Positions 1 through 64,000 of a DNA stretch of 64,000 nucleotides are shown here, in pieces. The notes beneath the pieces are model-generated. The model was not told where the DNA came from, made no database searches, and saw only the letters and a list, made by a program, of their open reading frames with translations. This DNA comes from Ktedonospora formicarum (GTDB taxonomy: Bacteria; Chloroflexota; Ktedonobacteria; Ktedonobacterales; Ktedonobacteraceae). Within the stretch, counting starts at the first letter, position 1. Every line of letters starts with the position of its first letter. The translations under genes were made by a program, and so were the position numbers. The DNA is taken from positions 372,001 through 436,000 of the forward strand of contig NZ_BNJF01000002.1 in NCBI RefSeq assembly GCF_016587355.1, in the 5' to 3' direction.

Positions 1-139
1 TGATGAGAAGGATATCATAAGGCCACCCAGAGCCAAGATGGCTCTGAATCAGCACGCTTAGGAGCGCGCGCGCGAGCGCTCCACAAAAGCCACCCGCGAA
101 TACAGCCAGGAGGCGACGCCGAGTTGAGAGAGTGTTCAT
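1..139 (-). CDS. crcB: Fluoride channel CrcB/FluC, second copy (partial, runs off the window)
   Basis: Only the first 46 codons are in the window. The visible N-terminus has a basic start followed by GGFCGALARALLS, which matches the first helix signature of the CrcB/FluC family (G-x-x-GA-x-x-R). The family forms dual-topology dimeric fluoride export channels in the cytoplasmic membrane. The start ATG at 139-137 overlaps the stop codon of the upstream crcB gene as ATGA, so the two are probably translationally coupled. A pair of adjacent crcB genes usually means a heterodimeric channel with fixed opposite topologies (family knowledge). Nothing can be said about its C-terminus. Confidence 0.85.
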   Translation of the reverse strand, partial: MNTLSTRRRLLAVFAGGFCGALARALLSVLIQSHLGSGWPYDILLI

Positions 140-525
140 CGCGTGATCTCCCATCCTAGCCACATACCTACGGCTTCCATACTCAAACCAAGCATATAGG
201 TTACTATGAGATAGAATATCCCTTGGAATCTTCTGCCACCTCTCATAAGCTGAACTCCCTCCCAGTGCATTGTACTAAAGGTGGTATAACCTCCCAAAAA
301 ACCAGTCGCCAGAACTGTCTGAAGCTCCTTTGAGAGCACATGCTGCCCCGCCAGAGCAAAGACCAGACCAATGCACCAGGCACCTGTCACATTAATGACA
401 AATGTGCCCCAGGGGAAGCTTCCCTTCATATGTTCCATAATGATACGCCCAAGGAGATAGCGTGCAACGCTTCCACAGGCTCCAGCTATGCCAACTCCAG
501 TGAACAGTAACAATGATACGAGCAT
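136..525 (-). CDS. crcB: Fluoride channel CrcB/FluC
   Basis: A 129-residue, four-helix membrane protein of normal CrcB/FluC length. It shows GACGSVARYLLG near residue 14, GTFVINVTG near residue 41 and the pore signature GGYTTFSTMHWE near residue 78, where the family consensus is GGFTTFSTF. These residues line the fluoride pathway in characterised members. The protein exports fluoride that enters as HF. Its ATG overlaps the stop of the DUF190 gene upstream (ATGA), and its own stop overlaps the start of the second crcB copy, so three genes are tightly coupled. The operon is headed by a fluoride riboswitch about 1.9 kb upstream, which agrees with the assignment. Confidence 0.95.
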   Translation of the reverse strand: MLVSLLLFTGVGIAGACGSVARYLLGRIIMEHMKGSFPWGTFVINVTGAWCIGLVFALAGQHVLSKELQTVLATGFLGGYTTFSTMHWEGVQLMRGGRRFQGIFYLIVTYMLGLSMEAVGMWLGWEITR

Positions 526-878
526 CAGGCATCGCCCCCTGGCAACAACATTTCGATAGGCGTACTTGTTATCATCCCCTGTTCCACCAGTGAATCAAGC
601 TCTACCAGAAGTGACGACAGGCGTTGCTCCTGAATAACGATATCCACTATCAAAGGGAGGTTTTCGGCAATATCTGAGAAGCGGTTTGTAGCCAGGCGTT
701 GTTGTGGCCCAAACCCCTCTATCCCACGCAGGACCGTAGCAACTAGAGCGCCATGTCGATACGCGGCTTCAAGTAGTAACTGATACAGCGGTCTCCCTTG
801 CTGCTTTTGCTCCTCTCCTATAAAGATGCGAAGGCGCTTTCCACGCAAGCGAGAGGATGCTCGTAATTGGTTTGCCAT
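525..878 (-). CDS. Small DUF190 (PII-like) protein in the fluoride operon
   Basis: 117 residues of the DUF190 family, a fold related to PII signalling proteins. The family pattern is clear: LRIFIGEEQKQQGRPLYQLLLEAAYRHG, then GA-x-VATVLRGIEGFG at about residue 45, and LPLIVDIVIQEQRL at about 74. DUF190 genes frequently sit beside crcB in bacterial genomes but have no established activity; a ligand-sensing or channel-modulating role is an inference. It starts 10 bp after the DUF190-CBS gene ends and overlaps crcB by 1 bp in an ATGA junction. The N-terminal domain of the upstream gene product is the same family, so this may be a paralogue without the CBS part. Confidence 0.88.
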   Translation of the reverse strand: MANQLRASSRLRGKRLRIFIGEEQKQQGRPLYQLLLEAAYRHGALVATVLRGIEGFGPQQRLATNRFSDIAENLPLIVDIVIQEQRLSSLLVELDSLVEQGMITSTPIEMLLPGGDA

Positions 879-888
879 AGAAGCAATC

Positions 889-2234
889 TTACCTTTCTAA
901 GAGGAAACGCAGAATATCCGAGCGCCCCACGACTCCCTGTATACACTGCTGACGATCAGTGACTGGCAAAAACTCACGACGTTTTTTCATCATACATTCA
1001 ATCGTTTCCTGAACGGAGGTCGTATCATTTACTGTTATTACCTCCGGGTTCATCACATCTGAGGCAACCTGTGGTTTACCAGTTAATACATGTAAGGCTC
1101 CAGAGGAGAGTCGTTGTGGTCGTCTACCGCGAGTCCAGTTTTGGAGCAGACCCACAAAACTTTTACGCTCGCTTGTTTGTAATCTGTTTAACACATCTAC
1201 ATCGCTAATGACACCCTGTATCTGCTGTTGCGCATTCACGACAAAGACCCGCTTAAGGGGTGAGGCGAGAAGAGCCTCAATTACTTGCGGCAGCGGCAAA
1301 GTGGCTTCTACAGTAGGCGCGATTCCCAATGGAAAGGCCCAATGGGTTGCTGTGATATCGGAGCGGAACTCAATGGTTGGCTCGGTCTTACTGTCTGCGA
1401 TCCCTGGTCTGAAGACTCATCAGCGAGCGGACTTGTCACCATCAATTGCAAGAGATCAGAACGCGAGATCATACCTTCTAGTGTTCCGTCAGACAAAACA
1501 ACTGGTAGCACATGCAGAGATGTATCCAGCATAATAGAGGCAGCATCTTTGACCGATACTTCCGGCGAAACGGTATGAACCTGACGATTCATAATCTCGC
1601 TGGCAGCAAGATCGGGCTGTGATGGCTGAGAAGCTAGTGTCTCCAGATCTGAACGGGGTAGATCGCGCATCGTGCGCATGACCCCGCGTCGTAGTGAGAG
1701 CACTTTCGCCTCGACGAGATCATGAGTACTGATGATTCCAATCAGGTGGTTCAATTCATCAACGACGGGCAATGCGCGAAAGGGAGCATCTATGAGCAGC
1801 GAGAGCAGGTATGATACCGGTGTCTCTGGCGATACGGTCACTATTGCCGTCTCCATGACCTGCTTGACTGACAACCTTGCAGATAATCTATGCGAATGTA
1901 CATGGGTATATTTGAGGACCTCTACCTCGTGCAAGGTTATGAGACCACCTTGTAGCATGGCTTCCAGTTGTGGAAGCAAGCGCATAAGGCGCTCAGGTCG
2001 ATCTATCACCTGCACAATGACTGTGGCATCAGACACAAAATGAAAACGCTCTTGAGTATGGAGGATCTTACCCGCTCCGAAGCCTGCAATAGCGCGCGTG
2101 ACAGTTGCTCCAGCGCATCGCGCCTCTCGTAGCATTTGGACAATAGCGACATACAGTGTCTTCCCATGCCATTGATCCGCTTCGCCAATATACATTGTGA
2201 GTGCCAGCGCTTTACCAGCACGCAGTAAACTCAT
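889..2234 (-). pseudogene. DUF190-CBS protein, one gene split by a 1-base frameshift
   Basis: Two overlapping reading frames together encode a DUF190 domain (about residues 1-105, with MYIGEADQWHGKTLY and ATVTRAIAGFG) followed by four CBS motifs, as in known DUF190-CBS proteins of roughly 430-460 residues. The first frame (2234-1308, 308 aa) ends after the second CBS motif. The second frame supplies CBS motifs three and four and has no ATG; its only start candidate is a TTG at 1329. Adding one T to the TTT run (A-run 1333-1335 on the plus strand) joins the frames as PIGPFPLGIAPTVEATLPL, a natural linker into CBS three. CBS pairs bind adenine nucleotides. The start ATG at 2234 has GAAAGGAAG eight bases upstream. 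It is the first gene after the fluoride riboswitch. Two coupled genes remain possible but are less likely. Confidence 0.8.
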
Positions 2235-2333
2235 CCTATCACTTCCTTTCTCATGACTAGAGCATACATATATTTTCCTCCTTTCATCCTTCTTTCTCTG
2301 GGCTCAGATCCACTCCTTCATGAACAAACAAGC

Positions 2334-2400
2334 AAAAAAGCTTCTACCACATCACACACATTGAAGCATTCTATATGCAAGTGTGAGTCAGGTAGAAGCT
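2334..2400 (-). terminator. Riboswitch-controlled intrinsic terminator
   Basis: Reading the minus strand, AGCTTCTACC (2400-2391) pairs perfectly over 10 bp with GGTAGAAGCT (2348-2339), followed by six Ts (2339-2334). CACAC and GTGTG further inside extend the stem. The 5' arm of this terminator is the 3' strand of the fluoride aptamer, so folding of the ligand-bound aptamer should prevent it. This is the layout of an ON switch: fluoride present gives read-through into the DUF190-CBS/crcB genes. Confidence 0.88.
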
Positions 2401-2436
2401 ATCAGCCAATGGCATTACGCGAGCCTCATCGCGAGG
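2391..2436 (-). promoter_or_regulatory. Fluoride riboswitch (crcB motif) aptamer
   Basis: The minus strand contains CGCGATGAGGCTCGCG, then GCCATTGGC, then TGATAGCTTCTACC. This aligns base for base with the crcB RNA: a CGCG/CGCG stem closing ATGAGGCT, a short GCC/GGC hairpin, the conserved TGAT, and AGCTTC re-pairing with GAGGCT to form the pseudoknotted core, then CTAC. The same architecture is seen in the crystallised Thermotoga petrophila aptamer. It lies about 15 bases after the predicted transcription start and about 155 bases before the DUF190-CBS start codon. Confidence 0.94.
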
Positions 2437-2458
2437 ATACTTATTGTCCCTTGCTCGT

Positions 2459-2488
2459 AGTATACCCAGGAAGCAAAAGACGCGTCAA
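2459..2488 (-). promoter_or_regulatory. Sigma-70-type promoter of the fluoride operon
   Basis: Minus-strand TTGACG (2488-2483) and TATACT (2464-2459) are separated by 18 bp, and GG precedes the -10 box. Transcription would begin near 2452, just before the riboswitch aptamer. The rest of the leader up to the divergent acetyltransferase (2489-2631) shows nothing else I recognise. Confidence 0.75.
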
Positions 2489-2631
2489 GAACCTATCGTA
2501 CAGGTTGCTCCGCCTCCCTTTGAACGGCAAACACCGGCTATACTTTCCAACAAAGAGAGATCATAATTGAACTGAGAGCCCGATCCCGGAGAAGCATCTG
2601 GTTACATCCAGGCAAAAGGAAGTTGACAGCT

Positions 2632-3138
2632 ATGACTAATATTCATATCGAACGAGTTGCTCCAACGGAACTGGTCAAAGTCATCCAACTCTTTAGCGAG
2701 CAAGTCTACCCAGTCCATCCAGAAGAAGCCCATCTCCATTTCGCCGGGCATGAGCAAGGGCAAGCTGACACCTTTCTGGCATGGAACGCAGAGAGCCTGG
2801 CTGGTTATCTCACCATCCGCTGGCAATCAAACTACCCGCAGTTTCGGCAGCAGAACATTCCGTTGATCCACCATCTAGGGGTCTTCCCCCAGTTCCAGAG
2901 ACAAGGAATTGCCTCACAATTGATGGACGCAGCGGAACAATTAATCTCCACTCGCGCCACTCAGGCAGGCATAACAGTTGGCCTCTTTGATGAATATGGA
3001 CCCGCACAACGGCTGTATGCCAAGCGCGGCTATATTCCAGATGGACGAGGTGCGTGCCAGGGACAACACCCGCTCAAACAAGGAGAGGCGGTCACCGTCG
3101 ACCATGACCTCATACTTTGGCTTGCCAAGGATCTTTGA
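2632..3138 (+). CDS. GNAT family N-acetyltransferase
   Basis: About 168 residues with the GNAT fold. The acetyl-CoA binding loop reads LGVFPQFQRQGIASQLMDAAEQL (the R/Q-x-x-G-x-G/A signature) around residues 83-105, followed by LFDEYGPAQRLYAKRGY, the usual C-terminal strand-helix that closes the substrate pocket. Substrate cannot be told. I prefer the ATG at 2632, with AAAGGA 11 bases upstream, to a TTG at 2623 that lies only two bases after the same ribosome-binding site. It stands alone, divergent from the fluoride operon and convergent with the SDR gene. Confidence 0.85.
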   Translation: MTNIHIERVAPTELVKVIQLFSEQVYPVHPEEAHLHFAGHEQGQADTFLAWNAESLAGYLTIRWQSNYPQFRQQNIPLIHHLGVFPQFQRQGIASQLMDAAEQLISTRATQAGITVGLFDEYGPAQRLYAKRGYIPDGRGACQGQHPLKQGEAVTVDHDLILWLAKDL

Positions 3139-3225
3139 TGCCCGTTGAAGAAATCTAGAATATTTCGGATGCTGGAAAGCCGGCACTATGAGACTTGCCC
3201 CATTTCTGTGGCAATGTATTTCTGC

Positions 3226-4116
3226 TTACTTTTTAGGAACTTGCTGGGAAAGCTCATTTTGCTGGATCAACTCCTCAGAGACATCCCAAAGCCGTTGGCG
3301 TACCACGGTATCATAGGAATGCCTGGAAGAAGGGACCTGCTTACTGTCAGAGAAGTACTTCCCACTCACCTTTTCGATCTCAGGCGAGGTTGCCAGGTAG
3401 AGCATCGTTTGAGCCCCTCGCTCTTCAGAGATACCAGTTAAGAAGTAGATGACCTCACCGACAGCATGCATAAGGCCTTTGGTGCCACTATTGAAATTAG
3501 AGCGGACTCGACCTGGGTGAAGCGCATTGACCGTGATATCTACGTCTTGAAGTCGATCAGCTAATTCGTAGGTAAAGTAAATCTGCGCAAGCTTGGACTG
3601 ATTATAGGCTTTCACAAAGTTGTACTTTTGCACACCTTGTAGATCTGCAAAATCAATATTCCCATAAGGATGCGCGTCTGAACTGACATTGATGATGCGA
3701 GCTGGCATACTATCTTGAAGCACATCCAATAACAATTTTGTAAGCAGGAAAGGGGCCAGATAGTTGACGACAAAAGTCTGTTCCAATCCATCAGAGGTTG
3801 TTTTGCGCTCCGCATAAATACCCCCAGCGTTATGGATGAGAACGTGAAGCTGAGAATATTTCTGTTTGAACTCACTGGCTACGCGGCGAACCTGTGATAG
3901 CTCCGAGAGGTCCGCGATAATCAGATCCACCTGATCATTTGAGCTTTCCTCCATAATCTCTGCTCGCGCGGCTTCTCCCTTCCCCCGATCACGACAGACC
4001 ATCACTACGGTCGCGCCCATTTTTGCCAGTTCCCTCGCTGTGACTTTGCCAATGCCCGAGCTACTACCTGTCACCAGGCAAACTTTTCCTCGCATACTTA
4101 TATTATTGCTGTTCAT
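3226..4116 (-). CDS. Short-chain dehydrogenase/reductase (SDR)
   Basis: A 296-residue classical/retinol-dehydrogenase-like SDR. It has the cofactor motif TGSSSGIG near residue 15, the NNAG-type motif IHNAGG near 90, a Ser in INVSSDAH, and the catalytic YNQSK (Tyr-x-x-x-Lys). The arginine CRDRGKG after beta-2 suggests NADP(H). Substrate unknown. The ATG at 4116 follows AGGAACC; a longer frame upstream lacks a ribosome-binding site. An ISAs1 element sits 65 bp upstream and separates this gene from a MerR-type promoter that points at it and lies beside the divergent merR gene. The SDR is therefore a likely former MerR target whose control the insertion has disturbed. Confidence 0.88.
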   Translation of the reverse strand: MNSNNISMRGKVCLVTGSSSGIGKVTARELAKMGATVVMVCRDRGKGEAARAEIMEESSNDQVDLIIADLSELSQVRRVASEFKQKYSQLHVLIHNAGGIYAERKTTSDGLEQTFVVNYLAPFLLTKLLLDVLQDSMPARIINVSSDAHPYGNIDFADLQGVQKYNFVKAYNQSKLAQIYFTYELADRLQDVDITVNALHPGRVRSNFNSGTKGLMHAVGEVIYFLTGISEERGAQTMLYLATSPEIEKVSGKYFSDSKQVPSSRHSYDTVVRQRLWDVSEELIQQNELSQQVPKK

Positions 4117-4181
4117 GGTTCCTACTTTCTGCTCATTTGAAAGGACATTAACACTTTTTTGGTGAGTGCTATATCCTTTTC

Positions 4182-5515
4182 CAGGGCTTTCCAATTCTAA
4201 TAAACGGAACATTGCCCAGTGAGAAGAAGATTGAGAGCCTGATCCAGATGAGCATCCAAGAAGCGCATCTGGCGAGCGACATTGCGAACCCCAAGGTGAT
4301 CCATAAGGCTTAATGCCGTACTATTGAGCTGAGCAAGCAGGCTGGGAACTGAGCCAGTGCGCGTCTGGCAGCTATCTTCGCCTAGGGAGACATCTCGTCG
4401 ATAATGGAGGCGATTTTCAATGGCCCAATGCGCCCTGATAAGCTCAAGTATTCGTGCAGGAGGAGCCTGACGTAACGAGAGACTGCTGATCCCGTACACC
4501 ACCTCGTGGCGCATCTTGCCTGACTTGAGAAGGCGTGTCGTTCGTTGGAGGCGAAAAACCTGTTCAATACCGACCCAATCTCTGCCAAACCACTCATTGA
4601 GATCTGGACTACAGAGGAGTTGGCGATGTTCCAACCGCCCATGACCCTTGCTCCAGGTCTCTGCCTGCTGCCAGCGCCGCCGATCAGGGAAGGGATCATC
4701 CAGCAGATCCGCAATGTCCTCTCGCAGCGTCGGCTGGTTGCCTTTGGCGATGAGGAGGTAGTCCCCTCCCAACTGCTGCACCAGAGCACACAATGCCCGT
4801 TGCGTGTGCATAGCATCCAGTGTCAGAATGCGTCCACTCACGCAGGTAGAGGTCAACAAGGGTTTGAGGGCGCTGATTTCGTTCTCTTTCTCCCCCACGT
4901 TGCAATGCCACAGCACCGTGCCCGTTGCCACCTCATAACAACTGAGTTGATGTACAGGATGAGCCCCTTGGGTGGTCCCTCTCAACGTTTTGCCATCAAT
5001 GGCAATGTGAGCATGATCCGCTTGGGCAGATGGGGTGTGTAAGCGACTTGGTTCCTCCCCACAGCGGCTTTGGGCCTCCCACCGGGTGAAAAAGGCTGAA
5101 AGCAGCACGTCGAGGTGCTTGTCATCTACTCTTGCGAGCACATTGCAGTAGGTCATCTGGCATGGCATCTTCTCCCGACGCAGCCCGAAGCGCTGTGCGA
5201 GAACCCCTCCGCGATGACGAATCCATTCGGTGGCTCCACTCAGGGTCTTTTGCCCTGCCAACTTGGCGAGCACAAGGAGCGAGAGAATCAAGGCGAGTTC
5301 GTAGCGCTTCCCTTGTCCTCTTCTCTTGTCTGAAAGTGCTTGTAAGCTCTGATAAAGCGAGGTCACTGGAACTCTCTCAGGATCCTCTTCGGCTCGCGCT
5401 GTTAGCGTCCATATGTTATAGTCCATGCAGAGTTTTCCTTTGTAGGTCTTGGTTTTTGTATTCTACAAGGAAAGCTCTTCTTTTTCACCTCCTCTTCTAG
5501 AATTGGAAAGCCCTG
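4182..5515. mobile_element. Complete ISAs1-family insertion sequence, 1334 bp
   Basis: Both ends are visible. The 18-bp terminal repeat CAGGGCTTTCCAATTCTA lies at 4182-4199 and its exact inverse at 5498-5515. Directly outside, TATCCTTTTC occurs at 4172-4181 and again at 5516-5525, a perfect 10-bp target duplication. Such long duplications fit the ISAs1 family (8-10 bp). The single transposase gene fills the element and its stop codon lies inside the left repeat. Perfect ends and an intact gene indicate a recent, probably still active copy. Confidence 0.96.
4197..5426 (-). CDS. ISAs1-family transposase
   Basis: 409 residues, full length for ISAs1 (H-repeat-like) transposases. The DDE-type core is readable: HIAIDGKTLRGT near residue 140, ILTLDAMHTQRA near 200 and the C-terminal RAHWAIENRLHYRRDVSLGED with the catalytic Glu. 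An N-terminal DDE-associated domain precedes it (GLRREKMPCQMTY). The ATG at 5426 has AAGGA nine bases upstream. The gene is intact. It lies wholly between the two terminal repeats of its element, and its TAG stop at 4199-4197 is part of the left repeat. Confidence 0.96.
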   Translation of the reverse strand: MDYNIWTLTARAEEDPERVPVTSLYQSLQALSDKRRGQGKRYELALILSLLVLAKLAGQKTLSGATEWIRHRGGVLAQRFGLRREKMPCQMTYCNVLARVDDKHLDVLLSAFFTRWEAQSRCGEEPSRLHTPSAQADHAHIAIDGKTLRGTTQGAHPVHQLSCYEVATGTVLWHCNVGEKENEISALKPLLTSTCVSGRILTLDAMHTQRALCALVQQLGGDYLLIAKGNQPTLREDIADLLDDPFPDRRRWQQAETWSKGHGRLEHRQLLCSPDLNEWFGRDWVGIEQVFRLQRTTRLLKSGKMRHEVVYGISSLSLRQAPPARILELIRAHWAIENRLHYRRDVSLGEDSCQTRTGSVPSLLAQLNSTALSLMDHLGVRNVARQMRFLDAHLDQALNLLLTGQCSVY

Positions 5516-5554
5516 TATCCTTTTCAAAGGTTCTTGCCTCTTCTATGCCCCGAG

Positions 5555-5585
5555 TGTAAACTATAGACCTGAGTTTATAGTCAAG
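5555..5585 (-). promoter_or_regulatory. MerR-type promoter/operator pointing at the IS and SDR gene
   Basis: On the minus strand TTGACT (5584-5579) and TTTACA (5560-5555) are 18 bp apart, or 19 bp if TTACAC is taken as the -10 box. The spacer is filled by a dyad with arms ACTATA (5560-5565) and TATAGT (5576-5581). A long spacer filled by a palindrome is the hallmark of MerR-activated promoters. It abuts the divergent merR gene. Before the IS insertion it would have driven the SDR gene. Confidence 0.75.
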
Positions 5586-5606
5586 CCTTTTTTGGAGCAC
5601 TTTTCT

Positions 5607-6134
5607 ATGCGCATCAAAGAATTGGAAGAAAAGACTGGTTTGACGCGTCATACGATACGCTTTTATGAGAAGCAAGGATTTCTCGGGGAACATTTGATCC
5701 ACCGTGAGGGAAACAATTATCGAGATTATCCAGAGGAGATGGTTACCTATCTCCTGATGCTCAAAGCCGGTCAGGCAGCGGGGTTTACATTAGCAGAACT
5801 CAAAGAACTCATCACCGCAGATGAGGCCAATGAACTTTCCCTCCAAAGAAAAGGTGAGCATATTCGCCAAAAGATGAGGGAGATAGAGAAGAAAAAGGCA
5901 GAATTAGAGCATATACATAGATTTCTAGCATACAAGCTTTCATTGCTCAAATCAGAAAGCACAGAAACTTCCCTTGATGGGACATATATTATTCCCGAAA
6001 TGCTGACAGCCCCTTCTCCCAATCTGTGGAATGTATGCCTATCTCGTCTCAAAGGGGAGCAGCCAATGACATTGTTCTCGATAAACGAAGAAGAAGGGAA
6101 AACTTTTGAAGATGATTCTCGCTCATTATCATAA
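5607..6134 (+). CDS. MerR family transcriptional regulator
   Basis: 175 residues. The N-terminal winged helix is typical: MRIKELEEKTGLTRHTIRFYEKQGFL, then NNYRDYPEEMVTYLLMLKAGQAAGFTLAELKELI. A coiled-coil dimerisation helix rich in Glu and Lys follows (about residues 75-115), then a short C-terminal region with one cysteine only, so a metal-sensing role of the MerR/ZntR type is unlikely. The ATG at 5607 has GGAG nine bases upstream. The gene is divergent from a MerR-type promoter 22-50 bp away that faces the SDR gene, the expected arrangement for regulator and target. Confidence 0.9.
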   Translation: MRIKELEEKTGLTRHTIRFYEKQGFLGEHLIHREGNNYRDYPEEMVTYLLMLKAGQAAGFTLAELKELITADEANELSLQRKGEHIRQKMREIEKKKAELEHIHRFLAYKLSLLKSESTETSLDGTYIIPEMLTAPSPNLWNVCLSRLKGEQPMTLFSINEEEGKTFEDDSRSLS

Positions 6135-6359
6135 GACAATTCCCATCAAGAGAACCATATAGGTGCCATTCCCGCTAAAAGCTCCGTGCCCAAGCAAACA
6201 CAGGTCATCCAGCTTGTACGCAAGCTGAACTTGTGTGAAGATCACCAGCAGGATTTCACATCCCCGCTTTTCGCGCGCATCTAGACATAGACATCACCAT
6301 ATGTTAGACTCGTTCTACGAAAGAATAGATGATCGACCAGGACAAAATGTTACGAGGGC

Positions 6360-6814
6360 ATGAAGCTACAACAAAAACAGGCAGGCGCCACCGTCTTCTA
6401 CTCCTACACCTCTGCCGATAAGAAGTGGCGTGATATTGCGCCGGACTGGTGAGCATCCCGCTTGGCATGCTCGTCTTTGGACCATTCGCCATACAACGTT
6501 ATGGGCTGAGCGGCGGGCTGCTGCTCGCAGGGCTATCTTTAGGATTGATTGGTGGGCTAATCTTCGGGCTGTATGGCTTCATCCAGCACTTTTTTATACG
6601 AAGTATTCTCTGGCGCACAAATAGCCTTCCCTGGAAGCTTATTCCCTTCTTAGACGAAGCTACAGAGCGGCTCTTCTTGCGGAAAGTGGGAGGCAGTTAT
6701 ATCTTCGCGCATCGACTCCTGCTTGAGTATCTCGCCACCATTGATGAACCTGTATCTTCCAAACACACTCCCCCAAACGACGAGACCAGGCACAGGAACA
6801 CCTCTCCTTTATGA
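6360..6814 (+). pseudogene. Remnant of a TIR/NACHT-type membrane protein gene
   Basis: Two fragments abut in different frames. The first (6360-6452) encodes 30 residues with ATVFYSYTSADKKWRD, which resembles the first strand of a bacterial TIR domain. The second (6449-6814) encodes two hydrophobic segments (LVFGPFAIQ to YGFIQHFF), then FLDEATERLFLRKVGG and YIFAHRLLLEYLA, a C-terminal signature I associate with multi-spanning NACHT ATPases of Ktedonobacteria. The NTPase core that should lie between them is missing. I read this as an internal deletion of a STAND-type gene. The homology is judged from short motifs, so the N-terminal piece is the weaker part. Confidence 0.5.
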
Positions 6815-6918
6815 AGAAAGGCAAACTTACACATCCCGAAATATAAAGAGCGGGATGTGGAGTATTATCTTTTGCACGAATATTTACAAAAGGCTAATTG
6901 AGAGAAGATGAGAAGGTA

Positions 6919-8148
6919 ATGACATATAAGCCAGTTCAACCACATACAAAAGCAGAGGCAGAATTGGCCTTTGCATTAGGGATAAAAAATCACATCATAG
7001 ATGCCCTTCTTGGTGTGACCTACTACGAGGAAGATTGGCGTTGGGTCCAAAATGCCTGCCTGGCCTTGCTTGATGACCCAGACCATCATATTCAATGGGT
7101 GGCAATCCAATGTCTGGGGCACCTTGCAACTTTTCATCACACCCTTGACCTCCCAATCGTACTTTCTGCGCTCGGGGCACGCACCTCTGATCCATGTTTG
7201 GCAGCTGCGTTAAATGATGCGTTTGATGATATCGCCACAGGAATTAACGATACATCGTATTTTGAGGAACACTGGGATGAGCTACCACGACAAATTAAAG
7301 AGGGGTTGATAGAAGGAGGAATTTTTAATAGCTTGGGAAAACATGTCAGCAAAAGGAACTTCGTCTCTGACCGCGAAGGAATGATACCAGAACACGGATC
7401 GCGTGATCACACATTGGTGGAACGGCTCAAGTATCACTCTGAAGTCTCTCCCTCACATGACTGGAACGAATATTATGATGAACAAGGGAACCTATTGCGT
7501 CTGAGTCTTGCGGAACTGGGTCTGACACATTGCCCTCCTGAGCTCTGGCAGTTGACATCTCTACTCGATCTCGATCTAAACGAGAATCAACTCAGCAGCT
7601 TACCTGTCGAACTTGGTCGACTGATCAATCTGGAAAGCCTTGGGCTGAGTGAGAATCGGTTCACCCATCTGCCTCCTGTATTGGGGGAGCTCATACATCT
7701 CCAAGAGCTCTACCTCGATACAAATCGACTACAGAATATCCCAACCTTCATTGGGCGCCTTTCCAATCTCCATACGCTGTGTGTAGACAAGAACCAACTG
7801 AGTAGCCTTCCCGCCGAACTAGGAGAGCTTCCCAACCTGGTCACACTATATCTTCATATAAATCAGCTTGGTAGCCTTCCTGCTGAAATAGGGAAGCTTC
7901 TCAATCTGAGAACACTCTTTTTGCAAGAGAACCAGCTTAGGAATGTACCTGCTGAACTTGGGCAACTTGTCAATCTGACATGGCTAAGTTTAGATGGGAA
8001 TCGCTTACGTAGTTTGCCTGCCCAATTAGGGCAACTTATCAATCTCCACACACTTAGTCTGAGCCAGAATCCTCAGCTCCAGATTCCTCCTCCAGAAATT
8101 GTTCAGCAAGGAGTACCAGCTATTCTGGCCTATCTGCAAACATTGTGA
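6919..8148 (+). CDS. Leucine-rich-repeat protein with helical N-terminal domain
   Basis: About 409 residues. The N-terminal 150 residues are helical and HEAT-like (LGVTYYEEDWRWVQNACLAL, HHIQWVAIQCLGHLA), resembling small HEAT-repeat proteins. From about residue 190 there are roughly nine 23-residue leucine-rich repeats of the L-x-x-L-x-L-x-x-N-x-L-x-x-LP type. The last repeat ends in IPPPEIVQQGVPAILAYLQTL, the boundary phrase that in Roc-COR (ROCO) proteins leads into the Roc GTPase, but here the gene stops and nothing like Roc follows. The ATG at 6919 is chosen because the frame upstream (TTG 6898) lacks support. No signal peptide, so likely cytoplasmic and a protein-interaction module. Confidence 0.8.
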   Translation: MTYKPVQPHTKAEAELAFALGIKNHIIDALLGVTYYEEDWRWVQNACLALLDDPDHHIQWVAIQCLGHLATFHHTLDLPIVLSALGARTSDPCLAAALNDAFDDIATGINDTSYFEEHWDELPRQIKEGLIEGGIFNSLGKHVSKRNFVSDREGMIPEHGSRDHTLVERLKYHSEVSPSHDWNEYYDEQGNLLRLSLAELGLTHCPPELWQLTSLLDLDLNENQLSSLPVELGRLINLESLGLSENRFTHLPPVLGELIHLQELYLDTNRLQNIPTFIGRLSNLHTLCVDKNQLSSLPAELGELPNLVTLYLHINQLGSLPAEIGKLLNLRTLFLQENQLRNVPAELGQLVNLTWLSLDGNRLRSLPAQLGQLINLHTLSLSQNPQLQIPPPEIVQQGVPAILAYLQTL

Positions 8149-8231
8149 GAAATCGAGAGATCTTTTTCAACAGGATTACCGGGAAATCATCGCTGCTCAT
8201 GCAGGCAAAGCACCATTGGTATGAGAAAATA

Positions 8232-8291
8232 TTGATTGTTTGATTGCGTGTTGGGTATACTCGTTATCATAGAGAGTAGAACATATGTTCT
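8232..8291 (+). promoter_or_regulatory. SOS-regulated promoter of umuDC (LexA box)
   Basis: TTGATT (8232-8237) and TATACT (8256-8261) form a promoter with an 18-bp spacer. Downstream at 8278-8291 lies AGAACATATGTTCT, a perfect palindrome containing GAAC-N4-GTTC, the LexA/DinR box of Gram-positive-type SOS systems. Its position just after the start site would let LexA block the umuDC transcript. The box is 98 bp before the umuD start. Confidence 0.82.
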
Positions 8292-8389
8292 CACGGTAAT
8301 GGAGCCATACTAGAGCAAAGCAACTCAGCTATGGAACTATGAGTGGTTGAGAGACTGAGCCTGCCAATTACAGAGGAGGAAAGCGTGGA

Positions 8390-8830
8390 GTGTTGTGTCT
8401 CTATATAGGAGAAGTAGGAGGGGGGTTCCCCTCACCCGCCGAAGGATGGCGCGAGCGAGCACTTGATATTCATGATCTGCTGCAAGAACATCGGGAAGCA
8501 ACTTTCTATATGGTAGTCCGGGGCGACTCAATGCAAGGGGCTGGCATCATCGATGGCGATCTTGTAGTCGTAGATCGTGCGCTGAAGGCGCATCACGAGA
8601 GCATCATTATTGCCCTGGTCAATGATGGTTTTCTGGTCAAGCGCTACACACAACAGAAGGATGGAACAGTGATCCTGTGCTCCGCCCACCCGCGCTTTCC
8701 GCCACTGCCCATTACCCCACAAATGACCTTTGAGGTCTGGGGTGTGGTGACCTATGTAGTAAGAAGTCTGCGCCCTGGGGTCTCTTTGCGAGCACGGCTC
8801 CGAGGATGGATACGACGAGGGGAGCTATGA
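8390..8830 (+). CDS. umuD: UmuD-like S24 peptidase, SOS mutagenesis subunit
   Basis: 146 residues, the normal UmuD length. The self-cleavage region reads VGGGFPSPAEGWRERALD, where E. coli UmuD has Cys-Gly before FPSPA; here the scissile pair is Gly-Gly. The catalytic serine is in VVRGDSMQGAGI and the lysine in GFLVKRY. Cleaved UmuD forms the accessory dimer of DNA polymerase V. The GTG at 8390 is used, with AGGAGG ten bases upstream. The stop overlaps the umuC start (ATGA), and a LexA box lies upstream, so this is a classical damage-induced umuDC operon. Confidence 0.92.
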   Translation: MLCLYIGEVGGGFPSPAEGWRERALDIHDLLQEHREATFYMVVRGDSMQGAGIIDGDLVVVDRALKAHHESIIIALVNDGFLVKRYTQQKDGTVILCSAHPRFPPLPITPQMTFEVWGVVTYVVRSLRPGVSLRARLRGWIRRGEL

Positions 8831-10113
8831 AACCACACGTCTTTGCGCTGGTGGACTGCAACAATTTCTATGTCTCCTGTGAACGGGTCTTTTTTGCGGA
8901 GATTCGCCAGCACCCCGTTATCGTCCTCTCCAATAACGATTCGTGCGTTGTGGCACGGAGTAATGAAGCCAAAGCGTTAGGGATTGCCATGGGTATGCCT
9001 CTCTTTAAGTGCCAACGCGTTGTCAAACAGCATCACGTGGCAGTCTTTTCTTCCAATTACGCGCTCTATCAAGACATGTCTGACCGAATCATGGCGGTCT
9101 TGTCGCGGTTCACCTCAGCTTTAGAAATATACTCGATTGATGAGGCATGGCTGGATCTAAGCCATGTACCTGCGGCACAGTGTGAAATCTATGGACAAGA
9201 GATTCGTCGTTGTGTGTTGCAAGAAACCGGTATTCCCATCTCGGTAGGCATAGCCTCAACCAAGGTCTTGAGCAAGATCGCGTGCGAGTTGGTTAAGCGG
9301 CATTCTATCTTTCAAGGCGTGCTCAATCTCTTTGCCTGGTCCGAGGAGGAAGTTGACGCTTGGTTGACAGGCATTGCCGTTGAGGATGTGTGGGGCATTG
9401 GAAAGCAGTTAGCTACGAAATTGCGTCCAGCGGGTATCGTTTCTGCACACACCTTGAAGCAATCCAATCATGTCTGGATACGGCACTATTTGAACGTCGC
9501 AGCTCAGCGAGCAACGCTCGAATTGCAAGGAATCAGTTGTCTGCCTTTGGAAACCAGGAAGAAGCCTCGGCAGGGCATCATGGTCTCACGGACCTTTGGA
9601 CGCATTATTGAAGACCTTCACGAACTCGAAGAAGCGATAGCAACCTATGCGGTAAGCGCCGTCGAAAAAGTACGACGCCAACGGTCGCTGGCAAGGCAGG
9701 TGAGTATTTTCATTCATACCAACCCTTTTGATCGACGGGTCCCGCAATATGCCAGAAGCACCACAGCGACCTTGCCCGTTGCCAGTGCGTTTACGCCCGA
9801 TATTCTGGATCTGGCAATAGCGTTGCTACACACTATCTATGCCCCTGGATATCACTATAAGAAGGCTGGCATCTTTTTGTCCGAATTTCAGACCCAGGAG
9901 ATGCTCCAGACAGACCTGTTTGGCATCTTTTCGCTGGAACGATATATGATACAGGAACGATTGATGCATGTGGTAGATGAAGTCAATGGCACCTGGGGCC
10001 GCCATACGCTGTGCTTTGGAACCCAAGGCATGAAGCGATCCTGGTCGATACGACAAATGAGGCGCTCTCAACGCTACACCACCCGCTGGAACGAGATCTT
10101 GACGGTCTCATAA
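8827..10113 (+). CDS. umuC: UmuC-like Y-family DNA polymerase
   Basis: 428 residues, full length for UmuC. It begins with FALVDCNNFYVSCERVF (first catalytic Asp), has the second catalytic pair in YSIDEAWLDL, SVGIASTKVLSKIA in the palm, a helix-hairpin-helix (EDVWGIGKQLATKLRPAGI), a little-finger domain and the UmuC C-terminal signature (ARSTTATLP, GYHYKKAGIFL). With UmuD' it carries out error-prone translesion synthesis. Start ATG at 8827 overlaps the umuD stop; an in-frame ATG at 8806 lies inside umuD and is less likely. Confidence 0.95.
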   Translation: MKPHVFALVDCNNFYVSCERVFFAEIRQHPVIVLSNNDSCVVARSNEAKALGIAMGMPLFKCQRVVKQHHVAVFSSNYALYQDMSDRIMAVLSRFTSALEIYSIDEAWLDLSHVPAAQCEIYGQEIRRCVLQETGIPISVGIASTKVLSKIACELVKRHSIFQGVLNLFAWSEEEVDAWLTGIAVEDVWGIGKQLATKLRPAGIVSAHTLKQSNHVWIRHYLNVAAQRATLELQGISCLPLETRKKPRQGIMVSRTFGRIIEDLHELEEAIATYAVSAVEKVRRQRSLARQVSIFIHTNPFDRRVPQYARSTTATLPVASAFTPDILDLAIALLHTIYAPGYHYKKAGIFLSEFQTQEMLQTDLFGIFSLERYMIQERLMHVVDEVNGTWGRHTLCFGTQGMKRSWSIRQMRRSQRYTTRWNEILTVS

Positions 10114-10132
10114 TGATGAAAGTGAGCAAGAG

Positions 10133-10291
10133 ATGAAACAGATATTTCTGAAGAAAACTGGAGTGAATGTAAGTGCGCTCTGCCTGGGCTGCATGTTCTT
10201 TGGCACACCGATCCCAGAAGAAACGGCCTATCAGCTAGCAGATCACTATTTCGAGGCAGGTGGACGACTTTTCGATACCGCGAACAATTAA
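10133..10291 (+). pseudogene. N-terminal fragment of an aldo/keto reductase gene
   Basis: 52 codons reading VSALCLGCMFFGT, AYQLADHYFEAGG and RLFDTANN before a TAA. This is the first beta-alpha unit of an aldo/keto reductase, including the start of the DTAxxY catalytic motif, but the Tyr, the Lys and the rest of the barrel are absent and I see no continuation downstream. A truncated relic, 20 bp after umuC. Confidence 0.7.
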
Positions 10292-10380
10292 ATTCTTCAC
10301 ATGGGTTCAGACGTTACCGGGGCGATCTTGCCCCAGTACATCTTACGCTGAATGATCAATCGGCCTCTTGGAGGATGAAT

Positions 10381-10851
10381 ATGAATAGCCTTATCGAGCA
10401 TGAGCTTCCGGGAATACACGACCTGCGTGACCAACTGATGGGCATGATCTCTGACCAGGATTTGGCCTACAAGCTCCCCGGATCTAACCCAACTTTCGGC
10501 GAATTGTGCGAGGAAATGGCACACATCCAGCAGGTGTATATCCATTCTTTCAAGACATTTAAGCAGGATTGGGGATACCGCGATTCTCAGGTGGAAGAGA
10601 CAAACAGTGTGGCGAAACTCACTGCCTGGTACAAAAAGCTGGACGCAGAACTGGCCGAGGCATTGAGTGAATTATCAGAAGATGACATTCACAACAAGCA
10701 GATTGACCGGGGACACGGGTTCACCCCATCCCTTTACGTCCAGTTCCTGATATACCACGAGGCGCTCCTGATCTTCTACGCGAAAGCCAGTGTGTACCTG
10801 AAAGCGCTGGAAAAACCATACACTGACCAGTGGAAAGTCGGGATTGGGTAG
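10381..10851 (+). CDS. DinB-like four-helix-bundle protein
   Basis: 156 residues that look like the DinB/DUF1572 superfamily: a long first helix ending LRDQLMGMISDQDLAYKLPGSNPTFGELCEEMAHIQQVYIHSF, where the first metal-type His lies, and a later FLIYHEALLIFYAKASVYLKAL helix. The family contains metal-dependent thiol S-transferases and many members of unknown role; no reaction can be assigned. The ATG at 10381 lies seven bases after GGAGG, while the ATG at 10375 is too close to it. A strong hairpin terminator follows at 10967. Confidence 0.78.
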   Translation: MNSLIEHELPGIHDLRDQLMGMISDQDLAYKLPGSNPTFGELCEEMAHIQQVYIHSFKTFKQDWGYRDSQVEETNSVAKLTAWYKKLDAELAEALSELSEDDIHNKQIDRGHGFTPSLYVQFLIYHEALLIFYAKASVYLKALEKPYTDQWKVGIG

Positions 10852-10966
10852 CGGGAGATCGCCAGCGGAGGGGTGGTGAGTATACAGGGAAGAGCCAAAG
10901 GCAAAAGGTTTCTCACTGAGAGTGCTTCTCAACAAGGATCATTATAGGGGTATGAAGTATACAAGG

Positions 10967-11004
10967 CCAGGAGATTCAGTCAAGCGATACACTGAATCTC
11001 CTGG
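10967..11004 (+). terminator. Rho-independent terminator after the DinB-like gene
   Basis: CCAGGAGATTCAGT at 10967-10980 and its exact complement at 10991-11004 give a 14-bp perfect stem with a 10-base loop, followed by TTTGTT. Confidence 0.75.
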
Positions 11005-11138
11005 TTTGTTGGTAGTAGATTCGCAAGCAATCATTCTACGTGTTGCTTGTGTTAAATCAAGCAACATAAATACCTCAGTATAGTAACAGGCAGCCAGGGC
11101 AAAGACAAGAAGGCTAGGACCATTGTCTTTGCCTTCAC

Positions 11139-11450
11139 TTACAATGCCAAGGACCGGACGAACCCCACCATGAGGCTGTCGTGGTTTCCGTGACGCATGT
11201 ATCTCACGGCTATAAGACTCGTCCGTGACCCTGATAAAGAGCGTTTTCTATGACAGCACATTGCTCCGGTCAGGATGTACCGCTGGCCGTTCACTCGCAG
11301 AACCGACATCGGCGTACTGCGTATTTTGCCAGTCTTACGACCAGGGATCGAGAGAATATACATGGTACCGATGGACATTCCCAGACGATTGAGCAGGATG
11401 ATTAACTGGTTGGCTGGTTTAAGCCACCAGGGAAACGCCGAAGCCTTCAC
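11139..11450 (-). pseudogene. Truncated F420/nitroreductase-family protein
   Basis: The first 60 residues match the deazaflavin-dependent nitroreductase (DDN-like) family: PANQLIILLNRLGMSIGTMYILSIPGRKTGKIRSTPMSVLRVNGQRYILTG in normal order. After that the family's conserved segment (typically W-x-K-N-x-R-A) is replaced by unrelated residues up to the stop at 11139. No other frame restores it, so this looks like a 3' truncation or recombination rather than a simple frameshift. Translation would start at GTG 11450, with AAAGGAGGA just upstream. Probably non-functional. Confidence 0.6.
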
Positions 11451-11567
11451 GCTCCTCCTTTCTCACACGATCCCTCTCACTCTACCTAACGACGCACCAC
11501 TATATTGTGGTTGCCCCCCTTGACGCTCGACCAGAGTGGAAATAAATGGCCTGACATTATTGCTTTG

Positions 11568-11600
11568 AGCCATTACCAAATGGGGCATTTGGTAATGGCT
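11568..11600. repeat. 15-bp perfect inverted repeat
   Basis: AGCCATTACCAAATG (11568-11582) and its exact complement (11586-11600) are separated by GGG. There is no T-run on either side. It lies between the membrane-protein gene and the nitroreductase remnant, 118 bp before the latter's start, so it could be an operator or a strong mRNA hairpin. Confidence 0.7.
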
Positions 11601-11682
11601 TACGCGTTCAGGCACAACGGTTGACCAAGCAGCAGACTCGATGAACTTCAGCATTGCATACCACAAACTACGACTCGAATTG

Positions 11683-12258
11683 TTAATTCCGATTCGAGCC
11701 TGTGGCATTTGCGCGTCTAAACAACAATGCCGAACCGACCCACAACACAATGAAAAAACCATTCACCATCAAGATCTCGGACACAGAACTTCCAAGATAC
11801 CGATACATCCCGACGATTAGTGCAATCACAGTAACCAACACCTGAGCAAGCGCCGTCACAAATAACGCGAGTGTCATTCCACGGGACTGGAAGCGTGCGA
11901 TGAGGGAACCAATGATTCCGACGGCGAGCACTCCAATATACATCAGGTTCGCGAGTTCGCCCTCACTTCCAATGAGTCCAACGGCAAGGTTTGCCCAGAC
12001 GAGAAAGGATGCTGTCGCAAGCGCTAAGCCGAGGGCCAACCGATACACGATATTGCTCGCTTTTCTCGTTATCAGCTCATATGTGAGACCAGTGCCAATC
12101 AAGATAACACCTGCAACAGCAAAATCAACCGGGCCCCATGACACCTCATCAGTAAACAGCATTGCTACCAATGGCAGCAGCAATATGAGTGCAGTTACGA
12201 GCACAATGTAGATAATGTTTTTGTTTTGCATGATGATGCTAGCACTTCTTGCTTTCAT
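11683..12258 (-). CDS. Conserved multi-spanning membrane protein of unknown function
   Basis: 191 residues with about six hydrophobic segments. The pattern NIIYIVLVTALILLLPLVAM, then DFAVAGVILIGTGLTYEL, FLVWANLAVGLIGSE, NLMYIGVLAVGIIGSLIARF and GFFIVLWVGSALLFRRA is one I have seen in a widespread uncharacterised membrane family; no function is known to me. The ATG at 12258 is preceded by AGGGGAGAG; an in-frame ATG 17 codons upstream lacks a ribosome-binding site. It stands alone on the minus strand. Confidence 0.72.
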   Translation of the reverse strand: MKARSASIIMQNKNIIYIVLVTALILLLPLVAMLFTDEVSWGPVDFAVAGVILIGTGLTYELITRKASNIVYRLALGLALATASFLVWANLAVGLIGSEGELANLMYIGVLAVGIIGSLIARFQSRGMTLALFVTALAQVLVTVIALIVGMYRYLGSSVSEILMVNGFFIVLWVGSALLFRRANATGSNRN

Positions 12259-12551
12259 TGAGTCTCTCCCCTTCTGAGTCGCTACAATGTGATGAAACCA
12301 TACTTTCATCTACATCCGAATATTCTTACTTTCTGAGCAATAGGGCTACCAAGCTAAAACATTCTGATGTACATGCTAAAAGAGATAGGAAGAGGTTTCA
12401 ATGATCTAAGTACACAAATGCCGGAGTCCGAGTGCAACGAACGTGGTGTGTGAGTGTGCTTGTCATATTGCCACAAGTGTTGATAGTACTACCGCAATAC
12501 CATCAAATCTACCTCTGACATGCTTGGCACAGATCGTGGTGCATAAAAAGC

Positions 12552-12621
12552 AACCAACCTGAGCGAGTGGTCTAAGGGAGGGTTCTCTTCAATCCCTTCT
12601 ATAGCTCACTCAGGCTGGTTT
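12552..12621. terminator. Probable bidirectional terminator after the MFS gene
   Basis: AACCAaCCTGAGcGAG near 12552 pairs with CTCaCTCAGGcTGGTT ending at 12620, with one mismatch in each block. T-rich tracts follow on both strands (TTTTCTTC on plus, GCTTTTTATG on minus). The stop codon of the MFS gene lies inside the stem. The stretch from 12310 to 12550 shows no gene. Confidence 0.6.
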
Positions 12622-14118
12622 TCTTCTGATTGTTGCAAGTTTATCGCTTTTTTCAGGATGAAATTGACGTTTATTCCTGCGTGATAGGTACTGGTAATAC
12701 TGGTACAGATTGATTCTCCCCTCGCTAACACTTCTCCTCAACTTATTGGTGAGGAACAATGCTGGAAGAATACTGATGACCATAAAGATTAAACTCACGA
12801 TAAAGCTCATGTGATATGCGACGATGGTGTTAGAAAGTGAATGCGCGTTCCCGGTGAAGGAGTTTGCGACAACTGTGGCAAGAAGAGCTGAGCCAAAGGC
12901 CGCGCCGATATTTTGGACAATGCGGGTCACGACGCTGGCCTGGGGAACTTGTGGTTTCTGTAAGCCCACATAGGAATCGCTCATGACTGGGATGGTAAAA
13001 CCACCAACGCCCATGCCGCGCACGGCGAGAACAGTCCAAATCATCCAGGCCTCTGTTCCATTATCAAAGAATATAAATGGCAGAGTTCCCAATATTGTCA
13101 GGACGATGGAGGGAAGTACAACCCAACGTGCCCCGATCTTATCAGTCATTTGTCCAATCAACGGACGAGCAACCAGCATTCCCACACCCTGGGGGATCAA
13201 CCAGAGAGCCGATGTGATAACATCCAGGCTGCGTACATTTTGAAAGAACATTGGCAAGAGCAACATCGGTCCATTTGTCGCAAATCCCGCTAAAAACAAA
13301 GAGACAAACGCAGCGCTAAAATTTCTTGATTGAAACAAAGCGAGTGGAATCAATGCCTGGCCTCGCATTCTCCATGCATAGTTGATATAGGCCACAGCTG
13401 CCAGAACACCTGTAATAATTGCCAGAATACCGGTCATCAGGCCATCTGCCCTTCCAACTTCTATTATCCCATAGATACAGAAGCCAGAAACTACAGCTAG
13501 CAACAGGACGCCAAGCCAATCGAGCTTTGCGTATTTGTTCGATGCCTCAAAAGCAGGGAGTTTCCATTGTATCAAGCATAATGCAATCGCCCCGACTGGC
13601 AGGTTGACAAAAAACAGCCAGTTCCAATTCAGGTATTGCAATATCAAACCGCCGATAACCGGCCCTAAAATAGGGCCCAGAACTATCGGTATACCCACAA
13701 TGGACATCAAACGTCCAATATGATCACCCCCTGCCAACTGGACAAGCAAGGTGGTTAAGGTAGGAATCATCAGGCCTGAGGCAAACCCCTGCAATAAGCG
13801 AAAGGCAATTAAACTGGGTATATTCCAGGACAGGCCGGAAAGCAAAGAGCTGAGCAAAAACACCCCCAACGCGCTCATGAAAATCTTCTTCCCATCAAAC
13901 TTCTGGATCAGCCAGCCGGAAAACGGCACGGCAATCCCTAGAGCCAGCGTATAACCTGTAACTACCCATTGTGTCGTTGCGAGCGTAGCGGAAAAGGTTT
14001 TAGCCAGGTCGTTGATTGCAATATTGATGATAGTAGCGTCCAACATTGGTGGGAGTGCTCCAAGCACGGCCACCAGAGCAATGATGATGATATCCTTCGA
14101 GATCTTTTCCTCTGACAT
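12610..14118 (-). CDS. MFS multidrug efflux transporter, DHA2 (EmrB/QacA) type
   Basis: 502 residues with about 14 hydrophobic helices. Motif D1-like LDATIINIAINDLAKTF is in the first helix, the motif C antiporter signature GPILGPVIGGLIL is near residue 150, and the helix 3-4 region has FRLLQGFASGLMIP. These identify a proton-driven drug exporter of the EmrB/QacA branch; the substrate cannot be told. The ATG at 14118 follows AAAGGTG. It is divergent from a TetR-type gene with a repeat-rich 130-bp intergenic region, so substrate-induced derepression is likely. Confidence 0.93.
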   Translation of the reverse strand: MSEEKISKDIIIIALVAVLGALPPMLDATIINIAINDLAKTFSATLATTQWVVTGYTLALGIAVPFSGWLIQKFDGKKIFMSALGVFLLSSLLSGLSWNIPSLIAFRLLQGFASGLMIPTLTTLLVQLAGGDHIGRLMSIVGIPIVLGPILGPVIGGLILQYLNWNWLFFVNLPVGAIALCLIQWKLPAFEASNKYAKLDWLGVLLLAVVSGFCIYGIIEVGRADGLMTGILAIITGVLAAVAYINYAWRMRGQALIPLALFQSRNFSAAFVSLFLAGFATNGPMLLLPMFFQNVRSLDVITSALWLIPQGVGMLVARPLIGQMTDKIGARWVVLPSIVLTILGTLPFIFFDNGTEAWMIWTVLAVRGMGVGGFTIPVMSDSYVGLQKPQVPQASVVTRIVQNIGAAFGSALLATVVANSFTGNAHSLSNTIVAYHMSFIVSLIFMVISILPALFLTNKLRRSVSEGRINLYQYYQYLSRRNKRQFHPEKSDKLATIRRKPA

Positions 14119-14135
14119 TTTTCACCTTTCTTAGG

Positions 14136-14216
14136 GTACATAGTGTATCTTATCTAGGGAAAAGTATACCATCTTTTGAAATAAAGTACAATGTGTATCT
14201 AAAAATATGGTATACT
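14136..14216. promoter_or_regulatory. Divergent promoters and paired operators between MFS and tetR
   Basis: Each direction has the extended -10 element TGGTATACT: plus strand at 14208-14216, minus strand at 14171-14163, the two being halves of a 10-bp inverted repeat ATGGTATACT. A 17-bp direct repeat (14 of 17 identical), GTACATAGTGTATCTTA at 14136 and GTACAATGTGTATCTAA at 14186, recurs exactly 50 bp apart, on the same face of the helix. One copy covers the minus-strand leader, the other the -35 region. These are likely TetR operators. Confidence 0.6.
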
Positions 14217-14251
14217 CATGGCAGAGACTTTATAAAAGAGGCGGGTTTGTT

Positions 14252-14922
14252 ATGCAAAGAGAGAGAGAGCACAGAAGCAGCCACAGACGTGGGGGTTCCC
14301 AGAGCGAAAATAGTTATCAAGCAACGATGCGAGGAAGCAGACGTAGACGTGGAGATGTATTAACCGAAAGTATTTATCAAGCGACAGTGGAAGTTTTAAA
14401 GGAAGATGGTTATGTCAATCTCACGTTTCAAAAAATTGCCCATATGACCAGAACAAGCCGTACTGTGCTCTACCGTCGCTGGGAAGTCATTTTGCCCTTA
14501 TCCATGAAATCATGGAGTATAAAACACATAAAGCGCTTGATGGGGAACTCATCGATCAAATTACAGATACAGGGAGCCTGCGCGGAGACTTACTACGTTT
14601 ATTGACGCTTTATCAAAGCGTGTATATAGAGGTAGGTCCAGAGATTATGAACGCAGTTTTGTTTGAAATGAGCCAGCAAGGTGAAGAAATACAGAACCAT
14701 CGAAAATATGCGCTAGAGAAAAACGCCTTAACGATGAGAAAAATAATAGCCTTTGCGCAAGCTCGTGGTGAAAAAATCAGGAAGATCAGTCCTCTCACCC
14801 TGACCTTGCCATTTGATTTAATACGTATAGAGAATATTTTGCATCAAACCACGATGGATGCCAGACACCTGGAACATCTGGTGGATGAAATCTTGCTCCC
14901 AGTCTATCAAGCAATCTCCTGA
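14252..14922 (+). pseudogene. TetR family regulator, frameshifted
   Basis: The N-terminal frame carries the TetR helix-turn-helix: SIYQATVEVLKEDGYVNLTFQKIA then TSRTVLYRRW. One base short in the GGG run at 14481-14483 throws it out of frame. Restoring a G gives YRRWGSHFALIHEIMEYKTH and continues through the ligand-binding domain (GSLRGDLLRLLTLYQSVY to VDEILLPVYQAI), about 223 residues in all, a normal TetR length. It is divergent from the MFS pump and presumably its repressor. The N-terminus contains an imperfect 20-residue tandem duplication ending in ENSYQAT and ESIYQAT (DNA 14273-14392), so the native start could be the ATG at 14327. Confidence 0.8.
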
Positions 14923-14945
14923 ACATAAAGTTCATCATAAAGGCG

Positions 14946-15770
14946 CTAGAACTGATAGCGAAAGATCCAGCCTCCTTCCTTCCTCAATGCAGGCAAACTG
15001 TACATCAAGCGGCAAGTAGCGCGATAGGCCCAGGGTGTCCTGGCAACATATGGCGATCCGACGATAGATGATGTTCCAATGAGTTTGAGGAGCGGATCCC
15101 ACCTTTCAGGCTCATGAGGATCATCGAAGCCTGGATTGGCAGGCTTCATACCAATCGCCTTGATCGATGGATGAGAGACAATAAGTCGCGACGCCAGCTT
15201 AGTGTAGCCATTGAACGCCAATTGCCCACCTGGGAAATGAGCGGTTAATCGTCTGAAGAGTTGCGTGATTTCATTTTCGGTCAGAAATGGCAGCAACCCA
15301 TCTGCAACGATGATAGCAGGATAATCCGTAGGAATAGCATCCAGACAGTGGGGACTGGTCAACGAAGCGCCAATCATCTGATATCCAGCATCTTCAGTGT
15401 AGAAATGGCGGCGCATCTCAATCACATCGGGATAGTCTATGTCGAACCAGCGAACGCTCTTCGGCGGTTTGACCCGTTCTCTTCGACTGTCCAGACCACA
15501 TCCCAGATCCAGCACTGTTGCATCCGGATGATCTGCGAGATATTCCGCTGTACAGTCATCAAGCATCCTTGCTCGGATTGCCCCTCCAAAGCTCTCTTTT
15601 TGCGGGATTTTCAATTTTTGGAAGTCGTAATCAAGCTGCTGGGCGATCTCCTCGGCTTTCTTATCACCCAGAATCGGGCGCTTTGAGCGATTATCCATCG
15701 CCCTGGTTGCGAGTGTGAGAAGGAGTGTTTCTTGCACCCCTGTAAAGGGAACATTGAAAGTCTTCATCAT
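14946..15770 (-). CDS. Class I SAM-dependent methyltransferase, LCM/PPM-like
   Basis: About 274 residues. The SAM-binding loop is ATVLDLGCGLDSRR, followed by VRWFDIDYPDVIEMRR, the acidic loop typical of the leucine carboxyl methyltransferase-like (TcmP/PPM) family, and IIVADGLLPFLTENEITQLFRRL, also a family hallmark. These enzymes O-methylate small molecules, often polyketides; the substrate is unknown. The paired ATG codons at 15770 and 15767 follow AAAGGAAAC. It lies 58 bp after the tetR stop on the same strand and is probably co-transcribed from the palindromic promoter. Confidence 0.85.
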   Translation of the reverse strand: MMKTFNVPFTGVQETLLLTLATRAMDNRSKRPILGDKKAEEIAQQLDYDFQKLKIPQKESFGGAIRARMLDDCTAEYLADHPDATVLDLGCGLDSRRERVKPPKSVRWFDIDYPDVIEMRRHFYTEDAGYQMIGASLTSPHCLDAIPTDYPAIIVADGLLPFLTENEITQLFRRLTAHFPGGQLAFNGYTKLASRLIVSHPSIKAIGMKPANPGFDDPHEPERWDPLLKLIGTSSIVGSPYVARTPWAYRATCRLMYSLPALRKEGGWIFRYQF

Positions 15771-15828
15771 AGTTTCCTTTGCGCTTCTTTGCTTGACAAC
15801 ACACCTGAGAAACAAGCATTTACTCAGG

Positions 15829-16524
15829 TCAACTGGCTGTTGGTGAATCAATGACGATTCCTGCAACCACTGAGGCAATGAGATATTCTCGCCCCTGAGC
15901 CAAACTTGAAGGAGCTACTTCAGCCTCTATCTCTGGCAGGAAGGTCTGGTAGAGAGGTAAAGAGGCCAGGTAAGACAGGCAGGTCTGGAGAGCTTGCATC
16001 AATTGAATGATAGGAGAATAATCAGATCGCAGGATCCCAGCTAACTGAGCCTGTCGAAAAATGTGCTCCAACTGTTCAACTTTGTCTGTGGGTAAATGTG
16101 TGCTAATCTTTGCATAGGTTTGCCACCCTTCCGCCATTTCCCAGAGTAATATACGCATCAGGCGCGGATGTTCAACCAGGTGATCGAACAAACCACCAAT
16201 TGCGGTTTCGAGAAAGGCTCGGAACTGGCTTGCCTCCAATGGGGATTTTGCTTGCTCAAATAAGGGAGCAAAGGCACGCGCCCGCAATTCGTTAGCCTCC
16301 CTATGAGCACGTCTCAGTACTTCAGTATAAAGGTTTAGCTTATCGCCGAAATACTGAAAGATTAAACTCTTCGTGTGGTTCGCGAGAACCGCGATAGCTT
16401 CTACAGATGTCCCGGCAAACCCATGCTGAGCGAATAGGGTTTCCGCTGCGTTGAGAATATTCTCACGCGTTCTTTCCGCATCATAGATCCGCTCTCGTCC
16501 CCGTTTTCTTCCAGATTCAGGCAT
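15829..16524 (-). CDS. TetR family regulator
   Basis: 231 residues. The TetR DNA-binding domain is standard: RTRENILNAAETLFAQHGFAGTSVEAIA, then HTKSLIFQYFGDKLNLYTEVLRRA. The rest is a helical ligand-binding domain. The ATG at 16524 follows GGGAAGGTG; a longer frame runs upstream only because the promoter region lacks stops. The predicted transcript begins about 33 bases upstream, at the centre of a 64-bp palindrome with the core TGACCGGTCA, a typical TetR half-site pair. Autorepression together with the downstream methyltransferase is the simplest reading. Confidence 0.9.
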   Translation of the reverse strand: MPESGRKRGRERIYDAERTRENILNAAETLFAQHGFAGTSVEAIAVLANHTKSLIFQYFGDKLNLYTEVLRRAHREANELRARAFAPLFEQAKSPLEASQFRAFLETAIGGLFDHLVEHPRLMRILLWEMAEGWQTYAKISTHLPTDKVEQLEHIFRQAQLAGILRSDYSPIIQLMQALQTCLSYLASLPLYQTFLPEIEAEVAPSSLAQGREYLIASVVAGIVIDSPTAS

Positions 16525-16525
16525 A

Positions 16526-16589
16526 ACAATTTCACCTTCCCTATTTATAATCTGACCGGTCAGATTATAAATAGGGAAGGTGAAATTGT
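16526..16589. promoter_or_regulatory. 64-bp perfect palindrome carrying a consensus promoter and TetR operator
   Basis: Arms 16526-16557 and 16558-16589 are exact reverse complements over 32 bp each. On the minus strand TTGACA (16592-16587) and TATAAT (16569-16564) are 17 bp apart, a full sigma-70 consensus, giving a start near the centre. The centre is TCTGACCGGTCAGA. Because of the symmetry the plus strand has the same -10 box (16546-16551) with a weaker -35 (ATAACA, 16523-16528). The leader of tetR, including its ribosome-binding site, is the other arm. Confidence 0.9.
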
Positions 16590-16732
16590 CAAGAGAAAAG
16601 GCTCTCAGATATGTTGTTTCATAAACATCCGTTTTTTGACACGCCTCCCCAACCGCATGCATAAACTCAGGAACATCGGTTATGCTACAAAAAACTCAGC
16701 CTTTGCTACGAAAGCACACTTTGTGACACTGG

Positions 16733-17821
16733 CTAAGGAACCATGCCCAGGCCTACCAATCCCAGTGTCTCTGGGAAACCGCAGAGCAAATTGGCATTTT
16801 GAATAGCCTGACCCGAGGCCCCCTTAACCAGGTTATCCAGGCAAGCGACAACGATCAAGCGTTGCGTGCGTTTATCAACGATTGGATAGAGAAAACAATG
16901 ATTGCTTCCAACGGTCCATTTCGTATGTGGAGCCTGATCAACTACATGCACAAACGACTCATTCGCATAGAAATCCCGATATAATGCATACAATTCCTCG
17001 TTTGCTGGGATGTGTCCCTGGTCATCTGCTCGCAACTCGGCATAGCTCGTCGAGAGAATCCCACGCGTCATCGGCGCGATATGTGGCACAAACGTCAACC
17101 GTAGCCCACCCTCAACAGGATGACCACCAGTTGCAGCGGCGGCTTCAAGCTCCTGTACTATTTCTGGCAGATGACGGTGCCCCGCAAGGCTGTATGCCCA
17201 CGCATCCTCATTCGCTTCTGGATAATGGTAAGAGAGGGCGGGAGTACGCCCTCCTCCACTGATGCCTGTGATAGAGGTAATAATCACGTTAGGGCCAACT
17301 ATGCCAGCCACCAGAGCAGGAGTGAGTGCCAGAATGGCGGCGGTTGAGTGGCAGCCGGGATTGGCGACAAGTTGCGAATGACAGACCTGTTCACGATAAC
17401 GTTCTGGCAGGCCATAGACGGCGCTCTTCAGGAGAGCGGGAGCAGGGTGAGTATGGGTGTACCACTCCTCATAGACCTCGCTCTCATGGAGGCGAAAATC
17501 CGCTGATAGATCGACCACTTTAATTCCACACTCGATCAGCCGCTCCACTGCTGAAGCAGCCGCCGCATGTGGAAGGCACACAAAGGCGAGGTCAGTCTGG
17601 GCAGGCTCTTCAGTGATGACAAGAGCAGGATCCACACCAGGCGTTTGCTGACCAGATGGTGGAGGAAGCCTCCGCAGGTGTGGAAATATCTCCTCCAAGC
17701 GCTTGCCCACCGCGCTACGCCCAATCACTGAAACGACTCGAAACTCAGGATGCTGGGCCAGTAAGCGCACTAACTCCAATGCTGTATAACTGGTAATATT
17801 AATAATCGAAACAGTTCTCAT
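16733..17821 (-). CDS. argC: N-acetyl-gamma-glutamyl-phosphate reductase
   Basis: 362 residues. The active-site cysteine is in VANPGCHSTAA near residue 155, with VCLPHAAAA and KVVDLSADFRL before it and GISGGGRTP after it; the C-terminal VGSNHCFLYP and KGASGQAIQNANLL complete the family pattern. It performs the NADPH-dependent third step of arginine synthesis. The N-terminal nucleotide loop reads SINITSYTALELVRLL where GYxG is usual, so one conserved Gly is Ser. The ATG at 17821 has AGAGGGAC upstream. It is the last gene of argB-argJ-argC, 151 bp after argJ. Confidence 0.95.
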   Translation of the reverse strand: MRTVSIINITSYTALELVRLLAQHPEFRVVSVIGRSAVGKRLEEIFPHLRRLPPPSGQQTPGVDPALVITEEPAQTDLAFVCLPHAAAASAVERLIECGIKVVDLSADFRLHESEVYEEWYTHTHPAPALLKSAVYGLPERYREQVCHSQLVANPGCHSTAAILALTPALVAGIVGPNVIITSITGISGGGRTPALSYHYPEANEDAWAYSLAGHRHLPEIVQELEAAAATGGHPVEGGLRLTFVPHIAPMTRGILSTSYAELRADDQGHIPANEELYALYRDFYANESFVHVVDQAPHTKWTVGSNHCFLYPIVDKRTQRLIVVACLDNLVKGASGQAIQNANLLCGFPETLGLVGLGMVP

Positions 17822-17972
17822 CTGCGTCCCTCTCATCTCTCCACGTAACCGAGGCAATGCGCTCGTTTGATGGTTCTCTCTTCTGTACTGCGCCTGCTAA
17901 AGAGGTTAGAATGGGGAGTCACGCGCAAAGGCGGGAAGCGGGGAGAAAATGATGTTTCCCCCCGCTTCCTGC

Positions 17973-19130
17973 TCAGGTCGTATATTTGCCGTTGATCGCG
18001 ACATATTCATCTGTGAGATCACAACCCCAAACTCTTGCATAGGCGTTACCGAGCCCGAGGGAAATGTGTATACAGATTTCGGCATTGCTTAAGTAGGTTT
18101 TAACGAGCGAAAGATGTTCATCAGGAAGAGGCTCCCCCTGGTAAACGGGAATATCTCCAAAAGCGATAGAAACTTTTTCAGGGAGAATAGCGGTTTGCTC
18201 CTCACACTTCCCGATAGCCATAGCAATGCGGCCCCAGTTCGGGTCCTCACCAAAAACAGCTGTCTTGACCAACGGAGAATTGGCAACAGCTTTCGCGACA
18301 CGTTTTGCTTGTGCGAAGGATTCTGCATCCGCAACCGTTACTTCTATCAGTTTTGTGGCACCCTCTCCATCACGTGCCAGTTCTTTTGCTAACTCGACAG
18401 CCATATGTTGCAAGGCCTGTCGAAAGGCCTCATGGTCTACAGGTCCCGCCAAGCCATTCGCCATTATGGCGACGGTATCGCTGGTACTGGTATCTGTATC
18501 CACGCTGACCATATTGAACGATATATTTACGGCCTCTTGTAGGTACTGATGCAGCAATTCTGGCTCAATCTGCGCATCCGTCATGAAGTAACTCAGCATG
18601 GTTGCCATATTTGGTTCGATCATGCCAACACCCTTGGCGATCCCCACAAGCACAGCGTCACCAATACGACAACTACGCATTTTTGGATGGGTATCGGTTG
18701 TCATGATGGCACTTGCCGCTCGCTCAAGTTGGCCGGGTTGCATTTCTTGCGCAAGCCCTCGAATACCTTGACGGATCCTCTCCATTGGCAATTGTCGCCC
18801 AATGACGCCCGTTGATGATGGCAATATGTTCTCAGGGGAAATCGCCAACGCATCGGCGACAAGCTGCACAACTTCACGGATGTTCGCCAGCCCCTCCTCG
18901 CCTGTTGCGACATTGGCATTTTTGCTATTGATGACAAAGGCCTGCAATTGCTTGTTGGCAATATGTTCGCGACCGATATGAATAGCAGCTCCACAAAACC
19001 GATTCTGGGTAAACATCGCGGCAGCCGAAGCAGGGACATCGGAAGCGATCACCGTAAAATCCAGCGTAGTGTCCTTGATCCCAACGTTTTTTGCGCAGGT
19101 ACTAAATCCTCGCGGTTGTTCATTAAGCAT
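17973..19130 (-). CDS. argJ: Bifunctional glutamate N-acetyltransferase / amino-acid acetyltransferase
   Basis: 385 residues, typical ArgJ. The autocleavage site is KGVGMIEPNMATML near residue 180 with the Thr nucleophile, preceded by the SSTGVIG oxyanion region near 107; VSVDTDTSTSDT and GEDPNWGRIAMAIG are also present. It transfers acetyl from acetylornithine to glutamate, making the arginine pathway cyclic. No argA is seen here. The ATG at 19130 has only a weak ribosome-binding site (AAGAGAA). It lies 52 bp after argB, and argC follows. Confidence 0.96.
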   Translation of the reverse strand: MLNEQPRGFSTCAKNVGIKDTTLDFTVIASDVPASAAAMFTQNRFCGAAIHIGREHIANKQLQAFVINSKNANVATGEEGLANIREVVQLVADALAISPENILPSSTGVIGRQLPMERIRQGIRGLAQEMQPGQLERAASAIMTTDTHPKMRSCRIGDAVLVGIAKGVGMIEPNMATMLSYFMTDAQIEPELLHQYLQEAVNISFNMVSVDTDTSTSDTVAIMANGLAGPVDHEAFRQALQHMAVELAKELARDGEGATKLIEVTVADAESFAQAKRVAKAVANSPLVKTAVFGEDPNWGRIAMAIGKCEEQTAILPEKVSIAFGDIPVYQGEPLPDEHLSLVKTYLSNAEICIHISLGLGNAYARVWGCDLTDEYVAINGKYTT

Positions 19131-19182
19131 GAATTTCTCTTGCTCTTTCGGCCTCTCTCAATAGAGAGTCAGCTCGCATTGT

Positions 19183-20034
19183 CTAATGTACAAATCTGGT
19201 CCCGAGTGGGAGATCTTCCAATGTATGCAGCAACACATGTGGGGTACGGCCATTGGCAATCTGGACGCAAGGAACATCTTCCAGGGCATGGAGGCACGCA
19301 TTCACCTTGGGGATCATACCATTTGTGATAATACCTCGCTCGATCAGGGTTTGTGCCTCTGCCTCGTTCATTTCTGCAACGAGGGAACCATCTGAGCCAT
19401 AAATGCCATCTATGTCGCTCAAAAATGTGAGACGAGACGCTTGCAAGGCACTAGCCAGACGCGAAGCTACCAGATCAGCGTTCATATTTAGACAACTTCC
19501 ATTCGGAGCCAGTCCCAACGGCGCGATAATAGGAATATAGCCATCATCGATGACTTGCCGCACCAGCATGGGATGGATAGCATCAATTTCCCCGACAAAC
19601 CCCAGGCTTTCGTCCGCGATATGCCCCTGAACAATATTTCCGTCAGTTCCACAAAGACCAACAACATCCCCGCCAAGCAGAGTTGCCATAGCCACCAATT
19701 CTTGATTGATTTGACCGCACAGGACCATACGCACAACTTCCAGAGTTTGTGCATTGGTGACACGCAATCCGTGCTGGAAACAAATGGGAATGTGCAATTT
19801 TGTGAGCCATTCATTAATCATAGGTCCACCACCATGCGCTAGAACAATACTAGCGCCTAACGCATGGAGGCAGATGCAATCCTGTAACACCATACGCTGA
19901 TATTCTAGCGTACTTCCTCCCAATTTCACGACAAACGTTTTGCCTTTGAGGCTTGAGAACGTATGCCTGCTTTTATTTGCGTGCGTTGTAGAAGAGAGTG
20001 TACATTCACTGACTGCTAGTGATGAAGTTGTCAC
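19183..20034 (-). CDS. argB: Acetylglutamate kinase
   Basis: 283 residues. VVKLGGSTLEY and VLAHGGGPMINEWL form the phosphate- and substrate-binding glycine-rich segments, followed by GLRVTN, LNMNADLVASRLASAL, LTFLSDIDGIYG and NGMIPKVNACLHAL, all in the standard order for the amino-acid kinase fold. It phosphorylates N-acetylglutamate. A 30-residue N-terminal extension precedes the core. The GTG at 20034 is preceded by TAAGGAG nine bases away. It is the first gene of the arg operon and follows a leader with a terminator-like hairpin. Confidence 0.95.
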   Translation of the reverse strand: MTTSSLAVSECTLSSTTHANKSRHTFSSLKGKTFVVKLGGSTLEYQRMVLQDCICLHALGASIVLAHGGGPMINEWLTKLHIPICFQHGLRVTNAQTLEVVRMVLCGQINQELVAMATLLGGDVVGLCGTDGNIVQGHIADESLGFVGEIDAIHPMLVRQVIDDGYIPIIAPLGLAPNGSCLNMNADLVASRLASALQASRLTFLSDIDGIYGSDGSLVAEMNEAEAQTLIERGIITNGMIPKVNACLHALEDVPCVQIANGRTPHVLLHTLEDLPLGTRFVH

Positions 20035-20456
20035 TTCACATTACTCCTTACAGATTGTCTCAACAGAACATTTCACATGTTATTTCGTCAGAGACTCTGC
20101 CCCTGGCTCTTGCTCTAAATTTACCTCACAAGTCATCAAAAAACTGTATGAAGGATACAGGAGGGGCTCAAAAGATGATCAAAAAACTTTACAGTATCCT
20201 CTCCTGATTTTTTTGATGGCTTTGTATGACATGGACAAAGGATCGTTGAAAAGAATACATCACTGGACATTCTTGATATCTTTTTTAGCGGTAATGCCAA
20301 CTTCTATACTCTTTTTTGATATTCAATGAGATAGAGTGTGTAGGCAAAGAGAGCAAATAACCATCTGCATAATAATGTCGTCTTACCGCCAAGATTACAC
20401 GAATATTGTTCGCGCGAGCTTTTATGAACGCGACATTGAGATACAAGGAGGTCATC
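20035..20456. other. Leader and spacer between argB and the DUF4118 gene
   Basis: No convincing gene. The minus-strand half is the arg leader with the attenuator described separately. The plus-strand half ends in the AAGGAGG ribosome-binding site of the DUF4118 gene. A minus-strand TTGGCA/TATCAA pair with a 16-bp spacer could be the arg promoter but is weak. Confidence 0.5.
20138..20200 (-). terminator. Attenuator-like terminator in the arg leader
   Basis: Reading the minus strand, CTGTAT (20160-20155) and ATACAG (20149-20144) form a 6-bp stem with a five-base loop, directly followed by TTTTTT (20143-20138). Upstream, AGGATAC (20200-20194) can instead pair with GTATCCT (20158-20152), which overlaps the terminator's 5' arm. 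The two folds are mutually exclusive, as in an attenuator. The hairpin lies about 100 bases before the argB start. Confidence 0.55.
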
Positions 20457-21356
20457 ATGCAAGCAATACAACAGATCCCGCAAGTTCCAATCCACATGGG
20501 AAGAAACTGGCCCCAGTATCTCGTTGACAGCTTGCTGGCAATAGGAGGAGCTCTCATCTGTACGCTCCTTATCTATGTGTTTCACCTGTATCCCACCATC
20601 CCCAATATCTCTATACTCTACTTACCTCTTATTCTGGCGCTCGCCTGCACACGAGGTCGCTACGCGGCCATTTTGGCTGCCCTGGTAGCAGTGTTTTCCT
20701 TCGACTACCTACTCGTCCCTCCATTGTATAGCTTTACCATCTTTCGCTGGGAAGAGTGGCTGGCATTGATTGTCTTTTTGGTGACGGCGTTCCTCACGAG
20801 TCAGCTTGCATCCCTTATGCGCAAAAGCACACAAGAATCCTGGCGTCGCGAACGTGAGGCACGGATCCTCTATGAGGCGAGTCAAGTAATAAACAGTACC
20901 GAGCAATTATCAGAACAGCTCGATAGTATCGCGCTTGCCATTGTCAGGGTATTTGCGCCCTGGGGGCTGCAGGAATGTGCGCTACTACTTCCTGATCAAC
21001 AGGGGAATCTCACCGTACAGGCGGAAGCTCCTATTCGCATCGAGCATTTTACGCTATTGCCTGAAGAGATGGCGCACGCAAGGCAACTCATGGGGCAGCA
21101 AAATACCCATGACCACAAGAGACAGGTATCCGCTTCGGGCGCACTGAAGGGTAATTTGCGTTTGATTCCCCTCAGAACGGGTACACAGACTCTTGGAATA
21201 CTCTGCTTACGTCAGGAACACAGCATCTCCTGGCTTTCCACCGAACGACAGGGAACCGAACAACAAGCTACCTTTTTCTGGACTTTTCTGGAGCAGGCTG
21301 TGCTAGTCATAGAGCGTGCTCGCTTTCGCTCTCAGGTCCTCTCAAAAAATGAGTGA
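20457..21356 (+). CDS. KdpD-like DUF4118 membrane sensor without kinase domain
   Basis: 299 residues. Four hydrophobic segments (YLVDSLLAIGGALICTLLIYVF to EWLALIVFLVTAFLTSQLA) match the DUF4118 transmembrane unit of KdpD-type sensors. A helical linker with WRREREARILYEASQVINS leads into a GAF-like domain (IALAIVRVFAPWGLQECALLLPD to TLGILCLRQ) ending in AVLVIERARFRSQVL. In KdpD-like kinases the histidine box and ATPase domain follow at this point; here the gene stops and no kinase lies downstream. The start at ATG 20457 has AAGGAGG. It may act as a sensor partner, or be a truncated kinase; I cannot tell which. Confidence 0.75.
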   Translation: MQAIQQIPQVPIHMGRNWPQYLVDSLLAIGGALICTLLIYVFHLYPTIPNISILYLPLILALACTRGRYAAILAALVAVFSFDYLLVPPLYSFTIFRWEEWLALIVFLVTAFLTSQLASLMRKSTQESWRREREARILYEASQVINSTEQLSEQLDSIALAIVRVFAPWGLQECALLLPDQQGNLTVQAEAPIRIEHFTLLPEEMAHARQLMGQQNTHDHKRQVSASGALKGNLRLIPLRTGTQTLGILCLRQEHSISWLSTERQGTEQQATFFWTFLEQAVLVIERARFRSQVLSKNE

Positions 21357-21723
21357 TCGCAGAGATACGACATTACCTGGAGGCGAGATCTGGGCGATAG
21401 GAGCCTTTCACCAACCTCTAAATCAGTGCGCTGGCGAGAAGGGGCAGCAGTTGAAGGCAACAAAATTAATCAGTGCAATAGAATATGCTAGGGGAGAAAT
21501 AGATACAACGACATTGAGGAATTGTGGTGATCCGGAAGCCCTCGATGCTCTCATAATGAGGGTATTGAGGGGCTGTGTGCATGATTTCCCAGTCACAAAG
21601 AAGTCATTTTCCTCTACACAGAATGCCGCATTCCATCTCATGTATAGGCAGCAGAGGACGATTACGACGATCTGTTGACAAACCGTCCCAACCTATGAAG
21701 AACAAGGGGGTTACAGACCTACA
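21357..21723. other. 367-bp stretch between convergent genes, no clear gene
   Basis: A 109-codon open frame (21349-21678) begins with ATG overlapping the DUF4118 stop, but its sequence has no recognisable motif and it has no ribosome-binding site of its own. I do not call it. No terminator hairpin with a T-run was seen. Confidence 0.4.
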
Positions 21724-24700
21724 TCATAGTATCTTAGGCGACACGACACTATGTTCCTGCACCAATGTTGCTTCGCGTGGTTTTTGACGCTCAGTCAACC
21801 AGAAATCGCAGAGACGGCTGAGAAGCAATGCACTAGCAGCACTGGCCCCCAGAATAAGCCAACTTCCCAAAGAAGGTGTAACAAAATGGAGCAGATCACG
21901 CAAGGGTGGTAGAATCAAAGACGCAATAAGAAGAGCTGTTGAGCCAGCGACAGCGCCCAGAACAGGACGGGTCAGCACCCCTTCAGAGCGGCCAATATCC
22001 AGCGCCTGTGTAAGCTGGGTCGCCACTATACTGGCAAAGGCAACTGTACGAGCCTCAGCACGCCCGATAGGAAGTGTAAGCCCATAAGCAGCCAGTGCGG
22101 GAAGGGAGCTAATGAGAGCACGGCGCAAGATATCATTACGCAAGGGCCGATCTAGCGCAGCAGTCCCTTCGCGTTTGAGAGCGGCAAGATGACGATGTTC
22201 CGGCTTCTGTAATACCACAGCCAGAGCAGGTAAAATATCCGTAATGGCATTCATTGCAAGGATCTGACGTACAGTGAGAGGCATTCCCAACCCCAACGCA
22301 CTTGCCCCGACAACCAATCCAAGCTCGCCTAAGTTCCCGCCAAGTAACAGACCAAGAGCACGTCGAATGTTACGCCAGAAACTGCGCCCTTCGACAAATG
22401 ACTCAACCAGGGTCAACAGGTCATCATTCATAATCACAACATCAGCAGTCTGTCGAGCAACCTCTGTTCCCGCAACTCCCATAGCCATACCAACATCCGC
22501 GAAGCGTAACGCAGGCGCATCGTTCACACCATCGCCCGTCATGGCAACAGTATGACCTCTTTCACGCAGGCATTCTATGATACGCAATTTGTTCAGTGGT
22601 GTCGTCCTGGCGATGATGGAAGCATGCTCCAAGCGCTCACCAAGCTCTTCATTACTGAGGCTAGTCACATCCTCTCCAGTAAGTATTTCGCCTCCATCGA
22701 ACAGTCCAGCCTCCTCGGCGATAGCGCGGGCAGTAGCAGGGTGATCACCAGTAATCATCATAACGCGTACACCTGCTTCCTGACAGCGGTGAACAGCTTT
22801 GTGTACAGTAGAGCGCAAAGGGTCGCTAATAGCAACGAAGCCCAGGCATACAAGCGCTTGAGGATCTTCAATGGAAGTGGTGACAGAACTCTCTGCGACC
22901 ATGAGGACACGCAGGCCGCGTCTAGCATACACATGTGCTCTCTCTAAGAGCGCATGACGCCGAGTTTCATTCAGCTTAAGTTTCAAACCTTTGACATAGA
23001 CCCATGTACAGCGAGCCAGAAGGGCTTCAGGTGCTCCTTTGAGATGTATGCGTCCCTGGGCAAGGGTCGCAGAGAAAGAACGAACAGGGTCAAAAGCCAG
23101 TTCATCATCATGAGCCACACAGATTTGCCTCGCCAGTCCAGCGCTCAATGCCCCCTCAATAATAGCGTAATCCGTTGGATGTGCTCTGGCATCGGGTGCA
23201 TTGGGGTGAGGGCAGGCCAAAGCTGCAACTGTAAGCACATATCTATGAGATCGAGATAACTCTTCTAGCAGATTCGCATCTTTTGTGGCATCCGCGACCA
23301 TGCTGAGTTCAAGCTGCCCTTTGGTTAGAGTGCCTGTTTTATCTGTACATACAGTATCTACGCGCCCCAATGCTTCTACAGCGGAGAGACGCCTTACAAG
23401 CGCATCACGGTTCTCTAAACGGTGGGCAACTCCAGCCTCTCCCACCTTAGCAAGCAAAGGCAAACCTTCGGGCACACCTGCCAGGGCAATTGATGCGCCC
23501 GTCGCTAGCAGGAATTTTAGTGGTTGCCCCCACACAAGACCAGTGACAATGACGAATCCTCCACCTAGAATAGAGACAGGCAATAAAACTTGAAGCATAC
23601 GTGCAAGCCTCGTACCCAGAGGGCTTTGCTCAGTTTCGTCCGCCGCCAGAGCTACAGTAGTTCCCCCCATACGTGTTTGATCACCAACTGCAACAACAAG
23701 AGCTTTCCCTGTACCAGTCGTCACGTCGCTGCCTGCGAGCACAATACGAGTGTTCTCTGTGCCTTCAGTCGCGTGCTTTTCCACTGGAAACGATTCGCCT
23801 GTGAGGAGTGCTTCATCCACTTCCAGCCCTTGCGCCTCAATAACGCGTGCGTCCGCAGCGATACGATCACCTGGAGCCAGAGAAAGAATGTCACCAGTTA
23901 CCACTTCATTTGCAGAAATGCTTGCGATACGTCCATCGCGCAAGATATGAGCATTTGTACTTCCCAGGCGTTGAAGAGATTGCGCCATCTTGTCAGATTT
24001 ATGTTCTTGCCAGATGCCTATTCCAACATTTGCCAGAATGGTTGCGCCAATAATGCCAACATCAGCACCAGCCCCCAGCAGGAGAGAGAAGATGGCACCA
24101 GCCCCAAGGATAACGTTAAGGGGAGAACGAAGTTGATCAAGAGCCGCCAGAAGTAGCCTGTTACGTTGAGTATGAGGAGATACATGGTGCTGACGTAATG
24201 TGGCCTCTTTACTAGTGAGTCCTCCCTTACTGCTGTGCAGACTTTGCATTACTTGCTCAATGCTCTGCTGCCCCCAACGCTCGGGATGAGGATCAGAGAG
24301 CCGTGAAAGCGATGACACTGCACGCTTTGGGCCTCTAAAGCGAAGCCAGCCTTCAGCAAGAGTGCTGAGTGTCGCTAGATAGACCACACGAGAAGCTACC
24401 ATGATCCCGGGCGCACCACGCCATCCCCAAAAGATGCCAACGATATTGGAGAGGCACGAGAGAATGAGAGAATCGCGTGCTGTTGCCTCTCGCTTCGCGC
24501 CTGCAATGATAATCGCGGTAAGGGCCTGGAAATCAGGTGCCAGCAAATCAGCCTGCGCGTAGAAGCGCTTCTGTCCACCCATCAACCCAATTGCCAGGTC
24601 ACACGCATCGAAAGCTGCCGCTGTATCTGCATTGTCTGAAACAAAGGCCACGCGTGCCCCCTGAGCTTGTTTCTCCCGAATGAATGCAAGCACATCATCT

Positions 24701-26592
24701 TTCAGGCATAACGGAATTTCGGCGCGCCTGGCTATGGCTTGTGTTATCTCATGAGACTCACTGGTAAGGATCAGCAACTCGACACCCAGAGATTTACAAA
24801 TCCGCACGAGAGGCGGGATATCTGGTACTAATCGAGGACGCAGAGCCAGCACTCCAAGCAGTTGCTCAGAGCGTCCCTGCGACTGCTCATAATACAAAGC
24901 CAGAAGCATAGCTCCGCGATGTCGCTGTCTAAAGGCGTCTGGAATACGGGAAAAATCATGTATAGGGCCAAACTTATACCATCCCTGCGGTGTCAAAGCC
25001 TGAATTGTACTCCCATCAAAGCGAGCCAGGGAGACCTGAACGGGGCCGCGTTGTTTGAACACAGAACCCCAAGGTGAACCCGCTGCCGACGACATATTTG
25101 CGGCGAGCGTAAGCAGATCATTGGTGCTGATCTCATCCGAAAGTGAGAATATATCAGCTAGCTCTAAACCATCTGTCAAAACCCGCGCCCCATCCAACAT
25201 TACCATCTGAGGGAGGCAGATAGTCCGATGCTTACGTGTTCCCACCACCACCACACCTGAATTGAGCACATAGGTTGAGGCAGCGAGATCGGCATTTTCC
25301 GCGCCAGCCACCGCAGGCCGAGCATTGACGAGAACGAGTGAAGCCAGCGTCTGACTAAAAGAACGCGTCAATATGGCAGTCCCAGCGGCATAGAGTAATG
25401 AGAGAGGAGCAAGGATTTGAAAATAACGGTCATAAGGAGAAAGTGCAGGTGGAACCGGATGTGGCTTAGGCTGAAAAGCTTGAAATGAGGGCGCGTGCTG
25501 GATCTGGATAAGAAAAGGGCCTCCATAGAGCTGACAACCAGGAGGCAGGGTGCTTCCCGATGTAATCGACAACGGAATACCTTCACGCAGAATTCCTATG
25601 CCAGAGCCCTCAAGAACCTGAGAGACAAGCGGTACTTTCTCACCAGATGCTAATTGAAGCATTGTACCAGGGCTCAAGATAGGTTCGGCAGCCTCCTGCT
25701 CTTCGTAGCGATGCCAGGCTCCACGGCGCCTATACACCTCCGTCAACAGGCGCAACGATTCGCAACCAATAGTGACCAGGCCCAATGCGCTATTGCCAAG
25801 CGTGAGAGTAATAATACTTGGGATGTTTAAAAGCAGATCCCCGGTGGTGCGTCCAACAAGCTTACGTAGTCCGTGACGAAGGGGAGGAATTCCCTGCAAT
25901 ATGCTGATTACGCTGGCAATATGTATAGCGCTTGTCGTTCCTGGAAGAGGCTCAGTCATACCAAAGAGAGAGCGAAAGGCGAGAACACTGCCCCCCGCTA
26001 TCGAACCAATTGTACGGATAACACTTTGCACAAGAGGCCCAGGATCCAATGGATAGGAAGGACGATCCTCATCTGGTAATTCGGGAAGCTCTACATCCGA
26101 GATCTCCGAGATCAGATCATCAAACAGTGTTTGATGTTCCGCATATTCTATCAGCACACGTCCCGTCAGCAAGTGCAAGCGCGCGTGAATGTTTGGATAT
26201 TTGGCAAGTACCTCTAGCACGCTATTGGCAACATGGGGATCACGATTGAGTCCGCGCACAGTAATATGCACTCGCTTTGTCTCCCCAGTTTTCTCATGGT
26301 AGATGGAGGGAGAGCGTGTGTTTTTTTCGACACCAGACTCTTTATCCATCTGGTGTAGATCAAATTGGGCTAGGGAAGCAAGTATCGCTTGCTCATCAAG
26401 CAATGCGGGATCGTAAAGGATAAGCACATTTTGCGTGGAAGTGTTGGCCCGTATCCCTTGAATACCCTCCAACTGGTGCAGGTATACTTCCAGAGGGCGC
26501 AGATTGCTATCCATAAAATGGGGTAAGTGTACACGCAAACGTCCCGGCAAAGAATGAACAATTTGAGATTCCTCTGCAAGAGCAATATTCAT
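21724..26592 (-). CDS. Giant double P-type cation ATPase (CtpI-like)
   Basis: 1622 residues, close to mycobacterial CtpI (about 1630). Two ferredoxin-like HMA domains come first (residues about 5-80 and 105-185). A degenerate P-type half follows: LDGARVLTDG near 464 replaces the DKTGT loop and VAFVSDNADTAAAFDACDLAIGL mimics the hinge, so it cannot be phosphorylated. The second half is complete: LLTGESFPVEK near 930, VPEGLP in the ion-binding helix near 1040, CTDKTGTLTKG with the phosphorylated Asp near 1083, TGDHPATARAIA, and MTGDGVNDAPALR near 1350, then six hydrophobic segments. PEGL rather than CPC argues against a copper pump; the cation is unknown. AAGGA precedes the ATG by five bases. 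Two small genes upstream are probably co-transcribed. Confidence 0.92.
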   Translation of the reverse strand: MNIALAEESQIVHSLPGRLRVHLPHFMDSNLRPLEVYLHQLEGIQGIRANTSTQNVLILYDPALLDEQAILASLAQFDLHQMDKESGVEKNTRSPSIYHEKTGETKRVHITVRGLNRDPHVANSVLEVLAKYPNIHARLHLLTGRVLIEYAEHQTLFDDLISEISDVELPELPDEDRPSYPLDPGPLVQSVIRTIGSIAGGSVLAFRSLFGMTEPLPGTTSAIHIASVISILQGIPPLRHGLRKLVGRTTGDLLLNIPSIITLTLGNSALGLVTIGCESLRLLTEVYRRRGAWHRYEEQEAAEPILSPGTMLQLASGEKVPLVSQVLEGSGIGILREGIPLSITSGSTLPPGCQLYGGPFLIQIQHAPSFQAFQPKPHPVPPALSPYDRYFQILAPLSLLYAAGTAILTRSFSQTLASLVLVNARPAVAGAENADLAASTYVLNSGVVVVGTRKHRTICLPQMVMLDGARVLTDGLELADIFSLSDEISTNDLLTLAANMSSAAGSPWGSVFKQRGPVQVSLARFDGSTIQALTPQGWYKFGPIHDFSRIPDAFRQRHRGAMLLALYYEQSQGRSEQLLGVLALRPRLVPDIPPLVRICKSLGVELLILTSESHEITQAIARRAEIPLCLKDDVLAFIREKQAQGARVAFVSDNADTAAAFDACDLAIGLMGGQKRFYAQADLLAPDFQALTAIIIAGAKREATARDSLILSCLSNIVGIFWGWRGAPGIMVASRVVYLATLSTLAEGWLRFRGPKRAVSSLSRLSDPHPERWGQQSIEQVMQSLHSSKGGLTSKEATLRQHHVSPHTQRNRLLLAALDQLRSPLNVILGAGAIFSLLLGAGADVGIIGATILANVGIGIWQEHKSDKMAQSLQRLGSTNAHILRDGRIASISANEVVTGDILSLAPGDRIAADARVIEAQGLEVDEALLTGESFPVEKHATEGTENTRIVLAGSDVTTGTGKALVVAVGDQTRMGGTTVALAADETEQSPLGTRLARMLQVLLPVSILGGGFVIVTGLVWGQPLKFLLATGASIALAGVPEGLPLLAKVGEAGVAHRLENRDALVRRLSAVEALGRVDTVCTDKTGTLTKGQLELSMVADATKDANLLEELSRSHRYVLTVAALACPHPNAPDARAHPTDYAIIEGALSAGLARQICVAHDDELAFDPVRSFSATLAQGRIHLKGAPEALLARCTWVYVKGLKLKLNETRRHALLERAHVYARRGLRVLMVAESSVTTSIEDPQALVCLGFVAISDPLRSTVHKAVHRCQEAGVRVMMITGDHPATARAIAEEAGLFDGGEILTGEDVTSLSNEELGERLEHASIIARTTPLNKLRIIECLRERGHTVAMTGDGVNDAPALRFADVGMAMGVAGTEVARQTADVVIMNDDLLTLVESFVEGRSFWRNIRRALGLLLGGNLGELGLVVGASALGLGMPLTVRQILAMNAITDILPALAVVLQKPEHRHLAALKREGTAALDRPLRNDILRRALISSLPALAAYGLTLPIGRAEARTVAFASIVATQLTQALDIGRSEGVLTRPVLGAVAGSTALLIASLILPPLRDLLHFVTPSLGSWLILGASAASALLLSRLCDFWLTERQKPREATLVQEHSVVSPKIL

Positions 26593-26708
26593 AGCGTTCC
26601 TTGAATCAGATAGCCTCTAAAGGAAACTCATCATCCAAAAGAAAAGCGAGTGATCCTAATACGGCTGAGGAGCAAACACCCAGGAGGCATATTTACCCCT
26701 CAGCCCCA

Positions 26709-27152
26709 CTATCTATCTGGCCTCTCATGCGTATGAGATGGAGCCTGATTGCCTGATTCAGGTTTATTAGCTGGCCGATGGCGCAGATAGCGCGCTTCTG
26801 CCAGAATATCTTCCGCCTCCTCCCGCGCACGTGCGGTAGCTTTTTGTAACTGCGCTCCGGTACGTGAAGCTGCAACACTCAGACGATGACCAGCTTCATC
26901 TACAATTTCCTCAGCCCGGTGCGTCCTGGGAGAACTTGCAATGCTCCCTGCTTCATCGGGTCTATTGGTATGTTGCTCTCCAGCGTCCCGATTTTCATGA
27001 GCTTCTCCTGGATGTTGGTCAGAGATCACATGTTGAATTTGTTGACGCATACGACCAATTGCGAAACCTAGTTGATGCCCTAGCCGTTCGGCTCGACTAC
27101 CACCTCGTTCTGCTTCTGTCAGATTGTCTGGCTGTTGCTGAGACTCATTCAT
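26709..27152 (-). CDS. Small hydrophilic protein encoded upstream of the P-type ATPase
   Basis: 147 residues, very polar, rich in Gln, Arg, Glu and His. There is one possible amphipathic helix (AERLGHQLGFAIGRMRQQIQHV) and a second helical stretch (SRTGAQLQKATARAREEAEDILAEARYL). I recognise no family. Its ATG overlaps the preceding gene's stop as ATGA (27152-27149), and it ends 116 bp before the ATPase gene, so the three look like one transcription unit. A role as regulatory or scaffold partner of the ATPase is an inference from position only. Confidence 0.7.
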   Translation of the reverse strand: MNESQQQPDNLTEAERGGSRAERLGHQLGFAIGRMRQQIQHVISDQHPGEAHENRDAGEQHTNRPDEAGSIASSPRTHRAEEIVDEAGHRLSVAASRTGAQLQKATARAREEAEDILAEARYLRHRPANKPESGNQAPSHTHERPDR

Positions 27153-27424
27153 CGCTCCTGCCCTCCGGCTAGAGATGCGGGACTTCCTTCATGTGATTGA
27201 GGAGAAGTTGTCGCATCAGCTGGACTATTTTCTCGATCAGCCTGTTTGAGGCCCTGACCAAATCCACGGAAGAATGTACTAAGCGCTTCACCAGCTGCCA
27301 ACGCGCCTACTGCACTATAGACAGCCCCCCGACGTAGAAATTGGCGGGCACGTGGTGAAAAGACAGTTGCAGCAACCACAGCGGTAACAGCTACTTCTGG
27401 CTCTAAGTAATCTTCAAGATCCAT
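27149..27424 (-). CDS. Small DUF5132-like protein upstream of the P-type ATPase
   Basis: 91 residues. The first half has an Ala- and Val-rich hydrophobic segment (VAVTAVVAATVFSPRARQFLRRGAVYSAVGALAAGEAL), resembling small single-helix proteins (DUF5132-like) often found beside CtpI-type ATPases; the match is from memory of the pattern and is not firm. The tail is polar. The ATG at 27424 follows AAAGGTGG; a longer frame to 27460 is less well supported. It overlaps the next gene by 4 bp. Confidence 0.65.
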   Translation of the reverse strand: MDLEDYLEPEVAVTAVVAATVFSPRARQFLRRGAVYSAVGALAAGEALSTFFRGFGQGLKQADRENSPADATTSPQSHEGSPASLAGGQER

Positions 27425-28056
27425 GTTTCTTTCCACCTTTCGAGACGAACACCTATCCAAAAGAATAGGTCATCATGCCAGAACTAAACGCACTACCGAT
27501 ATAGAATCCTGAGAAGATTATCCAGGTAGCGCTTCATGATTCGTAGACGTCATTCAAGCTGTCTTACACAAAGTCGTTCTATTTATCTATAACATCATGA
27601 TAGCCACACATCCTTTTTAAGCTAGGGATCGAAGCTTCTATGATATAAGTACACGGATGGTTTAAAGCAAATGGATACACGGTTATACATCAATTAAAAA
27701 TAGAAGAGCATAATATTCCAAAGCCAAAGACACTCTAGAGAGCAAGCCTGTCTCGGCGGAGAGAGGATACGCAGGAGAAGGAATATGTTTGATTGTCAGT
27801 GTCAGGCCAACAGAACTTACAAGATCCTTTTTTCGGATCGATCACACTCTCACTAGATACGGCAAGATACAGAGAGATGAGCTCCACCTTGCCTATGTAA
27901 GTGCCCCCATTTGGATGCTTCCCTTGTCCCCGCGAAGCTCATTTTCCACTCATGATGACGTTGAGAGGAGGGATTTTCGGAAGACGTACTGTAAGCTATC
28001 TGTTAACGTCTTCTTATGTGTATCTACCAGGTTAATCAATAGTATACGATCAAACA
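27425..28056. other. 632-bp non-coding stretch
   Basis: The minus-strand leader of the ATPase operon presumably starts here, but I see no convincing promoter. A GGAGAAGG followed by ATG at 27784 opens only 23 codons. A 132-codon plus-strand frame (27789-28187) runs antisense into the DUF2610-like gene and has no ribosome-binding site, so I do not call it. Confidence 0.4.
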
Positions 28057-28335
28057 TTACTGTTCATCCTTCTTTGCCTCCCCCGACGCTTTTTCAGAGG
28101 TCGTTCCAAGCGCATACACACACAATTCCTCAAAAGAAGCGCCATTTTCGAGCGCAATCGCATGCAATTTTTGGAAACTATCCATAATTTCAGATGGAAT
28201 GGAGCCGCCTCTTTCTTCCTGGAGCCAGAGGTGCTGAAATTGCAGAGGATGGAATTTGGGCGATGGCTCACCAATATAAATATTAAAAGGAGCCTTTGCT
28301 TCAGCAAAATCACAAGGAATCGTAAACTTTTTCAT
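28057..28335 (-). CDS. DUF2610-like protein, second tandem copy
   Basis: 92 residues beginning MKKFTIPCDFAEAKAPFNIYIGEPSP and containing IPSEIMDSFQKLHAIALENG and SFEELCVYALG. This matches a small family I know as DUF2610, found in scattered bacteria, with no known activity. It is a clear duplicate of the gene just upstream; the C-terminal half is almost identical. It starts 21 bp after that gene. The pair follows the giant TIR/NACHT gene on the same strand, so it is best viewed as part of that module. The frame 28050-28313 in another register is a shadow. Confidence 0.8.
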   Translation of the reverse strand: MKKFTIPCDFAEAKAPFNIYIGEPSPKFHPLQFQHLWLQEERGGSIPSEIMDSFQKLHAIALENGASFEELCVYALGTTSEKASGEAKKDEQ

Positions 28336-28356
28336 ATAAACCTCTTCTCAGTCGCA

Positions 28357-28632
28357 TTACTGCTCATCTTTCTGTGCTTCCCCTGGCACATTGTCAGAGG
28401 TCGTTCCAAGCGCATACACACATAGTTCCTCAAAAGAAACGCCATTTTCGAGCGCAATCGCGTGCAACTTTTGGAAACTATCCATAATTTCAGATGAAAT
28501 AGTACCACCTATGCTTGAAAGCCACTTGGCCTGATATTCAAGTGGATGAGCTTTCGCCCCAGGGCTCCCAATATAGATATCTATCAGACGTCGCTCCCTA
28601 CCAAAATCGCAAGGAATTGTAAATTTTTTCAT
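28357..28632 (-). CDS. DUF2610-like protein, first tandem copy
   Basis: 91 residues, MKKFTIPCDFGRERRLIDIYIGSPGAK, then SSEIMDSFQKLHAIALENG and VSFEELCVYALG, ending in a polar tail (GEAQKDEQ) shared with the next copy. The N-terminal half differs more between the copies than the C-terminal half, so the C-terminal helices are under stronger constraint or were recently converted. It begins 50 bp after the TIR/NACHT stop and has a box similar to that upstream of the TIR/NACHT gene at 28667-28682. Function unknown. Confidence 0.82.
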   Translation of the reverse strand: MKKFTIPCDFGRERRLIDIYIGSPGAKAHPLEYQAKWLSSIGGTISSEIMDSFQKLHAIALENGVSFEELCVYALGTTSDNVPGEAQKDEQ

Positions 28633-28682
28633 GGAAGAGCTCCCAACCTTTCAAAACACAGAATGACTCTTATCACACGCAT

Positions 28683-31600
28683 TTATAGTAATCCTATAAT
28701 CGAAATTACATCATTATACAACTGTTGATCTAAGCGCCCTACATTGCGTATTAAAATCTTTCCAATATCCTTTTCCAGGATAAAAATTGGGCGAAGTGAA
28801 TCTGGCTGCTCGATGATCGTGTTGAGCGCCTTTACTATTCGTTGGCGCTGGTTCTGTGGAGTTTTTTCATCGCCTGCAATACTTACCAGAAGTTTGGCGA
28901 CAGTATACACAACCGAAGCACTTGGATGCGTCAAAAGATCAATACATTTTGATGTGACACGCTCGTTGATATAGCGCAAATTTTCTACCGTTTGTACAAC
29001 CGCAGTCTGCACCTCAGCAACATCATGCAGAGCGCTCAAGAATGCATCGTTGAATGAGGCTGGCATATGGTGTATATAACCAAGAAGTTGGGCGGCGCCA
29101 GCTTTCCCCCAAAATGGGACATGATACATAATTGCTTGCACAAGCGTTGGCCCCAGCTGATGCTTAGAGATCAAATTAATCACAGCAGCCGGTGAAAATT
29201 GAGCCACTTTTCCCGCAATTTCCAGAAGTGTCGATGTGCGATAATAGGTATCCGGTTGATCATCAAGGTCCTCTTGAAGCGAAGACGTTAACCACATAAA
29301 CAAAAGCTCGAGTAATTGACTGTTTTCGCTAATAGCGCGTGCTACATTGATGACTCTAGCGGGGTCAAATGCCAGGTTATAGAGGGATGCACCACTTATC
29401 TCTTCTACTGAGGATGCTGGCAAACTCAACGCACATGCGGAAAGCTTCTGATTTAAGAGAAAAATAATCTCATTTTGAGGCAATGTTTCTTCTTCAAGCA
29501 GTAGACTGACTTCAACGAGCAGTTGCAAGATAGTGGCGAGGCGATCAGGAATATACTTGAAACCATCCAGATAAGAAGGAGGATAATGTGATATCGCTTC
29601 TATAACACGCTTTTCCATCTCTTCCGTGATATCACGTTTAAAATGATAGTTATTTAAACGTATCCATGAGTGCAGAAGCAGTTTTTGCGTTTTTCCCTGC
29701 CCATGCTCAAGATGTTGAATGAGCGCTTCCAGAACATCTAAGGAGCAATACGATATGTTGCGTAACAGAGAAGAGACTCCGCCTTCCCCCTCCTCATTGG
29801 TATTCACATACTCAATCAATTGTTGAAAGATAGTGACATCATCATGAACCACGTTATAGCAAATCCAACTGATAGATGTGGAAACAGATCTATTTTCAGA
29901 GTACAGCCGTTTCTGTTCCTGAGCAATTCGTAAGAGCACATCCAACCCAAGTTGCGATGTGCGGTAATCACGTTGTCGCTTCTGCACATAGACCTGTGAG
30001 CTATGCAGAACAATATTCGCTCGATAGCGCCCAATATCACTTCCATACTCAATCAGATCTATTAGACAAGGAACAGTACTTGTGTTTAGCTGACCGGCTT
30101 CAGCCAAAAGCAAACCAGCATAAGCCCAGACCATCTGATCTGGAGGATTTTCTACCCATAAGCTTAGAGATGATAAAAGCGAAGGTTCGACACTATGCAA
30201 ATAGGGAAGCAAGGGATACATAACGGATATCTCCTGCGTTTCCAGCAGAGAATGAATGACATCAACAACAGTTGAAGTCAAGGCAAGACCATCGAGTCCA
30301 TTGGCAGCCGCCACTTTGAGCAAAGCTGAGATGGCCTGTGCTTGTCGATCTTCTTCCAACAGCTGACGCCAGAGATCATCGGTACTGGTTTGATCTGGTT
30401 TTAGAGAGAGCAGATCATCAATAAACGCAGCTACAATGATTGGTGTCTGAATTTCTGCCTCATGGAGATGGTCATGCAATGCCAATAATTGAGTGGATAA
30501 AAGACCTTGGCTTTTCGCACGATACCATTCACCACGCAAAGAGTGAATAATCTCCGCCTTTTGCTGAACAAATTGCCCATTTTCCTCTAAATAGGGAGAT
30601 AGCAGCAGAAGCGTCTCCGCTAATTGTGGTTCATTATGTATCTTTTTTATCGCCAACAACGCCTGAGACATCATTGACCAACGTTTGGTGCTATTTTCAT
30701 AGAGGGCCAGCCGTACCAACGCTCGTGCATAGTTATTTGGATCATCGATATTTCTGGCAGCATCAAGTGCTTGATTTTTTATCTGTTCTTGTTGAAGCAT
30801 CGGCACAGATTGTATCAGCCGTTCAAAGGCATAAGAACGGCGCAGTGGATCAGTGATCTGCTCCGCCGCCTCAATAGCAAGGGCGCGAAAATCAAGATCT
30901 TGCCAATAGTAGGCATAGCGAGACAACCGCCAGAAGGCACGCGAACGTATAACAGGATCGCTTATGGCGAGTACGCGCTTGACTATCTGGGAGAGAAATT
31001 CATTCGGAGGTAAGGATGCCAGTGTGGGGTCCAGGAATTGAAGAACAAGCGGCTGAAACGTAAGGGGAAGCAACAGTGTGGTCACTAAGGCATCGGTCAA
31101 CAAATCGGAATGAGCCTGGTACTCGACACCTGTAAAGAGAATCATCCCTGTATAGAACAGGTATTTCATGTACTCAGAGCTACTCTGGTGAGCAACTGTC
31201 AGGGCATCACCCACAATATCGTCATCCGTATCAAAGATCGGTGGAATAGCAATAGGCTGCAAGCGGGAATGTTCATTATACTTACGATTGCGAGCAAACT
31301 GCATATTTATAAGGGCAGATGCTGAGCGAAGCGTTTTTCCCAAAGTATCTAGAATAACCGCAAAGCTATAAAGCGGCTCATCACCCGTTAAACCAGATAG
31401 CCAATCTGCCCAGATTTCTGCATTTAGCCGAGGAAGCAATGGTGCTTTGTCAAGAAGTATCTGATCATAATGCACCGGTCGAGGTAAAACTGAAGCAAAT
31501 GTACGGTAAAAGAGATCTACCACATCCCCCAATTGATCTGTTGGAAGAAGGCTTTCCACTGGAAGGAGCGTTTGACCAATCTGCTCTTTTTTCCCAAAAA

Positions 31601-34600
31601 GAATGAGAGTATCATACAAACTCTGCTTCCGTTGTCGTAACTGATTCAGCACCAGAGTTGCCAGAGGCAGGGTGGCGCTATTGTGGAAGCTATCCGTCAG
31701 CGTTTTGATGGCTGGCTGTGTATCAATGATCAACAAAGCGAGCAGGGCATGAGCGCGCTGTACATGCTGATGAGCATAATGCCATTCACGCCAGAGCCTC
31801 CTTTTGAGCGCCTGGGGAGTCTGCCTCTGGCGCAATGCACCAAGAAACATCCCTGTTAAGGGTGAGTCATTGATTATCGCCTGAGGAGTAAACCTGGGTA
31901 TATGCTTCCGCGCTTGCTCTGCCTGCCACACACATTCTGTATCAAGATAGACAGCAATTTGGCGAGTAAATTCATTTATATCATCTCGACTCCACTCTTC
32001 TCTCCAGTACTCACGGGTTTTCAGCCACTCAAAATGTTGTTGTTTTTCAGTTTCTTCCAACGGAAAAAGGAAAACCAGATCATCTTTCTGAAGGAGATGT
32101 GTCGCCAGACCTTCATCAGAGATCCCCCCATACAGGAGGACCATCAAACGTAGCCAGAGAAGATTACTTTGGATAAAAGAAACAAGTGTAGGTTCGGCAG
32201 TCAATGCTTTACGCATTGGCAGGGTCTCGGAAGAAACGGGAAGATCATGCTGCTGGTGAATCAAAATTCGAGTGCTGGGATACCCCCACTCAACATCATC
32301 ATAAGGATAGGCTCGAATTAACGCCCGAAGAAGCGCCTCACTATACCATTGATTCTCAGCAACCAGGGAGGCTGCTGCCAGACCTAATTCTTTTTGACCG
32401 GTCTGAATATTGAGAATAGCTGTTTCAAGGTACTCCTCGAATAGTTGTTGATGAGGCTCGCTATAGAGAGTTTTGAGGCTACGTGAGATGCTCTCGCGTA
32501 ATGTTGAAAACTGTCCAGCCCCCTCCCGATCGGCATAACTTGTCAACAAGCGCTGGATAATATCACGGACAATATCTTCAGAGACCTGAGCCATTTCAGG
32601 AATAGCAGATACAATCAATAACGCACTCCGTGGAATAAGATTGCCCAACGAATCATCGGCCTTGAGCAGCGCGGTCAGAAGCCGCTGGCGTGCGTTAGAG
32701 CCCCAATCCATACTGACCTGTCCCAATGCCATCAGAATTGGTTCGCGCCAGCGTGGATCATCCAGCTTTTCACGAATAGCCTGTGCCGCAGAGGAAGCAT
32801 GATTCTTTTCGCGGATCAGGTTGAGAGCCGCCAGATATTCCTGAAATGTTAGATGCAAAAAGCCATAAAGCCCATTGCTTCTTTCCGAGAGCAGGCCCAC
32901 ATCCTCACGGATACGACGAAGAAAAGCATCAACCTCTAACTCAAATGAAGGTGGAAGATGATTGATATCTTCTCGTCGATACTGAGCCAACGCTATAGTA
33001 ATAATCTCCTTGAGATCACTCTCTTCAATTGACCCATTCGATGACGATTGATGGATACGAGCAGCAACAGGCGATAAGACATGGGTTATTTCCGGCTTGG
33101 TCAGGCCACTCCCATGATCAGTAATACGCCAACCTTCTTCGATCAGAATATCTAATGCCTTGCTATATAACTCTACACGTTGCTCTGGAAGCCGTTGCTG
33201 ATTTTTACGATAGACTAGAGCCAAAATAGTAATCAACAGCGGGTTGCTGGCTAGCTCTCGTACACGTGGACGCTGTGGGTCATAGATCGCTCTTTTCAGC
33301 CCTTCAGCTTCTTGTTGGGCCCTCATCTTTCTAGCTTCAGCCTCTTCATAATGGAACAGGATCTGGCTGGTTGCCAACGTCCAGGCATCACAGAAATGTT
33401 CAACCGCGACCTGCTCCATAGGCTGAACAGTAACATGTGCGACCTGCCCGGTAATAGGTCTGACATGATAGCCAACGATACGGCTGGTAATAAGAATCTG
33501 ATTGCCTCCCGTTTTAGCTGGCACTTCTTTGGCTAATCGCTCCCAGAGGGCAGATTTTTTGTTTGCCGAAATATTTTTTCCGCAAGCATTGATCCAATCG
33601 TCAATAAAAATTTCGATAGCACGCACAATATCATCGCGCTGGTTAGCAACGGTAATTTCATCCATGCCATCAAGGATAATGACAGCTTTCCCTTCCCGTA
33701 GATGATATTTGATCAAGGCATTGAGTTTTGATTTGGGGAGATCGGGTGCCTGCCCAAGCCATGTATGATAGCCCAGAAAATCTGCCAGCGAGAGTGTCTC
33801 CAGATTCTTACGTGCCTTCTGATAAGCTTCAGCAAACTCTGAGACTCGTACTAAGACCGGGAGCCGAGCCGGACCGATATTGATCTTCGTTGTATCAGAT
33901 GCCTCAATCTTTGGATCAACCTGATAGGCTGGAACCACAACTGAAGCATCACCCCTCTCACACGCCAGAGCCAAATTCAACGCAATCCAGCGGGCAAGCG
34001 TTGTCTTCCCACTACCAGGATCGCCAAGAATAACCATCCAACGCTCCTGCTGAAATGCATCGCCAAGGGTGATGAGAGGAGATTTTTTTTCAGAAACATT
34101 GGTCGCCTCATTTGGGCGATCACGCTCAACCATCGAGGGCATAAAAGGGTTGATAATAATAGCCTGGCGTTCTGCATGATGCATCACCAGCGCAATCTCA
34201 GAAGGTGAAAGTTCCTTCTTGAGGTGAGCTAGCAGATCAGCTGTCTCCGCACGCAACAGTTCCTGTGATTGTTCACGCTCGTAGCTTGTTGCACGATGGC
34301 CTTTCAATGCCACATAGACTTTCTCCAGTGGAATTGTTGGCAAGCGCATATCACCACCAAGGCCACGGAGTTCCAATTCGCTATGTCGATTAATCAGCCA
34401 GTTTAAGTAAGATTGAAGAACATCTTCACCATTGTCTAGAATCGCCAATTCGGGAGCAGATGATTGTTCAGTCTGAGAAGCTAGATTTTCTTCCAGCAAT
34501 GTCAACATTGCTGAACCAATATGATCTTCAAGTAAAAAAGCAAATTCTTGCAAATGGTGATAAGGGTAATATCTATCCTCCTGTGGGATAGTATCTATCT

Positions 34601-35588
34601 CATCGCCTATCTCAAAACGGGTAAAAAAGCGGATATTCTTATGCAATTGCTCCATGTGCCTATAAAGATCATCAAGCCGCATCTGAACTTGCTGGTTACT
34701 GCGATAGACAAAAATTGCTGGGTGTCCAGATCGCTGTTTCGCAGCACGAGCAGCATCTTCGTATTCCCACTCAATTAATGAATCAAAGTAAGTCCCATCG
34801 TCTCGCACAATATCACGAGGGAGCGGTGCACCCATCTGTGATCCACAAATAACGACAACAATATCGCAGGCCGATGGTTTCAGCAGTTGTTGTGCTCGCT
34901 GAATGTCCTTTGTATCTGAATTGGAGATGACAGAAGAGATCTGAACAAGCGATCCAAAACTCTCATCCTGATTGAGTTGCTGAACAACATGGCGAACAAT
35001 CTGCTGTTCCTCAACAGCATCTGGGGTTGAGGCGAGAAAGAGTTTCAATTGTCTGGTTGAAGGACGTGGAGGCGCTTGGTGTTGTTTTTGTTTTCTAGAA
35101 GTACGAGCAATCTGCTCTTTCTGCTCTAGATCGTTGGCTACGCCATAAATGCCTTCAACAATATTTGTCCAGGCTTCATCACGCTGTTCTACTAACCAGG
35201 ACATCACAGGCTTAGGGCGATTCTCCGCATCTAGTGGTAGCGCCTGCAACGTACTAAATGGAGCTCCATCCCACATAGTCGAACGTACAATAATTGGAAT
35301 CACGCGCGCGGTGTTTGCTTCATGCCGCTCCATTGCTCTGATCATCTCTTTGCTCCAGCAAAATGGAGAAGCCATGAATGAGGAACTGATAAGGAGGAGA
35401 ATAATTTGGGCAGTATTCAATTTTTCTTCAATTTTTGCTTCCCATTTAGCCCCTGGACTAATATCACTGTCCGTCCACACATTGATAATATTTCGTCTCT
35501 GAAGGATTTTTAGATGCTTTTCCAGTTCCTTCCGCAATTCAATATCATCATGTGAATAAGAGATAAACACATTAAATGGTTTGGGCAT
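28683..35588 (-). CDS. TIR / DUF4062-like / NACHT STAND protein with long helical repeat tail
   Basis: 2301 residues. Residues about 4-135 form a TIR domain (FNVFISYSHDDIELRKELEKHL, NVWTDSDISPGAKW, IILLLISSSFMASPFCWSKEMI; the Glu after CWSK is the expected NADase residue). Residues about 180-360 resemble DUF4062 (KLFLASTPDAVEEQQIV, DIVVVICGSQMG). The NACHT NTPase follows: Walker A GDPGSGKTTL near 521, Walker B VIILDGMDEI near 636, ILITSR sensor, then a winged-helix-like region (YGFLHLTFQEYLAALNLI). The last 1300 residues are helical repeats. Such proteins sense a trigger with the repeats, oligomerise and fire the TIR, as in bacterial NLR-like phage defence. Start ATG 35588 has GGGGGAG; a longer frame to 35630 is unsupported. 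Two DUF2610-like genes follow. Confidence 0.9.
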   Translation of the reverse strand: MPKPFNVFISYSHDDIELRKELEKHLKILQRRNIINVWTDSDISPGAKWEAKIEEKLNTAQIILLLISSSFMASPFCWSKEMIRAMERHEANTARVIPIIVRSTMWDGAPFSTLQALPLDAENRPKPVMSWLVEQRDEAWTNIVEGIYGVANDLEQKEQIARTSRKQKQHQAPPRPSTRQLKLFLASTPDAVEEQQIVRHVVQQLNQDESFGSLVQISSVISNSDTKDIQRAQQLLKPSACDIVVVICGSQMGAPLPRDIVRDDGTYFDSLIEWEYEDAARAAKQRSGHPAIFVYRSNQQVQMRLDDLYRHMEQLHKNIRFFTRFEIGDEIDTIPQEDRYYPYHHLQEFAFLLEDHIGSAMLTLLEENLASQTEQSSAPELAILDNGEDVLQSYLNWLINRHSELELRGLGGDMRLPTIPLEKVYVALKGHRATSYEREQSQELLRAETADLLAHLKKELSPSEIALVMHHAERQAIIINPFMPSMVERDRPNEATNVSEKKSPLITLGDAFQQERWMVILGDPGSGKTTLARWIALNLALACERGDASVVVPAYQVDPKIEASDTTKINIGPARLPVLVRVSEFAEAYQKARKNLETLSLADFLGYHTWLGQAPDLPKSKLNALIKYHLREGKAVIILDGMDEITVANQRDDIVRAIEIFIDDWINACGKNISANKKSALWERLAKEVPAKTGGNQILITSRIVGYHVRPITGQVAHVTVQPMEQVAVEHFCDAWTLATSQILFHYEEAEARKMRAQQEAEGLKRAIYDPQRPRVRELASNPLLITILALVYRKNQQRLPEQRVELYSKALDILIEEGWRITDHGSGLTKPEITHVLSPVAARIHQSSSNGSIEESDLKEIITIALAQYRREDINHLPPSFELEVDAFLRRIREDVGLLSERSNGLYGFLHLTFQEYLAALNLIREKNHASSAAQAIREKLDDPRWREPILMALGQVSMDWGSNARQRLLTALLKADDSLGNLIPRSALLIVSAIPEMAQVSEDIVRDIIQRLLTSYADREGAGQFSTLRESISRSLKTLYSEPHQQLFEEYLETAILNIQTGQKELGLAAASLVAENQWYSEALLRALIRAYPYDDVEWGYPSTRILIHQQHDLPVSSETLPMRKALTAEPTLVSFIQSNLLWLRLMVLLYGGISDEGLATHLLQKDDLVFLFPLEETEKQQHFEWLKTREYWREEWSRDDINEFTRQIAVYLDTECVWQAEQARKHIPRFTPQAIINDSPLTGMFLGALRQRQTPQALKRRLWREWHYAHQHVQRAHALLALLIIDTQPAIKTLTDSFHNSATLPLATLVLNQLRQRKQSLYDTLILFGKKEQIGQTLLPVESLLPTDQLGDVVDLFYRTFASVLPRPVHYDQILLDKAPLLPRLNAEIWADWLSGLTGDEPLYSFAVILDTLGKTLRSASALINMQFARNRKYNEHSRLQPIAIPPIFDTDDDIVGDALTVAHQSSSEYMKYLFYTGMILFTGVEYQAHSDLLTDALVTTLLLPLTFQPLVLQFLDPTLASLPPNEFLSQIVKRVLAISDPVIRSRAFWRLSRYAYYWQDLDFRALAIEAAEQITDPLRRSYAFERLIQSVPMLQQEQIKNQALDAARNIDDPNNYARALVRLALYENSTKRWSMMSQALLAIKKIHNEPQLAETLLLLSPYLEENGQFVQQKAEIIHSLRGEWYRAKSQGLLSTQLLALHDHLHEAEIQTPIIVAAFIDDLLSLKPDQTSTDDLWRQLLEEDRQAQAISALLKVAAANGLDGLALTSTVVDVIHSLLETQEISVMYPLLPYLHSVEPSLLSSLSLWVENPPDQMVWAYAGLLLAEAGQLNTSTVPCLIDLIEYGSDIGRYRANIVLHSSQVYVQKRQRDYRTSQLGLDVLLRIAQEQKRLYSENRSVSTSISWICYNVVHDDVTIFQQLIEYVNTNEEGEGGVSSLLRNISYCSLDVLEALIQHLEHGQGKTQKLLLHSWIRLNNYHFKRDITEEMEKRVIEAISHYPPSYLDGFKYIPDRLATILQLLVEVSLLLEEETLPQNEIIFLLNQKLSACALSLPASSVEEISGASLYNLAFDPARVINVARAISENSQLLELLFMWLTSSLQEDLDDQPDTYYRTSTLLEIAGKVAQFSPAAVINLISKHQLGPTLVQAIMYHVPFWGKAGAAQLLGYIHHMPASFNDAFLSALHDVAEVQTAVVQTVENLRYINERVTSKCIDLLTHPSASVVYTVAKLLVSIAGDEKTPQNQRQRIVKALNTIIEQPDSLRPIFILEKDIGKILIRNVGRLDQQLYNDVISIIGLL

Positions 35589-36281
35589 TGGGGCTCCCCC
35601 TTCATCAATAACAGATTCCGCTCCTAGCACTAGGCAGGGCGAAGAATGCTCTTATCACACGCGCATCTCCCGTTCATATCGCACCATTGCGTGTTTCATC
35701 TCAACACTATAGCTGTAGTCAAATACAATGAAACATCTACTGATGAGCAGAAGAGAGAGATGCGTTGCATCCAGATACTTGTTTATCTCCTTTTCCCCAT
35801 GCTATACCTCCATTGCCCCATTATTATGCCGCCGCTTGAATAATCCTAAGTTAATATTCATTCTATCAGGAATCCGGAGTGAATGGAAGAGTCAAATGAC
35901 CAATTTTTCTCTCAGAATCTAGAAATGCTCTGACATTCGATTTCTTCTCGTTCGTTAGGGAGACAAATCATATATGGTGAGTGGAATGATAAGGAATTGA
36001 AGAAGCCAGTTAGCTCTCGCAAGAGGGCGTTTGTCTATTGTCGTGAAGGTATTGACATCTTCGCAGGGACAGCGTATTGGCGCTATCACATTGAAAGCCT
36101 CGTAGGCAGCGGCAGGTAGGTAAGATTGACCTGGGAGAGGAAATGTGAGGACTGCGGCTCTATCACTGACATGACAGCAGTCCTCGTACGGCTGGCAGAA
36201 TACAAGAATTACCGTGAGTGACACGGGAAGTCAACGCCTGTGAAATGCATGGCAGGCTTGAGATATATCAACATAAGTTGC
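35589..36281. other. 693-bp intergenic stretch upstream of the TIR/NACHT gene
   Basis: No convincing gene. It holds CCTAGCACTAGG (35623-35634), a 12-bp palindrome 35 bp before the TIR/NACHT start; a box at 35649-35666 that recurs before both DUF2610-like genes; and a 9-bp inverted repeat GAGGACTGC/GCAGTCCTC at 36147-36185. An 89-codon minus-strand frame (35955-36224) has no recognisable features. Confidence 0.5.
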
Positions 36282-37118
36282 TCATTTTTGGGGAACTCCG
36301 ACTTCCCCACGCGCTCTTGCCTCCGCCGCACGTATTACTTTAGCAATGGAGTCTCCAATGATATGCAGCACAACATCGGCAGTGAAGTGAGCCAGCATTG
36401 CTGCTTCCAGACCATATTGCCAGAAGAGATAGCCGAAAGCGACTCCCACAATGCCGTTGAGAAGAATGGCCCGAACAATCAACAAAGGAGTTAGCTTGAC
36501 CAACGCGGCGGTAGTTGGCAAATGACCCAAACCAAAGATGACCGCAGCGAGGATGTTAGCAAGCCACAGGGCCTCCAATGCGGGCTTACCATTGGGCAGA
36601 TGCCAGACAAAGCCAATGAGCCAGGACAAGAGCGAGAGCAGAAACAAGCGACACAGCAACTCCTCAACAATGCCACCATAGAAGCATGCCAGGAAACGTT
36701 TCCAGAGGGCGGGGATTGGAACCGAGGTATGCATGACTTCCGGCAGGCGAGGCCAGAACACCATGATTTCCAGAAGCAACAGGACCACTGCAGGAATTGC
36801 CCCCAAGATCAGCGCTGGCAAGATAATCGCCTCTGCCTGAGTTGTTACCGCATTGCCCGCCAGCAACCCCTCTAGCAAAGGCGCACCCAAACCAAGATGA
36901 TGCGCGATAAGCAACCCCAGGCCAGTTGCCGCTGCCAGCAGGACGAAGCTCTGCGCACTCTGAAGCAGCACGAGCACCCACATTGGCTGGCGCATCCGTT
37001 CTTGCGCCTTTTTGAATGTATCGCGAGTCAGCTCTAGCGTATAGGGCATGACACAAGCGATGCCCAACAACGCTGCGCCACACAACAGAGCAAATTCAAA
37101 CCAGGAGAAACCAAACAT
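36282..37118 (-). CDS. CPBP-family intramembrane metalloprotease
   Basis: 278 residues with about eight hydrophobic segments. The catalytic signatures of the CPBP (Abi/CAAX-protease-like) family are in order: GGIVEELLCRLFLLS (EE-x-x-x-R) near residue 150, IFGLGHLPTT (F-x-x-x-H) near 195, and AHFTADVVLHI near 245. Bacterial members cleave within membranes or serve bacteriocin immunity; the substrate here is unknown. The ATG at 37118 follows GAGGCGAC. It lies 61 bp after the ArsR-like regulator on the same strand. Confidence 0.88.
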   Translation of the reverse strand: MFGFSWFEFALLCGAALLGIACVMPYTLELTRDTFKKAQERMRQPMWVLVLLQSAQSFVLLAAATGLGLLIAHHLGLGAPLLEGLLAGNAVTTQAEAIILPALILGAIPAVVLLLLEIMVFWPRLPEVMHTSVPIPALWKRFLACFYGGIVEELLCRLFLLSLLSWLIGFVWHLPNGKPALEALWLANILAAVIFGLGHLPTTAALVKLTPLLIVRAILLNGIVGVAFGYLFWQYGLEAAMLAHFTADVVLHIIGDSIAKVIRAAEARARGEVGVPQK

Positions 37119-37179
37119 ACTGTCGCCTCATTTCTGTCGTTCAAGAGATGCTGATGGATTCGTTCTCATCGTTTTCGGG

Positions 37180-37710
37180 TCATTCTCCTTCCAATTCGGG
37201 AAGGAGAATGGTGGTAAGCAGACGTCGACGGCGATCAGGGGCAGGTCCTTGTTTGAGCCAGGGCAACAAGGTAGTGTTGAGCTCCTGGCTAAATTGGACA
37301 AACTCTTTATCGCTTAAGTAGATGGCGAGCTGGTGATATCCGGCATCTGTATAATAGTTGCCTTCTTTGAGATCGAGGTAACGAGCATGATCACCAATGA
37401 TCTTCATGACAAAGGTGAGAAAGTATTGCATCAACTCGTCTTTGGAGGCACAAGCGAGCTCATCAGGGCTTAGAAACGTTGAGGTTTCAGAGAGCGTGTA
37501 GACCTTTTCGCGTAAGGTGCCACGGACAAGACGCTCTTCAACGACCTGAGTAATTCCTGCATTAGTGAGCAGGTTGAGATGATGGTAAAGGGTTGCCGGA
37601 GCCACATCTTTCAAATCAGAGGCAAGTTGTTTGGGTGTTAGTGTTCGGTTGTTTAAAGCGAGAATTACGCGCATCCTAACCGGATGGAGAATCAAGTCAG
37701 CTCTCGTCAT
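37180..37710 (-). CDS. ArsR/HTH-20-like winged-helix regulator
   Basis: 176 residues. The N-terminal winged helix reads LILHPVRMRVILALNNRTLTPKQLASDLKDVAPATLYHHLNLLTNAGI, the ArsR-type pattern with the recognition helix at ATLYHHLNLL, followed by a YTLSE strand. The C-terminal 100 residues are helical (YFLTFVMKIIGDHARYLDL) and contain no cysteine pair, so metal sensing is unlikely. It probably controls itself and the CPBP protease downstream; an AGAACGTTCT palindrome lies 27 bp upstream of its ATG. Confidence 0.82.
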   Translation of the reverse strand: MTRADLILHPVRMRVILALNNRTLTPKQLASDLKDVAPATLYHHLNLLTNAGITQVVEERLVRGTLREKVYTLSETSTFLSPDELACASKDELMQYFLTFVMKIIGDHARYLDLKEGNYYTDAGYHQLAIYLSDKEFVQFSQELNTTLLPWLKQGPAPDRRRRLLTTILLPELEGE

Positions 37711-37736
37711 AAAATCGCCATTCGTTACAAAAATTT

Positions 37737-37746
37737 AGAACGTTCT
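37737..37746. promoter_or_regulatory. Candidate operator AGAACGTTCT
   Basis: A 10-bp perfect palindrome, set in the near-symmetric context TTTAGAACGTTCTTTAA, lies 27 bp upstream of the ArsR-like start codon, where an autoregulatory operator would be expected. Confidence 0.45.
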
Positions 37747-37962
37747 TTAATATGAGAATATCATGGGGATTTAGAAAATGCAAGGCAACGAGAACCTTTC
37801 GCTGTCTTCCCTACAGATGGAGAAGCTCTAAAATTAGCGAGGGGCAGGCATATCCATGTTGAGAGGGTATCAACGTAATACATTGGTCCTTGACCTGTTT
37901 GAAGCTTAGTACTTGCTTGCTTAACGACAATCTGCTGATAGTCTTCTGAGAATAAGCAGTCT

Positions 37963-37983
37963 ATGTGCTAGAATAAAGCACAT
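37963..37983. promoter_or_regulatory. Inverted repeat upstream of the MFS exporter
   Basis: ATGTGCT and AGCACAT are separated by seven A/T-rich bases. It sits 81 bp before the MFS start in the 353-bp spacer from 37711 to 38063, which otherwise shows no gene. It may be an operator; no regulator gene faces it directly. Confidence 0.4.
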
Positions 37984-38063
37984 TAGATCAGCTTCTTTCG
38001 TTCAATGAGCTTATTTCGGCACGTTCATCGGGCGATGGCTATTCGGAAAGAGAAGATAGATAG

Positions 38064-39320
38064 ATGGAAGCATCAGCCGTCCCTAAAAGTCTCTGGCGGC
38101 AGAGTAATTTCCTGAAATTGTGGATTGGACAGGCGGTTTCCAGTTTCGGGTCTACGATTACAGCGCTGGCTCTGCCGCTGACAGCCGTCGTCATATTACG
38201 TGCGACTCCCGACCAAATGGGCCTCCTGCGTGCCGCACTCAGCCTGCCTGCACTTTTGAGCCTCTTCTTTGGCGTCTGGGTAGATCATGTGCGCCGCCGC
38301 ACATTGCTGATTCTGGCTGATACAGGGCGCATGCTGCTACTGGGTTCGATCCCGCTGATCGCCTGGTTGGGCCTGTTGCGCATCGAATACCTGTATGTCA
38401 TTGGCCTGCTGGTGGGAGTCCTAACCTTGCTTTTTGATCTCTCTATTACCTCATTCCTTCCTTCTCTAATCCTGCGTGAGCAGTTGGTGGATGGCAATAG
38501 CAAAACGCAACAAAGCGATGCTCTTATCTCTATCGTTGGGCCGGGCGCGGCAGGCGCACTTATCGGACTCCTTACGGCACCGATTGCAATTGTAGTTGAT
38601 GCGATCTCATATCTGGCCTCAGTCATCTCACTACTGCTGATCCGCACGTCAGAAGTGGAATTAAAAGAGCGGCCTGCACAGCGTTCGGTCTGGCTAGAGA
38701 TCGGCGAGGGGATACAGGCACTCTGGGGCACGCCCATCCTGCGCGACCTGACGATCCTTTCGGGACTAGGATCGCTCTTTCTCAGTATGCAGCAGACGAT
38801 TTTTGTGCTCTTTGTGGTGCGCGAGTTGAAGTTGACCGCCTTTCAATTGGGTCTAATTTTCAGCACCAGTGGCATCGCTGGCTTGCTGGGTACCCTGATG
38901 GTTGGTCGCATTGTACAGCGAAAAGGCCCTGGATCGACGATTCTGCTGGGCCAGAGCCTAACCGCATTGGGGACGATGCTCATTGCACTAGCAGGTGGCT
39001 CCTTGTCACTGATCCTCGTTCTATTGATTGGTGGACAGGCACTTTTCAGCCTGGGAGCACCATTCTATGGCATCCCACAACTCAGCTTGCGCCAAGCCAT
39101 GACACCCACCCATTTGCTAGGGCGCGTCAATGCCAGTCGTCGCTTTTTGGTCTTCGGCATTATCCCACTTGGTGCGTTGATTAGCGGCCTGCTTGGCGAC
39201 AGGTTGGGCCTGCGAGCAACCCTCCTGATCAGTGGTATTGGCATGATCCTCGCACTCTTCTGGGTCTTCTTCTCCAGCATTCGCCATGCACGCGAATTTC
39301 CACAAACGAGTGAAGCATAA
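38064..39320 (+). CDS. MFS exporter, MefA/EntS-like (DHA3 type)
   Basis: 418 residues with 12 hydrophobic segments. FLKLWIGQAVSSFGSTITALALPL is the typical first helix of the macrolide/enterobactin-exporter branch, WVDHVRRRTLLILADTGRMLLL is the motif A loop, and a second motif A-like loop (GRIVQRKGPGSTILLG) follows in the C-terminal half. LGRVNASRRFLVFGIIPLGALISG is also a family marker. Likely drug or secondary-metabolite export; substrate unknown. Start ATG 38064 follows AGAGAAG at a longish distance. It stands alone. Confidence 0.88.
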   Translation: MEASAVPKSLWRQSNFLKLWIGQAVSSFGSTITALALPLTAVVILRATPDQMGLLRAALSLPALLSLFFGVWVDHVRRRTLLILADTGRMLLLGSIPLIAWLGLLRIEYLYVIGLLVGVLTLLFDLSITSFLPSLILREQLVDGNSKTQQSDALISIVGPGAAGALIGLLTAPIAIVVDAISYLASVISLLLIRTSEVELKERPAQRSVWLEIGEGIQALWGTPILRDLTILSGLGSLFLSMQQTIFVLFVVRELKLTAFQLGLIFSTSGIAGLLGTLMVGRIVQRKGPGSTILLGQSLTALGTMLIALAGGSLSLILVLLIGGQALFSLGAPFYGIPQLSLRQAMTPTHLLGRVNASRRFLVFGIIPLGALISGLLGDRLGLRATLLISGIGMILALFWVFFSSIRHAREFPQTSEA

Positions 39321-42479
<3,159 letters not shown>

Positions 42480-42512
42480 AGATGTCAGTGTGAATGTGTG
42501 AATAGAGCGACT

Positions 42513-42535
42513 CATCGCTTGAACACGAAGCGATG
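42513..42535 (+). terminator. Terminator after rph
   Basis: CATCGCTT (42513-42520) and AAGCGATG (42528-42535) form an 8-bp perfect stem with a seven-base loop, followed by CAATTTTC. It lies 34 bp after the rph stop. The rest of 42536-42769 shows no gene. Confidence 0.65.
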
Positions 42536-42769
42536 CAATTTTCATAGGTAAGAAAATCATGGTGTTCGCCATGTTGCCGCTCAGGCAATGAGTCTGCTTT
42601 TACGAACTGAAGAGCAATTGCCTTGGTGAGGCATCTCTGACTTGCGCTGTCAGCATATGTACCTCCACGATTCCGAAAGCCGCACCAAGCAAGCTCTACA
42701 GTTGTAGATGACAACTGCTCCGCTAAACTACGGCTGTGAAAAAGAAGAAACGCCCTTTGAAAGGGTTCT

Positions 42770-44326
42770 CTATATGTCCGTTAGAAGGGGGAAACATATC
42801 TCAAAGACCGAGCCTACGCCTGGAGTGGATCGAACCTGGATGGTGCCACCATGTTCTTCGACGATCCAGCGGGCAATGGAGAGACCCAAGCCACTCCCAG
42901 AGGGAGAGCTCATGTTCTCCATAATCCGGACATGGGTCCGAGACTGATCGACCCGGTAGAAGCGCTCGAAAAGGTGAGGCAAATGTTCGGCATCGATGCC
43001 GGGTCCCTCGTCAACAATCTGGAGGCGAGCATGACGAGGTTCTCGGTCCAATTTCACCTTGACCTGTTTGCCAATGCCAGCGCTGTACTTGATGGCGTTT
43101 TCCAGCAAATTGATGCACAGTTGCGTCAGATAGAGCCGATCTCCCCAGACCCCAAGCTCGTCCAGGCCCGATAGGTGGATCTCGATAGCGCTTTGCTCTG
43201 CCAGAGGAGAGAGGTCTTCCGCTGCTTCGACGACTATCTCACTGAGATCGACTCGTTCGCGTTTGAGTACTGTCTGCCCTTGATCGGCGCGAGCCAGGGT
43301 CAGCAGGTCACTGACCAGGCGGGTCATGCGCTGATGCTCCTGGTGGATGATCGAGAGCACCTGGATATAGTCTTGAGTGGCGCGCGGACGCTGCAAGATC
43401 CGTTCCACCTCAGTTGTCACAATACTTAGCGGCGTTCGCAATTCATGGCTGGCATCGGCAGTAAACTGCCGCTGGCGTTCAAATGCTCTCTCCAGACGGT
43501 CCAGCATGCGATCAAAGGTTGTTGCCAGTTCCCCCAGTTCATCGCGTTGCCTCAGATTAAGGCGACGATGGAGATCAGTGGTGCTAATTTCTTGCGCGGT
43601 GCGAGTGATGGTTTGGACCGGGCGCATGGCTCTCTCAGCCAACCAGTACCCTCCTACACTCGAGCACAACAAAATCAAGGAAGTTGTCACGACTAGGGTG
43701 ATTAGCAGTTGCTGTAATTGTTCTGGGATATCGCTGGGAACACCGATGTACAGGTACGCTAGAAGCTGATTTTGTTGATTGGTGATGGTGATCCGCCGCA
43801 TGGCGATCTGCTGCATAGAGTAGGGGCCTTGGCCTGCCCCCATCTCAGTGAACACGGGCGAACCCGCGCTCGCAAAACGGAGCTCCTGGCCATTGGGAAC
43901 GGTGGAAGTAGTGAAAGACTGACTGTTTCTCCATAGCGGACCCTGTCCCCAACCCTTCGCCTGAGAGAGTCTAAGACGCAGTTCTGGGAGGGCCTCGGGT
44001 GGTACTGTGGGATTGACCTGGGTAATCTGTCCCTGTGGATTTTGCAGAATCACCAGGGCATTAACATTCGTTTCACTCAGCCGACCAAGCATTGGGTCAT
44101 AGAAGGGCGTCACGTGCTCAATATTCGTCTTGAGCACAGTCTCCAGGCTTTGATAAAGTGTACTCTCTTCTGAGAAATAGATGGCCGCACTGAAGGTGCA
44201 GAGTACCAGACCCCAAATCAGCAGATACCAGAGCATGAGCCGGAAACGCAAGCTATGAAAGAAGCGAAGCGGGCGTATTGTTTGTCCAAATGAAAAAGCT
44301 GTTGCTTGCATCGGATCTCCTCTCAT
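42770..44326 (-). CDS. Sensor histidine kinase, CusS-like
   Basis: 518 residues. Transmembrane helices at about 28-50 and 208-230 bracket an extracellular sensor domain. A HAMP domain follows (LAERAMRPVQTITRTAQEIS), then the dimerisation/phosphoacceptor box FTADASHELRTPLSIV with the His near 300, and an ATPase domain with NLLENAIKYS, DEGPGID, LFERFYRVDQSR and GSGLGLSIARWIVEEHGG. The ATG overlaps the response-regulator stop (ATGA), so the two are coupled. The signal is unknown; there is no metal-rich sensor motif. Confidence 0.93.
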   Translation of the reverse strand: MRGDPMQATAFSFGQTIRPLRFFHSLRFRLMLWYLLIWGLVLCTFSAAIYFSEESTLYQSLETVLKTNIEHVTPFYDPMLGRLSETNVNALVILQNPQGQITQVNPTVPPEALPELRLRLSQAKGWGQGPLWRNSQSFTTSTVPNGQELRFASAGSPVFTEMGAGQGPYSMQQIAMRRITITNQQNQLLAYLYIGVPSDIPEQLQQLLITLVVTTSLILLCSSVGGYWLAERAMRPVQTITRTAQEISTTDLHRRLNLRQRDELGELATTFDRMLDRLERAFERQRQFTADASHELRTPLSIVTTEVERILQRPRATQDYIQVLSIIHQEHQRMTRLVSDLLTLARADQGQTVLKRERVDLSEIVVEAAEDLSPLAEQSAIEIHLSGLDELGVWGDRLYLTQLCINLLENAIKYSAGIGKQVKVKLDREPRHARLQIVDEGPGIDAEHLPHLFERFYRVDQSRTHVRIMENMSSPSGSGLGLSIARWIVEEHGGTIQVRSTPGVGSVFEICFPLLTDI

Positions 44327-45003
44327 CGCGTTTCCAGTCCGCGTAGTCGATACCCTGCTCCATAGACAGTTTCTAGCAGCTTGCTTTCGAACGGTTCGTC
44401 AAGTTTGCGGCGCAAGCGTCTCACATAGACATCGACCACATTCGATGCACTGATGAAATCATAACTCCAAATATGGTTCTCGATCATGTCGCGGGTGAGC
44501 ACCTGGTTGGGATGGCGCATAAAGTATTCCAGAAGGGCAAATTCTTTCGCATTTAGTTTGATGTGCTCCCCCGAACGCGTGACCTCGTGGGTGGCCGGAT
44601 TGAGGACCACATCCCCAATCATGAGTACCCCATTTTTGTACGGAGAAACACGCCTGAAAAGCGCACGCAGGCGCGCAAGCAGTTCATGTAAGGCAAAGGG
44701 CTTGACCAGATAATCATCGGCCCCGCTATCGAGGCCCTGCACGCGGTCTTCAATCGCATCGCGGGCGGTGAGCATCAAAATGGGTGTCGTGATGTGGTGC
44801 TGGCGCAGCGCCCGGCAGACTGCGACTCCATCTTTGCGTGGCAGCATGATGTCGAGGATAATAGCGTCATAGGGAGTGTGCTCAGCATACTCTTCACCCT
44901 GTACCCCATCATACACCGAATCCGTCGCATAGCCTTCCTCGGCCAGACTCTTTTTCAATGCCTGATTCAAACGGTAATCGTCCTCGATGATGAGTATGCG
45001 CAT
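44323..45003 (-). CDS. OmpR-family response regulator
   Basis: 226 residues. The receiver domain has the acidic pair IIEDD, the phospho-Asp in DAIILDIMLPRKDG, the Thr in MLTARD and the Lys in DYLVKPFA. The C-terminal winged helix (LNAKEFALLEYFMRHPNQVLTRDMIENHIW, then VVDVYVRRLRRKLD and VYGAGYRL) is of the OmpR/PhoB class. The ATG at 45003 follows AAAGGATGC. Tandem 10-bp repeats 38 bp upstream look like its own binding site, shared with the divergent ABC exporter. Confidence 0.95.
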   Translation of the reverse strand: MRILIIEDDYRLNQALKKSLAEEGYATDSVYDGVQGEEYAEHTPYDAIILDIMLPRKDGVAVCRALRQHHITTPILMLTARDAIEDRVQGLDSGADDYLVKPFALHELLARLRALFRRVSPYKNGVLMIGDVVLNPATHEVTRSGEHIKLNAKEFALLEYFMRHPNQVLTRDMIENHIWSYDFISASNVVDVYVRRLRRKLDEPFESKLLETVYGAGYRLRGLETR

Positions 45004-45040
45004 GTGTGTTGCATCCTTTCTAGTAGTTGTATTGTGCCCC

Positions 45041-45061
45041 AAAAAGATGACAAAAAGATGA
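45041..45061. promoter_or_regulatory. Tandem response-regulator repeats between RR gene and ABC operon
   Basis: AAAAAGATGA occurs at 45041-45050 and again at 45052-45061, an 11-bp period, the spacing used by OmpR/PhoB-type regulators on one face of the helix. An inverted repeat GATGAAA/TTTCATC (45057-45075) overlaps the second copy. Confidence 0.55.
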
Positions 45062-45197
45062 AATGCAGTTTCATCTCAGTGTCATTTTTTTTGTTTACAG
45101 TCTCCTGTGTCCCAAGAAATGGACAACAAATACTTCAGGAGGAGTATCCCATGCCTTTGTTCCACCTCCAAATGCACATCAATAAAAGGAGAGTATC

Positions 45198-46162
45198 ATG
45201 AATATGACAGCGCTGACCACTATCAGCAAGCCTACCAGTTTTATCGACAAGGGTCCGCGTCCTCTGGCTCGCGTGTTGGTTTGGGAATTACGACGTTTCT
45301 GTGCCAGCCGCCTCTTCTGGTTTCAGGCACTCGGCTTCTTTGGTTTCTTGCTTCTCATGACATGGGCTCTGCGTGCGCCAGAGCAAACAGATATACACAT
45401 GAGTAACGAAGGAGGCAGCGAGTCGCTAAGCGGTTTTGTTGCCGGAACCAGTGCGGGAGGACTTCTTCATACGTTGCCAATCATTCTGGTTGTGTTGGTG
45501 CTCTTTCTGCCCTTCGTCGCGATTGATGGTGTGACACGAGACCTGAACCGGCGCACCCATGAACTGCTGATGACGACTGCGTTACCAACCTGGGCGTATG
45601 CCTGGGGGCGCTACCTGGCGGGCCTGATAATAAGCCTGGGATTAGCAATATTGCTGCTGCTCTCTATTCTGGGGATGGGCTGGCTTTTGCATCTGACGGT
45701 TACCAACTATCCGGCGCCAGAGTTTGGTACCGTGTTGATCCTGTGGACTGGCATGGTTTTATCGGCAGTGATCCTGGTTTGCAACTTCGGTTTCGCCTTG
45801 AGTACCTTGCTCCCGCGCCTCTCTACTTTGGTCAAGGTTGTCATCATGGTGGCCTGGATCTTAGGGGGAGTCGTGATCCCGCTCGGGCTAGGTGGTGCCA
45901 TACCCCTACCTGGTATGTCAATTGGGACCCGACGAGCGGGATAACCGCACTTGGGCTCCTTCCTTCGTATTCCCTTGGTCTTAGTCTTGGCCCTACGATC
46001 ACGAGCGAGGACCAGTTCCAGCAGCTCATTCTCACCATTGAAAACAAAGTACCCACAATCTCTGGCTGGTTCGCGCCACATCTGTTGCTGGCCGGGTGCA
46101 GCCTGGTGTTAGTGCTGGTAGCGGCCCTCGTTTTTAAACGCTCCCGTGATGTGCTCATCTAA
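45198..46162 (+). pseudogene. ABC transporter permease, frameshifted
   Basis: About 321 residues once repaired, with six hydrophobic segments. The first frame (45198-45944) gives WELRRFCASRLFWFQALGFF, then LPIILVVLVLFLPFVAIDGVTRDLNRRTHELLMTTALPTWAYAWGRYLAG, typical of ABC-2-type exporters. One base is missing at the CCCC run 45903-45906. Adding a C gives GGAIPPTWYVNWDPTSG and continues through LLAGCSLVLVLVAALVFKRSRDVLI to 46162. The ATG has AAAGGAGA upstream. The ATP-binding subunit lies 1.4 kb downstream on the other side of a TnpB element. It is divergent from the two-component genes, which probably control it. Confidence 0.75.
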
Positions 46163-46282
46163 GAGATAGGTACAAATCTGCGCATATCCATGAAAAGTAA
46201 GAGAGAACCATAGTCAGATACCCCATAACTCTGCGTTAGGGGCTTGTCCCTAAACCGAAGCTTGAGACGAGAGGCCGCCTGA
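46163..46282 (-). other. Probable right end / guide-RNA region of the TnpB element
   Basis: Downstream of tnpB two compact hairpins lie side by side: CCCCATAAC with GTTAGGGG (46221-46242, one bulged A) and TTAGGGGCTTGTCCCTAA (46236-46253). Subterminal hairpins just after tnpB are typical of IS200/IS605 right ends, where the omega RNA that guides TnpB is encoded. The exact end cannot be fixed by eye. Confidence 0.45.
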
Positions 46283-47455
46283 CTACGACCCACTCAGGAC
46301 AGATATACCATCCTGAGCAAGACAAAATTTGTCTCGAATATTGTAAGCCGCATTGAGGTCGGCATGGAGTTGATACCCACAGGAGCGACAATGAAACACC
46401 GACTGAGAGCGTCGATTCTTTCGGGCTTGATGCCCACAGCGAGAACAGGTTTGCGAGGTATGACGCGGGTCAATCCGTGCCACCACGATCCCCCGTTCTT
46501 GGGCTTTGTAGGCCAGAAAACCATACAACTGCGCAAAGGACCAGGAATGCAGCTTGCGTTGTCCTTCCCCTTTGCGATGCTGGACTCCTTCTCGGAGATG
46601 GGTCAAGTTCTCAAGCACGAGGGTCGCTCCTGGGGACACGCTTTGGACAATGCATTTGGAGAGGACATGATCACAGTCCCGGTGGAACAGCATCTGCTTG
46701 TGCGACAGCTTTTTGAGGTGTCGTTTGGCAGACTTGGATCCTTTGGACTGAAGCTTGCGACGAAGGCGAAACCAGCGACGATCCACTTCTTTCCAGTGCC
46801 GTGTGCCCAGAAAGTGACGCTGGGAGGTGACCGCAGGACGGTTGAGCCCCAGGTCAACCCCAACCACCTCATCGCTGCGTTGCACCACGGGTTCAGGCAC
46901 CTCAACCACCACATGCAGCCACCATGTCCCCTTGCGACATATCAGGTCTGCGGTGGCGATTGTGCACCCACGATACCGCTCGCTAAAGTGAGGAACGGTA
47001 AAGGGAAGCGTCATCTTGCCCTGGGTGGTCGAGAGGCGAACTGTTTGTGTGGCCCAATGGAGAGCATAGGTGTGAACGTTGTAGCGAACGGCACACTGCT
47101 GGGAGTGAGGGCAACGAACAGGCTTGAAGGCGGGAATGGGCTTGCCCTGTTTCTGGGCTTTGGCCACCTTCTTGGGATAGGCAGCTTCTTTCTTGGCTTT
47201 CCAGGTGAAGGCACTGCGAAGCGTTTCCGTGGCTTTGACCCGGGCTTGGATAAGCAAGTCACTCACCAGACCAGGGCACAAGGCTTTGGTGTCATAGTAC
47301 GTCATGTGATGCAGCCGGACGCCGTTCTTTTCCGAGCATTGCCAGCCAGAGGCACAGACAACATTGTAGGCAAGCGTAAACTGTGCCAACGTTTCTTGCA
47401 AGGCGTGTGCCTGTTCTATATTGGGGTGAAGTTGAATCCGCACTGTTCTCTCCAT
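46283..47455 (-). CDS. tnpB: TnpB (IS200/IS605-type RNA-guided nuclease)
   Basis: 390 residues, full length. The RuvC-like active site is complete: VVGVDLGLNRPAV (first Asp) near residue 198, ATLVLENLTHL (Glu) near 283, and HADLNAAYNI (last Asp) near the end. A zinc ribbon CSRCGHQARK then CRSCG lies before the last motif. The N-terminus has the usual TLAQFTLAYNVVC helix. No TnpA is adjacent, so the element would depend on a transposase in trans. It sits antisense inside an ABC operon. The ATG is at 47455. A 405-codon plus-strand frame across it is an antisense shadow. Confidence 0.95.
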   Translation of the reverse strand: MERTVRIQLHPNIEQAHALQETLAQFTLAYNVVCASGWQCSEKNGVRLHHMTYYDTKALCPGLVSDLLIQARVKATETLRSAFTWKAKKEAAYPKKVAKAQKQGKPIPAFKPVRCPHSQQCAVRYNVHTYALHWATQTVRLSTTQGKMTLPFTVPHFSERYRGCTIATADLICRKGTWWLHVVVEVPEPVVQRSDEVVGVDLGLNRPAVTSQRHFLGTRHWKEVDRRWFRLRRKLQSKGSKSAKRHLKKLSHKQMLFHRDCDHVLSKCIVQSVSPGATLVLENLTHLREGVQHRKGEGQRKLHSWSFAQLYGFLAYKAQERGIVVARIDPRHTSQTCSRCGHQARKNRRSQSVFHCRSCGYQLHADLNAAYNIRDKFCLAQDGISVLSGS

Positions 47456-47580
47456 GCACGAAGTCTACCATATATGCATCGTTTGTGTCAAACAGTGAAC
47501 TCTCAGAGAAGAAGAAAGGAGTGCGTCATGCTCCTCCCCATGTCTGAAGCCAGGGGTACCCGCATGGCGCGATTTTTATA

Positions 47581-48456
47581 ATGGAATTGACGTTAGAACA
47601 CCTGAGCAAGCGCTACGGACAGCACGTTGCGCTGCATCAGCTCTCGTTCCGCTGCGAGCCGGGTATGCTAGGGCTAGTTGGACCCAATGGAGCAGGCAAG
47701 ACAACCTTGATGCGGATGATCGCGACCCTGCTGGAACCCACCGAGGGAATCATTAGCTGGAACGGGCAGGACATTCGCAAGCATGGCCAGATGCTTCGGC
47801 AGGTGCTGGGCTATCTGCCCCAGGATTTTGGTATCTATCCAGAGTTCACGGGACGACAGTTTCTGCGCTACCTGGCTGCAATGAAAGGGCTACCTGGATC
47901 GCTTGTCCACCGGCGTGTCGATGAGGTAATAGAAATGGTGAATTTGGAGCAGACAGCCGACCGTAAACTACCCACGTATTCTGGTGGTATGAAGCAGCGT
48001 ATCGGCATTGCTCAGGCTCTGCTTAACGACCCCGAACTCTTGATTGTTGATGAGCCAACCGTCGGACTCGACCCTGGCGAACGCGTGCGGTTTCGTACCC
48101 TGCTTGCCAGCCTGACCAGCAACCGAATCATCATTTTGAGTACGCATATCATCAGTGATATAGAGGCCGTAGCGAACCGCTTGCTGATCGTGCGGGAAGG
48201 GCGTGTGCTGGCCGATACGACACCAGAGACATTGCTGGCGCACACGAAAGGCGCGACCTGGAGTGTAACTACTGATCTGGCCACCGCCCAGCAATTACAG
48301 ACGAGCTATCAAGTTAGCACGATGCTTACTCATATGAACGGCGTCACGTTACGCATCGTCAGCCCCACGCGCCCGCATGAGGCAGCCGTCGTCATTGACC
48401 CCAGCTTGGAAGATGCCTACCTGCTAGCCACAGGAAAGCAAGCCATTCGAGTCTGA
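47581..48456 (+). CDS. ABC transporter ATP-binding protein
   Basis: 291 residues. Walker A GPNGAGKTTL near residue 39, Q-loop LGYLPQDFGIY, signature YSGGMKQRIG near 133, Walker B LLIVDEPTVGLDP and the H-loop LSTHII are all intact. The C-terminal tail (SLEDAYLLATG) is typical of exporters of the CcmA/YhaQ type. It pairs with the permease upstream; the TnpB element lies between them. No ribosome-binding site precedes the ATG at 47581 (only A/T-rich bases), so the insertion may have removed the native one, or translation may be poor. Confidence 0.9.
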   Translation: MELTLEHLSKRYGQHVALHQLSFRCEPGMLGLVGPNGAGKTTLMRMIATLLEPTEGIISWNGQDIRKHGQMLRQVLGYLPQDFGIYPEFTGRQFLRYLAAMKGLPGSLVHRRVDEVIEMVNLEQTADRKLPTYSGGMKQRIGIAQALLNDPELLIVDEPTVGLDPGERVRFRTLLASLTSNRIIILSTHIISDIEAVANRLLIVREGRVLADTTPETLLAHTKGATWSVTTDLATAQQLQTSYQVSTMLTHMNGVTLRIVSPTRPHEAAVVIDPSLEDAYLLATGKQAIRV

Positions 48457-48861
48457 CGGGGAGGAAATGCCATCCTGGGAGATCGGCGGTTCGATCTGCC
48501 AATCTCCTCCGGTGTATGATGGGGTACAGAATGAAGGTATGCCGAGCACACACTCTATGTTCTACTTCTCAAGATGGACAGTCGCGCCTCTTGAGGAGTA
48601 CAATACGTGTACCGTTTCTGTCCATTCGCTCAAAAGCGAGCCCACAGAAGCTTTCCCTTGCCGCACCTGTCCTAGCGAGTGCTTCACTATGTTGCATTGC
48701 CTAAAAGCAGCAGGCAAAAAGGACTCATGCAGGGAAAGTGTGTTGATCTGGATGGTGATGTTCCATCCACTGTGAGATGGTAAACATCAGAAAACTCATG
48801 AAATCCGTTCTGGGAAAAGAGACATTTCTTCACCAGGGATGAAAGTAGAAAGCGCAATGAA
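48457..48861. other. 405-bp intergenic stretch
   Basis: Just after the ATPase stop, GGAGATcGGC and GCCaATCTCC (48479-48507) form a hairpin that could end the transcript, although no T-run follows. A 102-codon frame starting at 48467 has no recognisable motif and is not called. Confidence 0.4.
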
Positions 48862-49059
48862 ATGCCAGATGGACGCATCCGTCAAAATATACGTTCGGGA
48901 ATCACCGTATCAATTGTCCTCAAGCAAGACCAACGAACAGGAAAATTGACCCGAGGAATCGTCAAGGACATTTTGACCAACTCTGCTTCCCACCCACATG
49001 GAATCAAGGTGCGGCTAGTTGATGGACAGGTTGGGCGCGTCCAGGAAATCGAGGAATAG
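48862..49059 (+). CDS. YwbE-family small protein
   Basis: 65 residues: SGITVSIVLKQDQRTGKLTRGIVKDILTNSASHPHGIKVRLVDGQVGRVQEI. This is the full, highly conserved YwbE/DUF2196 pattern, a small beta-rich protein common in Firmicutes and elsewhere; its function is unknown. The ATG at 48862 has no clear ribosome-binding site. It is monocistronic, ending in the strong terminator at 49072. Confidence 0.88.
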   Translation: MPDGRIRQNIRSGITVSIVLKQDQRTGKLTRGIVKDILTNSASHPHGIKVRLVDGQVGRVQEIEE

Positions 49060-49071
49060 TATGCTGCCCAA

Positions 49072-49119
49072 AGCTCACCCTTATACTCTATTTTTCACAA
49101 TGGGATATAAGGGTGAGCT
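49072..49119 (+). terminator. Strong hairpin terminator after the YwbE-like gene
   Basis: AGCTCACCCTTATA (49072-49085) and its exact complement (49106-49119) give a 14-bp stem with a 20-base loop, followed by TGTTTG. Confidence 0.72.
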
Positions 49120-49254
49120 TGTTTGAAAAGGAGGAGCAAAGAAAATATTACCTTGGTGTCGACCAGGGAACTGATTGATTATTTTTATCGTCTCATTCTC
49201 TGTAGACAGCAGTTGTCATGGATGAGTACAAAATGTCTTGCAGAGGATAGCATT

Positions 49255-50741
49255 ATGAATGGGCATGATACACCACATCAACCAGTAATGGAACAACGCC
49301 TCCGCCGCTGGAGCATCCTTGCTCTCGTTCTCACTATTTGCCTCGTAGTAGGAAGTTGGATCTTCGTCTCACACATGGTACATAGGCCATCGACAGTTCC
49401 TGGGAAAACCAATGAAATGAACAAGCAGATACCTCAGGGCCTCTATATTGGCTACAAAGATGTCGTCTATAGGTTGAGCGCACATGATGGCAACATTATC
49501 TGGCAACAGCATCTCACACAACCCTATAAACCATATCGTCTTATTGGCAGCTCAATGAGTATTAAAACCATTAGTAACTCTCTTATCTGCGCAATCCTTG
49601 AGCATGCGGTCTTCATATTACGCACCAGTGATGGCAAAGAACTCTGGCACTACGCTGTCGCGCTCACTCCCGCACAGCAGGCAGAGAACAGAGCAAGCAT
49701 TATGGGTGTGGTTTTTGATCAGAAGCTGCTCTATATCTCTTTTTCCAGAGGCGGCGTGGCTGCATTGGATCTACAAACGGGGGAACAAAAGTGGAAGAAA
49801 CCCATAACTGGTGGCGATAATATAGCTGTCGCCAATGGCAACCTCTATGCTGAGATTCCAAATTCCAAAGGTTATCCTGCCCTTTACGCCTTCGATGGTG
49901 CTACCGGACAGGAACGCTGGCATTTCGAGCGCGAGCTGTGGGGAAATTCATCTTTCAGCCCCGTCCTGGTCGACAACGGAATCCTTTATTACGGAGGAAA
50001 CCCTCTCTACGCGCTCAATGCTCAGACAGGTAAGAAGGTCTGGGAACAGCGCATGCCACAACGGGAACGTTCTTTCGCCGGCCTGCGCCTCAAAGACAAT
50101 ATACTCTATAGCAACACAAACGCTATCATTCCGGCTGTTGGAGGGCTGAAAATCCCCCCGAAATCTACCGTGTCTTTGCCTTCGACACGAAGACTGGGGC
50201 AATTCTCTGGCACTCTGAGCCAGGGTATGAGTTAGCTCCGGATATATCAATCTCGCAAAATATGGTCTTCACTCGCTCAATGCTCAATGAGAATGGGAAA
50301 CAGACGATACAGGCCCTTGATGCCTACAGTGGAGTTGTACGCTGGCATATACCATTGCTTGAGCAGCCCTGTGGCTACCAGCAATTGTGTACCTCACCTC
50401 TCACCTATGTTGCTGATAACAGGCTTATCGTACTCGATGATAGCCAGCCATCCAGATTACAGGTTTTTGATGTTGCCAGTGGGAAACATGTGACGGCATT
50501 CCCTATCGCACTCCCTGCTTCCAAAGGAGTGGCATCAAGTTTACTTAACAATGGCACACTTTATCTACAGACTGGTATACATGAAGGCGGACCTTATATT
50601 TCAGGCAGTAGCAACACTTTCTGGAACTATACTATCCACGCCGTTCACATTGCTGACGGCACCACGGCATGGCAATATCAGATAGGGAAGCTGCGTGAAT
50701 ACCAGGACCCGATTTCATCGATGCTTTCTACCACTGCCTAA
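49255..50741 (+). pseudogene. Membrane-anchored PQQ-like beta-propeller protein, frameshifted
   Basis: About 495 residues once repaired. One N-terminal transmembrane helix (SILALVLTICLVVGSWIFV) anchors an outside domain made of repeated blades ending in the pyrrolo-quinoline-like motif (HDGNIIWQQ, DGKELWHY, TGEQKWKKP, TGQERWHFE, TGKKVWEQ). Around 50142-50159 one base is missing, at either the GGG run or the C6 run; adding one restores YRVFAFDTKTGAILWHSEPGYELAP and the remaining blades up to 50741. No enzyme motif is visible; such proteins often serve as scaffolds or sensors. The ATG at 49255 has AGAGGAT six bases upstream; a TTG frame start at 49123 is unlikely. Confidence 0.78.
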
Positions 50742-50762
50742 AATGCTCCTACAGACGGTGGA

Positions 50763-50797
50763 GGGTCAGCCCTGGACCTGTTTTACAGGGTTGACCC
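50763..50797. terminator. Hairpin between convergent genes
   Basis: GGGTCAgCCCTG and CAGGGtTGACCC pair over 12 positions with one mismatch. It lies between the beta-propeller gene and the esterase gene, which converge here. No T-run follows, so terminator function is only likely by position. Confidence 0.4.
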
Positions 50798-50926
50798 GCG
50801 CTCCCCCCTTCACCTCTAACCGCGCCAGGATGCCTCTCTCCTTTGAGGCGCCCACATTTTTCAGGTTTTTAGGATGACGCAGTGCTTGGCTCAGGGAGCG
50901 CCGTCATTTGCCCCATCCCTGTAGGA

Positions 50927-52144
50927 CTACCATGACAATTGGATTGGGCCAAAAGCTGGGAGAGCCGCATCAGCCGCATCAGTGAGATTACAGTAGGGAT
51001 TCAAGCCCCAACCATACCACAGAAACATATCAGTTGGGATAGGATGGTCAGTAAGATGCAAAACAGCAGTATTCTCCTCCAGGGATATTTTATGTATGAG
51101 GGGTAATTCTCTTCCATCGCGATCACGTAATGTAAAACCTGATGGGCGACCACTTGCATACAATCCTCCACGAACATATCGATATGAAACACGGATACGA
51201 GACTGCCCAGCTTCCAAGCTAGCTCCTATCAATTGAGGTGAAGGAAGGCTATCAGCCACATCAGCCAGCCGACGTCCAAGCCTTTTCAAACCCTGGGTTC
51301 CTATATGAATTGAATCATCCAGCTCAAGATCAATTGCCGAGACCATTGCAGTATGAGGTAATTGAAGAGGCCACGTACGTTGCGCTTCTCGGATGCCATT
51401 CCAATTTCTGGCATCCGCATCAAATGACACTGTACAGCCAAGCTGTACGCAGTAAAAAGGCAGATCAGGCTGTCGCAGATCACGACGTAGAGCTATCAAC
51501 AACCTATACATACGGTCTTGATAGTATTTGACATTTTCTAAGGAGGAGGTGTCGCTCTCGCCCTGATACCAGAGCACCCCAGCGACTTTCCCTCCAACAC
51601 TTTCAATCCGTTTGAGTAATGCGCCATAGAGCGATGCGTCTCCTAGCTCACGTAGCTCGGGGTCCCATTGTTCCAGAGAAGTTCCACCATGTGCGGCAGG
51701 AATCAACCCAATCGGTACCCCAGTCCGGATATACCGCTCTTTCGCGAAGGCTAAACCTAGTCCCGCTCCCGTTTTGCGCGCAGGATTATGTGAAGGCAAA
51801 GGATCAGGTACAGCATCGGCACCCAGCAGTTTATGATGTATAATGCGTGGCGATTCGTTCGGCCAGTGGAGCGGTTCTTCGGCTACGGCCCACTCTTCGC
51901 GGGATTGTAATGAATGCACAAAAGGCGAAGGCTTTTCAACATCGGTCAAATTCCCAACCCCTTCCATATTACTCTGTCCCGCGAGCACCCATATATCCCC
52001 TACCAGGATATTCTGCGCCCCATCCATAGTGTAAGGACCTCCAACAGGTAATTCAACTACCTGCCCATCTTCTTGAGTGATACACACTTTGTTATCAGCA
52101 TTACGCTGTAAGACCTGATAATCCTGAATTTTTGTATGTGTCAT
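50927..52144 (-). CDS. Sialate O-acetylesterase-like (SASA) carbohydrate esterase
   Basis: 405 residues. The nucleophile motif is VLAGQSNMEGVG near residue 55 (GQSNM, the CE6/SASA form of GDSL), followed by LIPAAHGGTSLEQWDP, GVLWYQGESDTS and the catalytic DDSIHIGTQGLKRLGRR. No signal peptide, so it acts inside the cell or on imported oligosaccharide. It removes acetyl groups from sugars; xylan, pectin or sialic acid cannot be distinguished. It lies 40 bp after the GH95 gene on the same strand. Confidence 0.87.
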   Translation of the reverse strand: MTHTKIQDYQVLQRNADNKVCITQEDGQVVELPVGGPYTMDGAQNILVGDIWVLAGQSNMEGVGNLTDVEKPSPFVHSLQSREEWAVAEEPLHWPNESPRIIHHKLLGADAVPDPLPSHNPARKTGAGLGLAFAKERYIRTGVPIGLIPAAHGGTSLEQWDPELRELGDASLYGALLKRIESVGGKVAGVLWYQGESDTSSLENVKYYQDRMYRLLIALRRDLRQPDLPFYCVQLGCTVSFDADARNWNGIREAQRTWPLQLPHTAMVSAIDLELDDSIHIGTQGLKRLGRRLADVADSLPSPQLIGASLEAGQSRIRVSYRYVRGGLYASGRPSGFTLRDRDGRELPLIHKISLEENTAVLHLTDHPIPTDMFLWYGWGLNPYCNLTDAADAALPAFGPIQLSW

Positions 52145-52184
52145 ATAGTTGTCATTGCCTTATCAACTTGTTCGAGCGCGCATC

Positions 52185-54605
52185 TTAGCGAAAGCTCAAT
52201 GTATAGGTCATGCCATTTTGCATCGCAAGGGCGACACGATCATGCTCGCTGCTCCATGGAATCTGCTGACCGCTCTGATTTTTGATGGCGATTGGCCGTT
52301 GCTGTTGAGGGAAGCGTAGCAGGAAGTGCCTACTTTGTGACGCGCGCAAGATGACGGATGTTGCCAGTCCATTGCTCCATTCCACATCAACTTCAAGGCC
52401 ACCGCGAGCACGCAAGCCACGCACATATCCTTCGTTCCATGTATGTGGTAGGGCAGGCAAAATGGCAAGCTCGTCAGCGTGGCTCTGCACCAGCATCTCG
52501 GCGATTGCAGCGGTAGCTCCAAAGTTGCCGTCTATCTGGAAGATAAGGGGTGGATGCAGATCAAAGAGATTTGTCACAATCGAACCTTTGAGCAACTCGA
52601 TCAAATGCTCATAGGCTAAATCGCCTTCACCCAACCGCGCCCAGAGCGCGACGACCCAGGATCGACTCCAACCTGTGCCTCCACCTCCATGCACAAGTCT
52701 GTGCTCAAGCGACTTGCGCGCAGCCTGGAATAGCTCTGGTGTTTGTTCAGAAGTAATTTGCTCACCAGGATAGAGACCATACAGATGTGACATGTGACGA
52801 TGACCGGGCTCGTGCTCCTCAAAGTCCTCGTTCCACTCTTGTAACTGCCCATGTCTGCCAATCGCTGGCTGCGGCAGAAGAGCAAGCGTTTCCGTTAGTT
52901 CATGTGCAAATTCCTGATCAATATCCAGTGCCTGACTTGCCGCAATGCAGTGTGTGAACAGCTCGTGAATGATGGCAATATCCATGGTTGAACCAGCACC
53001 GACACCTGCCCGCTCTCCACTGGCTGTGATAAAGAGGTTTTCTGGGGAAGTTGAAGGACAGATTGTCAGGTGTCCTTGCTTATCTTCCACCAGGAAATCG
53101 AGCAGAAATTGGGCGGCTTTCTTCATAATCGGATAGGCGCGTTGGGAGAGAAACAAGCGATCACCCGAAAAAGCATAATGTTCCCAGAGATGCTGGCAAA
53201 GCCACGCTCCTCCCATATTCCAGTTTGCCCACTGTGGATCGCCAACACCATTGCCAACCGGGGCGGCGTTTCGCCACAGGTCCATGTTGTGGTGAGCGAC
53301 CCAACCACGGCAACCATAATAGACCTGCGCGATTCGCTCCCCGCTTACACTAGCATCTTCTATGAGATCGAATAGAGGGGAATGGCATTCCGCCAGGTTG
53401 CAGACTTCGGCGAGCCAGTAATTCATCTGAGTGTTAATATTGATAGTCCAGTTACTACTCCAGGCAGGTCGTATTTGATCATTCCAAATCCCCTGCAAAT
53501 TCGCGGGCTGCGTTCCTGGACGAGAACTGGCGATAAGCAAATAGCGACCATACTGGAAAAATAGGGCCAGCAGAGCATCATCTCTGGCTCCCTTTTGCAC
53601 AGCTGCCAAACGCTCATCAGTGGGCAGTTCTTCGCCTTCGCTGGTACCAAGATCAAGGGCAACGCGTTGGAATAAACGTTGATAATCGCTGATATGTGCC
53701 TCACGCAGAATGTTGTACCCTTTGCTTATGCCCTCGGCAAGCCTAGTGGTACAGCTTTGCTCCAGGGCATGGGCAGGGAGGTCTGGACGAGAGGCGAAAC
53801 CACGGTAACTGGTAGCAGCAGAAAGGAAGAAGGTCACTGTATGCGCGTTTTCCACTCGCAATGTGCCATCTTCATCCGCAGTGATCCGCCCGCCCTCAAC
53901 AATAGCCTGAAGCTGTGTTTCAAAGCGCATACCATGACTATCTTCGCCGTGGTCATAAATAATAGAGTCAGCTGTAGGAAAATAGTCTGGATCAACGTGC
54001 CTGGGGCAATGGCCTGTCATCCTGATCGTATGAGAGCCATTAGGTATGCAGGTAAAAGGGTGTACACTCTCTAAGTGGGCGGTCAAGGAAAGAGCGTGAG
54101 AAGTATCGCTGGTCAGACGTACCACTAGTAAATCATCCGCAGCCGAAGAGAATATTTCTCGCGAGAAGAGGATATCACCTGCTTTATAGTGTACTGTTGC
54201 CAACGCAGTATCCAGATCCAACGCGCGCTGATATGCCTGGGCCTCACCCTGGTGCATAAACCTCAGACGCAAATTGCCAAGTGGCTGATAGGACTCATTA
54301 TAGGGACCCTGCATACGGCGCGTAAGCTTCTGAGCCGCCACGTAGTTACGCTCTTCCAGAATTAGGCGCCTAAGTTCGGGCAGATGAGTAATTGCGTCAA
54401 GATTGTCCGTATCATATGGCTCACCTGACCAGAGCGTATCCTCGTTGAGCTGTAACACCTCTTCACTGATCCCACCATGAATCATCGCTCCCAGGTGTCC
54501 ATTCCCCACCGGGAGCGCCTCTAGCCATTGTGCGGCCGGTTGGCGATACCATAATTTGAGCGAAGGTTTGTCCTGTTGGACACGTACTGTCTGGGCCTGA
54601 TGCAT
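52185..54605 (-). CDS. GH95 family glycosidase (alpha-L-fucosidase type)
   Basis: 806 residues. It opens LKLWYRQPAAQWLEALPVGNGHLGAMIHGG and QLNEDTLWSGEPYD, the diagnostic N-terminal beta domain of GH95. The (alpha/alpha)6 barrel carries NWTININTQMNYWLAEVCNLAECH, whose two Asn residues are catalytic in the Bifidobacterium enzyme, and later STSPEN and HRHMSHLYGLYPGEQI. GH95 enzymes invert alpha-1,2-L-fucosidic or related L-galactosidic bonds. No signal peptide, so cytoplasmic. The ATG at 54605 follows AAAGGAG. It follows GH27 after a very strong hairpin. Confidence 0.93.
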   Translation of the reverse strand: MHQAQTVRVQQDKPSLKLWYRQPAAQWLEALPVGNGHLGAMIHGGISEEVLQLNEDTLWSGEPYDTDNLDAITHLPELRRLILEERNYVAAQKLTRRMQGPYNESYQPLGNLRLRFMHQGEAQAYQRALDLDTALATVHYKAGDILFSREIFSSAADDLLVVRLTSDTSHALSLTAHLESVHPFTCIPNGSHTIRMTGHCPRHVDPDYFPTADSIIYDHGEDSHGMRFETQLQAIVEGGRITADEDGTLRVENAHTVTFFLSAATSYRGFASRPDLPAHALEQSCTTRLAEGISKGYNILREAHISDYQRLFQRVALDLGTSEGEELPTDERLAAVQKGARDDALLALFFQYGRYLLIASSRPGTQPANLQGIWNDQIRPAWSSNWTININTQMNYWLAEVCNLAECHSPLFDLIEDASVSGERIAQVYYGCRGWVAHHNMDLWRNAAPVGNGVGDPQWANWNMGGAWLCQHLWEHYAFSGDRLFLSQRAYPIMKKAAQFLLDFLVEDKQGHLTICPSTSPENLFITASGERAGVGAGSTMDIAIIHELFTHCIAASQALDIDQEFAHELTETLALLPQPAIGRHGQLQEWNEDFEEHEPGHRHMSHLYGLYPGEQITSEQTPELFQAARKSLEHRLVHGGGGTGWSRSWVVALWARLGEGDLAYEHLIELLKGSIVTNLFDLHPPLIFQIDGNFGATAAIAEMLVQSHADELAILPALPHTWNEGYVRGLRARGGLEVDVEWSNGLATSVILRASQSRHFLLRFPQQQRPIAIKNQSGQQIPWSSEHDRVALAMQNGMTYTLSFR

Positions 54606-54640
54606 GTTGATCTGCTCCTTTCAATTGGCAACTCGCTCAG

Positions 54641-54689
54641 GAGTAAAGATTGCCCGGCGAGCAGATCGTTCGCCGGGCAATCTTTACTC
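54641..54689. repeat. 20-bp perfect hairpin between GH27 and GH95
   Basis: Arms 54641-54660 and 54670-54689 are exact complements with a nine-base loop and a GC-rich core. No T-run follows on either strand, so it may stabilise or separate the mRNA for the two enzymes instead of ending it. Confidence 0.8.
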
Positions 54690-54701
54690 TTCAGAAGAAC
54701 A

Positions 54702-56909
54702 TTATACCGTAATATGGTCGATATCAGCCCCATACATCGAGGATGTGGTTGAGAAGAGGACCGTATTTGTTCCTGCCTTCAAGTCGAGCTGAATGACCAC
54801 TGATTGTACAACATTCCAGTTGTTATCGTTGGTGCCGTTGGTGTATATGGTAAGCGCTGGACCGCCATTCGCGCTCACGTTCAGCGAACGCCCGGAGGAG
54901 CCATCAACATAATAAAGTGTGACGTTATAGGTGCCCGCGCGGGTTACGTTAATTGCATTGAATTGCATGGAACTACCCAGCAATAGATTGCCAACTTTCT
55001 GACCGCCAGAACAATCCGAGCAGTTGGCAACCGACGCTCCTCCGCTCAAGGTATTCCCAGGGGCCTCCGCTTCATAAGAGGTCGTCTTTACGATAGGAGA
55101 GACCACAATGCGGTCAATGTCGGGAGCATAGTCCTTGGAATTGTCAAACTTGATGGTATTATTGCCTGCCTGGAGTTTCACCCGGATCTGCATCGATTGG
55201 ACGCTTCCCCAGTTGCCATTGCCATGAAAGTCGATCAAGACTCCTGAGCCTCCGTTGAAGCTGAGATAGGCAGGGCGACCACCACCATCTCCATCAACGT
55301 AATATACCGTCAAATCGTAGCTTCCGGCACTCGTCGCGGTCACATTATTAAACTGGACGAAGCCACCACCGCCCAGATAGCCAACCTTCTGACCACCAGA
55401 GCAGGTCGAACAATCACTGATAACAGCGCCTCCACCGATGGTATTCGTGGTTGCCTCCGCTTCATAGGAAACTACCTTGCCTGCGGGAGGTGGCGGTGCG
55501 GGAGTGGTAGCATCTGGCTGGATTGTGAGGAGCCTAGAACCATGAGCAGGTAACGTAGCGCTGAAACTGTTTTTAAACTGGCCTAACTGTTTGTGTGCCC
55601 AGGCGTCGCGCACGTGAGCCATACCAACAAAACCCAGATCACCCCAATTTGTCGTGACCGTCTCAGTGGTGCTATCAAGATTGAAGAGCGCAACTGTGTA
55701 GCTGCCATCCGCGTTTTTCGCATACCAGACCTGCTGATTGCTCGATTGCGCAACTGGCTTGGCGGGGCGCCCCGCCTGATCGATAGCGATGACCTCCTTG
55801 TTGGTAAGCAGGGAAAGGCCATAGTCATCCAGCTTCGTCAGATCATCTCCAGTATAGAGTGGAGCAGCCTCAATAGCCCAGAGCGTCATATAGGTCTGGC
55901 GCTCATCGTTCGTCAGCCCATCCATATTTCCGACACCTACATCGAGCGAGTCCAGGTTGTTCCAACCACCTGGTTTGGCATCGGAGATCCAGGGTACGAC
56001 GTCAGTGAAGCGCTGTTTCACCGAGTTATCCCAGGTTACCAATGTATTACAGTAACATTCGACATCGGTATCAATGCGCCAACCATTGGAATTCTGCTGC
56101 CAGGTATGCACAAAATCGTGATCCAGCGACCAGGAGATAACAAACTGGATTGGTCTCCCCGTTTGATACAGGGCTTGTGACCAGGCTTGAACATCTAAAC
56201 GATTGTCTGACGAACTGGCACCATTTCTGAATGAACCGGGTGTGACCCCATCCAATTTCATGAAATCGACGCCCCAGCTCGCGAACTGGTCGGCAATCGA
56301 ATCGATATAGGCCTGAGCGCATGGTTTGCTATAATCGATGGCATAAGCTCCCTGCCAGCCATTGGTCTTTGTCAGCGGCTGGACAGCAATATCTTGTGTG
56401 TGACAGTTCGTGCCATAGATAGGATAGTTGTTGTCATAGGCAAGAAAATCCAGGCCCGCACCGTAATAGATCCCAAATTTTAACCCATAATGATGGACAT
56501 AATCAGCGACAGCCGCGATGCCACTGGGGAAACGACCTGGGAAGGGGGCCGGGCGCCCATAGGAATCAAAGGTAGGAGTCCAGCTATAATCCATCCACCA
56601 ACCAGCATCAATGTTGATATACTGATATCCACTCCCCTGTAACTTTTGATGGAGAGCATCGGCCTGAGCTTTCACATTCGCTTCGGTCAGCCAGTTCGTT
56701 CCATATCCGCTGGCATTGGTGGACTCCAGACTCCAACTACTCCAGCCCATATACGGCTTCTGTGCCAACCCATTGGTGACATTGCTCGCAGCATGGGCGA
56801 CAGAAGGCCTTCCCTGTTGCCATGCTGAAATGACCAGTAGACTACCAGATACGAGCAAAATAGTAAGGGCAAAGAGAAATCGGGGCATCGTTCTCAGACG
56901 TTGAGACAC
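54702..56909 (-). CDS. Secreted GH27 alpha-galactosidase with two CBM6/35-like domains
   Basis: About 735 residues. A signal peptide (MPRFLFALTILLVSGSLLVIS then VAHAAS) leads into a GH27 barrel: KPYMGWSSWSLES, YINIDAGWW, GVDFMKLDGV with the nucleophile Asp, and WRIDTDVECYC with the probable acid/base. Barrel and beta-sandwich run to about residue 470. A proline linker leads to two copies of a carbohydrate-binding module (YEAEATTNTIGGGAVISDC and YEAEAPGNTLSGGASVANC), each with a CSxCSGGQKVG loop. I place the start at GTG 56909, eight bases after AAGGAGG; an upstream ATG at 56990 lacks a ribosome-binding site and falls about 20 bases after the likely transcript start. It removes terminal galactose (or L-arabinopyranose) outside the cell. 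Confidence 0.92.
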   Translation of the reverse strand: MSQRLRTMPRFLFALTILLVSGSLLVISAWQQGRPSVAHAASNVTNGLAQKPYMGWSSWSLESTNASGYGTNWLTEANVKAQADALHQKLQGSGYQYINIDAGWWMDYSWTPTFDSYGRPAPFPGRFPSGIAAVADYVHHYGLKFGIYYGAGLDFLAYDNNYPIYGTNCHTQDIAVQPLTKTNGWQGAYAIDYSKPCAQAYIDSIADQFASWGVDFMKLDGVTPGSFRNGASSSDNRLDVQAWSQALYQTGRPIQFVISWSLDHDFVHTWQQNSNGWRIDTDVECYCNTLVTWDNSVKQRFTDVVPWISDAKPGGWNNLDSLDVGVGNMDGLTNDERQTYMTLWAIEAAPLYTGDDLTKLDDYGLSLLTNKEVIAIDQAGRPAKPVAQSSNQQVWYAKNADGSYTVALFNLDSTTETVTTNWGDLGFVGMAHVRDAWAHKQLGQFKNSFSATLPAHGSRLLTIQPDATTPAPPPPAGKVVSYEAEATTNTIGGGAVISDCSTCSGGQKVGYLGGGGFVQFNNVTATSAGSYDLTVYYVDGDGGGRPAYLSFNGGSGVLIDFHGNGNWGSVQSMQIRVKLQAGNNTIKFDNSKDYAPDIDRIVVSPIVKTTSYEAEAPGNTLSGGASVANCSDCSGGQKVGNLLLGSSMQFNAINVTRAGTYNVTLYYVDGSSGRSLNVSANGGPALTIYTNGTNDNNWNVVQSVVIQLDLKAGTNTVLFSTTSSMYGADIDHITV

Positions 56910-57016
56910 AGACAATACCTCCTTGTGTTGGTCTATGGGGAGAGCCCCATGCTCTTCCCATAGAGGTGTGCTGTAATCAAATAGTTTCATCAATGACTAA
57001 ACTAAGTATATCGATA

Positions 57017-57045
57017 AGATTACTGAGAAGGAGTTAAGTTGTCAA
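57017..57045 (-). promoter_or_regulatory. Promoter of the GH27-GH95-esterase operon
   Basis: Minus-strand TTGACA (57045-57040) and TAATCT (57022-57017) with a 17-bp spacer. Transcription would start near 57010, about 100 bases before the GTG start of the GH27 gene. Confidence 0.7.
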
Positions 57046-57138
57046 GAAGAAACTCTTTCTACTCCTATAGTCGCTTTTGTTGCAGATGTTTCGGAATGAC
57101 GAGAGTAGAGAGTTGTGAAAACCCAGGAAATTGAGGAC

Positions 57139-57167
57139 TTGACGGCGATTTTTTTCGCGGGTATACT
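57139..57167 (+). promoter_or_regulatory. Promoter of the ROK regulator gene
   Basis: TTGACG (57139-57144) and TATACT (57162-57167) with an exact 17-bp spacer. It lies inside what would be coding sequence if an upstream start were used, which supports the GTG at 57229. Confidence 0.72.
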
Positions 57168-57228
57168 CTTTTTAACTTCAATCACTAAAGGAAGTTTCGG
57201 GGTAGAGAAACGATGCAGGGGGAAAGCA

Positions 57229-58455
57229 GTGCCAGCAGATCGTAAGTTGATTCGCGCCATTAATCAGAATAGTTTGCTCAATTTGATTCGGTTGAACGCG
57301 CCGATCTCGCGTCCCCAGCTTGCCGAGCTTTCAGGCCTGAGCCTGGCTACGGTGATCGGTTTGACGAGCGATCTTATGGAACGACATTTTGTAGTGGAGA
57401 GTGGCCCAGCCGAATCAACGGGTGGACGCAAGGCGACGTTGCTGGACCTGCATCCCGAAGGCGGCTTTGCCCTTGGTCTGATGATACGAGGCTTTGAGTG
57501 CATTGGTGTGGTTGTCAACTTACGCGGCGATATAGTTTTTTCGCTCCATTGGGATACTATGCTCAAACACCAAGGTCATCAGGCTGTGGAACACATCGTC
57601 AGGATGACGAATGACTTGCTGACTCAATCGGGAGTTGAGAAAGATCTGGTTATTGGGCTTGGCTGCGCGCTCTCAGGCTATATTGACGCGCAAAACGGCA
57701 TCTGTGTCGATTCTTGGAACCTGGATTGGCATACTATTGAACTGGCCGAGCCACTCAGTCGGCGTCTAGGGTTCCCTGTAGTAATCGATAACGATGTGAG
57801 TTGTATTACGACCTACGAAAGACTCTTTGGTTGGGGAAGTAGCAGTAAAAACTTTTTCACGGTCGTGCTGGGGCGCGGCGTGGGTCTGGGTCTGGTGCTC
57901 AACGGCGAGGTCTATCGTGGCTCAACCGGTGGTGCCGGAGAGTTCGGGCACATGGTCGCTGTTCCTGGTGGCAGACGCTGCGAATGTGGCAAACGAGGCT
58001 GTTTGGAGGAGTATATTTCCTTTCGCGGCATTATCGCCAATTATCTCGAGCGCAACTATAAAGAAACACTTCCTTTCGATATGCCTCTCGATAGCTCCTC
58101 GGATCGGGCTGTACGCTCCGAAGAGCGCGTGATCCATAAATTACTTGAACAGGCTTTGGGAGGGGATGAACTGGCCGCGCAGGCTTTTGAACACAGCGGT
58201 GAACTGATGGGCATTGCCCTGTCTAGCCTGGTAAATGTCCTGAATCCAGAGAGTATCATTCTCACAGGTGAGGGCGCGTTTGTCGCACCGGCAATGTTCC
58301 AGTCAATGGAAGCCGTTCTGCGACAGAATCTCTTCTCTCAGTTAGGGAAAAACCTGCGCTTGCTGGTTGAGCCACTGGTTGGCTACAAGAGTTGGGCGCG
58401 TGGGGCTGCGGCTCTCGTTCTCCATCGCTTTTTCATTTTACCCGTTCATCCCTGA
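57229..58455 (+). CDS. ROK-family (NagC/XylR-type) transcriptional regulator
   Basis: 408 residues. The N-terminal helix-turn-helix reads NSLLNLIRLNAPISRPQLAELSGLSLATVIGLTSDL. The ROK sugar-binding part has VIDNDVSCITTYE, then GGAGEFGHMVAV and the zinc motif RCECGKRGCLEEY. The kinase phosphate loop (D-x-G-x-T) is absent (LGLMIRGFECIG), so it is a regulator and not a sugar kinase. The GTG at 57229 follows GGGGGAAA. It lies between the divergent glycosidase operon and the sugar ABC importer and probably controls both in response to a released sugar. Confidence 0.92.
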   Translation: MPADRKLIRAINQNSLLNLIRLNAPISRPQLAELSGLSLATVIGLTSDLMERHFVVESGPAESTGGRKATLLDLHPEGGFALGLMIRGFECIGVVVNLRGDIVFSLHWDTMLKHQGHQAVEHIVRMTNDLLTQSGVEKDLVIGLGCALSGYIDAQNGICVDSWNLDWHTIELAEPLSRRLGFPVVIDNDVSCITTYERLFGWGSSSKNFFTVVLGRGVGLGLVLNGEVYRGSTGGAGEFGHMVAVPGGRRCECGKRGCLEEYISFRGIIANYLERNYKETLPFDMPLDSSSDRAVRSEERVIHKLLEQALGGDELAAQAFEHSGELMGIALSSLVNVLNPESIILTGEGAFVAPAMFQSMEAVLRQNLFSQLGKNLRLLVEPLVGYKSWARGAAALVLHRFFILPVHP

Positions 58456-58701
58456 ACTCGTAACAGAAAGGAGGTGCTTTTTTCATTATTTTTTGTCAAT
58501 GTTCTCGTATGTCCAGGAATTAGGGAGCGCAGTAGCTCTCAACATGATGCTAATTTAACCGTTCGATGGTATGACTTCCTGACGGCCCATACATAGGTTG
58601 TCAGGACTGGCACATCAAACATATCAGGGCTTTTTATTGGCAAGAGCCATTTACATTGCTATGTGTATTTGCGACGATGCAGAAAGGTTGAATGCTTCTT
58701 C

Positions 58702-59988
58702 ATGGACGCCCAAACGAAATACATGCTCAACAAAATCAACCGCCGACGTTTTTTACAGGCAACTGGCGCAGCTACAGCGGGTGCGGCTTTTCTCGCAGCC
58801 TGTAGCGGGAACATAACCAACGGTTCCAGCAGCACAGCGTTACAGCAGTGGTATCATCAATACGGTGAGGACGGGACGCAGCAGGCAGTCTTGAAATATG
58901 CCTCAGACTACGGCAAGACCGCTTCAACTACGATCAAGATTACCTGGGTACCCGGCGACTATGCGACCAAATTGAGTACCGCCCTCCTCAGCAACAATCC
59001 CCCGGATGTCTTTGAGCACTATACGTTCAATGAAAACTGGGCCAAACAGGGCTTGCTAGAGCCTCTTAATGATCTCTATACTTCAGAGATCCAATCAGAT
59101 TTCAACCCAATCAATCTTGCGTCCTTCACGGTTGACGGAAAAATCTATGGCGTGAAGATGTTCGACGATACCCAGTTCTTTTATTATCGCAAGAGTATGC
59201 TTTCCAAGGCTGGCATTGATCCCACGACCTTGACCAGTTGGGATGCTCTGCTAGAGGCCAGTAAGAAGTTGACGACCTCTAAGACGAAGGGCCTTTTCCT
59301 GGGAAATGATGGTGGTATTGGCCTCTATCAGTTGGCGATCTACTCTACTGGTGGCGATCTGATCGCAAATAATCAGGTCGCATTCAATAAGCCGGAAGTG
59401 GCGGCTGCATTTGAGAAGATGCGCGAGGTGTCTACTTCGAACTCAACCCTGACGGGTGCACCTACTGACTGGCTAGATCCTTCAGCCTTTGTCGATGGCC
59501 TGGCCGCAATCCAATGGTGTGGCATCTGGGCTTTGCCCGCCGTTATGAAGGCGCTAGGCGATGATTTTGGCATCTTCCCCTGGCCCGCCTTCGGGTCCGG
59601 CGGCAAACCAACTGTCCCCTGGGGCGGCTTTGCTGAGATGGTTTGCGCGAAAAGCAAGCGTGTCGCTGAGTCCAAAGCCCTGGTCAAGTCACTCTGGATT
59701 GACAATACGTCTGTCCAGGAAGACTTTTGCCTGAGTTATGGTTTCCATGTCCCTTCGCGCAAAAGCGTCGCCGCAAAAGCAACCAAACTACAAAGTGGCG
59801 TTGCCGCCGAAGCCGTCAAGCTCCTCAATACATACGGTCGAACGAATCCCCCACTATTTACGAACACAATGAATACAGCGTTGAGCGACGCGGTCAGCAA
59901 TATTGTGAAGAAGCACGCCGATGCGTCTTCAGAAGTAGCCAGAGCAGCGGAGTCCTGTAGTAAAGAACTACAACAACTGCTTGGCTAA
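58702..59988 (+). CDS. Sugar ABC transporter substrate-binding lipoprotein
   Basis: About 428 residues. The signal is of the Tat-lipoprotein type: NRRRFLQATGAATAGAAFLAACSG, with the lipobox LAAC. The mature part is an extracellular solute-binding protein of family 1 (NPPDVFEHYTFNENWAKQGLLEPLNDL, VDGKIYGVKMFDDTQFFYYRKSML, DGLAAIQWCGIWALP). The ATG at 58702 is the likeliest start, though the ribosome-binding site (AAAGG) is rather far; ATG 58723 is an alternative. It is the first gene of an importer operon. Confidence 0.9.
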   Translation: MDAQTKYMLNKINRRRFLQATGAATAGAAFLAACSGNITNGSSSTALQQWYHQYGEDGTQQAVLKYASDYGKTASTTIKITWVPGDYATKLSTALLSNNPPDVFEHYTFNENWAKQGLLEPLNDLYTSEIQSDFNPINLASFTVDGKIYGVKMFDDTQFFYYRKSMLSKAGIDPTTLTSWDALLEASKKLTTSKTKGLFLGNDGGIGLYQLAIYSTGGDLIANNQVAFNKPEVAAAFEKMREVSTSNSTLTGAPTDWLDPSAFVDGLAAIQWCGIWALPAVMKALGDDFGIFPWPAFGSGGKPTVPWGGFAEMVCAKSKRVAESKALVKSLWIDNTSVQEDFCLSYGFHVPSRKSVAAKATKLQSGVAAEAVKLLNTYGRTNPPLFTNTMNTALSDAVSNIVKKHADASSEVARAAESCSKELQQLLG

Positions 59989-60084
59989 GCGTGACCTGAC
60001 AAGACGCGCGACGAAGTCTGTCTCTGGGCTGCCCATGCGGCCTGGAGACACCTTCTCTACGCTTTGTATGTGGGAGGGTTCACA

Positions 60085-61050
60085 ATGAGTTTACAGATAA
60101 AAGCTGCCGAAGAAGAAGCTACTGGCAAGCTGCCAAATCGCGGAAAAGGGGGCCCTCGCTCGCCCCATCTGCGCCGTAATGTGGCCTTTTGGTGTTTGGT
60201 AGGGCCTCTGGTGCTGGGGTTGCTGATTTTTGTGTATATCCCCATTCTCTGGGGACTACTGTTGAGCTTTAGTCAGGCACAGGGGACTGTCTTTCCTACC
60301 TCCTTCGTCTGGTTCGAGAACTATCGGTCCATGCTGCTTGACCCTGAGTTTCAACAGTCACTCAAGACCTTTGTGCTTTTTGCCCTGTTTATTGTCCCGG
60401 TGACCTTTGCGCTGGCATTGGGGCTGGCAGTTCTGGTCAATGCGGCGACGTTTCTGCGCGGCTTTTTCCGCTCCATCTTCTTTTTACCAACGGCGGTCTC
60501 CTATGTAGCTGCCGCAATTATCTGGCGCCTGAGCCTCTTTAACGGCCTACCCTTCGGCCTGGTGAATATGGTGCTGGGACATTTTGGCATCGCGCCGATC
60601 TCCTGGCTCAGCACGGTCAATCCCCCCTGGTACTGGCTGGTACTGGTAAGTGTACGCCTCTGGCTACAACTGGGCTTTTATATGATTATCTTCCTGGCGG
60701 GTTTACAGGAGATTCCCCAGAGCATCTATGAGGCCGCGAGTGTCGATGGCGCGCCATCAGGCTGGAAGCGTTTTCGCTATATCACATTCCCCCTGTTGCG
60801 CAATACCTCTGTCTCTGTCTTGCTCCTGCTCTTGATTGCCGCATTTCAAGCGTTTGACGAATTCTTCAATCTCCTGAATAGTTCTGGAATCATCGATGCA
60901 CGCACGCCATTGTGGTATCTCTACATCGTAGGTTTCGGCAATCAGGACTTTGGACGCGGAGACGCTGGCTCATTTATTCTGACGGCAATTATCGTGCTCT
61001 TTACATTGATACAGGGCCGCCTCTTTGGCTTTGGTCGCTCAGATGACTAG
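60085..61050 (+). CDS. Sugar ABC transporter permease, MalF-like
   Basis: 321 residues, six transmembrane helices after a 35-residue cytoplasmic start. The EAA loop that contacts the ATPase reads YEAASVDGAPSGWKRFRYITFPLL near residue 225. ATG 60085 follows GGGAGGG. It lies 96 bp after the binding-protein gene and 30 bp before the second permease. Confidence 0.93.
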   Translation: MSLQIKAAEEEATGKLPNRGKGGPRSPHLRRNVAFWCLVGPLVLGLLIFVYIPILWGLLLSFSQAQGTVFPTSFVWFENYRSMLLDPEFQQSLKTFVLFALFIVPVTFALALGLAVLVNAATFLRGFFRSIFFLPTAVSYVAAAIIWRLSLFNGLPFGLVNMVLGHFGIAPISWLSTVNPPWYWLVLVSVRLWLQLGFYMIIFLAGLQEIPQSIYEAASVDGAPSGWKRFRYITFPLLRNTSVSVLLLLLIAAFQAFDEFFNLLNSSGIIDARTPLWYLYIVGFGNQDFGRGDAGSFILTAIIVLFTLIQGRLFGFGRSDD

Positions 61051-61080
61051 ATTTAGCGCCCGACAGGAAGGAGTAAAAGA

Positions 61081-61983
61081 ATGAGTGTGCTTCATCAACA
61101 GGCCGGAGAGACATCAGGCAAAATCACAGCTGGACAAAATCCGCGCAAACTTGTGCGTGGAAACCTGGTACGCACAACATTTGTGTATGCCGCATTGATC
61201 GTGTGTGCCGTGCTCTTTCTCATCCCCTTTTATATCGTGGTACGTAACGCCCTGATGGTGCAGCCCGAGATTACCTCATTTGACTGGCACTGGTGGGCAC
61301 AGACACCACAGTGGAACAATCTCAACACCTTGTTTAATGACCTGGTCGCTCCAATGGGCACTGGCTTGATCAACTCAACCATTATCGCCACCCTGACGAC
61401 TGGGGGGCAATTACTTTTTGCCTCGATGGCGGGCTATGCACTGGCGCGTATCCCCTCGCGTTGGAGCAACCCCATCTTCTTTCTCGTCCTGCTCACCCTG
61501 ATGGTGCCGAGCGCGGTCACCTTTATTCCAAAATATATTATTGTGAACCAATTGGGATGGGTCAGCACATTACAAGGGATCATTGTACCAGAACTCTTTA
61601 GCGGCTTTGCCTGTTTTCTCTTTCGTCAGTTTTATTTGAACTTTCCTCACGAGTTGGAAGATGCGGGTCGCGTTGACGGGCTTGGCTATTTTGGCGTCTA
61701 TTGGCGTCTACTGCTACCAAACTCGGTGCCGATCATGATCGCGCTGGGGGTCATCTCCTTTATCGGTAGCTGGAACTCGTTTATCTGGCCACTGGTGATT
61801 GGGCAGGATCAGTCGTCGTGGACGGTCCAGGTTGTATTGTCGACCTTTATCACCGCGCAGACCATTAACATCCCGGAACTCTTTATGGGTGTTGCTGTGG
61901 CTATTGTTCCGCTGCTCATCCTCTTCCTGTTCTTGCAGCGCTATATTGCTGAAGGCATCGCGCGTTCAGGTATCAAGGGGTAA
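61081..61983 (+). CDS. Sugar ABC transporter permease, MalG-like
   Basis: 300 residues with six helices; the EAA loop is LEDAGRVDGLGYFGVYWRLLLP near residue 197. AAGGAG precedes the ATG. No ATP-binding gene follows, so the importer must use a shared MsiK/MalK-type ATPase encoded elsewhere, as is common for such operons. The 291 bp after it (61984-62274) show nothing I recognise. Confidence 0.93.
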   Translation: MSVLHQQAGETSGKITAGQNPRKLVRGNLVRTTFVYAALIVCAVLFLIPFYIVVRNALMVQPEITSFDWHWWAQTPQWNNLNTLFNDLVAPMGTGLINSTIIATLTTGGQLLFASMAGYALARIPSRWSNPIFFLVLLTLMVPSAVTFIPKYIIVNQLGWVSTLQGIIVPELFSGFACFLFRQFYLNFPHELEDAGRVDGLGYFGVYWRLLLPNSVPIMIALGVISFIGSWNSFIWPLVIGQDQSSWTVQVVLSTFITAQTINIPELFMGVAVAIVPLLILFLFLQRYIAEGIARSGIKG

Positions 61984-62274
61984 CGATTCCTTATACCTGA
62001 AGGGCTTATCATCTTCCGATACTCAAGAATAATAGTGGTGAGATTAGTGAACTGGTAAGCCCCATTCTCTTTCCTCTTAGAGAAGATTGTTTCGATGACA
62101 TCTTTCATAGTGAGAAGCCATTTCATCCAGCATTCGCTAGCAATCACGACCAGAAACAAGACCTGTTTCACTCATACAAACTCTACAGCTTTGAGAATCT
62201 GGTGAACTTGAGCTTCTTAGCCGCAGACCCAACGACTTCCGAAGAAGCCGCTGAGTCTTCAGTTCAGTAGTCAT

Positions 62275-63066
62275 TCACTTCCCTTCACCAGGAATACCCC
62301 ATGTGACAGTACCCACAACCCGAAGCGACAACATACCTTTTTCACAATATGGGAAAAGGAGCTCTCTTACTTGCTGATCAAAGGCAGCAGCCTTCTCCTG
62401 CCCCATACGTTCCTTCGCCAAGCCGCTTCTTGAATGGAGACCCTCAATAAAGTCATCAAGAGATTGAGCAAACGGCACTGGAGCAGTCTCTTTCTGTCCC
62501 TTTTTGAGGAAAAAACCTCCTTCTTCAAGGTCTGGGAGGACATGAGCAGAGCCGCGATCATAACGCGTCGAAAAGTGGACACGAAGTTTTCTCAGCTCTT
62601 CATCCCATGGCATAGGCTGTACTCCTCTATGGAGTAGTGCCAGATATCCGTGAGGTGAAAGCATACGACGAAAGCGCGGGAAAGCAAGCGACCACTGAGT
62701 CCAATGGATACTCGATCCAGCTGTAATGAGAGAATAAGGGGGAGTCAGTGGAACCTCTTCGATTTTTCCATACACCCAATGTAAATGAGGGTGATCACCA
62801 TTAGGCAGCCGCTTGCCTTGCTCAATCATGCTTTGAGAGAAATCGACGGCATCAACTCGCTCAGCGAACGTAAGGCAGTGTCGAGCAACATCACCAGAAC
62901 CAGCTCCAACATCTAAGAGCGTTCGAGACTCATCAGTCATAAGGTGAGAGAGTACATCAAAGACTTCTCTGGGATAAGGAGGGCGATATCGGTAAGCATC
63001 AACAACCGCATGGTGTTTGAATGCTTCGGCATAATAGGTCCCAAAATATTCAGGTTTCGAATACAT
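62275..63066 (-). CDS. Class I SAM-dependent methyltransferase
   Basis: 263 residues. The SAM-binding motif I is RTLLDVGAGSGDVARHCL near residue 48, followed by VDAVDFSQSMIEQGK (motif II) and ITAGSSIHWTQW, as in the UbiE/Methyltransf_11 group. Substrate unknown. The N-terminus (YRPPYPREVFDVL) is typical of small free-standing methyltransferases. I choose ATG 63066, preceded by AAAAGAG; a GTG at 63105 gives 13 more residues. Not obviously linked to its neighbours. Confidence 0.82.
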   Translation of the reverse strand: MYSKPEYFGTYYAEAFKHHAVVDAYRYRPPYPREVFDVLSHLMTDESRTLLDVGAGSGDVARHCLTFAERVDAVDFSQSMIEQGKRLPNGDHPHLHWVYGKIEEVPLTPPYSLITAGSSIHWTQWSLAFPRFRRMLSPHGYLALLHRGVQPMPWDEELRKLRVHFSTRYDRGSAHVLPDLEEGGFFLKKGQKETAPVPFAQSLDDFIEGLHSRSGLAKERMGQEKAAAFDQQVRELLFPYCEKGMLSLRVVGTVTWGIPGEGK

Positions 63067-63200
63067 TTGTTCACTCTTTTCTAGAAGAGACACATATCGA
63101 TTCACAGTCCTTGCTTCTATTGTACAAAAAGCCGAGCGGGAAGATAGTGTGAGAATTGATTAAATGGCATCTAATCAGATTACTGATCAGAAGTGCGTAC

Positions 63201-64000
63201 TCATCTTTTTCCCAAAGAAGCAGCTGAAAGCATTTTCTGAACGGTCTGCGCCAGCAAGCATGATGCTTGTTCAACCTCTTTAGAGGTGGACCAGCGTCCC
63301 AGAGTGAGCCTGAGTGCACCTAACGCGCGGGAGCGCTCCATTCCCATCGCTAGCAAGACCGCAGAAGGTTCCACATTCTCCGCATGACAGGCGGAGCCAG
63401 TTGCTCCTGCGATTTCGGGCGTGGCATCAAGCACTTCTGCTCCAACCACTCCTTCAATGCTCACATTTACTGTATTAGGCAAGCGCTCGATGGGGTGACC
63501 ATTAAGCACAACCTTTCCGGGAAGCATTTCCGCGAGTCGCTGAGAGAGTTGATCACGCAACCCAGTCAAACGGTATCGTTCAGTGGGAAGAGAGCGTTCG
63601 GCTATCTCACATGCGGTTCCAAGTGCCACGATTCCAGCGACGTTCTCAGTACCCGCACGCAACCCTCGTTCCTGACCTCCCCTGCAATAATTGGTTCAAG
63701 TTGAACCCCACTGCGTACATAGAGCGCGCCAACACCTTTGGGCGCATAGAGCTTGTGTCCCGCAACAGTGAGCAGATCCACTCCCAGCGTCGTCACCTCA
63801 ATGGGAATTTTGCCAACTGCCTGTGAGGCATCGGTATGCATCAACGCCCCATATTTATGGGCAATTTCTGCAATCTTGGCAATAGGTTGAAGCGTTCCGG
63901 TTTCATTGTTGGCAGCCATAATGCTGACCAGCGTCGTTTGCTCATTGATGGCAGCCTCAACATCTACCGGGCGTACCTGTCCGTTCGCATCGACGGGTAA
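63201..64000 (-). pseudogene. Cysteine desulfurase (NifS/IscS-like), partial and frameshifted
   Basis: The N-terminus lies beyond the window. The visible part reads LPVDANGQVRPVDVEAAI, then SIMAANNETGTLQPI, HTDASQAVGKIPIEV and LLTVAGHKLYAPKGVGALYVR, with the PLP Lys in GHK. One base is missing at the four-C run 63679-63682; adding a G on the minus strand gives PIIAGGGQERGLRAGTENV, the invariant family phrase, and continues to the catalytic cysteine loop ATGSACHAENVEPSAVLLAMGM and the end at 63201. The enzyme takes sulfur from cysteine for Fe-S clusters or thio-nucleosides. An essential-type gene broken this way suggests a sequence error. Confidence 0.88.

Follow-up and report, generated by a model that had tools for sequence, protein, structure and literature searches.

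Positions 2488-2334 of the minus strand in the window (the whole 64,000-nucleotide stretch of DNA analyzed here) very probably form a transcriptional fluoride riboswitch, read from the sequence as an ON switch placed before genes for fluoride export. This reading draws on sequence anatomy, on membership in covariance models, on the way both alternative pairings covary, and on the neighboring genes. By analogy with characterized homologs, the RNA at this site would be expected to bind fluoride, to choose between the two folds during transcription, and to permit read-through in a fluoride-dependent manner.

Anatomy and class membership of the aptamer

The aptamer core occupies positions 2436-2391 of the minus strand. 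The elements of the leader and of the downstream operon are the following:

2483..2488, minus strand: -35 hexamer TTGACG (sequence; hexamer and spacing recur upstream of homologous aptamers)
2459..2464, minus strand: -10 hexamer TATACT, 18-nt spacer from the -35 hexamer (same comparison)
2386..2442, minus strand: fluoride (crcB) riboswitch aptamer, RF01734 alignment span (28.3 bits, E 5.5e-6)
2430..2433, minus strand: stem P1, 5' arm CGCG, partner of 2421-2418
2422..2427, minus strand: pseudoknot 5' strand GAGGCU (sequence and covariation)
2418..2421, minus strand: stem P1, 3' arm CGCG (sequence)
2405..2413, minus strand: stem P3, GCC-AUU-GGC (sequence and covariance model)
2394..2404, minus strand: conserved U38 (2404), A40 (2402), U41 (2401), and U48 (2394), with A40-U48 as the linchpin pair
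2395..2400, minus strand: pseudoknot 3' strand AGCUUC, also part of the terminator 5' arm (sequence and covariation)
2391..2400, minus strand: terminator 5' arm AGCTTCTACC / AGCUUCUACC, overlapping the pseudoknot 3' strand at 2400-2395
2339..2348, minus strand: terminator 3' arm GGTAGAAGCT / GGUAGAAGCU, perfect 10 bp with the 5' arm
2334..2338, minus strand: terminator U tract, TTTTT (sequence)
1308..2234, minus strand: first gene, PII-like DUF190 with two CBS domains, 308 aa (domain search)
889..1329, minus strand: C-terminal CBS pair, separated by a frameshift (comparison with relatives)
525..878, minus strand: DUF190 protein, PII-like fold, 117 aa (domain and structure comparison)
136..525, minus strand: Fluc/CrcB fluoride channel subunit 1 (domain and structure match)
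1..163, minus strand: Fluc/CrcB subunit 2, N-terminal part, running out of the window (full gene L003 7612-8163)

All pairs of P1 and P3 form, the pseudoknot joins 2427-2422 to 2400-2395 with six pairs out of six, and the conserved GAUG (G5-G8, 2430-2427) is intact. The conserved nucleotides outside the linchpin presumably play the ligand-pocket roles known from the crystal structure. In characterized fluoride riboswitches, the A40-U48 linchpin is locked by fluoride (PMC8752731).

When the region (401 nt) was searched alone with permissive filters against all 4227 Rfam families, RF01734 aligned over its full length, with zero non-standard pairs marked, at 28.3 bits. At whole-genome scale, the match has an E value of 3.4e-5 and is one of two in the genome. 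The Rfam crcB search named as a check in the initial annotation thus recovers the class, but below the gathering score of 34 bits, a curation cut-off that reflects no structural feature and was not used here as a defining criterion. A scan of the whole 64-kb window at the gathering threshold matched zero Rfam families, so that a plain scan overlooks the aptamer, and detecting it requires a relaxed threshold or a model made for the clade. Such low scores are the norm in the clade: a survey of 29 genomes of the same family yielded 44 RF01734 matches at E <= 0.001, 18 of them above the gathering cut-off and 26 below. A clade model trained on 32 other aptamers, with both the window copy and the copy from the same-genus genome G016 held out, matched 2437-2393 at 45.4 bits (E 1.7e-13), the sole match in 64 kb at E <= 1. 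The covariance models, together with the covariation among relatives and the gene context described below, bear out the class, strand, and coordinates initially proposed for the aptamer.

Other Rfam names returned at the aptamer site (flavivirus cHP, miRNAs, and sR2) were dismissed as weak chance matches. Also excluded was a doubtful RF01734 match in another genome (G009:C4:425071-425127), which has no overlapping terminator in the sequence inspected and was missed by a pseudoknot search. In many aptamers of the clade (L004, L006-L008, L012-L014, L018, L019, and L025), P1 and P3 are separated by an additional hairpin, variable in length, that the window copy lacks.

Promoter, terminator, and the shared strand

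Upstream of the aptamer, the TTGACG and TATACT hexamers were located to the base (2488-2483 and 2464-2459, minus strand), as originally claimed. In a consensus scan, this pair is at chance level, with 3 found and 3.1 expected. The support comes from relatives: TTGACG and TATACT separated by 17 or 18 nt also precede homologous aptamers, at a distance of approximately 16-23 nt, in the genomes G002 and G016, and among 40 aptamer upstream regions, the best hexamer pair reached at least 10 of 12 consensus positions in 40%, compared to 1.35% of mononucleotide shuffles. Given this comparison, a sigma-70-like promoter is probable, albeit not proven.

Downstream, the strand 2400-2391 pairs in 10 of 10 positions with 2348-2339, followed by the U tract, forming a predicted intrinsic terminator that is mutually exclusive with the pseudoknot. 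The 10-bp stem that had been proposed, with the 3' strand of the aptamer serving as its 5' arm, was accordingly found to be perfect, with an exact overlap and with covariation in relatives. When the downstream 91 nt were shuffled 20000 times with dinucleotide content preserved, a 10-bp arm complement appeared in 7 shuffles and a complement followed by a T run in 0. A consensus terminator scan, limited to loops of at most 8 nt, overlooked this hairpin with its longer loop. The folding energies, calculated without regard to pseudoknots in the fold or to kinetics, are -24.7 kcal/mol for the terminator hairpin, -15.2 for its 10-bp base alone, and -6.0 for the pseudoknot helix; in a simple growing-chain fold with the same restrictions, the terminator base forms only once the polymerase passes about 2344-2340.

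Both alternative pairings are reflected in the variation among relatives. Across 46 aptamers (41 distinct), aligned with a model lacking the pseudoknot, 96.7% of the cells in P1, P3, and the pseudoknot are paired, in contrast to 34-53% for slid structures. Two-sided changes occur at 7 pairs, and the observed covariation score was reached by 0 of 500 shuffles. Relatedness can raise such a count, yet the slid controls retain the relatedness and collapse. For each of the 38 distinct switches scored, a terminator arm followed by a T-rich tail could be matched to the pseudoknot 3' strand, in a search that specifically sought such an arm and is therefore biased towards detection. The bases at position 46 in the pseudoknot 5' strand, the shared strand, and the terminator arm are, in that order, A-U-A for 20 of these switches and G-C-G for 17, with one exception. 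This joint change of three strands indicates that the shared strand remains able to pair with either of two partners, which is what the switching model demands. For the fluoride class, a comparable covariation model of the complete riboswitch is already in the literature (PMC13273304), so that the mechanism is established for the fluoride riboswitch family.

By this mechanism, RNA polymerase would start near 2452, as judged from the position of the -10 hexamer, and the nascent RNA would fold P1, P3, and the six-pair pseudoknot and bind Mg2+-fluoride. Locking of the A40-U48 pair (2402-2394) by fluoride would keep the strand 2400-2391 in the aptamer, blocking the terminator and allowing read-through into the genes for DUF190-CBS, DUF190, CrcB, and CrcB. 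With fluoride absent, the 3' arm would capture the shared strand, and the resulting hairpin over the U tract would stop transcription at about 2334. The ON-switch logic put forward initially is supported by the covariance models, the covariation in relatives, and the Fluc/CrcB gene context.

Comparison with characterized fluoride riboswitches reveals one difference that may bear on switching. The window copy and the Bacillus cereus crcB switch (RF01734) share the pseudoknotted aptamer, the A40-U48 linchpin, a terminator that includes the pseudoknot 3' strand, and control (predicted here) of a Fluc/CrcB gene. In contrast to the B. cereus switch, the window copy has a P3 of three pairs with a triloop, a 42-nt stretch containing a second stem between the terminator arms, and a GAGGCU/AGCUUC pseudoknot with G.U at position 4 and U-A at position 1, where B. 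cereus has a U.G wobble. The Thermotoga petrophila aptamer, for which a crystal structure is available, has the same core and a nearly identical pseudoknot 5' strand, GAGGCC; its pseudoknot helix, calculated at -10.4 kcal/mol, is stronger than the -6.0 kcal/mol helix of the window. Hertz et al. give a GC pair at position 1 for T. petrophila and report that, in the two systems they tested, B. cereus and T. petrophila, switching requires the U.G wobble; U-A does not occur among the position-1 variants in the sections consulted (PMC11077080). The U-A pair in place of this wobble counts against the window copy as a working switch. Among the 41 distinct aptamers of the clade, U-A is the commonest pair at this position (18, against 15 U.G and 8 C-G).

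The fluoride-export operon and competing readings

The genes behind the switch fit a response to fluoride toxicity, with two Fluc/CrcB genes in the operon; the CrcB protein matches solved Fluc channels. The first gene has its start codon at 2234, preceded by AAAGGAAGTGATAGG. The order of switch, DUF190-CBS, DUF190, CrcB, and CrcB recurs in two other genomes (G004 and G011). Relatives encode the DUF190-CBS protein in a single uninterrupted frame of approximately 450-550 aa, and the copy that was scanned has four CBS domains; in the window, a frameshift at 1308-1329, in the linker between the CBS pairs, breaks this DUF190-CBS4 protein and may be real or a sequence error. Upstream of the locus lies a gene for a DDE transposase of the DDE_Tnp_1 type (window 4197-5426). 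In the same-genus genome G016, promoter, aptamer, and terminator are kept (L038 3486-3545, G016:C1:6270485), with a CrcB fragment approximately 0.6 kb further on; judging from its sequence, this locus is a putative decaying copy of the operon.

The most serious competitor of the ON-switch reading, albeit an improbable one, is that the window carries a weak or decaying switch, that is, a homologous aptamer that has become a fixed attenuator with little response to fluoride, given that its pseudoknot is a variant, its P3 is short, and the first gene behind it is damaged. The sub-threshold Rfam score, the U-A pair at position 1, and the frameshifted DUF190-CBS4 gene are all compatible with decay, as are the homologous promoter, aptamer, and terminator in G016 that precede a CrcB fragment only; furthermore, a second, stronger switch located nearby with a CLC^F gene may have relaxed selection on this one. 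However, the conserved contact nucleotides, P1, the pseudoknot, and the terminator arm are all intact, both CrcB reading frames are open, and a score under the cut-off is usual in the clade. Counting against the ON-switch reading more generally, only 17% of 1901 Rfam fluoride sequences switched in vitro with E. coli polymerase (PMC13273304).

Two further readings are far less probable. The hairpin is strong on its own and could, in principle, be a constitutive terminator or attenuator that resembles a fluoride aptamer by chance, but the E value from the held-out model, the covarying pseudoknot, and the position in front of fluoride exporters leave this explanation next to no likelihood. Slightly less implausible, yet still very unlikely, is a fluoride switch that works mainly via translation or mRNA stability instead of termination. 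The 100-nt leader between the terminator and the start codon leaves space for other control; nonetheless, the 10-bp hairpin with its U tract overlaps the pseudoknot exactly, and the ribosome site, approximately 85-90 nt past the U tract, is too distant for direct masking by the aptamer. A transcriptional ON switch is the reading that we retain.

A second exporter module, DUF190, and implications

The other fluoride aptamer of this genome, a consensus-like one (61.7 bits), lies 0.7 kb outside the window on the minus strand (G000:C2:371337-371277; L003 7337-7277). It has its own overlapping terminator and stands before a CLC^F gene (L003 7113-5785; entire module G000:C2:371337-369785). The encoded protein (L003 5785-7113) contains all three CLC^F signatures, GNNLI, GREGT, and GEVTP (GNNLI, GREGT/V, and GEVTP in PMC11139923), and matches the structure 6d0j with an E value of 3.1e-64. 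Its closest relatives are Paenibacillus proteins (66-68% identity), one of which is encoded immediately behind a fluoride switch of 61.6 bits, whereas the best match reaches at most 34% identity within the family of the window and 51% among 151 sampled genomes of the phylum. Because the nearest relatives are from Paenibacillus, one with the same switch, horizontal acquisition from Paenibacillus-like Firmicutes beside a resident Fluc operon looks like the simplest reading of these sequences. The second switch and that of Paenibacillus humicus (L068 3889-3949) share with the window copy the RF01734 aptamer and the overlapping terminator; unlike the window copy, they are consensus-like (61.7 and 61.6 bits) and predicted to control a CLC^F antiporter. 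Given the Fluc operon and the neighboring CLC^F gene, this genome has both exporter types, and a separate switch precedes each; the two types occur together in only about 3% of strains (PMC11139923).

In the Fluc operon, the DUF190 genes deserve attention of their own. The predicted fold of the 117-aa DUF190 protein (mean pLDDT 74.6, five sequences) matches DUF190 structures, followed by PII-like proteins including SbtB and the SbtA-SbtB complex. Among 61 sampled genomes of the phylum, DUF190 and CrcB are both present in 18, and in 15 of the 18 (counted by eye), the genes are within about 250 bp of each other. The PII-like fold combined with adjacency to crcB makes DUF190 a candidate regulator of Fluc at the protein level, and the structural model and gene neighborhood suggest that it may act on the channel. 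By analogy with SbtB and the bicarbonate transporter SbtA, we tentatively propose, as an unlikely but conceivable scheme, a two-layer fluoride response, in which the riboswitch would be complemented by PII-like DUF190 proteins of the same operon, one of them CBS-fused, gating Fluc according to nucleotide or energy state. According to a 2024 review, fluoride channels have no identified natural regulation at the protein level (PMC11139923), and our literature search retrieved no paper relevantly linking DUF190, UPF0166, or COG1993 with crcB or fluoride.

The genome G002 contains ten fluoride aptamers within 30 kb (G002:C30:185935-215361; L032 and L033), several arranged as divergent pairs. Their neighbors encode NADH-dehydrogenase-like/hydrogenase-type subunits, UspA, a Na+/H+ exchanger, two MutS-domain proteins, a dynamin-like protein, DUF190-CBS, two CrcB, MFS, and AAA/DUF58 proteins; this cluster is, by its gene content, a putative dense fluoride-response island.

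A literature search found no paper linking Ktedonobacter with fluoride riboswitches. The switch in the window adds to an established riboswitch class and extends fluoride sensing to a clade, probably Ktedonobacteria, in whose family over half of the aptamer matches fall short of the standard Rfam cut-off. With its frequent U-A pairs at pseudoknot position 1, this clade is a natural set of variants for testing the proposed wobble requirement. The locus combines both exporter types under separate switches, one apparently from Firmicutes, and the conserved pairing of DUF190 with crcB hints at a possible regulator of the channel.

Follow-up and report, generated by a model that had tools for sequence, protein, structure and literature searches.

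TetR-type autorepressors carry TetR_N and TetR_C domains, have their operator between the −10 element and the leader of their own gene, and precede a short set of downstream genes. The locus described here, from a soil bacterium, has the same domains, a probable operator in that position and a short set of downstream genes; it differs in a palindrome that far exceeds the 10-bp operator core and in a downstream gene for a methyltransferase. A joint change of the two halves of a symmetric operator is usually ascribed to two mutations and selection. In IS10-type protection, a terminal inverted repeat hides the ribosome-binding site only in RNA that enters from outside.

Passages in two papers (PMC8604942, PMC8794818) describe how template switching (quasi-palindrome correction) inverts spacers and homogenises arms, and concern RNA genes and yeast coding genes. 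The stems described below resemble these products in their identical arms, longer arms, inverted spacers and multi-base changes made in one step; the difference is that here a repressor operator would be the seed and the copied stretch would be a whole working promoter, from the −35 to the start codon. In Ktedonobacter, a large share of the long stems show template-switch marks between close species. Our literature search found no paper on Ktedonobacter palindromes and none on template switching at operators. An excerpt of the work of Warman and co-workers on bidirectional promoters of E. coli (PMC12825309) describes opposite orientations that are not usable simultaneously, with one shared −10 and starts on either side of it or within it.

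From comparisons of DNA and protein sequences we consider it likely that the locus is an autorepressed tetR promoter of the ordinary kind, and that template-switch copying from arm to arm has lengthened its operator dyad and keeps it perfect.

The tetR promoter and its palindrome

The window, by which we mean the whole stretch of DNA analysed (64 kb), contains a perfect palindrome of 64 bp at 16526–16589. Its arms (16526–16557 and 16558–16589) are 32 nt each, 100% complementary and separated by 0 nt, and it is the only perfect stem in the window with arms of at least 16. In the 10.67-Mb genome the palindrome is single-copy; the sole two matches are its own site on either strand, and a reading as a genome repeat was rejected for that reason. 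The largest arm in three first-order Markov simulations (800 kb) was at most 10, and an origin by chance is excluded. A reading as the end of a mobile element was considered and rejected, and no intrinsic terminator (G+C-rich stem, loop of 3–8, T run) was found in 16400–16760. An Rfam search gave 24 matches up to an E-value of 1, mostly to microRNA hairpin models, none of which reached the gathering score.

The −35 of tetR, TTGACA, lies at 16587–16592 on the minus strand, with its ACA inside the palindrome, and the −10, TATAAT, at 16564–16569, with a spacer of 17 and 12/12 consensus letters; from the spacing, the start is expected at ~16557. The plus strand has the mirror −10, TATAAT (16546–16551), and 17 nt before it a −35-like ATAACA (16523–16528, 4/6), which overlaps the tetR start codon. 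This mirror promoter scores 10/12, faces the end of argC and would start at ~16558. GGGAAGG (16535–16541, minus strand) is the likely ribosome-binding site of tetR, and its mirror image, CCTTCCC, lies in the spacer of the tetR promoter. The sequence-only reading had described a perfect palindrome of 64 bp, a perfect minus-strand promoter, a weaker plus-strand promoter with the same −10 and a ribosome-binding site within one arm, and all of this was borne out.

The tetR gene (15829–16524, minus strand) starts at 16524, one base past the palindrome, and encodes a protein of 231 aa. The product belongs to the TetR family by Pfam: TetR_N matched at 4.1e-12 with 46.1 bits against a cut-off of 24, and two TetR_C models also passed. 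Next comes the probable regulated gene (14946–15770, minus strand), which encodes a SAM-dependent methyltransferase of the LCM/TIGR00027 kind (Pfam LCM at 3.8e-14; NCBIfam TIGR00027 below its cut-off). The upstream neighbour argC (16733–17827, minus strand) runs in the same direction as tetR. Elsewhere in the window, at 14145–14230, AGTATACCAT and ATGGTATACT lie ~35 bp apart between an MFS gene and another tetR-like gene (at 14207 on the plus strand), and form a possible operator pair.

Operator and homologous loci

The centre of the palindrome, TGACCGGTCA (16553–16562), is very probably the operator of the repressor, because the operator letters covary with a residue of the recognition helix. 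The residue is the third of the helix motif GYNKSLIFQYF, which we take to be part of the TetR-family recognition helix. In 27 of 35 homologues the motif begins with GYN, and 19 of these 27 have TAAC half-sites. The 8 non-GYN homologues all have another operator: D goes with TCAC (5/5) and A or T with TGAC (3/3), the tetR of the window (NHT) being one of the latter three. In L007 and L058 the fourth residue of the motif is V or I, and TAAG occurs on both halves or one. Two N-type homologues, L024 and L025, depart from the rule, and four N-type homologues had no operator in the stretch inspected. The exact operator ATCTGACYRGTCAGAT has one match in the genome, at the palindrome. The covariation of protein and DNA over the 35 homologues supports the earlier suggestion that the centre is a natural TetR site. 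Other tetR homologues stand before a cytochrome P450, MFS or ABC gene; the cytochrome P450 gene directly follows the homologue in 5 of 10 loci checked (L004, L009, L006, L011, L012), as a recurrent two-gene cassette.

Among 46 tetR-homologous loci, with that of the window as L003, four have a perfect palindrome with arms of at least 20 and a loop of at most 2 (L003, 64 bp; L007, 58; L012, 52; L005, 44). Palindromes with one mismatch occur at the same place in L021 (50 bp) and L004 (44 bp). The homologous palindromes of the three other genomes (44–58 bp) thus have the same place and different sequences.

The symmetry of the arms was assessed in 27 loci, chosen by hand out of 47 (the 46 and L079); weak homology, the lack of a recognisable promoter or a wrong start led to the exclusion of L014, L019, L020, L023, L026–L031, L040–L042, L062, L064–L068 and L079. 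Over the 15 positions beyond the −10, the matches within a genome were 15/15 in L003 and L007, 11/15 in L021 and 10/15 in L004, with a mean of 5.7. Across genomes the mean was 4.5, with at least 11 matches in 2 of 702 pairs (p = 0.002, by a permutation that ignores relatedness). The −10 is mirrored at 6/6 in 7 of the 27 loci, in four different spellings, which was above 20000 of 20000 permutations that likewise ignore relatedness. Long arms are absent in 21 of the 27 homologues, and in L013 spacer and leader share a further mirror of 14 bp, which is out of the main register. Beyond the operator, the arms hold the −10 together with the spacer and the ribosome-binding site. Their symmetry is private to each genome, whereas arms read by a protein should also match from species to species; reading by one protein would therefore hardly be possible.

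Symmetric arm change at the tetR locus is seen only in the comparison of L003 with L004. Six of the first 24 pairs differ; 4 are one-sided or mismatched and 2 are symmetric, one in the operator and one (pair 21) in the spacer/leader. The closest other tetR has 55–56% identity, and no relative above 56% was found among 61 relatives, 47 genomes of the class and GTDB genome contigs; a copying event can thus not be placed on tetR's own branch. The GTDB contig search kept 80 loci, eight of which are at least 43% identical along most of the protein, and a search of 61 genomes with the promoter DNA gave matches only in G000, G011, G007 and, weakly, G018. In the sister pair L007/L058 the leaders align with a 10-nt gap, and L058 may be a decayed palindrome. 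The use of this pair as proof of copying from spacer to leader was dropped, as the gapped alignment shows that the leaders are alignable.

Long stems in the genus and copying between arms

Stems with arms of at least 20 and loops of at most 8 were counted in the window genome (21 in 800 kb) and, within the same genus, in G003 (22 and 38 in two 200-kb sets), G001 (15 in 200 kb) and G002 (34 in 220 kb). Small controls gave 0 in 200 kb (G007), 2 in 200 kb (G051) and 0 in 50 kb (E. coli K-12). Long perfect stems are typical of the genus, and since they are common there, the place of the tetR palindrome is odder than its length. In 1.2 Mb sampled, 17 of 28 palindromes (arm of at least 16, loop of at most 2) lie within 60 nt of the 3′ end of an ORF; a palindrome over a promoter is a rare case. 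Two loopless or nearly loopless palindromes lie between divergent genes of the window genome (L187:13033–13092, 60 bp; L188:10635–10676, 42 bp) and are possibly operators, the second 200 bp ahead of a regulator-like gene with a Sugar-bind match (Pfam).

A 200-kb stretch of G003 yielded 46 perfect stems with arms of at least 12; of these, 35 had a counterpart in collinear G002, 26 had one in G001 and 1 had one in G000. The comparison with G002 (870 pairs) gave 48 two-sided changes, 45 of which still pair, and 35 one-sided ones; that with G001 (568 pairs) gave 47 two-sided (45 still pairing) and 9 one-sided. When the pairing was slid by 1–5 columns, the two-sided changes numbered 5–13 (G002) and 7–13 (G001). 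Transversions made up 19/45 (G002) and 21/45 (G001) of the symmetric changes. Symmetric change alone could also be the result of selection for hairpins.

The orientation of the loops was compared in the same genomes. For 31 stems in G002, 19 loops had the same orientation, 11 were inverted and 1 was unclear; 10 were exactly the same and 6 exactly inverted, two of the latter being short loops with a small margin. For 22 stems in G001 the numbers were 11 same, 7 inverted and 4 unclear (exact: 6 same, 2 inverted). Inversion of the loop speaks for copying, because selection on an RNA hairpin does not favour inverted loops; the tetR palindrome itself is loopless. The sequence-only reading held that so long a palindrome is unstable unless selected or very recent. 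This assumption is not needed, as long perfect stems belong to the genus at large and symmetric change renews them.

The gene-end hairpins of G003 (C1:3200000–3399999, against G002 and G001; L272–L302, L235) are very long and perfect, 38 having arms of at least 20 in 200 kb, and roughly one third of the loops of Ktedonobacter gene-end hairpins look inverted between species. In the same material, a 1.9-kb stretch (L235:10884–12811) has many copies in G003, G001, G002 and G000 at 73–99% identity, and is probably an insertion sequence. Loss of the hairpin nuclease SbcCD was considered as a possible cause; SbcD (TIGR00619) gave only sub-threshold matches in 10 of 10 Ktedonobacteria (G000, G001, G002, G003, G007, G011, G024, G026, G006 and G036); 8 of 14 control genomes had a match above the cut-off.

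The same palindrome anatomy was found at a PadR-like gene (Pfam PadR, Vir_act_alpha_C) in three Ktedonobacter genomes. The palindromes are perfect in L252 (60 bp), L269 (58 bp) and L254 (64 bp) and have one mismatch in L253 (58 bp). L252 and L269 belong to one genome and encode proteins that are 95% identical; the sole differences between their palindromes are a mirrored transversion and a mirrored 1-nt indel. The right arm of L254 has an additional A, which matches the longer run of T in the left arm and extends the arms from 29 to 32. Such changes would be expected if one arm served as the template for the other. The PadR-like gene (L243:9721–9780, L252–L254, L269) has no ATG, GTG or TTG near the expected start; its frame points to ATT as the start codon, immediately following the palindrome, an arm of which holds GGCGGAGAAAG or GGAGGAGAAAG.

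We propose the following course of events at tetR. A TetR-type repressor would autoregulate its own promoter, which would serve tetR and the methyltransferase gene, and a short operator dyad between the −10 and the leader would have been the seed. Template switching between the arms during DNA synthesis would then have lengthened the dyad to 64 bp, one arm being copied as the reverse complement onto the other, and would keep the arms perfect. The copied stretch would begin inside the −35, take in spacer and −10, and end in the other arm one base short of the start codon; the ribosome-binding site, rich in purines, would thereby have become the mirror image of the pyrimidine-rich spacer. The mirrored ACA of the −35 may point to a direction from spacer to leader. 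We infer this mutational step from the rest of the genus and the other homologues: the clear signs of copying, that is, the loop inversions and the mirrored indels, are seen only at other loci of the genus. The evidence is sequence-based and comprises the palindrome, the promoter, the covariation of the operator, the genome-private symmetry of the arms, the genus-wide symmetric change and the inversion of loops.

On the wider reading, that palindrome copying is unusually active in Ktedonobacter and that its regulatory DNA evolves by mirror copying, we would put an even chance. Operators would act as seeds, spacers would turn into leaders with a ribosome-binding site or such leaders into spacers, and a single step would change both sides of an operator, a −10 box or a terminator hairpin. 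If this is true, the half-sites of a repressor could change together as the recognition helix changes. At tetR, promoter, operator and ribosome-binding site appear to have been copied as one mirror image. Since the sister genomes that show mirrored indels and inverted loops come from cultured strains, the process is accessible to measurement, in its rate as well as its enzymes.

Alternative explanations

Selection could have acted on the symmetry itself, if a long dyad were needed by several repressor dimers or for a cruciform. The doubled operators of many homologues (for example L012, L015 and L008) and the retention of symmetry across genera agree with this, but the outer arms are unrelated in sequence even between genomes whose recognition helices are nearly identical, and most homologues lack them. 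With respect to a cruciform, the centre of the palindrome is G+C-rich and arm length is not conserved among the homologues. Inverted loops and mirrored indels are not predicted by selection, and we regard this explanation as unlikely.

The palindrome might also act as an RNA insulator: RNA reading through from argC, which lies upstream in the same direction, would fold into a stem of 32 bp that hides the ribosome-binding site of tetR, and only RNA started at the centre would be translated. Folding calculations are consistent with this, as the read-through RNA is predicted at −73.4 kcal/mol (z −7.3) with the ribosome-binding site paired, and the centre-started RNA is predicted to leave it mostly open (z +0.5). 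The arrangement would be analogous to IS10 in that the ribosome-binding site is buried only in externally started RNA, with the difference that no transposon is present here. However, the palindromes of L012, L005 and L021 end before the ribosome-binding site of the leader, and insulation is not a shared requirement, because the gene upstream of L007 is divergent. As the origin of the symmetry we hold insulation to be rather improbable; as a side effect it could still be of use and help to keep the palindrome.

A selected two-way promoter would force RNA polymerase into mutually exclusive orientations, and its rightward RNA would be an antisense regulator of argC or part of a toggle. The 10/12 promoter on the plus strand is there, and an operator at the centre would cover both start points, but the plus side carries no gene. 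The mirror −35 reaches 4/6 in L003 and only 1–3/6 in the six other homologues whose −10 is mirrored at 6/6. The palindrome resembles the E. coli bidirectional promoters, as far as the excerpt (PMC12825309) describes them, in having two opposed promoters whose use would be mutually exclusive; it differs in that the −10 is not shared, two separate hexamers (16546–16551 and 16564–16569) lying 12 bp apart with both starts between them.

The sister species G002 and G001 are collinear with the window over argC-argJ-argB; the DNA homology ends with the stop codon of argC. Neither tetR nor the methyltransferase gene stands beside argC in these species, nor does argC stand beside tetR there. In the window, the tetR-methyltransferase stretch begins right after the argC stop (16600–16732), where the homology to K. 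robiniae and K. racemifer ends; it is either an insertion in the window genome or was lost in the sisters. Because neither the mirror −35 nor the argC neighbourhood is shared, the rightward promoter and the target of its antisense RNA seem to have arisen by accident. The argC-facing promoter is probably a by-product of the mirror rather than a device, and would make a weak, short antisense RNA at most. The idea of a purposeful two-way promoter or antisense RNA, put forward in the sequence-only reading, is not supported and in our view highly improbable, and a strong second promoter in such a palindrome is not necessarily functional.

Lastly, we give almost no credence to an assembly fold-back or chimera: perfect palindromes can mislead short-read assembly, but an artefact is unlikely here, as the homologues in independent genomes bear palindromes at the same place, which differ in sequence and so point to neither a shared repeat nor a fold-back, and the palindrome sits inside a 1.7-Mb contig with unique flanks.

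What the first reader, a model, noticed from the sequence alone, without database searches (positions are those of the whole stretch)
28057..35588. Candidate NLR-like defence module: TIR-DUF4062-NACHT giant plus two DUF2610-like genes
A 2301-residue protein combines two N-terminal effector-type domains (TIR and a DUF4062-like domain), a NACHT switch and about 1300 residues of helical repeats. It is followed on the same strand by two tandem DUF2610-like genes. TIR-STAND proteins are known in phage defence, but this double-effector layout with DUF2610 partners is one I do not recognise. DUF2610 could be an inhibitor, activator or sensor subunit, and its duplication hints at target diversification.
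Basis: partly seen in the sequence, partly recalled or inferred. Interest (0 to 1): 0.8.

Follow-up and report, generated by a model that had tools for sequence, protein, structure and literature searches.

The report
NLR-like giant with constant DUF2610 partner
A bacterial immune-receptor-like giant protein carrying two probable NAD-destroying domains is encoded directly before two copies of a tiny, strikingly conserved protein of unknown function, and the same giant-plus-tiny pairing recurs in three other bacterial phyla with different killing domains swapped in, pointing to an undescribed two-part defence module.

Summary
Window 35588-28683 (-) encodes a 2301-aa TIR–DUF4062–NACHT–helical-repeat protein. 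Two tandem DUF2610 genes follow at 50 and 21 nt spacing. DUF4062 is borderline by Pfam but is backed by close relatives. Both NADase-type domains keep the key Glu (E81, E275), and Walker A/B are intact.

A DUF2610 scan of 84,980 species genomes, plus independent searches with the giant's C-terminus, found homologous NACHT giants with DUF2610 just downstream in Cyanobacteriota, Bacteroidota and Actinomycetota. Their N-terminal effectors differ (CHAT, trypsin-like), so DUF2610 goes with the NACHT–repeat chassis, not with the effector. It is fused to an nSTAND1 protein in Nostoc.

The link is not universal: one cyanobacterial clade of giants (3 sequences) lacks DUF2610, and Alphaproteobacteria have DUF2610 without giants.

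DUF2610 is 51-86% identical between these systems, while the giants' C-terminal halves are mostly 18-29% identical to the window's. I infer an NLR-like abortive-infection receptor with swappable effectors and a constant co-sensor, guardee or regulatory subunit. Its role, and phage defence itself, are untested. This is a new variant of a known kind.

The parts
28683..35588 (-). 2301-aa NLR-like giant: TIR - DUF4062 - linker - NACHT - helical repeats
   Evidence: Intact ORF; Pfam TIR_2, NACHT, nSTAND3 and borderline DUF4062; homologous over residues ~380-2301 to giants in other phyla
35229..35570 (-). TIR domain (residues 7-120), key Glu E81
   Evidence: TIR_2 E 4.6e-16; PADLOC ThsB model E 1.1e-42 over residues 6-183; Glu aligned with Cat1 TIR; position
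34752..35045 (-). DUF4062 (TIR-like NADase family) domain (residues 182-279), motif SLIEWEYEDA, conserved Glu E275
   Evidence: Pfam E 1.2e-4, 22.7 bits vs cut-off 24.7; linked to DUF4062 proteins over the cut-off; above 2000 shuffles
34059..34436 (-). Linker between effectors and NACHT (residues 385-510); homology to the other giants begins about here
   Evidence: blastp starts at window residue 375-394 against giants with different effectors
32709..34058 (-). NACHT module (residues 511-960) with Walker A 522-529 (34002-34025) and Walker B 637-644 (33657-33680)
   Evidence: Pfam NACHT/nSTAND3; motifs; 36-53% identity to the other giants
28686..32711 (-). C-terminal helical-repeat region (residues 960-2301), putative sensor
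   Evidence: Alignment A2; mostly 18-29% identity to the other giants over residues 1380-2301
28357..28632 (-). DUF2610 gene, copy 1 (91 aa); departs from the near-invariant P16, F17, R42 and P47
   Evidence: PF11020 99.3 bits; alignment A3
28057..28335 (-). DUF2610 gene, copy 2 (92 aa), close to the family consensus
   Evidence: PF11020 119.1 bits; AF2 model pLDDT 83.5: beta hairpin + three helices; no PDB fold match
35649..35660 (-). 12-nt element GTGTGATAAGAG upstream of the giant's ATG
   Evidence: Second exact copy upstream of DUF2610 copy 1; 0.22 matches expected in the window; function unknown
28667..28678 (-). 12-nt element GTGTGATAAGAG upstream of DUF2610 copy 1

Best explanation
The three genes form one NLR-like immune operon. 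The helical C-terminal half of the giant, probably with DUF2610, monitors the cell for infection. A trigger makes the NACHT switch exchange nucleotide and oligomerise. This clusters the N-terminal TIR and DUF4062 domains, which deplete NAD+ and stop growth or kill the infected cell. DUF2610 is a constant small subunit that works on the chassis (linker, NACHT, repeats) rather than on the effector, most likely as a co-sensor or guarded bait. Shown by sequence: the architecture, intact catalytic and Walker residues, operon-like spacing, effector swapping on a homologous chassis, and recurrence of DUF2610. Inferred: oligomerisation, NAD+ depletion, phage trigger, and DUF2610 as sensor or bait.
For: Eight giants homologous over NACHT to C-terminus have DUF2610 just downstream on the same strand: the window, L014, L015, L019, L022, L023, L032 and L121. 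Six of them lie at most 50 nt apart or overlap; L014/L015 are about 1.3 kb apart with a gene between. L121 was found with the giant's profile, not with DUF2610. Effectors differ: CHAT in L019, L022, L032, L121 and trypsin-like in L014, L015; catalytic residues are visible in L014, L019 and L032. A Nostoc nSTAND1 protein carries DUF2610 at its C-terminus. DUF4062 is reported as a TIR-like NADase in antiphage Swarozyc and in TEP1, a NACHT protein (PMC13174449). The full-length giant C-terminus and DUF2610 both occur only in this genome of 47 in the class. DUF2610 identity between these systems is 51-86%, against mostly 18-29% for the giants' C-terminal halves.
Against: Three related giants (L080, L081, L123) lack DUF2610; they form one clade. 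Most DUF2610 loci of the scan (14 of 21) are in Alphaproteobacteria or other Proteobacteria, mostly beside an unrelated protein family, so DUF2610 has a role outside NLRs. No PADLOC hits in 10 flanking proteins, so the window is not a recognisable defence island. The DUF4062 call is below Pfam's cut-off on its own. No activity data.
Confidence: 0.55

Rival explanations
1. DUF2610 is a negative regulator or assembly chaperone that keeps the giant folded and silent, like an antitoxin or immunity protein for the NACHT chassis.
For: Small, tightly linked downstream gene, as many inhibitors are; present with three effector types, so it would act on the chassis. In Alphaproteobacteria a standalone DUF2610 precedes another large protein, as a dedicated chaperone might.
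Against: Three related giants have no DUF2610 nearby, so it is not needed to tolerate the giant in that clade. DUF2610 is far more conserved than its would-be partner's C-terminal half.
Confidence: 0.25
2. The genes are linked but DUF2610 is a passenger with an independent housekeeping or mobile-element role.
For: DUF2610 occurs without giants in Alphaproteobacteria, and a giant clade lacks it. In L014/L015 a gene on the opposite strand, TraG-like in L014, separates the two.
Against: Adjacency recurs in divergent lineages at 50 nt or less; it was recovered from the giant side too (L121); DUF2610 is fused to an nSTAND1 protein in Nostoc.
Confidence: 0.12
3. The giant is a STAND regulator of development, stress or kin recognition in a large-genome bacterium, not antiphage.
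For: Neighbours are metabolic, transport and regulatory genes with no PADLOC hits. The genome has 33 NACHT matches at E <= 0.001. Phage defence is untested.
Against: TIR, DUF4062, CHAT, caspase and trypsin swapped at the same N-terminal position is the pattern of conflict systems described by Kaur et al. (PMC7159879, PMC8195603).
Confidence: 0.25

Closest known systems
Bacterial NACHT/NLR-related defence proteins (bNACHT; PMC12169576)
   Same: NACHT domain linking an effector to a sensor region, with intact Walker motifs.
   Different: Two N-terminal NADase-type domains, about 1300 residues of repeats, and DUF2610 partner genes; bNACHT clade membership was not tested.
Swarozyc (DUF4062 NADase; PMC13174449)
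   Same: DUF4062 domain with the conserved Glu; predicted NAD+ hydrolysis.
   Different: Swarozyc has DUF4062 followed by an HTH/winged AUX domain that binds phage portal; here DUF4062 follows a TIR and precedes a NACHT.
TEP1 / NWD1 / NWD2 (eukaryotic DUF4062-STAND proteins; PMC13174449)
   Same: DUF4062 in front of a STAND NTPase and a large repeat region.
   Different: The eukaryotic proteins carry WD40 repeats; an extra N-terminal TIR or a DUF2610 partner is not described there.
Thoeris ThsB TIR
   Same: First 183 residues match the PADLOC ThsB model at E 1.1e-42.
   Different: TIR is fused to a NACHT giant; no ThsA-like gene among the neighbours scanned.
Effector-associated-domain conflict systems (Kaur et al. 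2020, 2021; PMC7159879, PMC8195603)
   Same: Constant NTPase core with interchangeable effectors and a small non-enzymatic partner domain.
   Different: EADs join core and effector by homotypic copies; DUF2610 is a separate small gene, not fused to the effector or the giant here. Neither paper mentions DUF2610 by name.

Membership tests
DUF2610 (PF11020) | Profile match over the curated cut-off | tested here: met
   99.3 and 119.1 bits vs cut-off 21
DUF4062 (PF13271) | Profile match over the curated cut-off | tested here: inconclusive
   Full-length match but 22.7 bits vs cut-off 24.7; relatives G1218 and Chlorohelix are over the cut-off. AF2 single-sequence model uninformative, pLDDT 45
DUF4062 (PF13271) | Conserved Glu of the S-x-x-[EH]-x-E-[YF] motif | tested here: met
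   E275 aligned with the Glu of all DUF4062 rows compared
Bacterial NACHT/NLR-related proteins | NACHT domain with Walker A/B between effector and C-terminal sensor region | tested here: met
Bacterial NACHT/NLR-related proteins | Antiphage activity | not testable with these tools
   needs expression and phage challenge
Swarozyc | DUF4062 NADase core with key Glu | tested here: met
   (sequence only; activity not tested)
Swarozyc | C-terminal HTH/winged AUX domain directly after DUF4062 that binds phage portal | tested here: not met
   DUF4062 is followed by linker, NACHT and repeats; portal binding itself not testable
Thoeris | TIR gene paired with a ThsA (SIR2/SLOG-type) gene | tested here: not met
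   No ThsA-like match among the module genes and neighbours scanned with PADLOC
Avs (antiviral STAND) | Match to PADLOC Avs models | tested here: not met
   No Avs model listed up to E 1
Effector-associated-domain (EAD) systems | Same small domain on the core protein and on an effector encoded by an adjacent gene | tested here: not met
   DUF2610 is a separate gene; giants carry no DUF2610 domain by Pfam

The most novel reading that the evidence does not exclude
An undescribed two-component bacterial NLR family in which a near-invariant 80-residue protein, DUF2610, serves as a detachable guardee or co-sensor for rapidly diverging NACHT-repeat giants with interchangeable effectors (TIR+DUF4062 double NADase, CHAT, trypsin). 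DUF2610 would be borrowed from a conserved factor that still exists on its own in Alphaproteobacteria, parallel to integrated decoys of plant NLRs.
Probability: 0.3. Interest if true: 0.82.

Novelty: new variant of a known kind. Interest (0 to 1): 0.62.

Why it matters
NLR-like STAND proteins with swappable effectors are known, but I found no description of this chassis with a constant DUF2610 subunit: DUF2610 appears in 2 of 5.39 million held papers, neither about this pairing. The module gives a first functional context for DUF2610, offers a possible bacterial case of a guardee or decoy subunit, and includes a natural fusion of two NADase-type domains, one of which (DUF4062) also occurs in human TEP1.

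Tried and rejected
Fold match of DUF2610 to PDB and viral structures: none significant, so no fold-based function. AF2 of residues 176-400 from a single sequence gave pLDDT 45, so its Foldseek list was discarded. DUF2610 in IMG/VR or phage genomes: none, so it is not evidently phage-borne. TIR-DUF4062 relatives in IMG/VR: none. PDB sequence search with a stretch holding the DUF4062 region: nothing significant. The idea that DUF2610 tracks the C-terminal half rather than NACHT was tested by separate trees: deep nodes are weak (support 32-81) and no conclusion was drawn. Weak A2 matches at E 1e-3 to 1e-12 cover short stretches only and were read as generic repeats, not as family members. A passing idea that DUF2610 resembles ribbon-helix-helix regulators found no support in the structure search. 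Limits: one genome-contig scan, pattern-seeded, so distant DUF2610 are missed.

Full report
What is there. The 2301-aa ORF at 28683-35588 on the minus strand is intact and carries TIR_2 (7-120), a DUF4062-like domain (182-279) and NACHT. Two DUF2610 genes follow it on the same strand, 50 and 21 nt apart. Walker A and Walker B are present. The TIR keeps a Glu (E81) aligned with that of the Cat1 TIR structure. PADLOC matches the first 183 residues to ThsB at E 1.1e-42.

Is DUF4062 real? Pfam alone is just below its cut-off (22.7 vs 24.7 bits, E 1.2e-4). A DUF4062 profile built from 25 proteins of the same phylum scores the segment above all 2000 shuffles (14.5 bits against a best of 12.8), and hhalign gives 77%. 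More telling, searching with the segment alone finds a Cryobacterium protein (E 2e-8) and G1218 (E 1.2e-5), and weakly a Chlorohelix DUF4062-nSTAND1 protein (E 0.08). G1218 and Chlorohelix exceed the Pfam cut-off; the Cryobacterium protein is borderline at 23.2 bits. All keep the Glu of the x-E-Y motif, E275 here. An AF2 model without relatives failed. I treat the domain as very likely. A 2026 preprint reports DUF4062 as a TIR-like NADase in antiphage Swarozyc and in human TEP1 (PMC13174449), so the giant probably carries two NADase-type domains. Whether both are active is untested.

Is the DUF2610 link conserved? In the window's class, 1 of 47 genomes has DUF2610 and 1 of 47 has the giant's full C-terminus: this one in both cases. 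A pattern scan of 84,980 species genomes found 21 DUF2610 loci. Six sit just downstream of a giant: Phaeodactylibacter MAG L019, Lewinella MAG L022, Neolewinella persica L032, Actinacidiphila L014, Catenulispora L015 and Rhizonema L023 (its giant split into two frames and lacking the N-terminus). In L014 and L015 about 1.3 kb with a gene on the opposite strand lies between. All are homologous to the window giant from about residue 380 to the C-terminus, with blastp E down to 1e-144. A search from the giant side in 218 genomes of the Rhizonema family found L121, again with a DUF2610 gene starting at the giant's stop. The giant-side searches also found L081 and L123, and a plasmid search found Anabaena L080, all without DUF2610. 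These three form one clade with 100% support. So among giants found without using DUF2610, 1 of 4 has it, and the three without it are one lineage. In the unrooted tree the pattern needs a single loss or gain. Deep nodes have weak support, and the seven other positives were found through DUF2610 or were the starting point.

Effector swapping. N-termini before the conserved linker differ: TIR+DUF4062 in the window, CHAT in L019, L022, L032, L081 and L121, trypsin-like in L014 and L015, caspase C14 in L080 and L123. L080 and L081 are 57% identical over the shared body but have C14 and CHAT, a clear swap. His/Cys or trypsin-type residues can be seen in L019, L032, L080 and L014. DUF2610 accompanies three effector types, so it belongs to the chassis.

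DUF2610 itself. AF2 with 23 sequences gives a confident model, pLDDT 83.5: a beta hairpin and three helices, with no PDB or viral fold match. Identity between the giants' DUF2610 proteins is 51-86%, and up to 80% to alphaproteobacterial ones, while the C-terminal halves of the giants are mostly 18-29% identical to the window's. The constraint on DUF2610 therefore is unlikely to come only from the diverging repeats; a conserved partner, the NACHT/linker, or self-assembly would explain it better. This is the reason for favouring a co-sensor or guardee, and it is an inference. A Nostoc nSTAND1 protein has DUF2610 fused at its C-terminus, and two cyanobacterial orthocaspases are reported with a DUF2610 domain (PMC8283722). 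In Alphaproteobacteria, DUF2610 stands before a different, fast-evolving protein family.

The duplication. The two window copies share 62% of nucleotides in the 5' half and 90% in the 3' half; codons that differ silently are 11 of 25 and 6 of 39. Recombination or gene conversion of the 3' half is the simplest reading. Copy 1 departs from the near-invariant P16, F17, R42 and P47 and may be diversifying or decaying.

Context. Ten other window proteins scanned with PADLOC gave no match; neighbours are transport, metabolic and regulatory genes. The genome has 33 NACHT matches.

Verdict. A real, recurrent, partly described type of system: a bacterial NLR-like giant with swappable effectors. The constant DUF2610 partner and the TIR+DUF4062 tandem look new. 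Function is unproven.

Noticed in passing
window 35649-35660 and 28667-28678 (-): Exact 12-nt GTGTGATAAGAG with similar flanks upstream of both the giant and the first DUF2610 gene; 0.22 expected by chance. Possible shared regulatory element or recombination footprint.
   Followed up: partly
L016-L018, L020, L021, L024-L028, L031 (downstream of DUF2610): Alphaproteobacterial DUF2610 genes are followed by a related, fast-evolving 470-720 aa protein family without Pfam domains in those scanned.
   Followed up: partly
L012:10001-10270 (Embleya plasmid): Divergent standalone DUF2610 near an oppositely oriented CHAT-domain protein.
   Followed up: partly
L014:8681-9889 (-): A TraG/T4SS DNA-transfer-like gene on the opposite strand lies between the trypsin-NACHT giant and DUF2610 in L014; L015 has a similar spacing.
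   Followed up: no
L032:10001-11164 and L019:8645-9250: In Neolewinella and a related MAG, DUF2610 carries a C-terminal extension, with TPR repeats in L032.
   Followed up: no
L080 vs L081: Giants 57% identical over the shared body carry different proteases (caspase C14 vs CHAT): an effector swap.
   Followed up: yes
L130:3980-6874 (Candidatus Chlorohelix plasmid): DUF4062 - nSTAND1 - FGE-sulfatase protein, another bacterial DUF4062 in the effector position of a STAND protein.
   Followed up: no
window 21724-26592 (-): Unusually long (1622 aa) P-type ATPase with an HMA_2 domain at the N-terminus.
   Followed up: no
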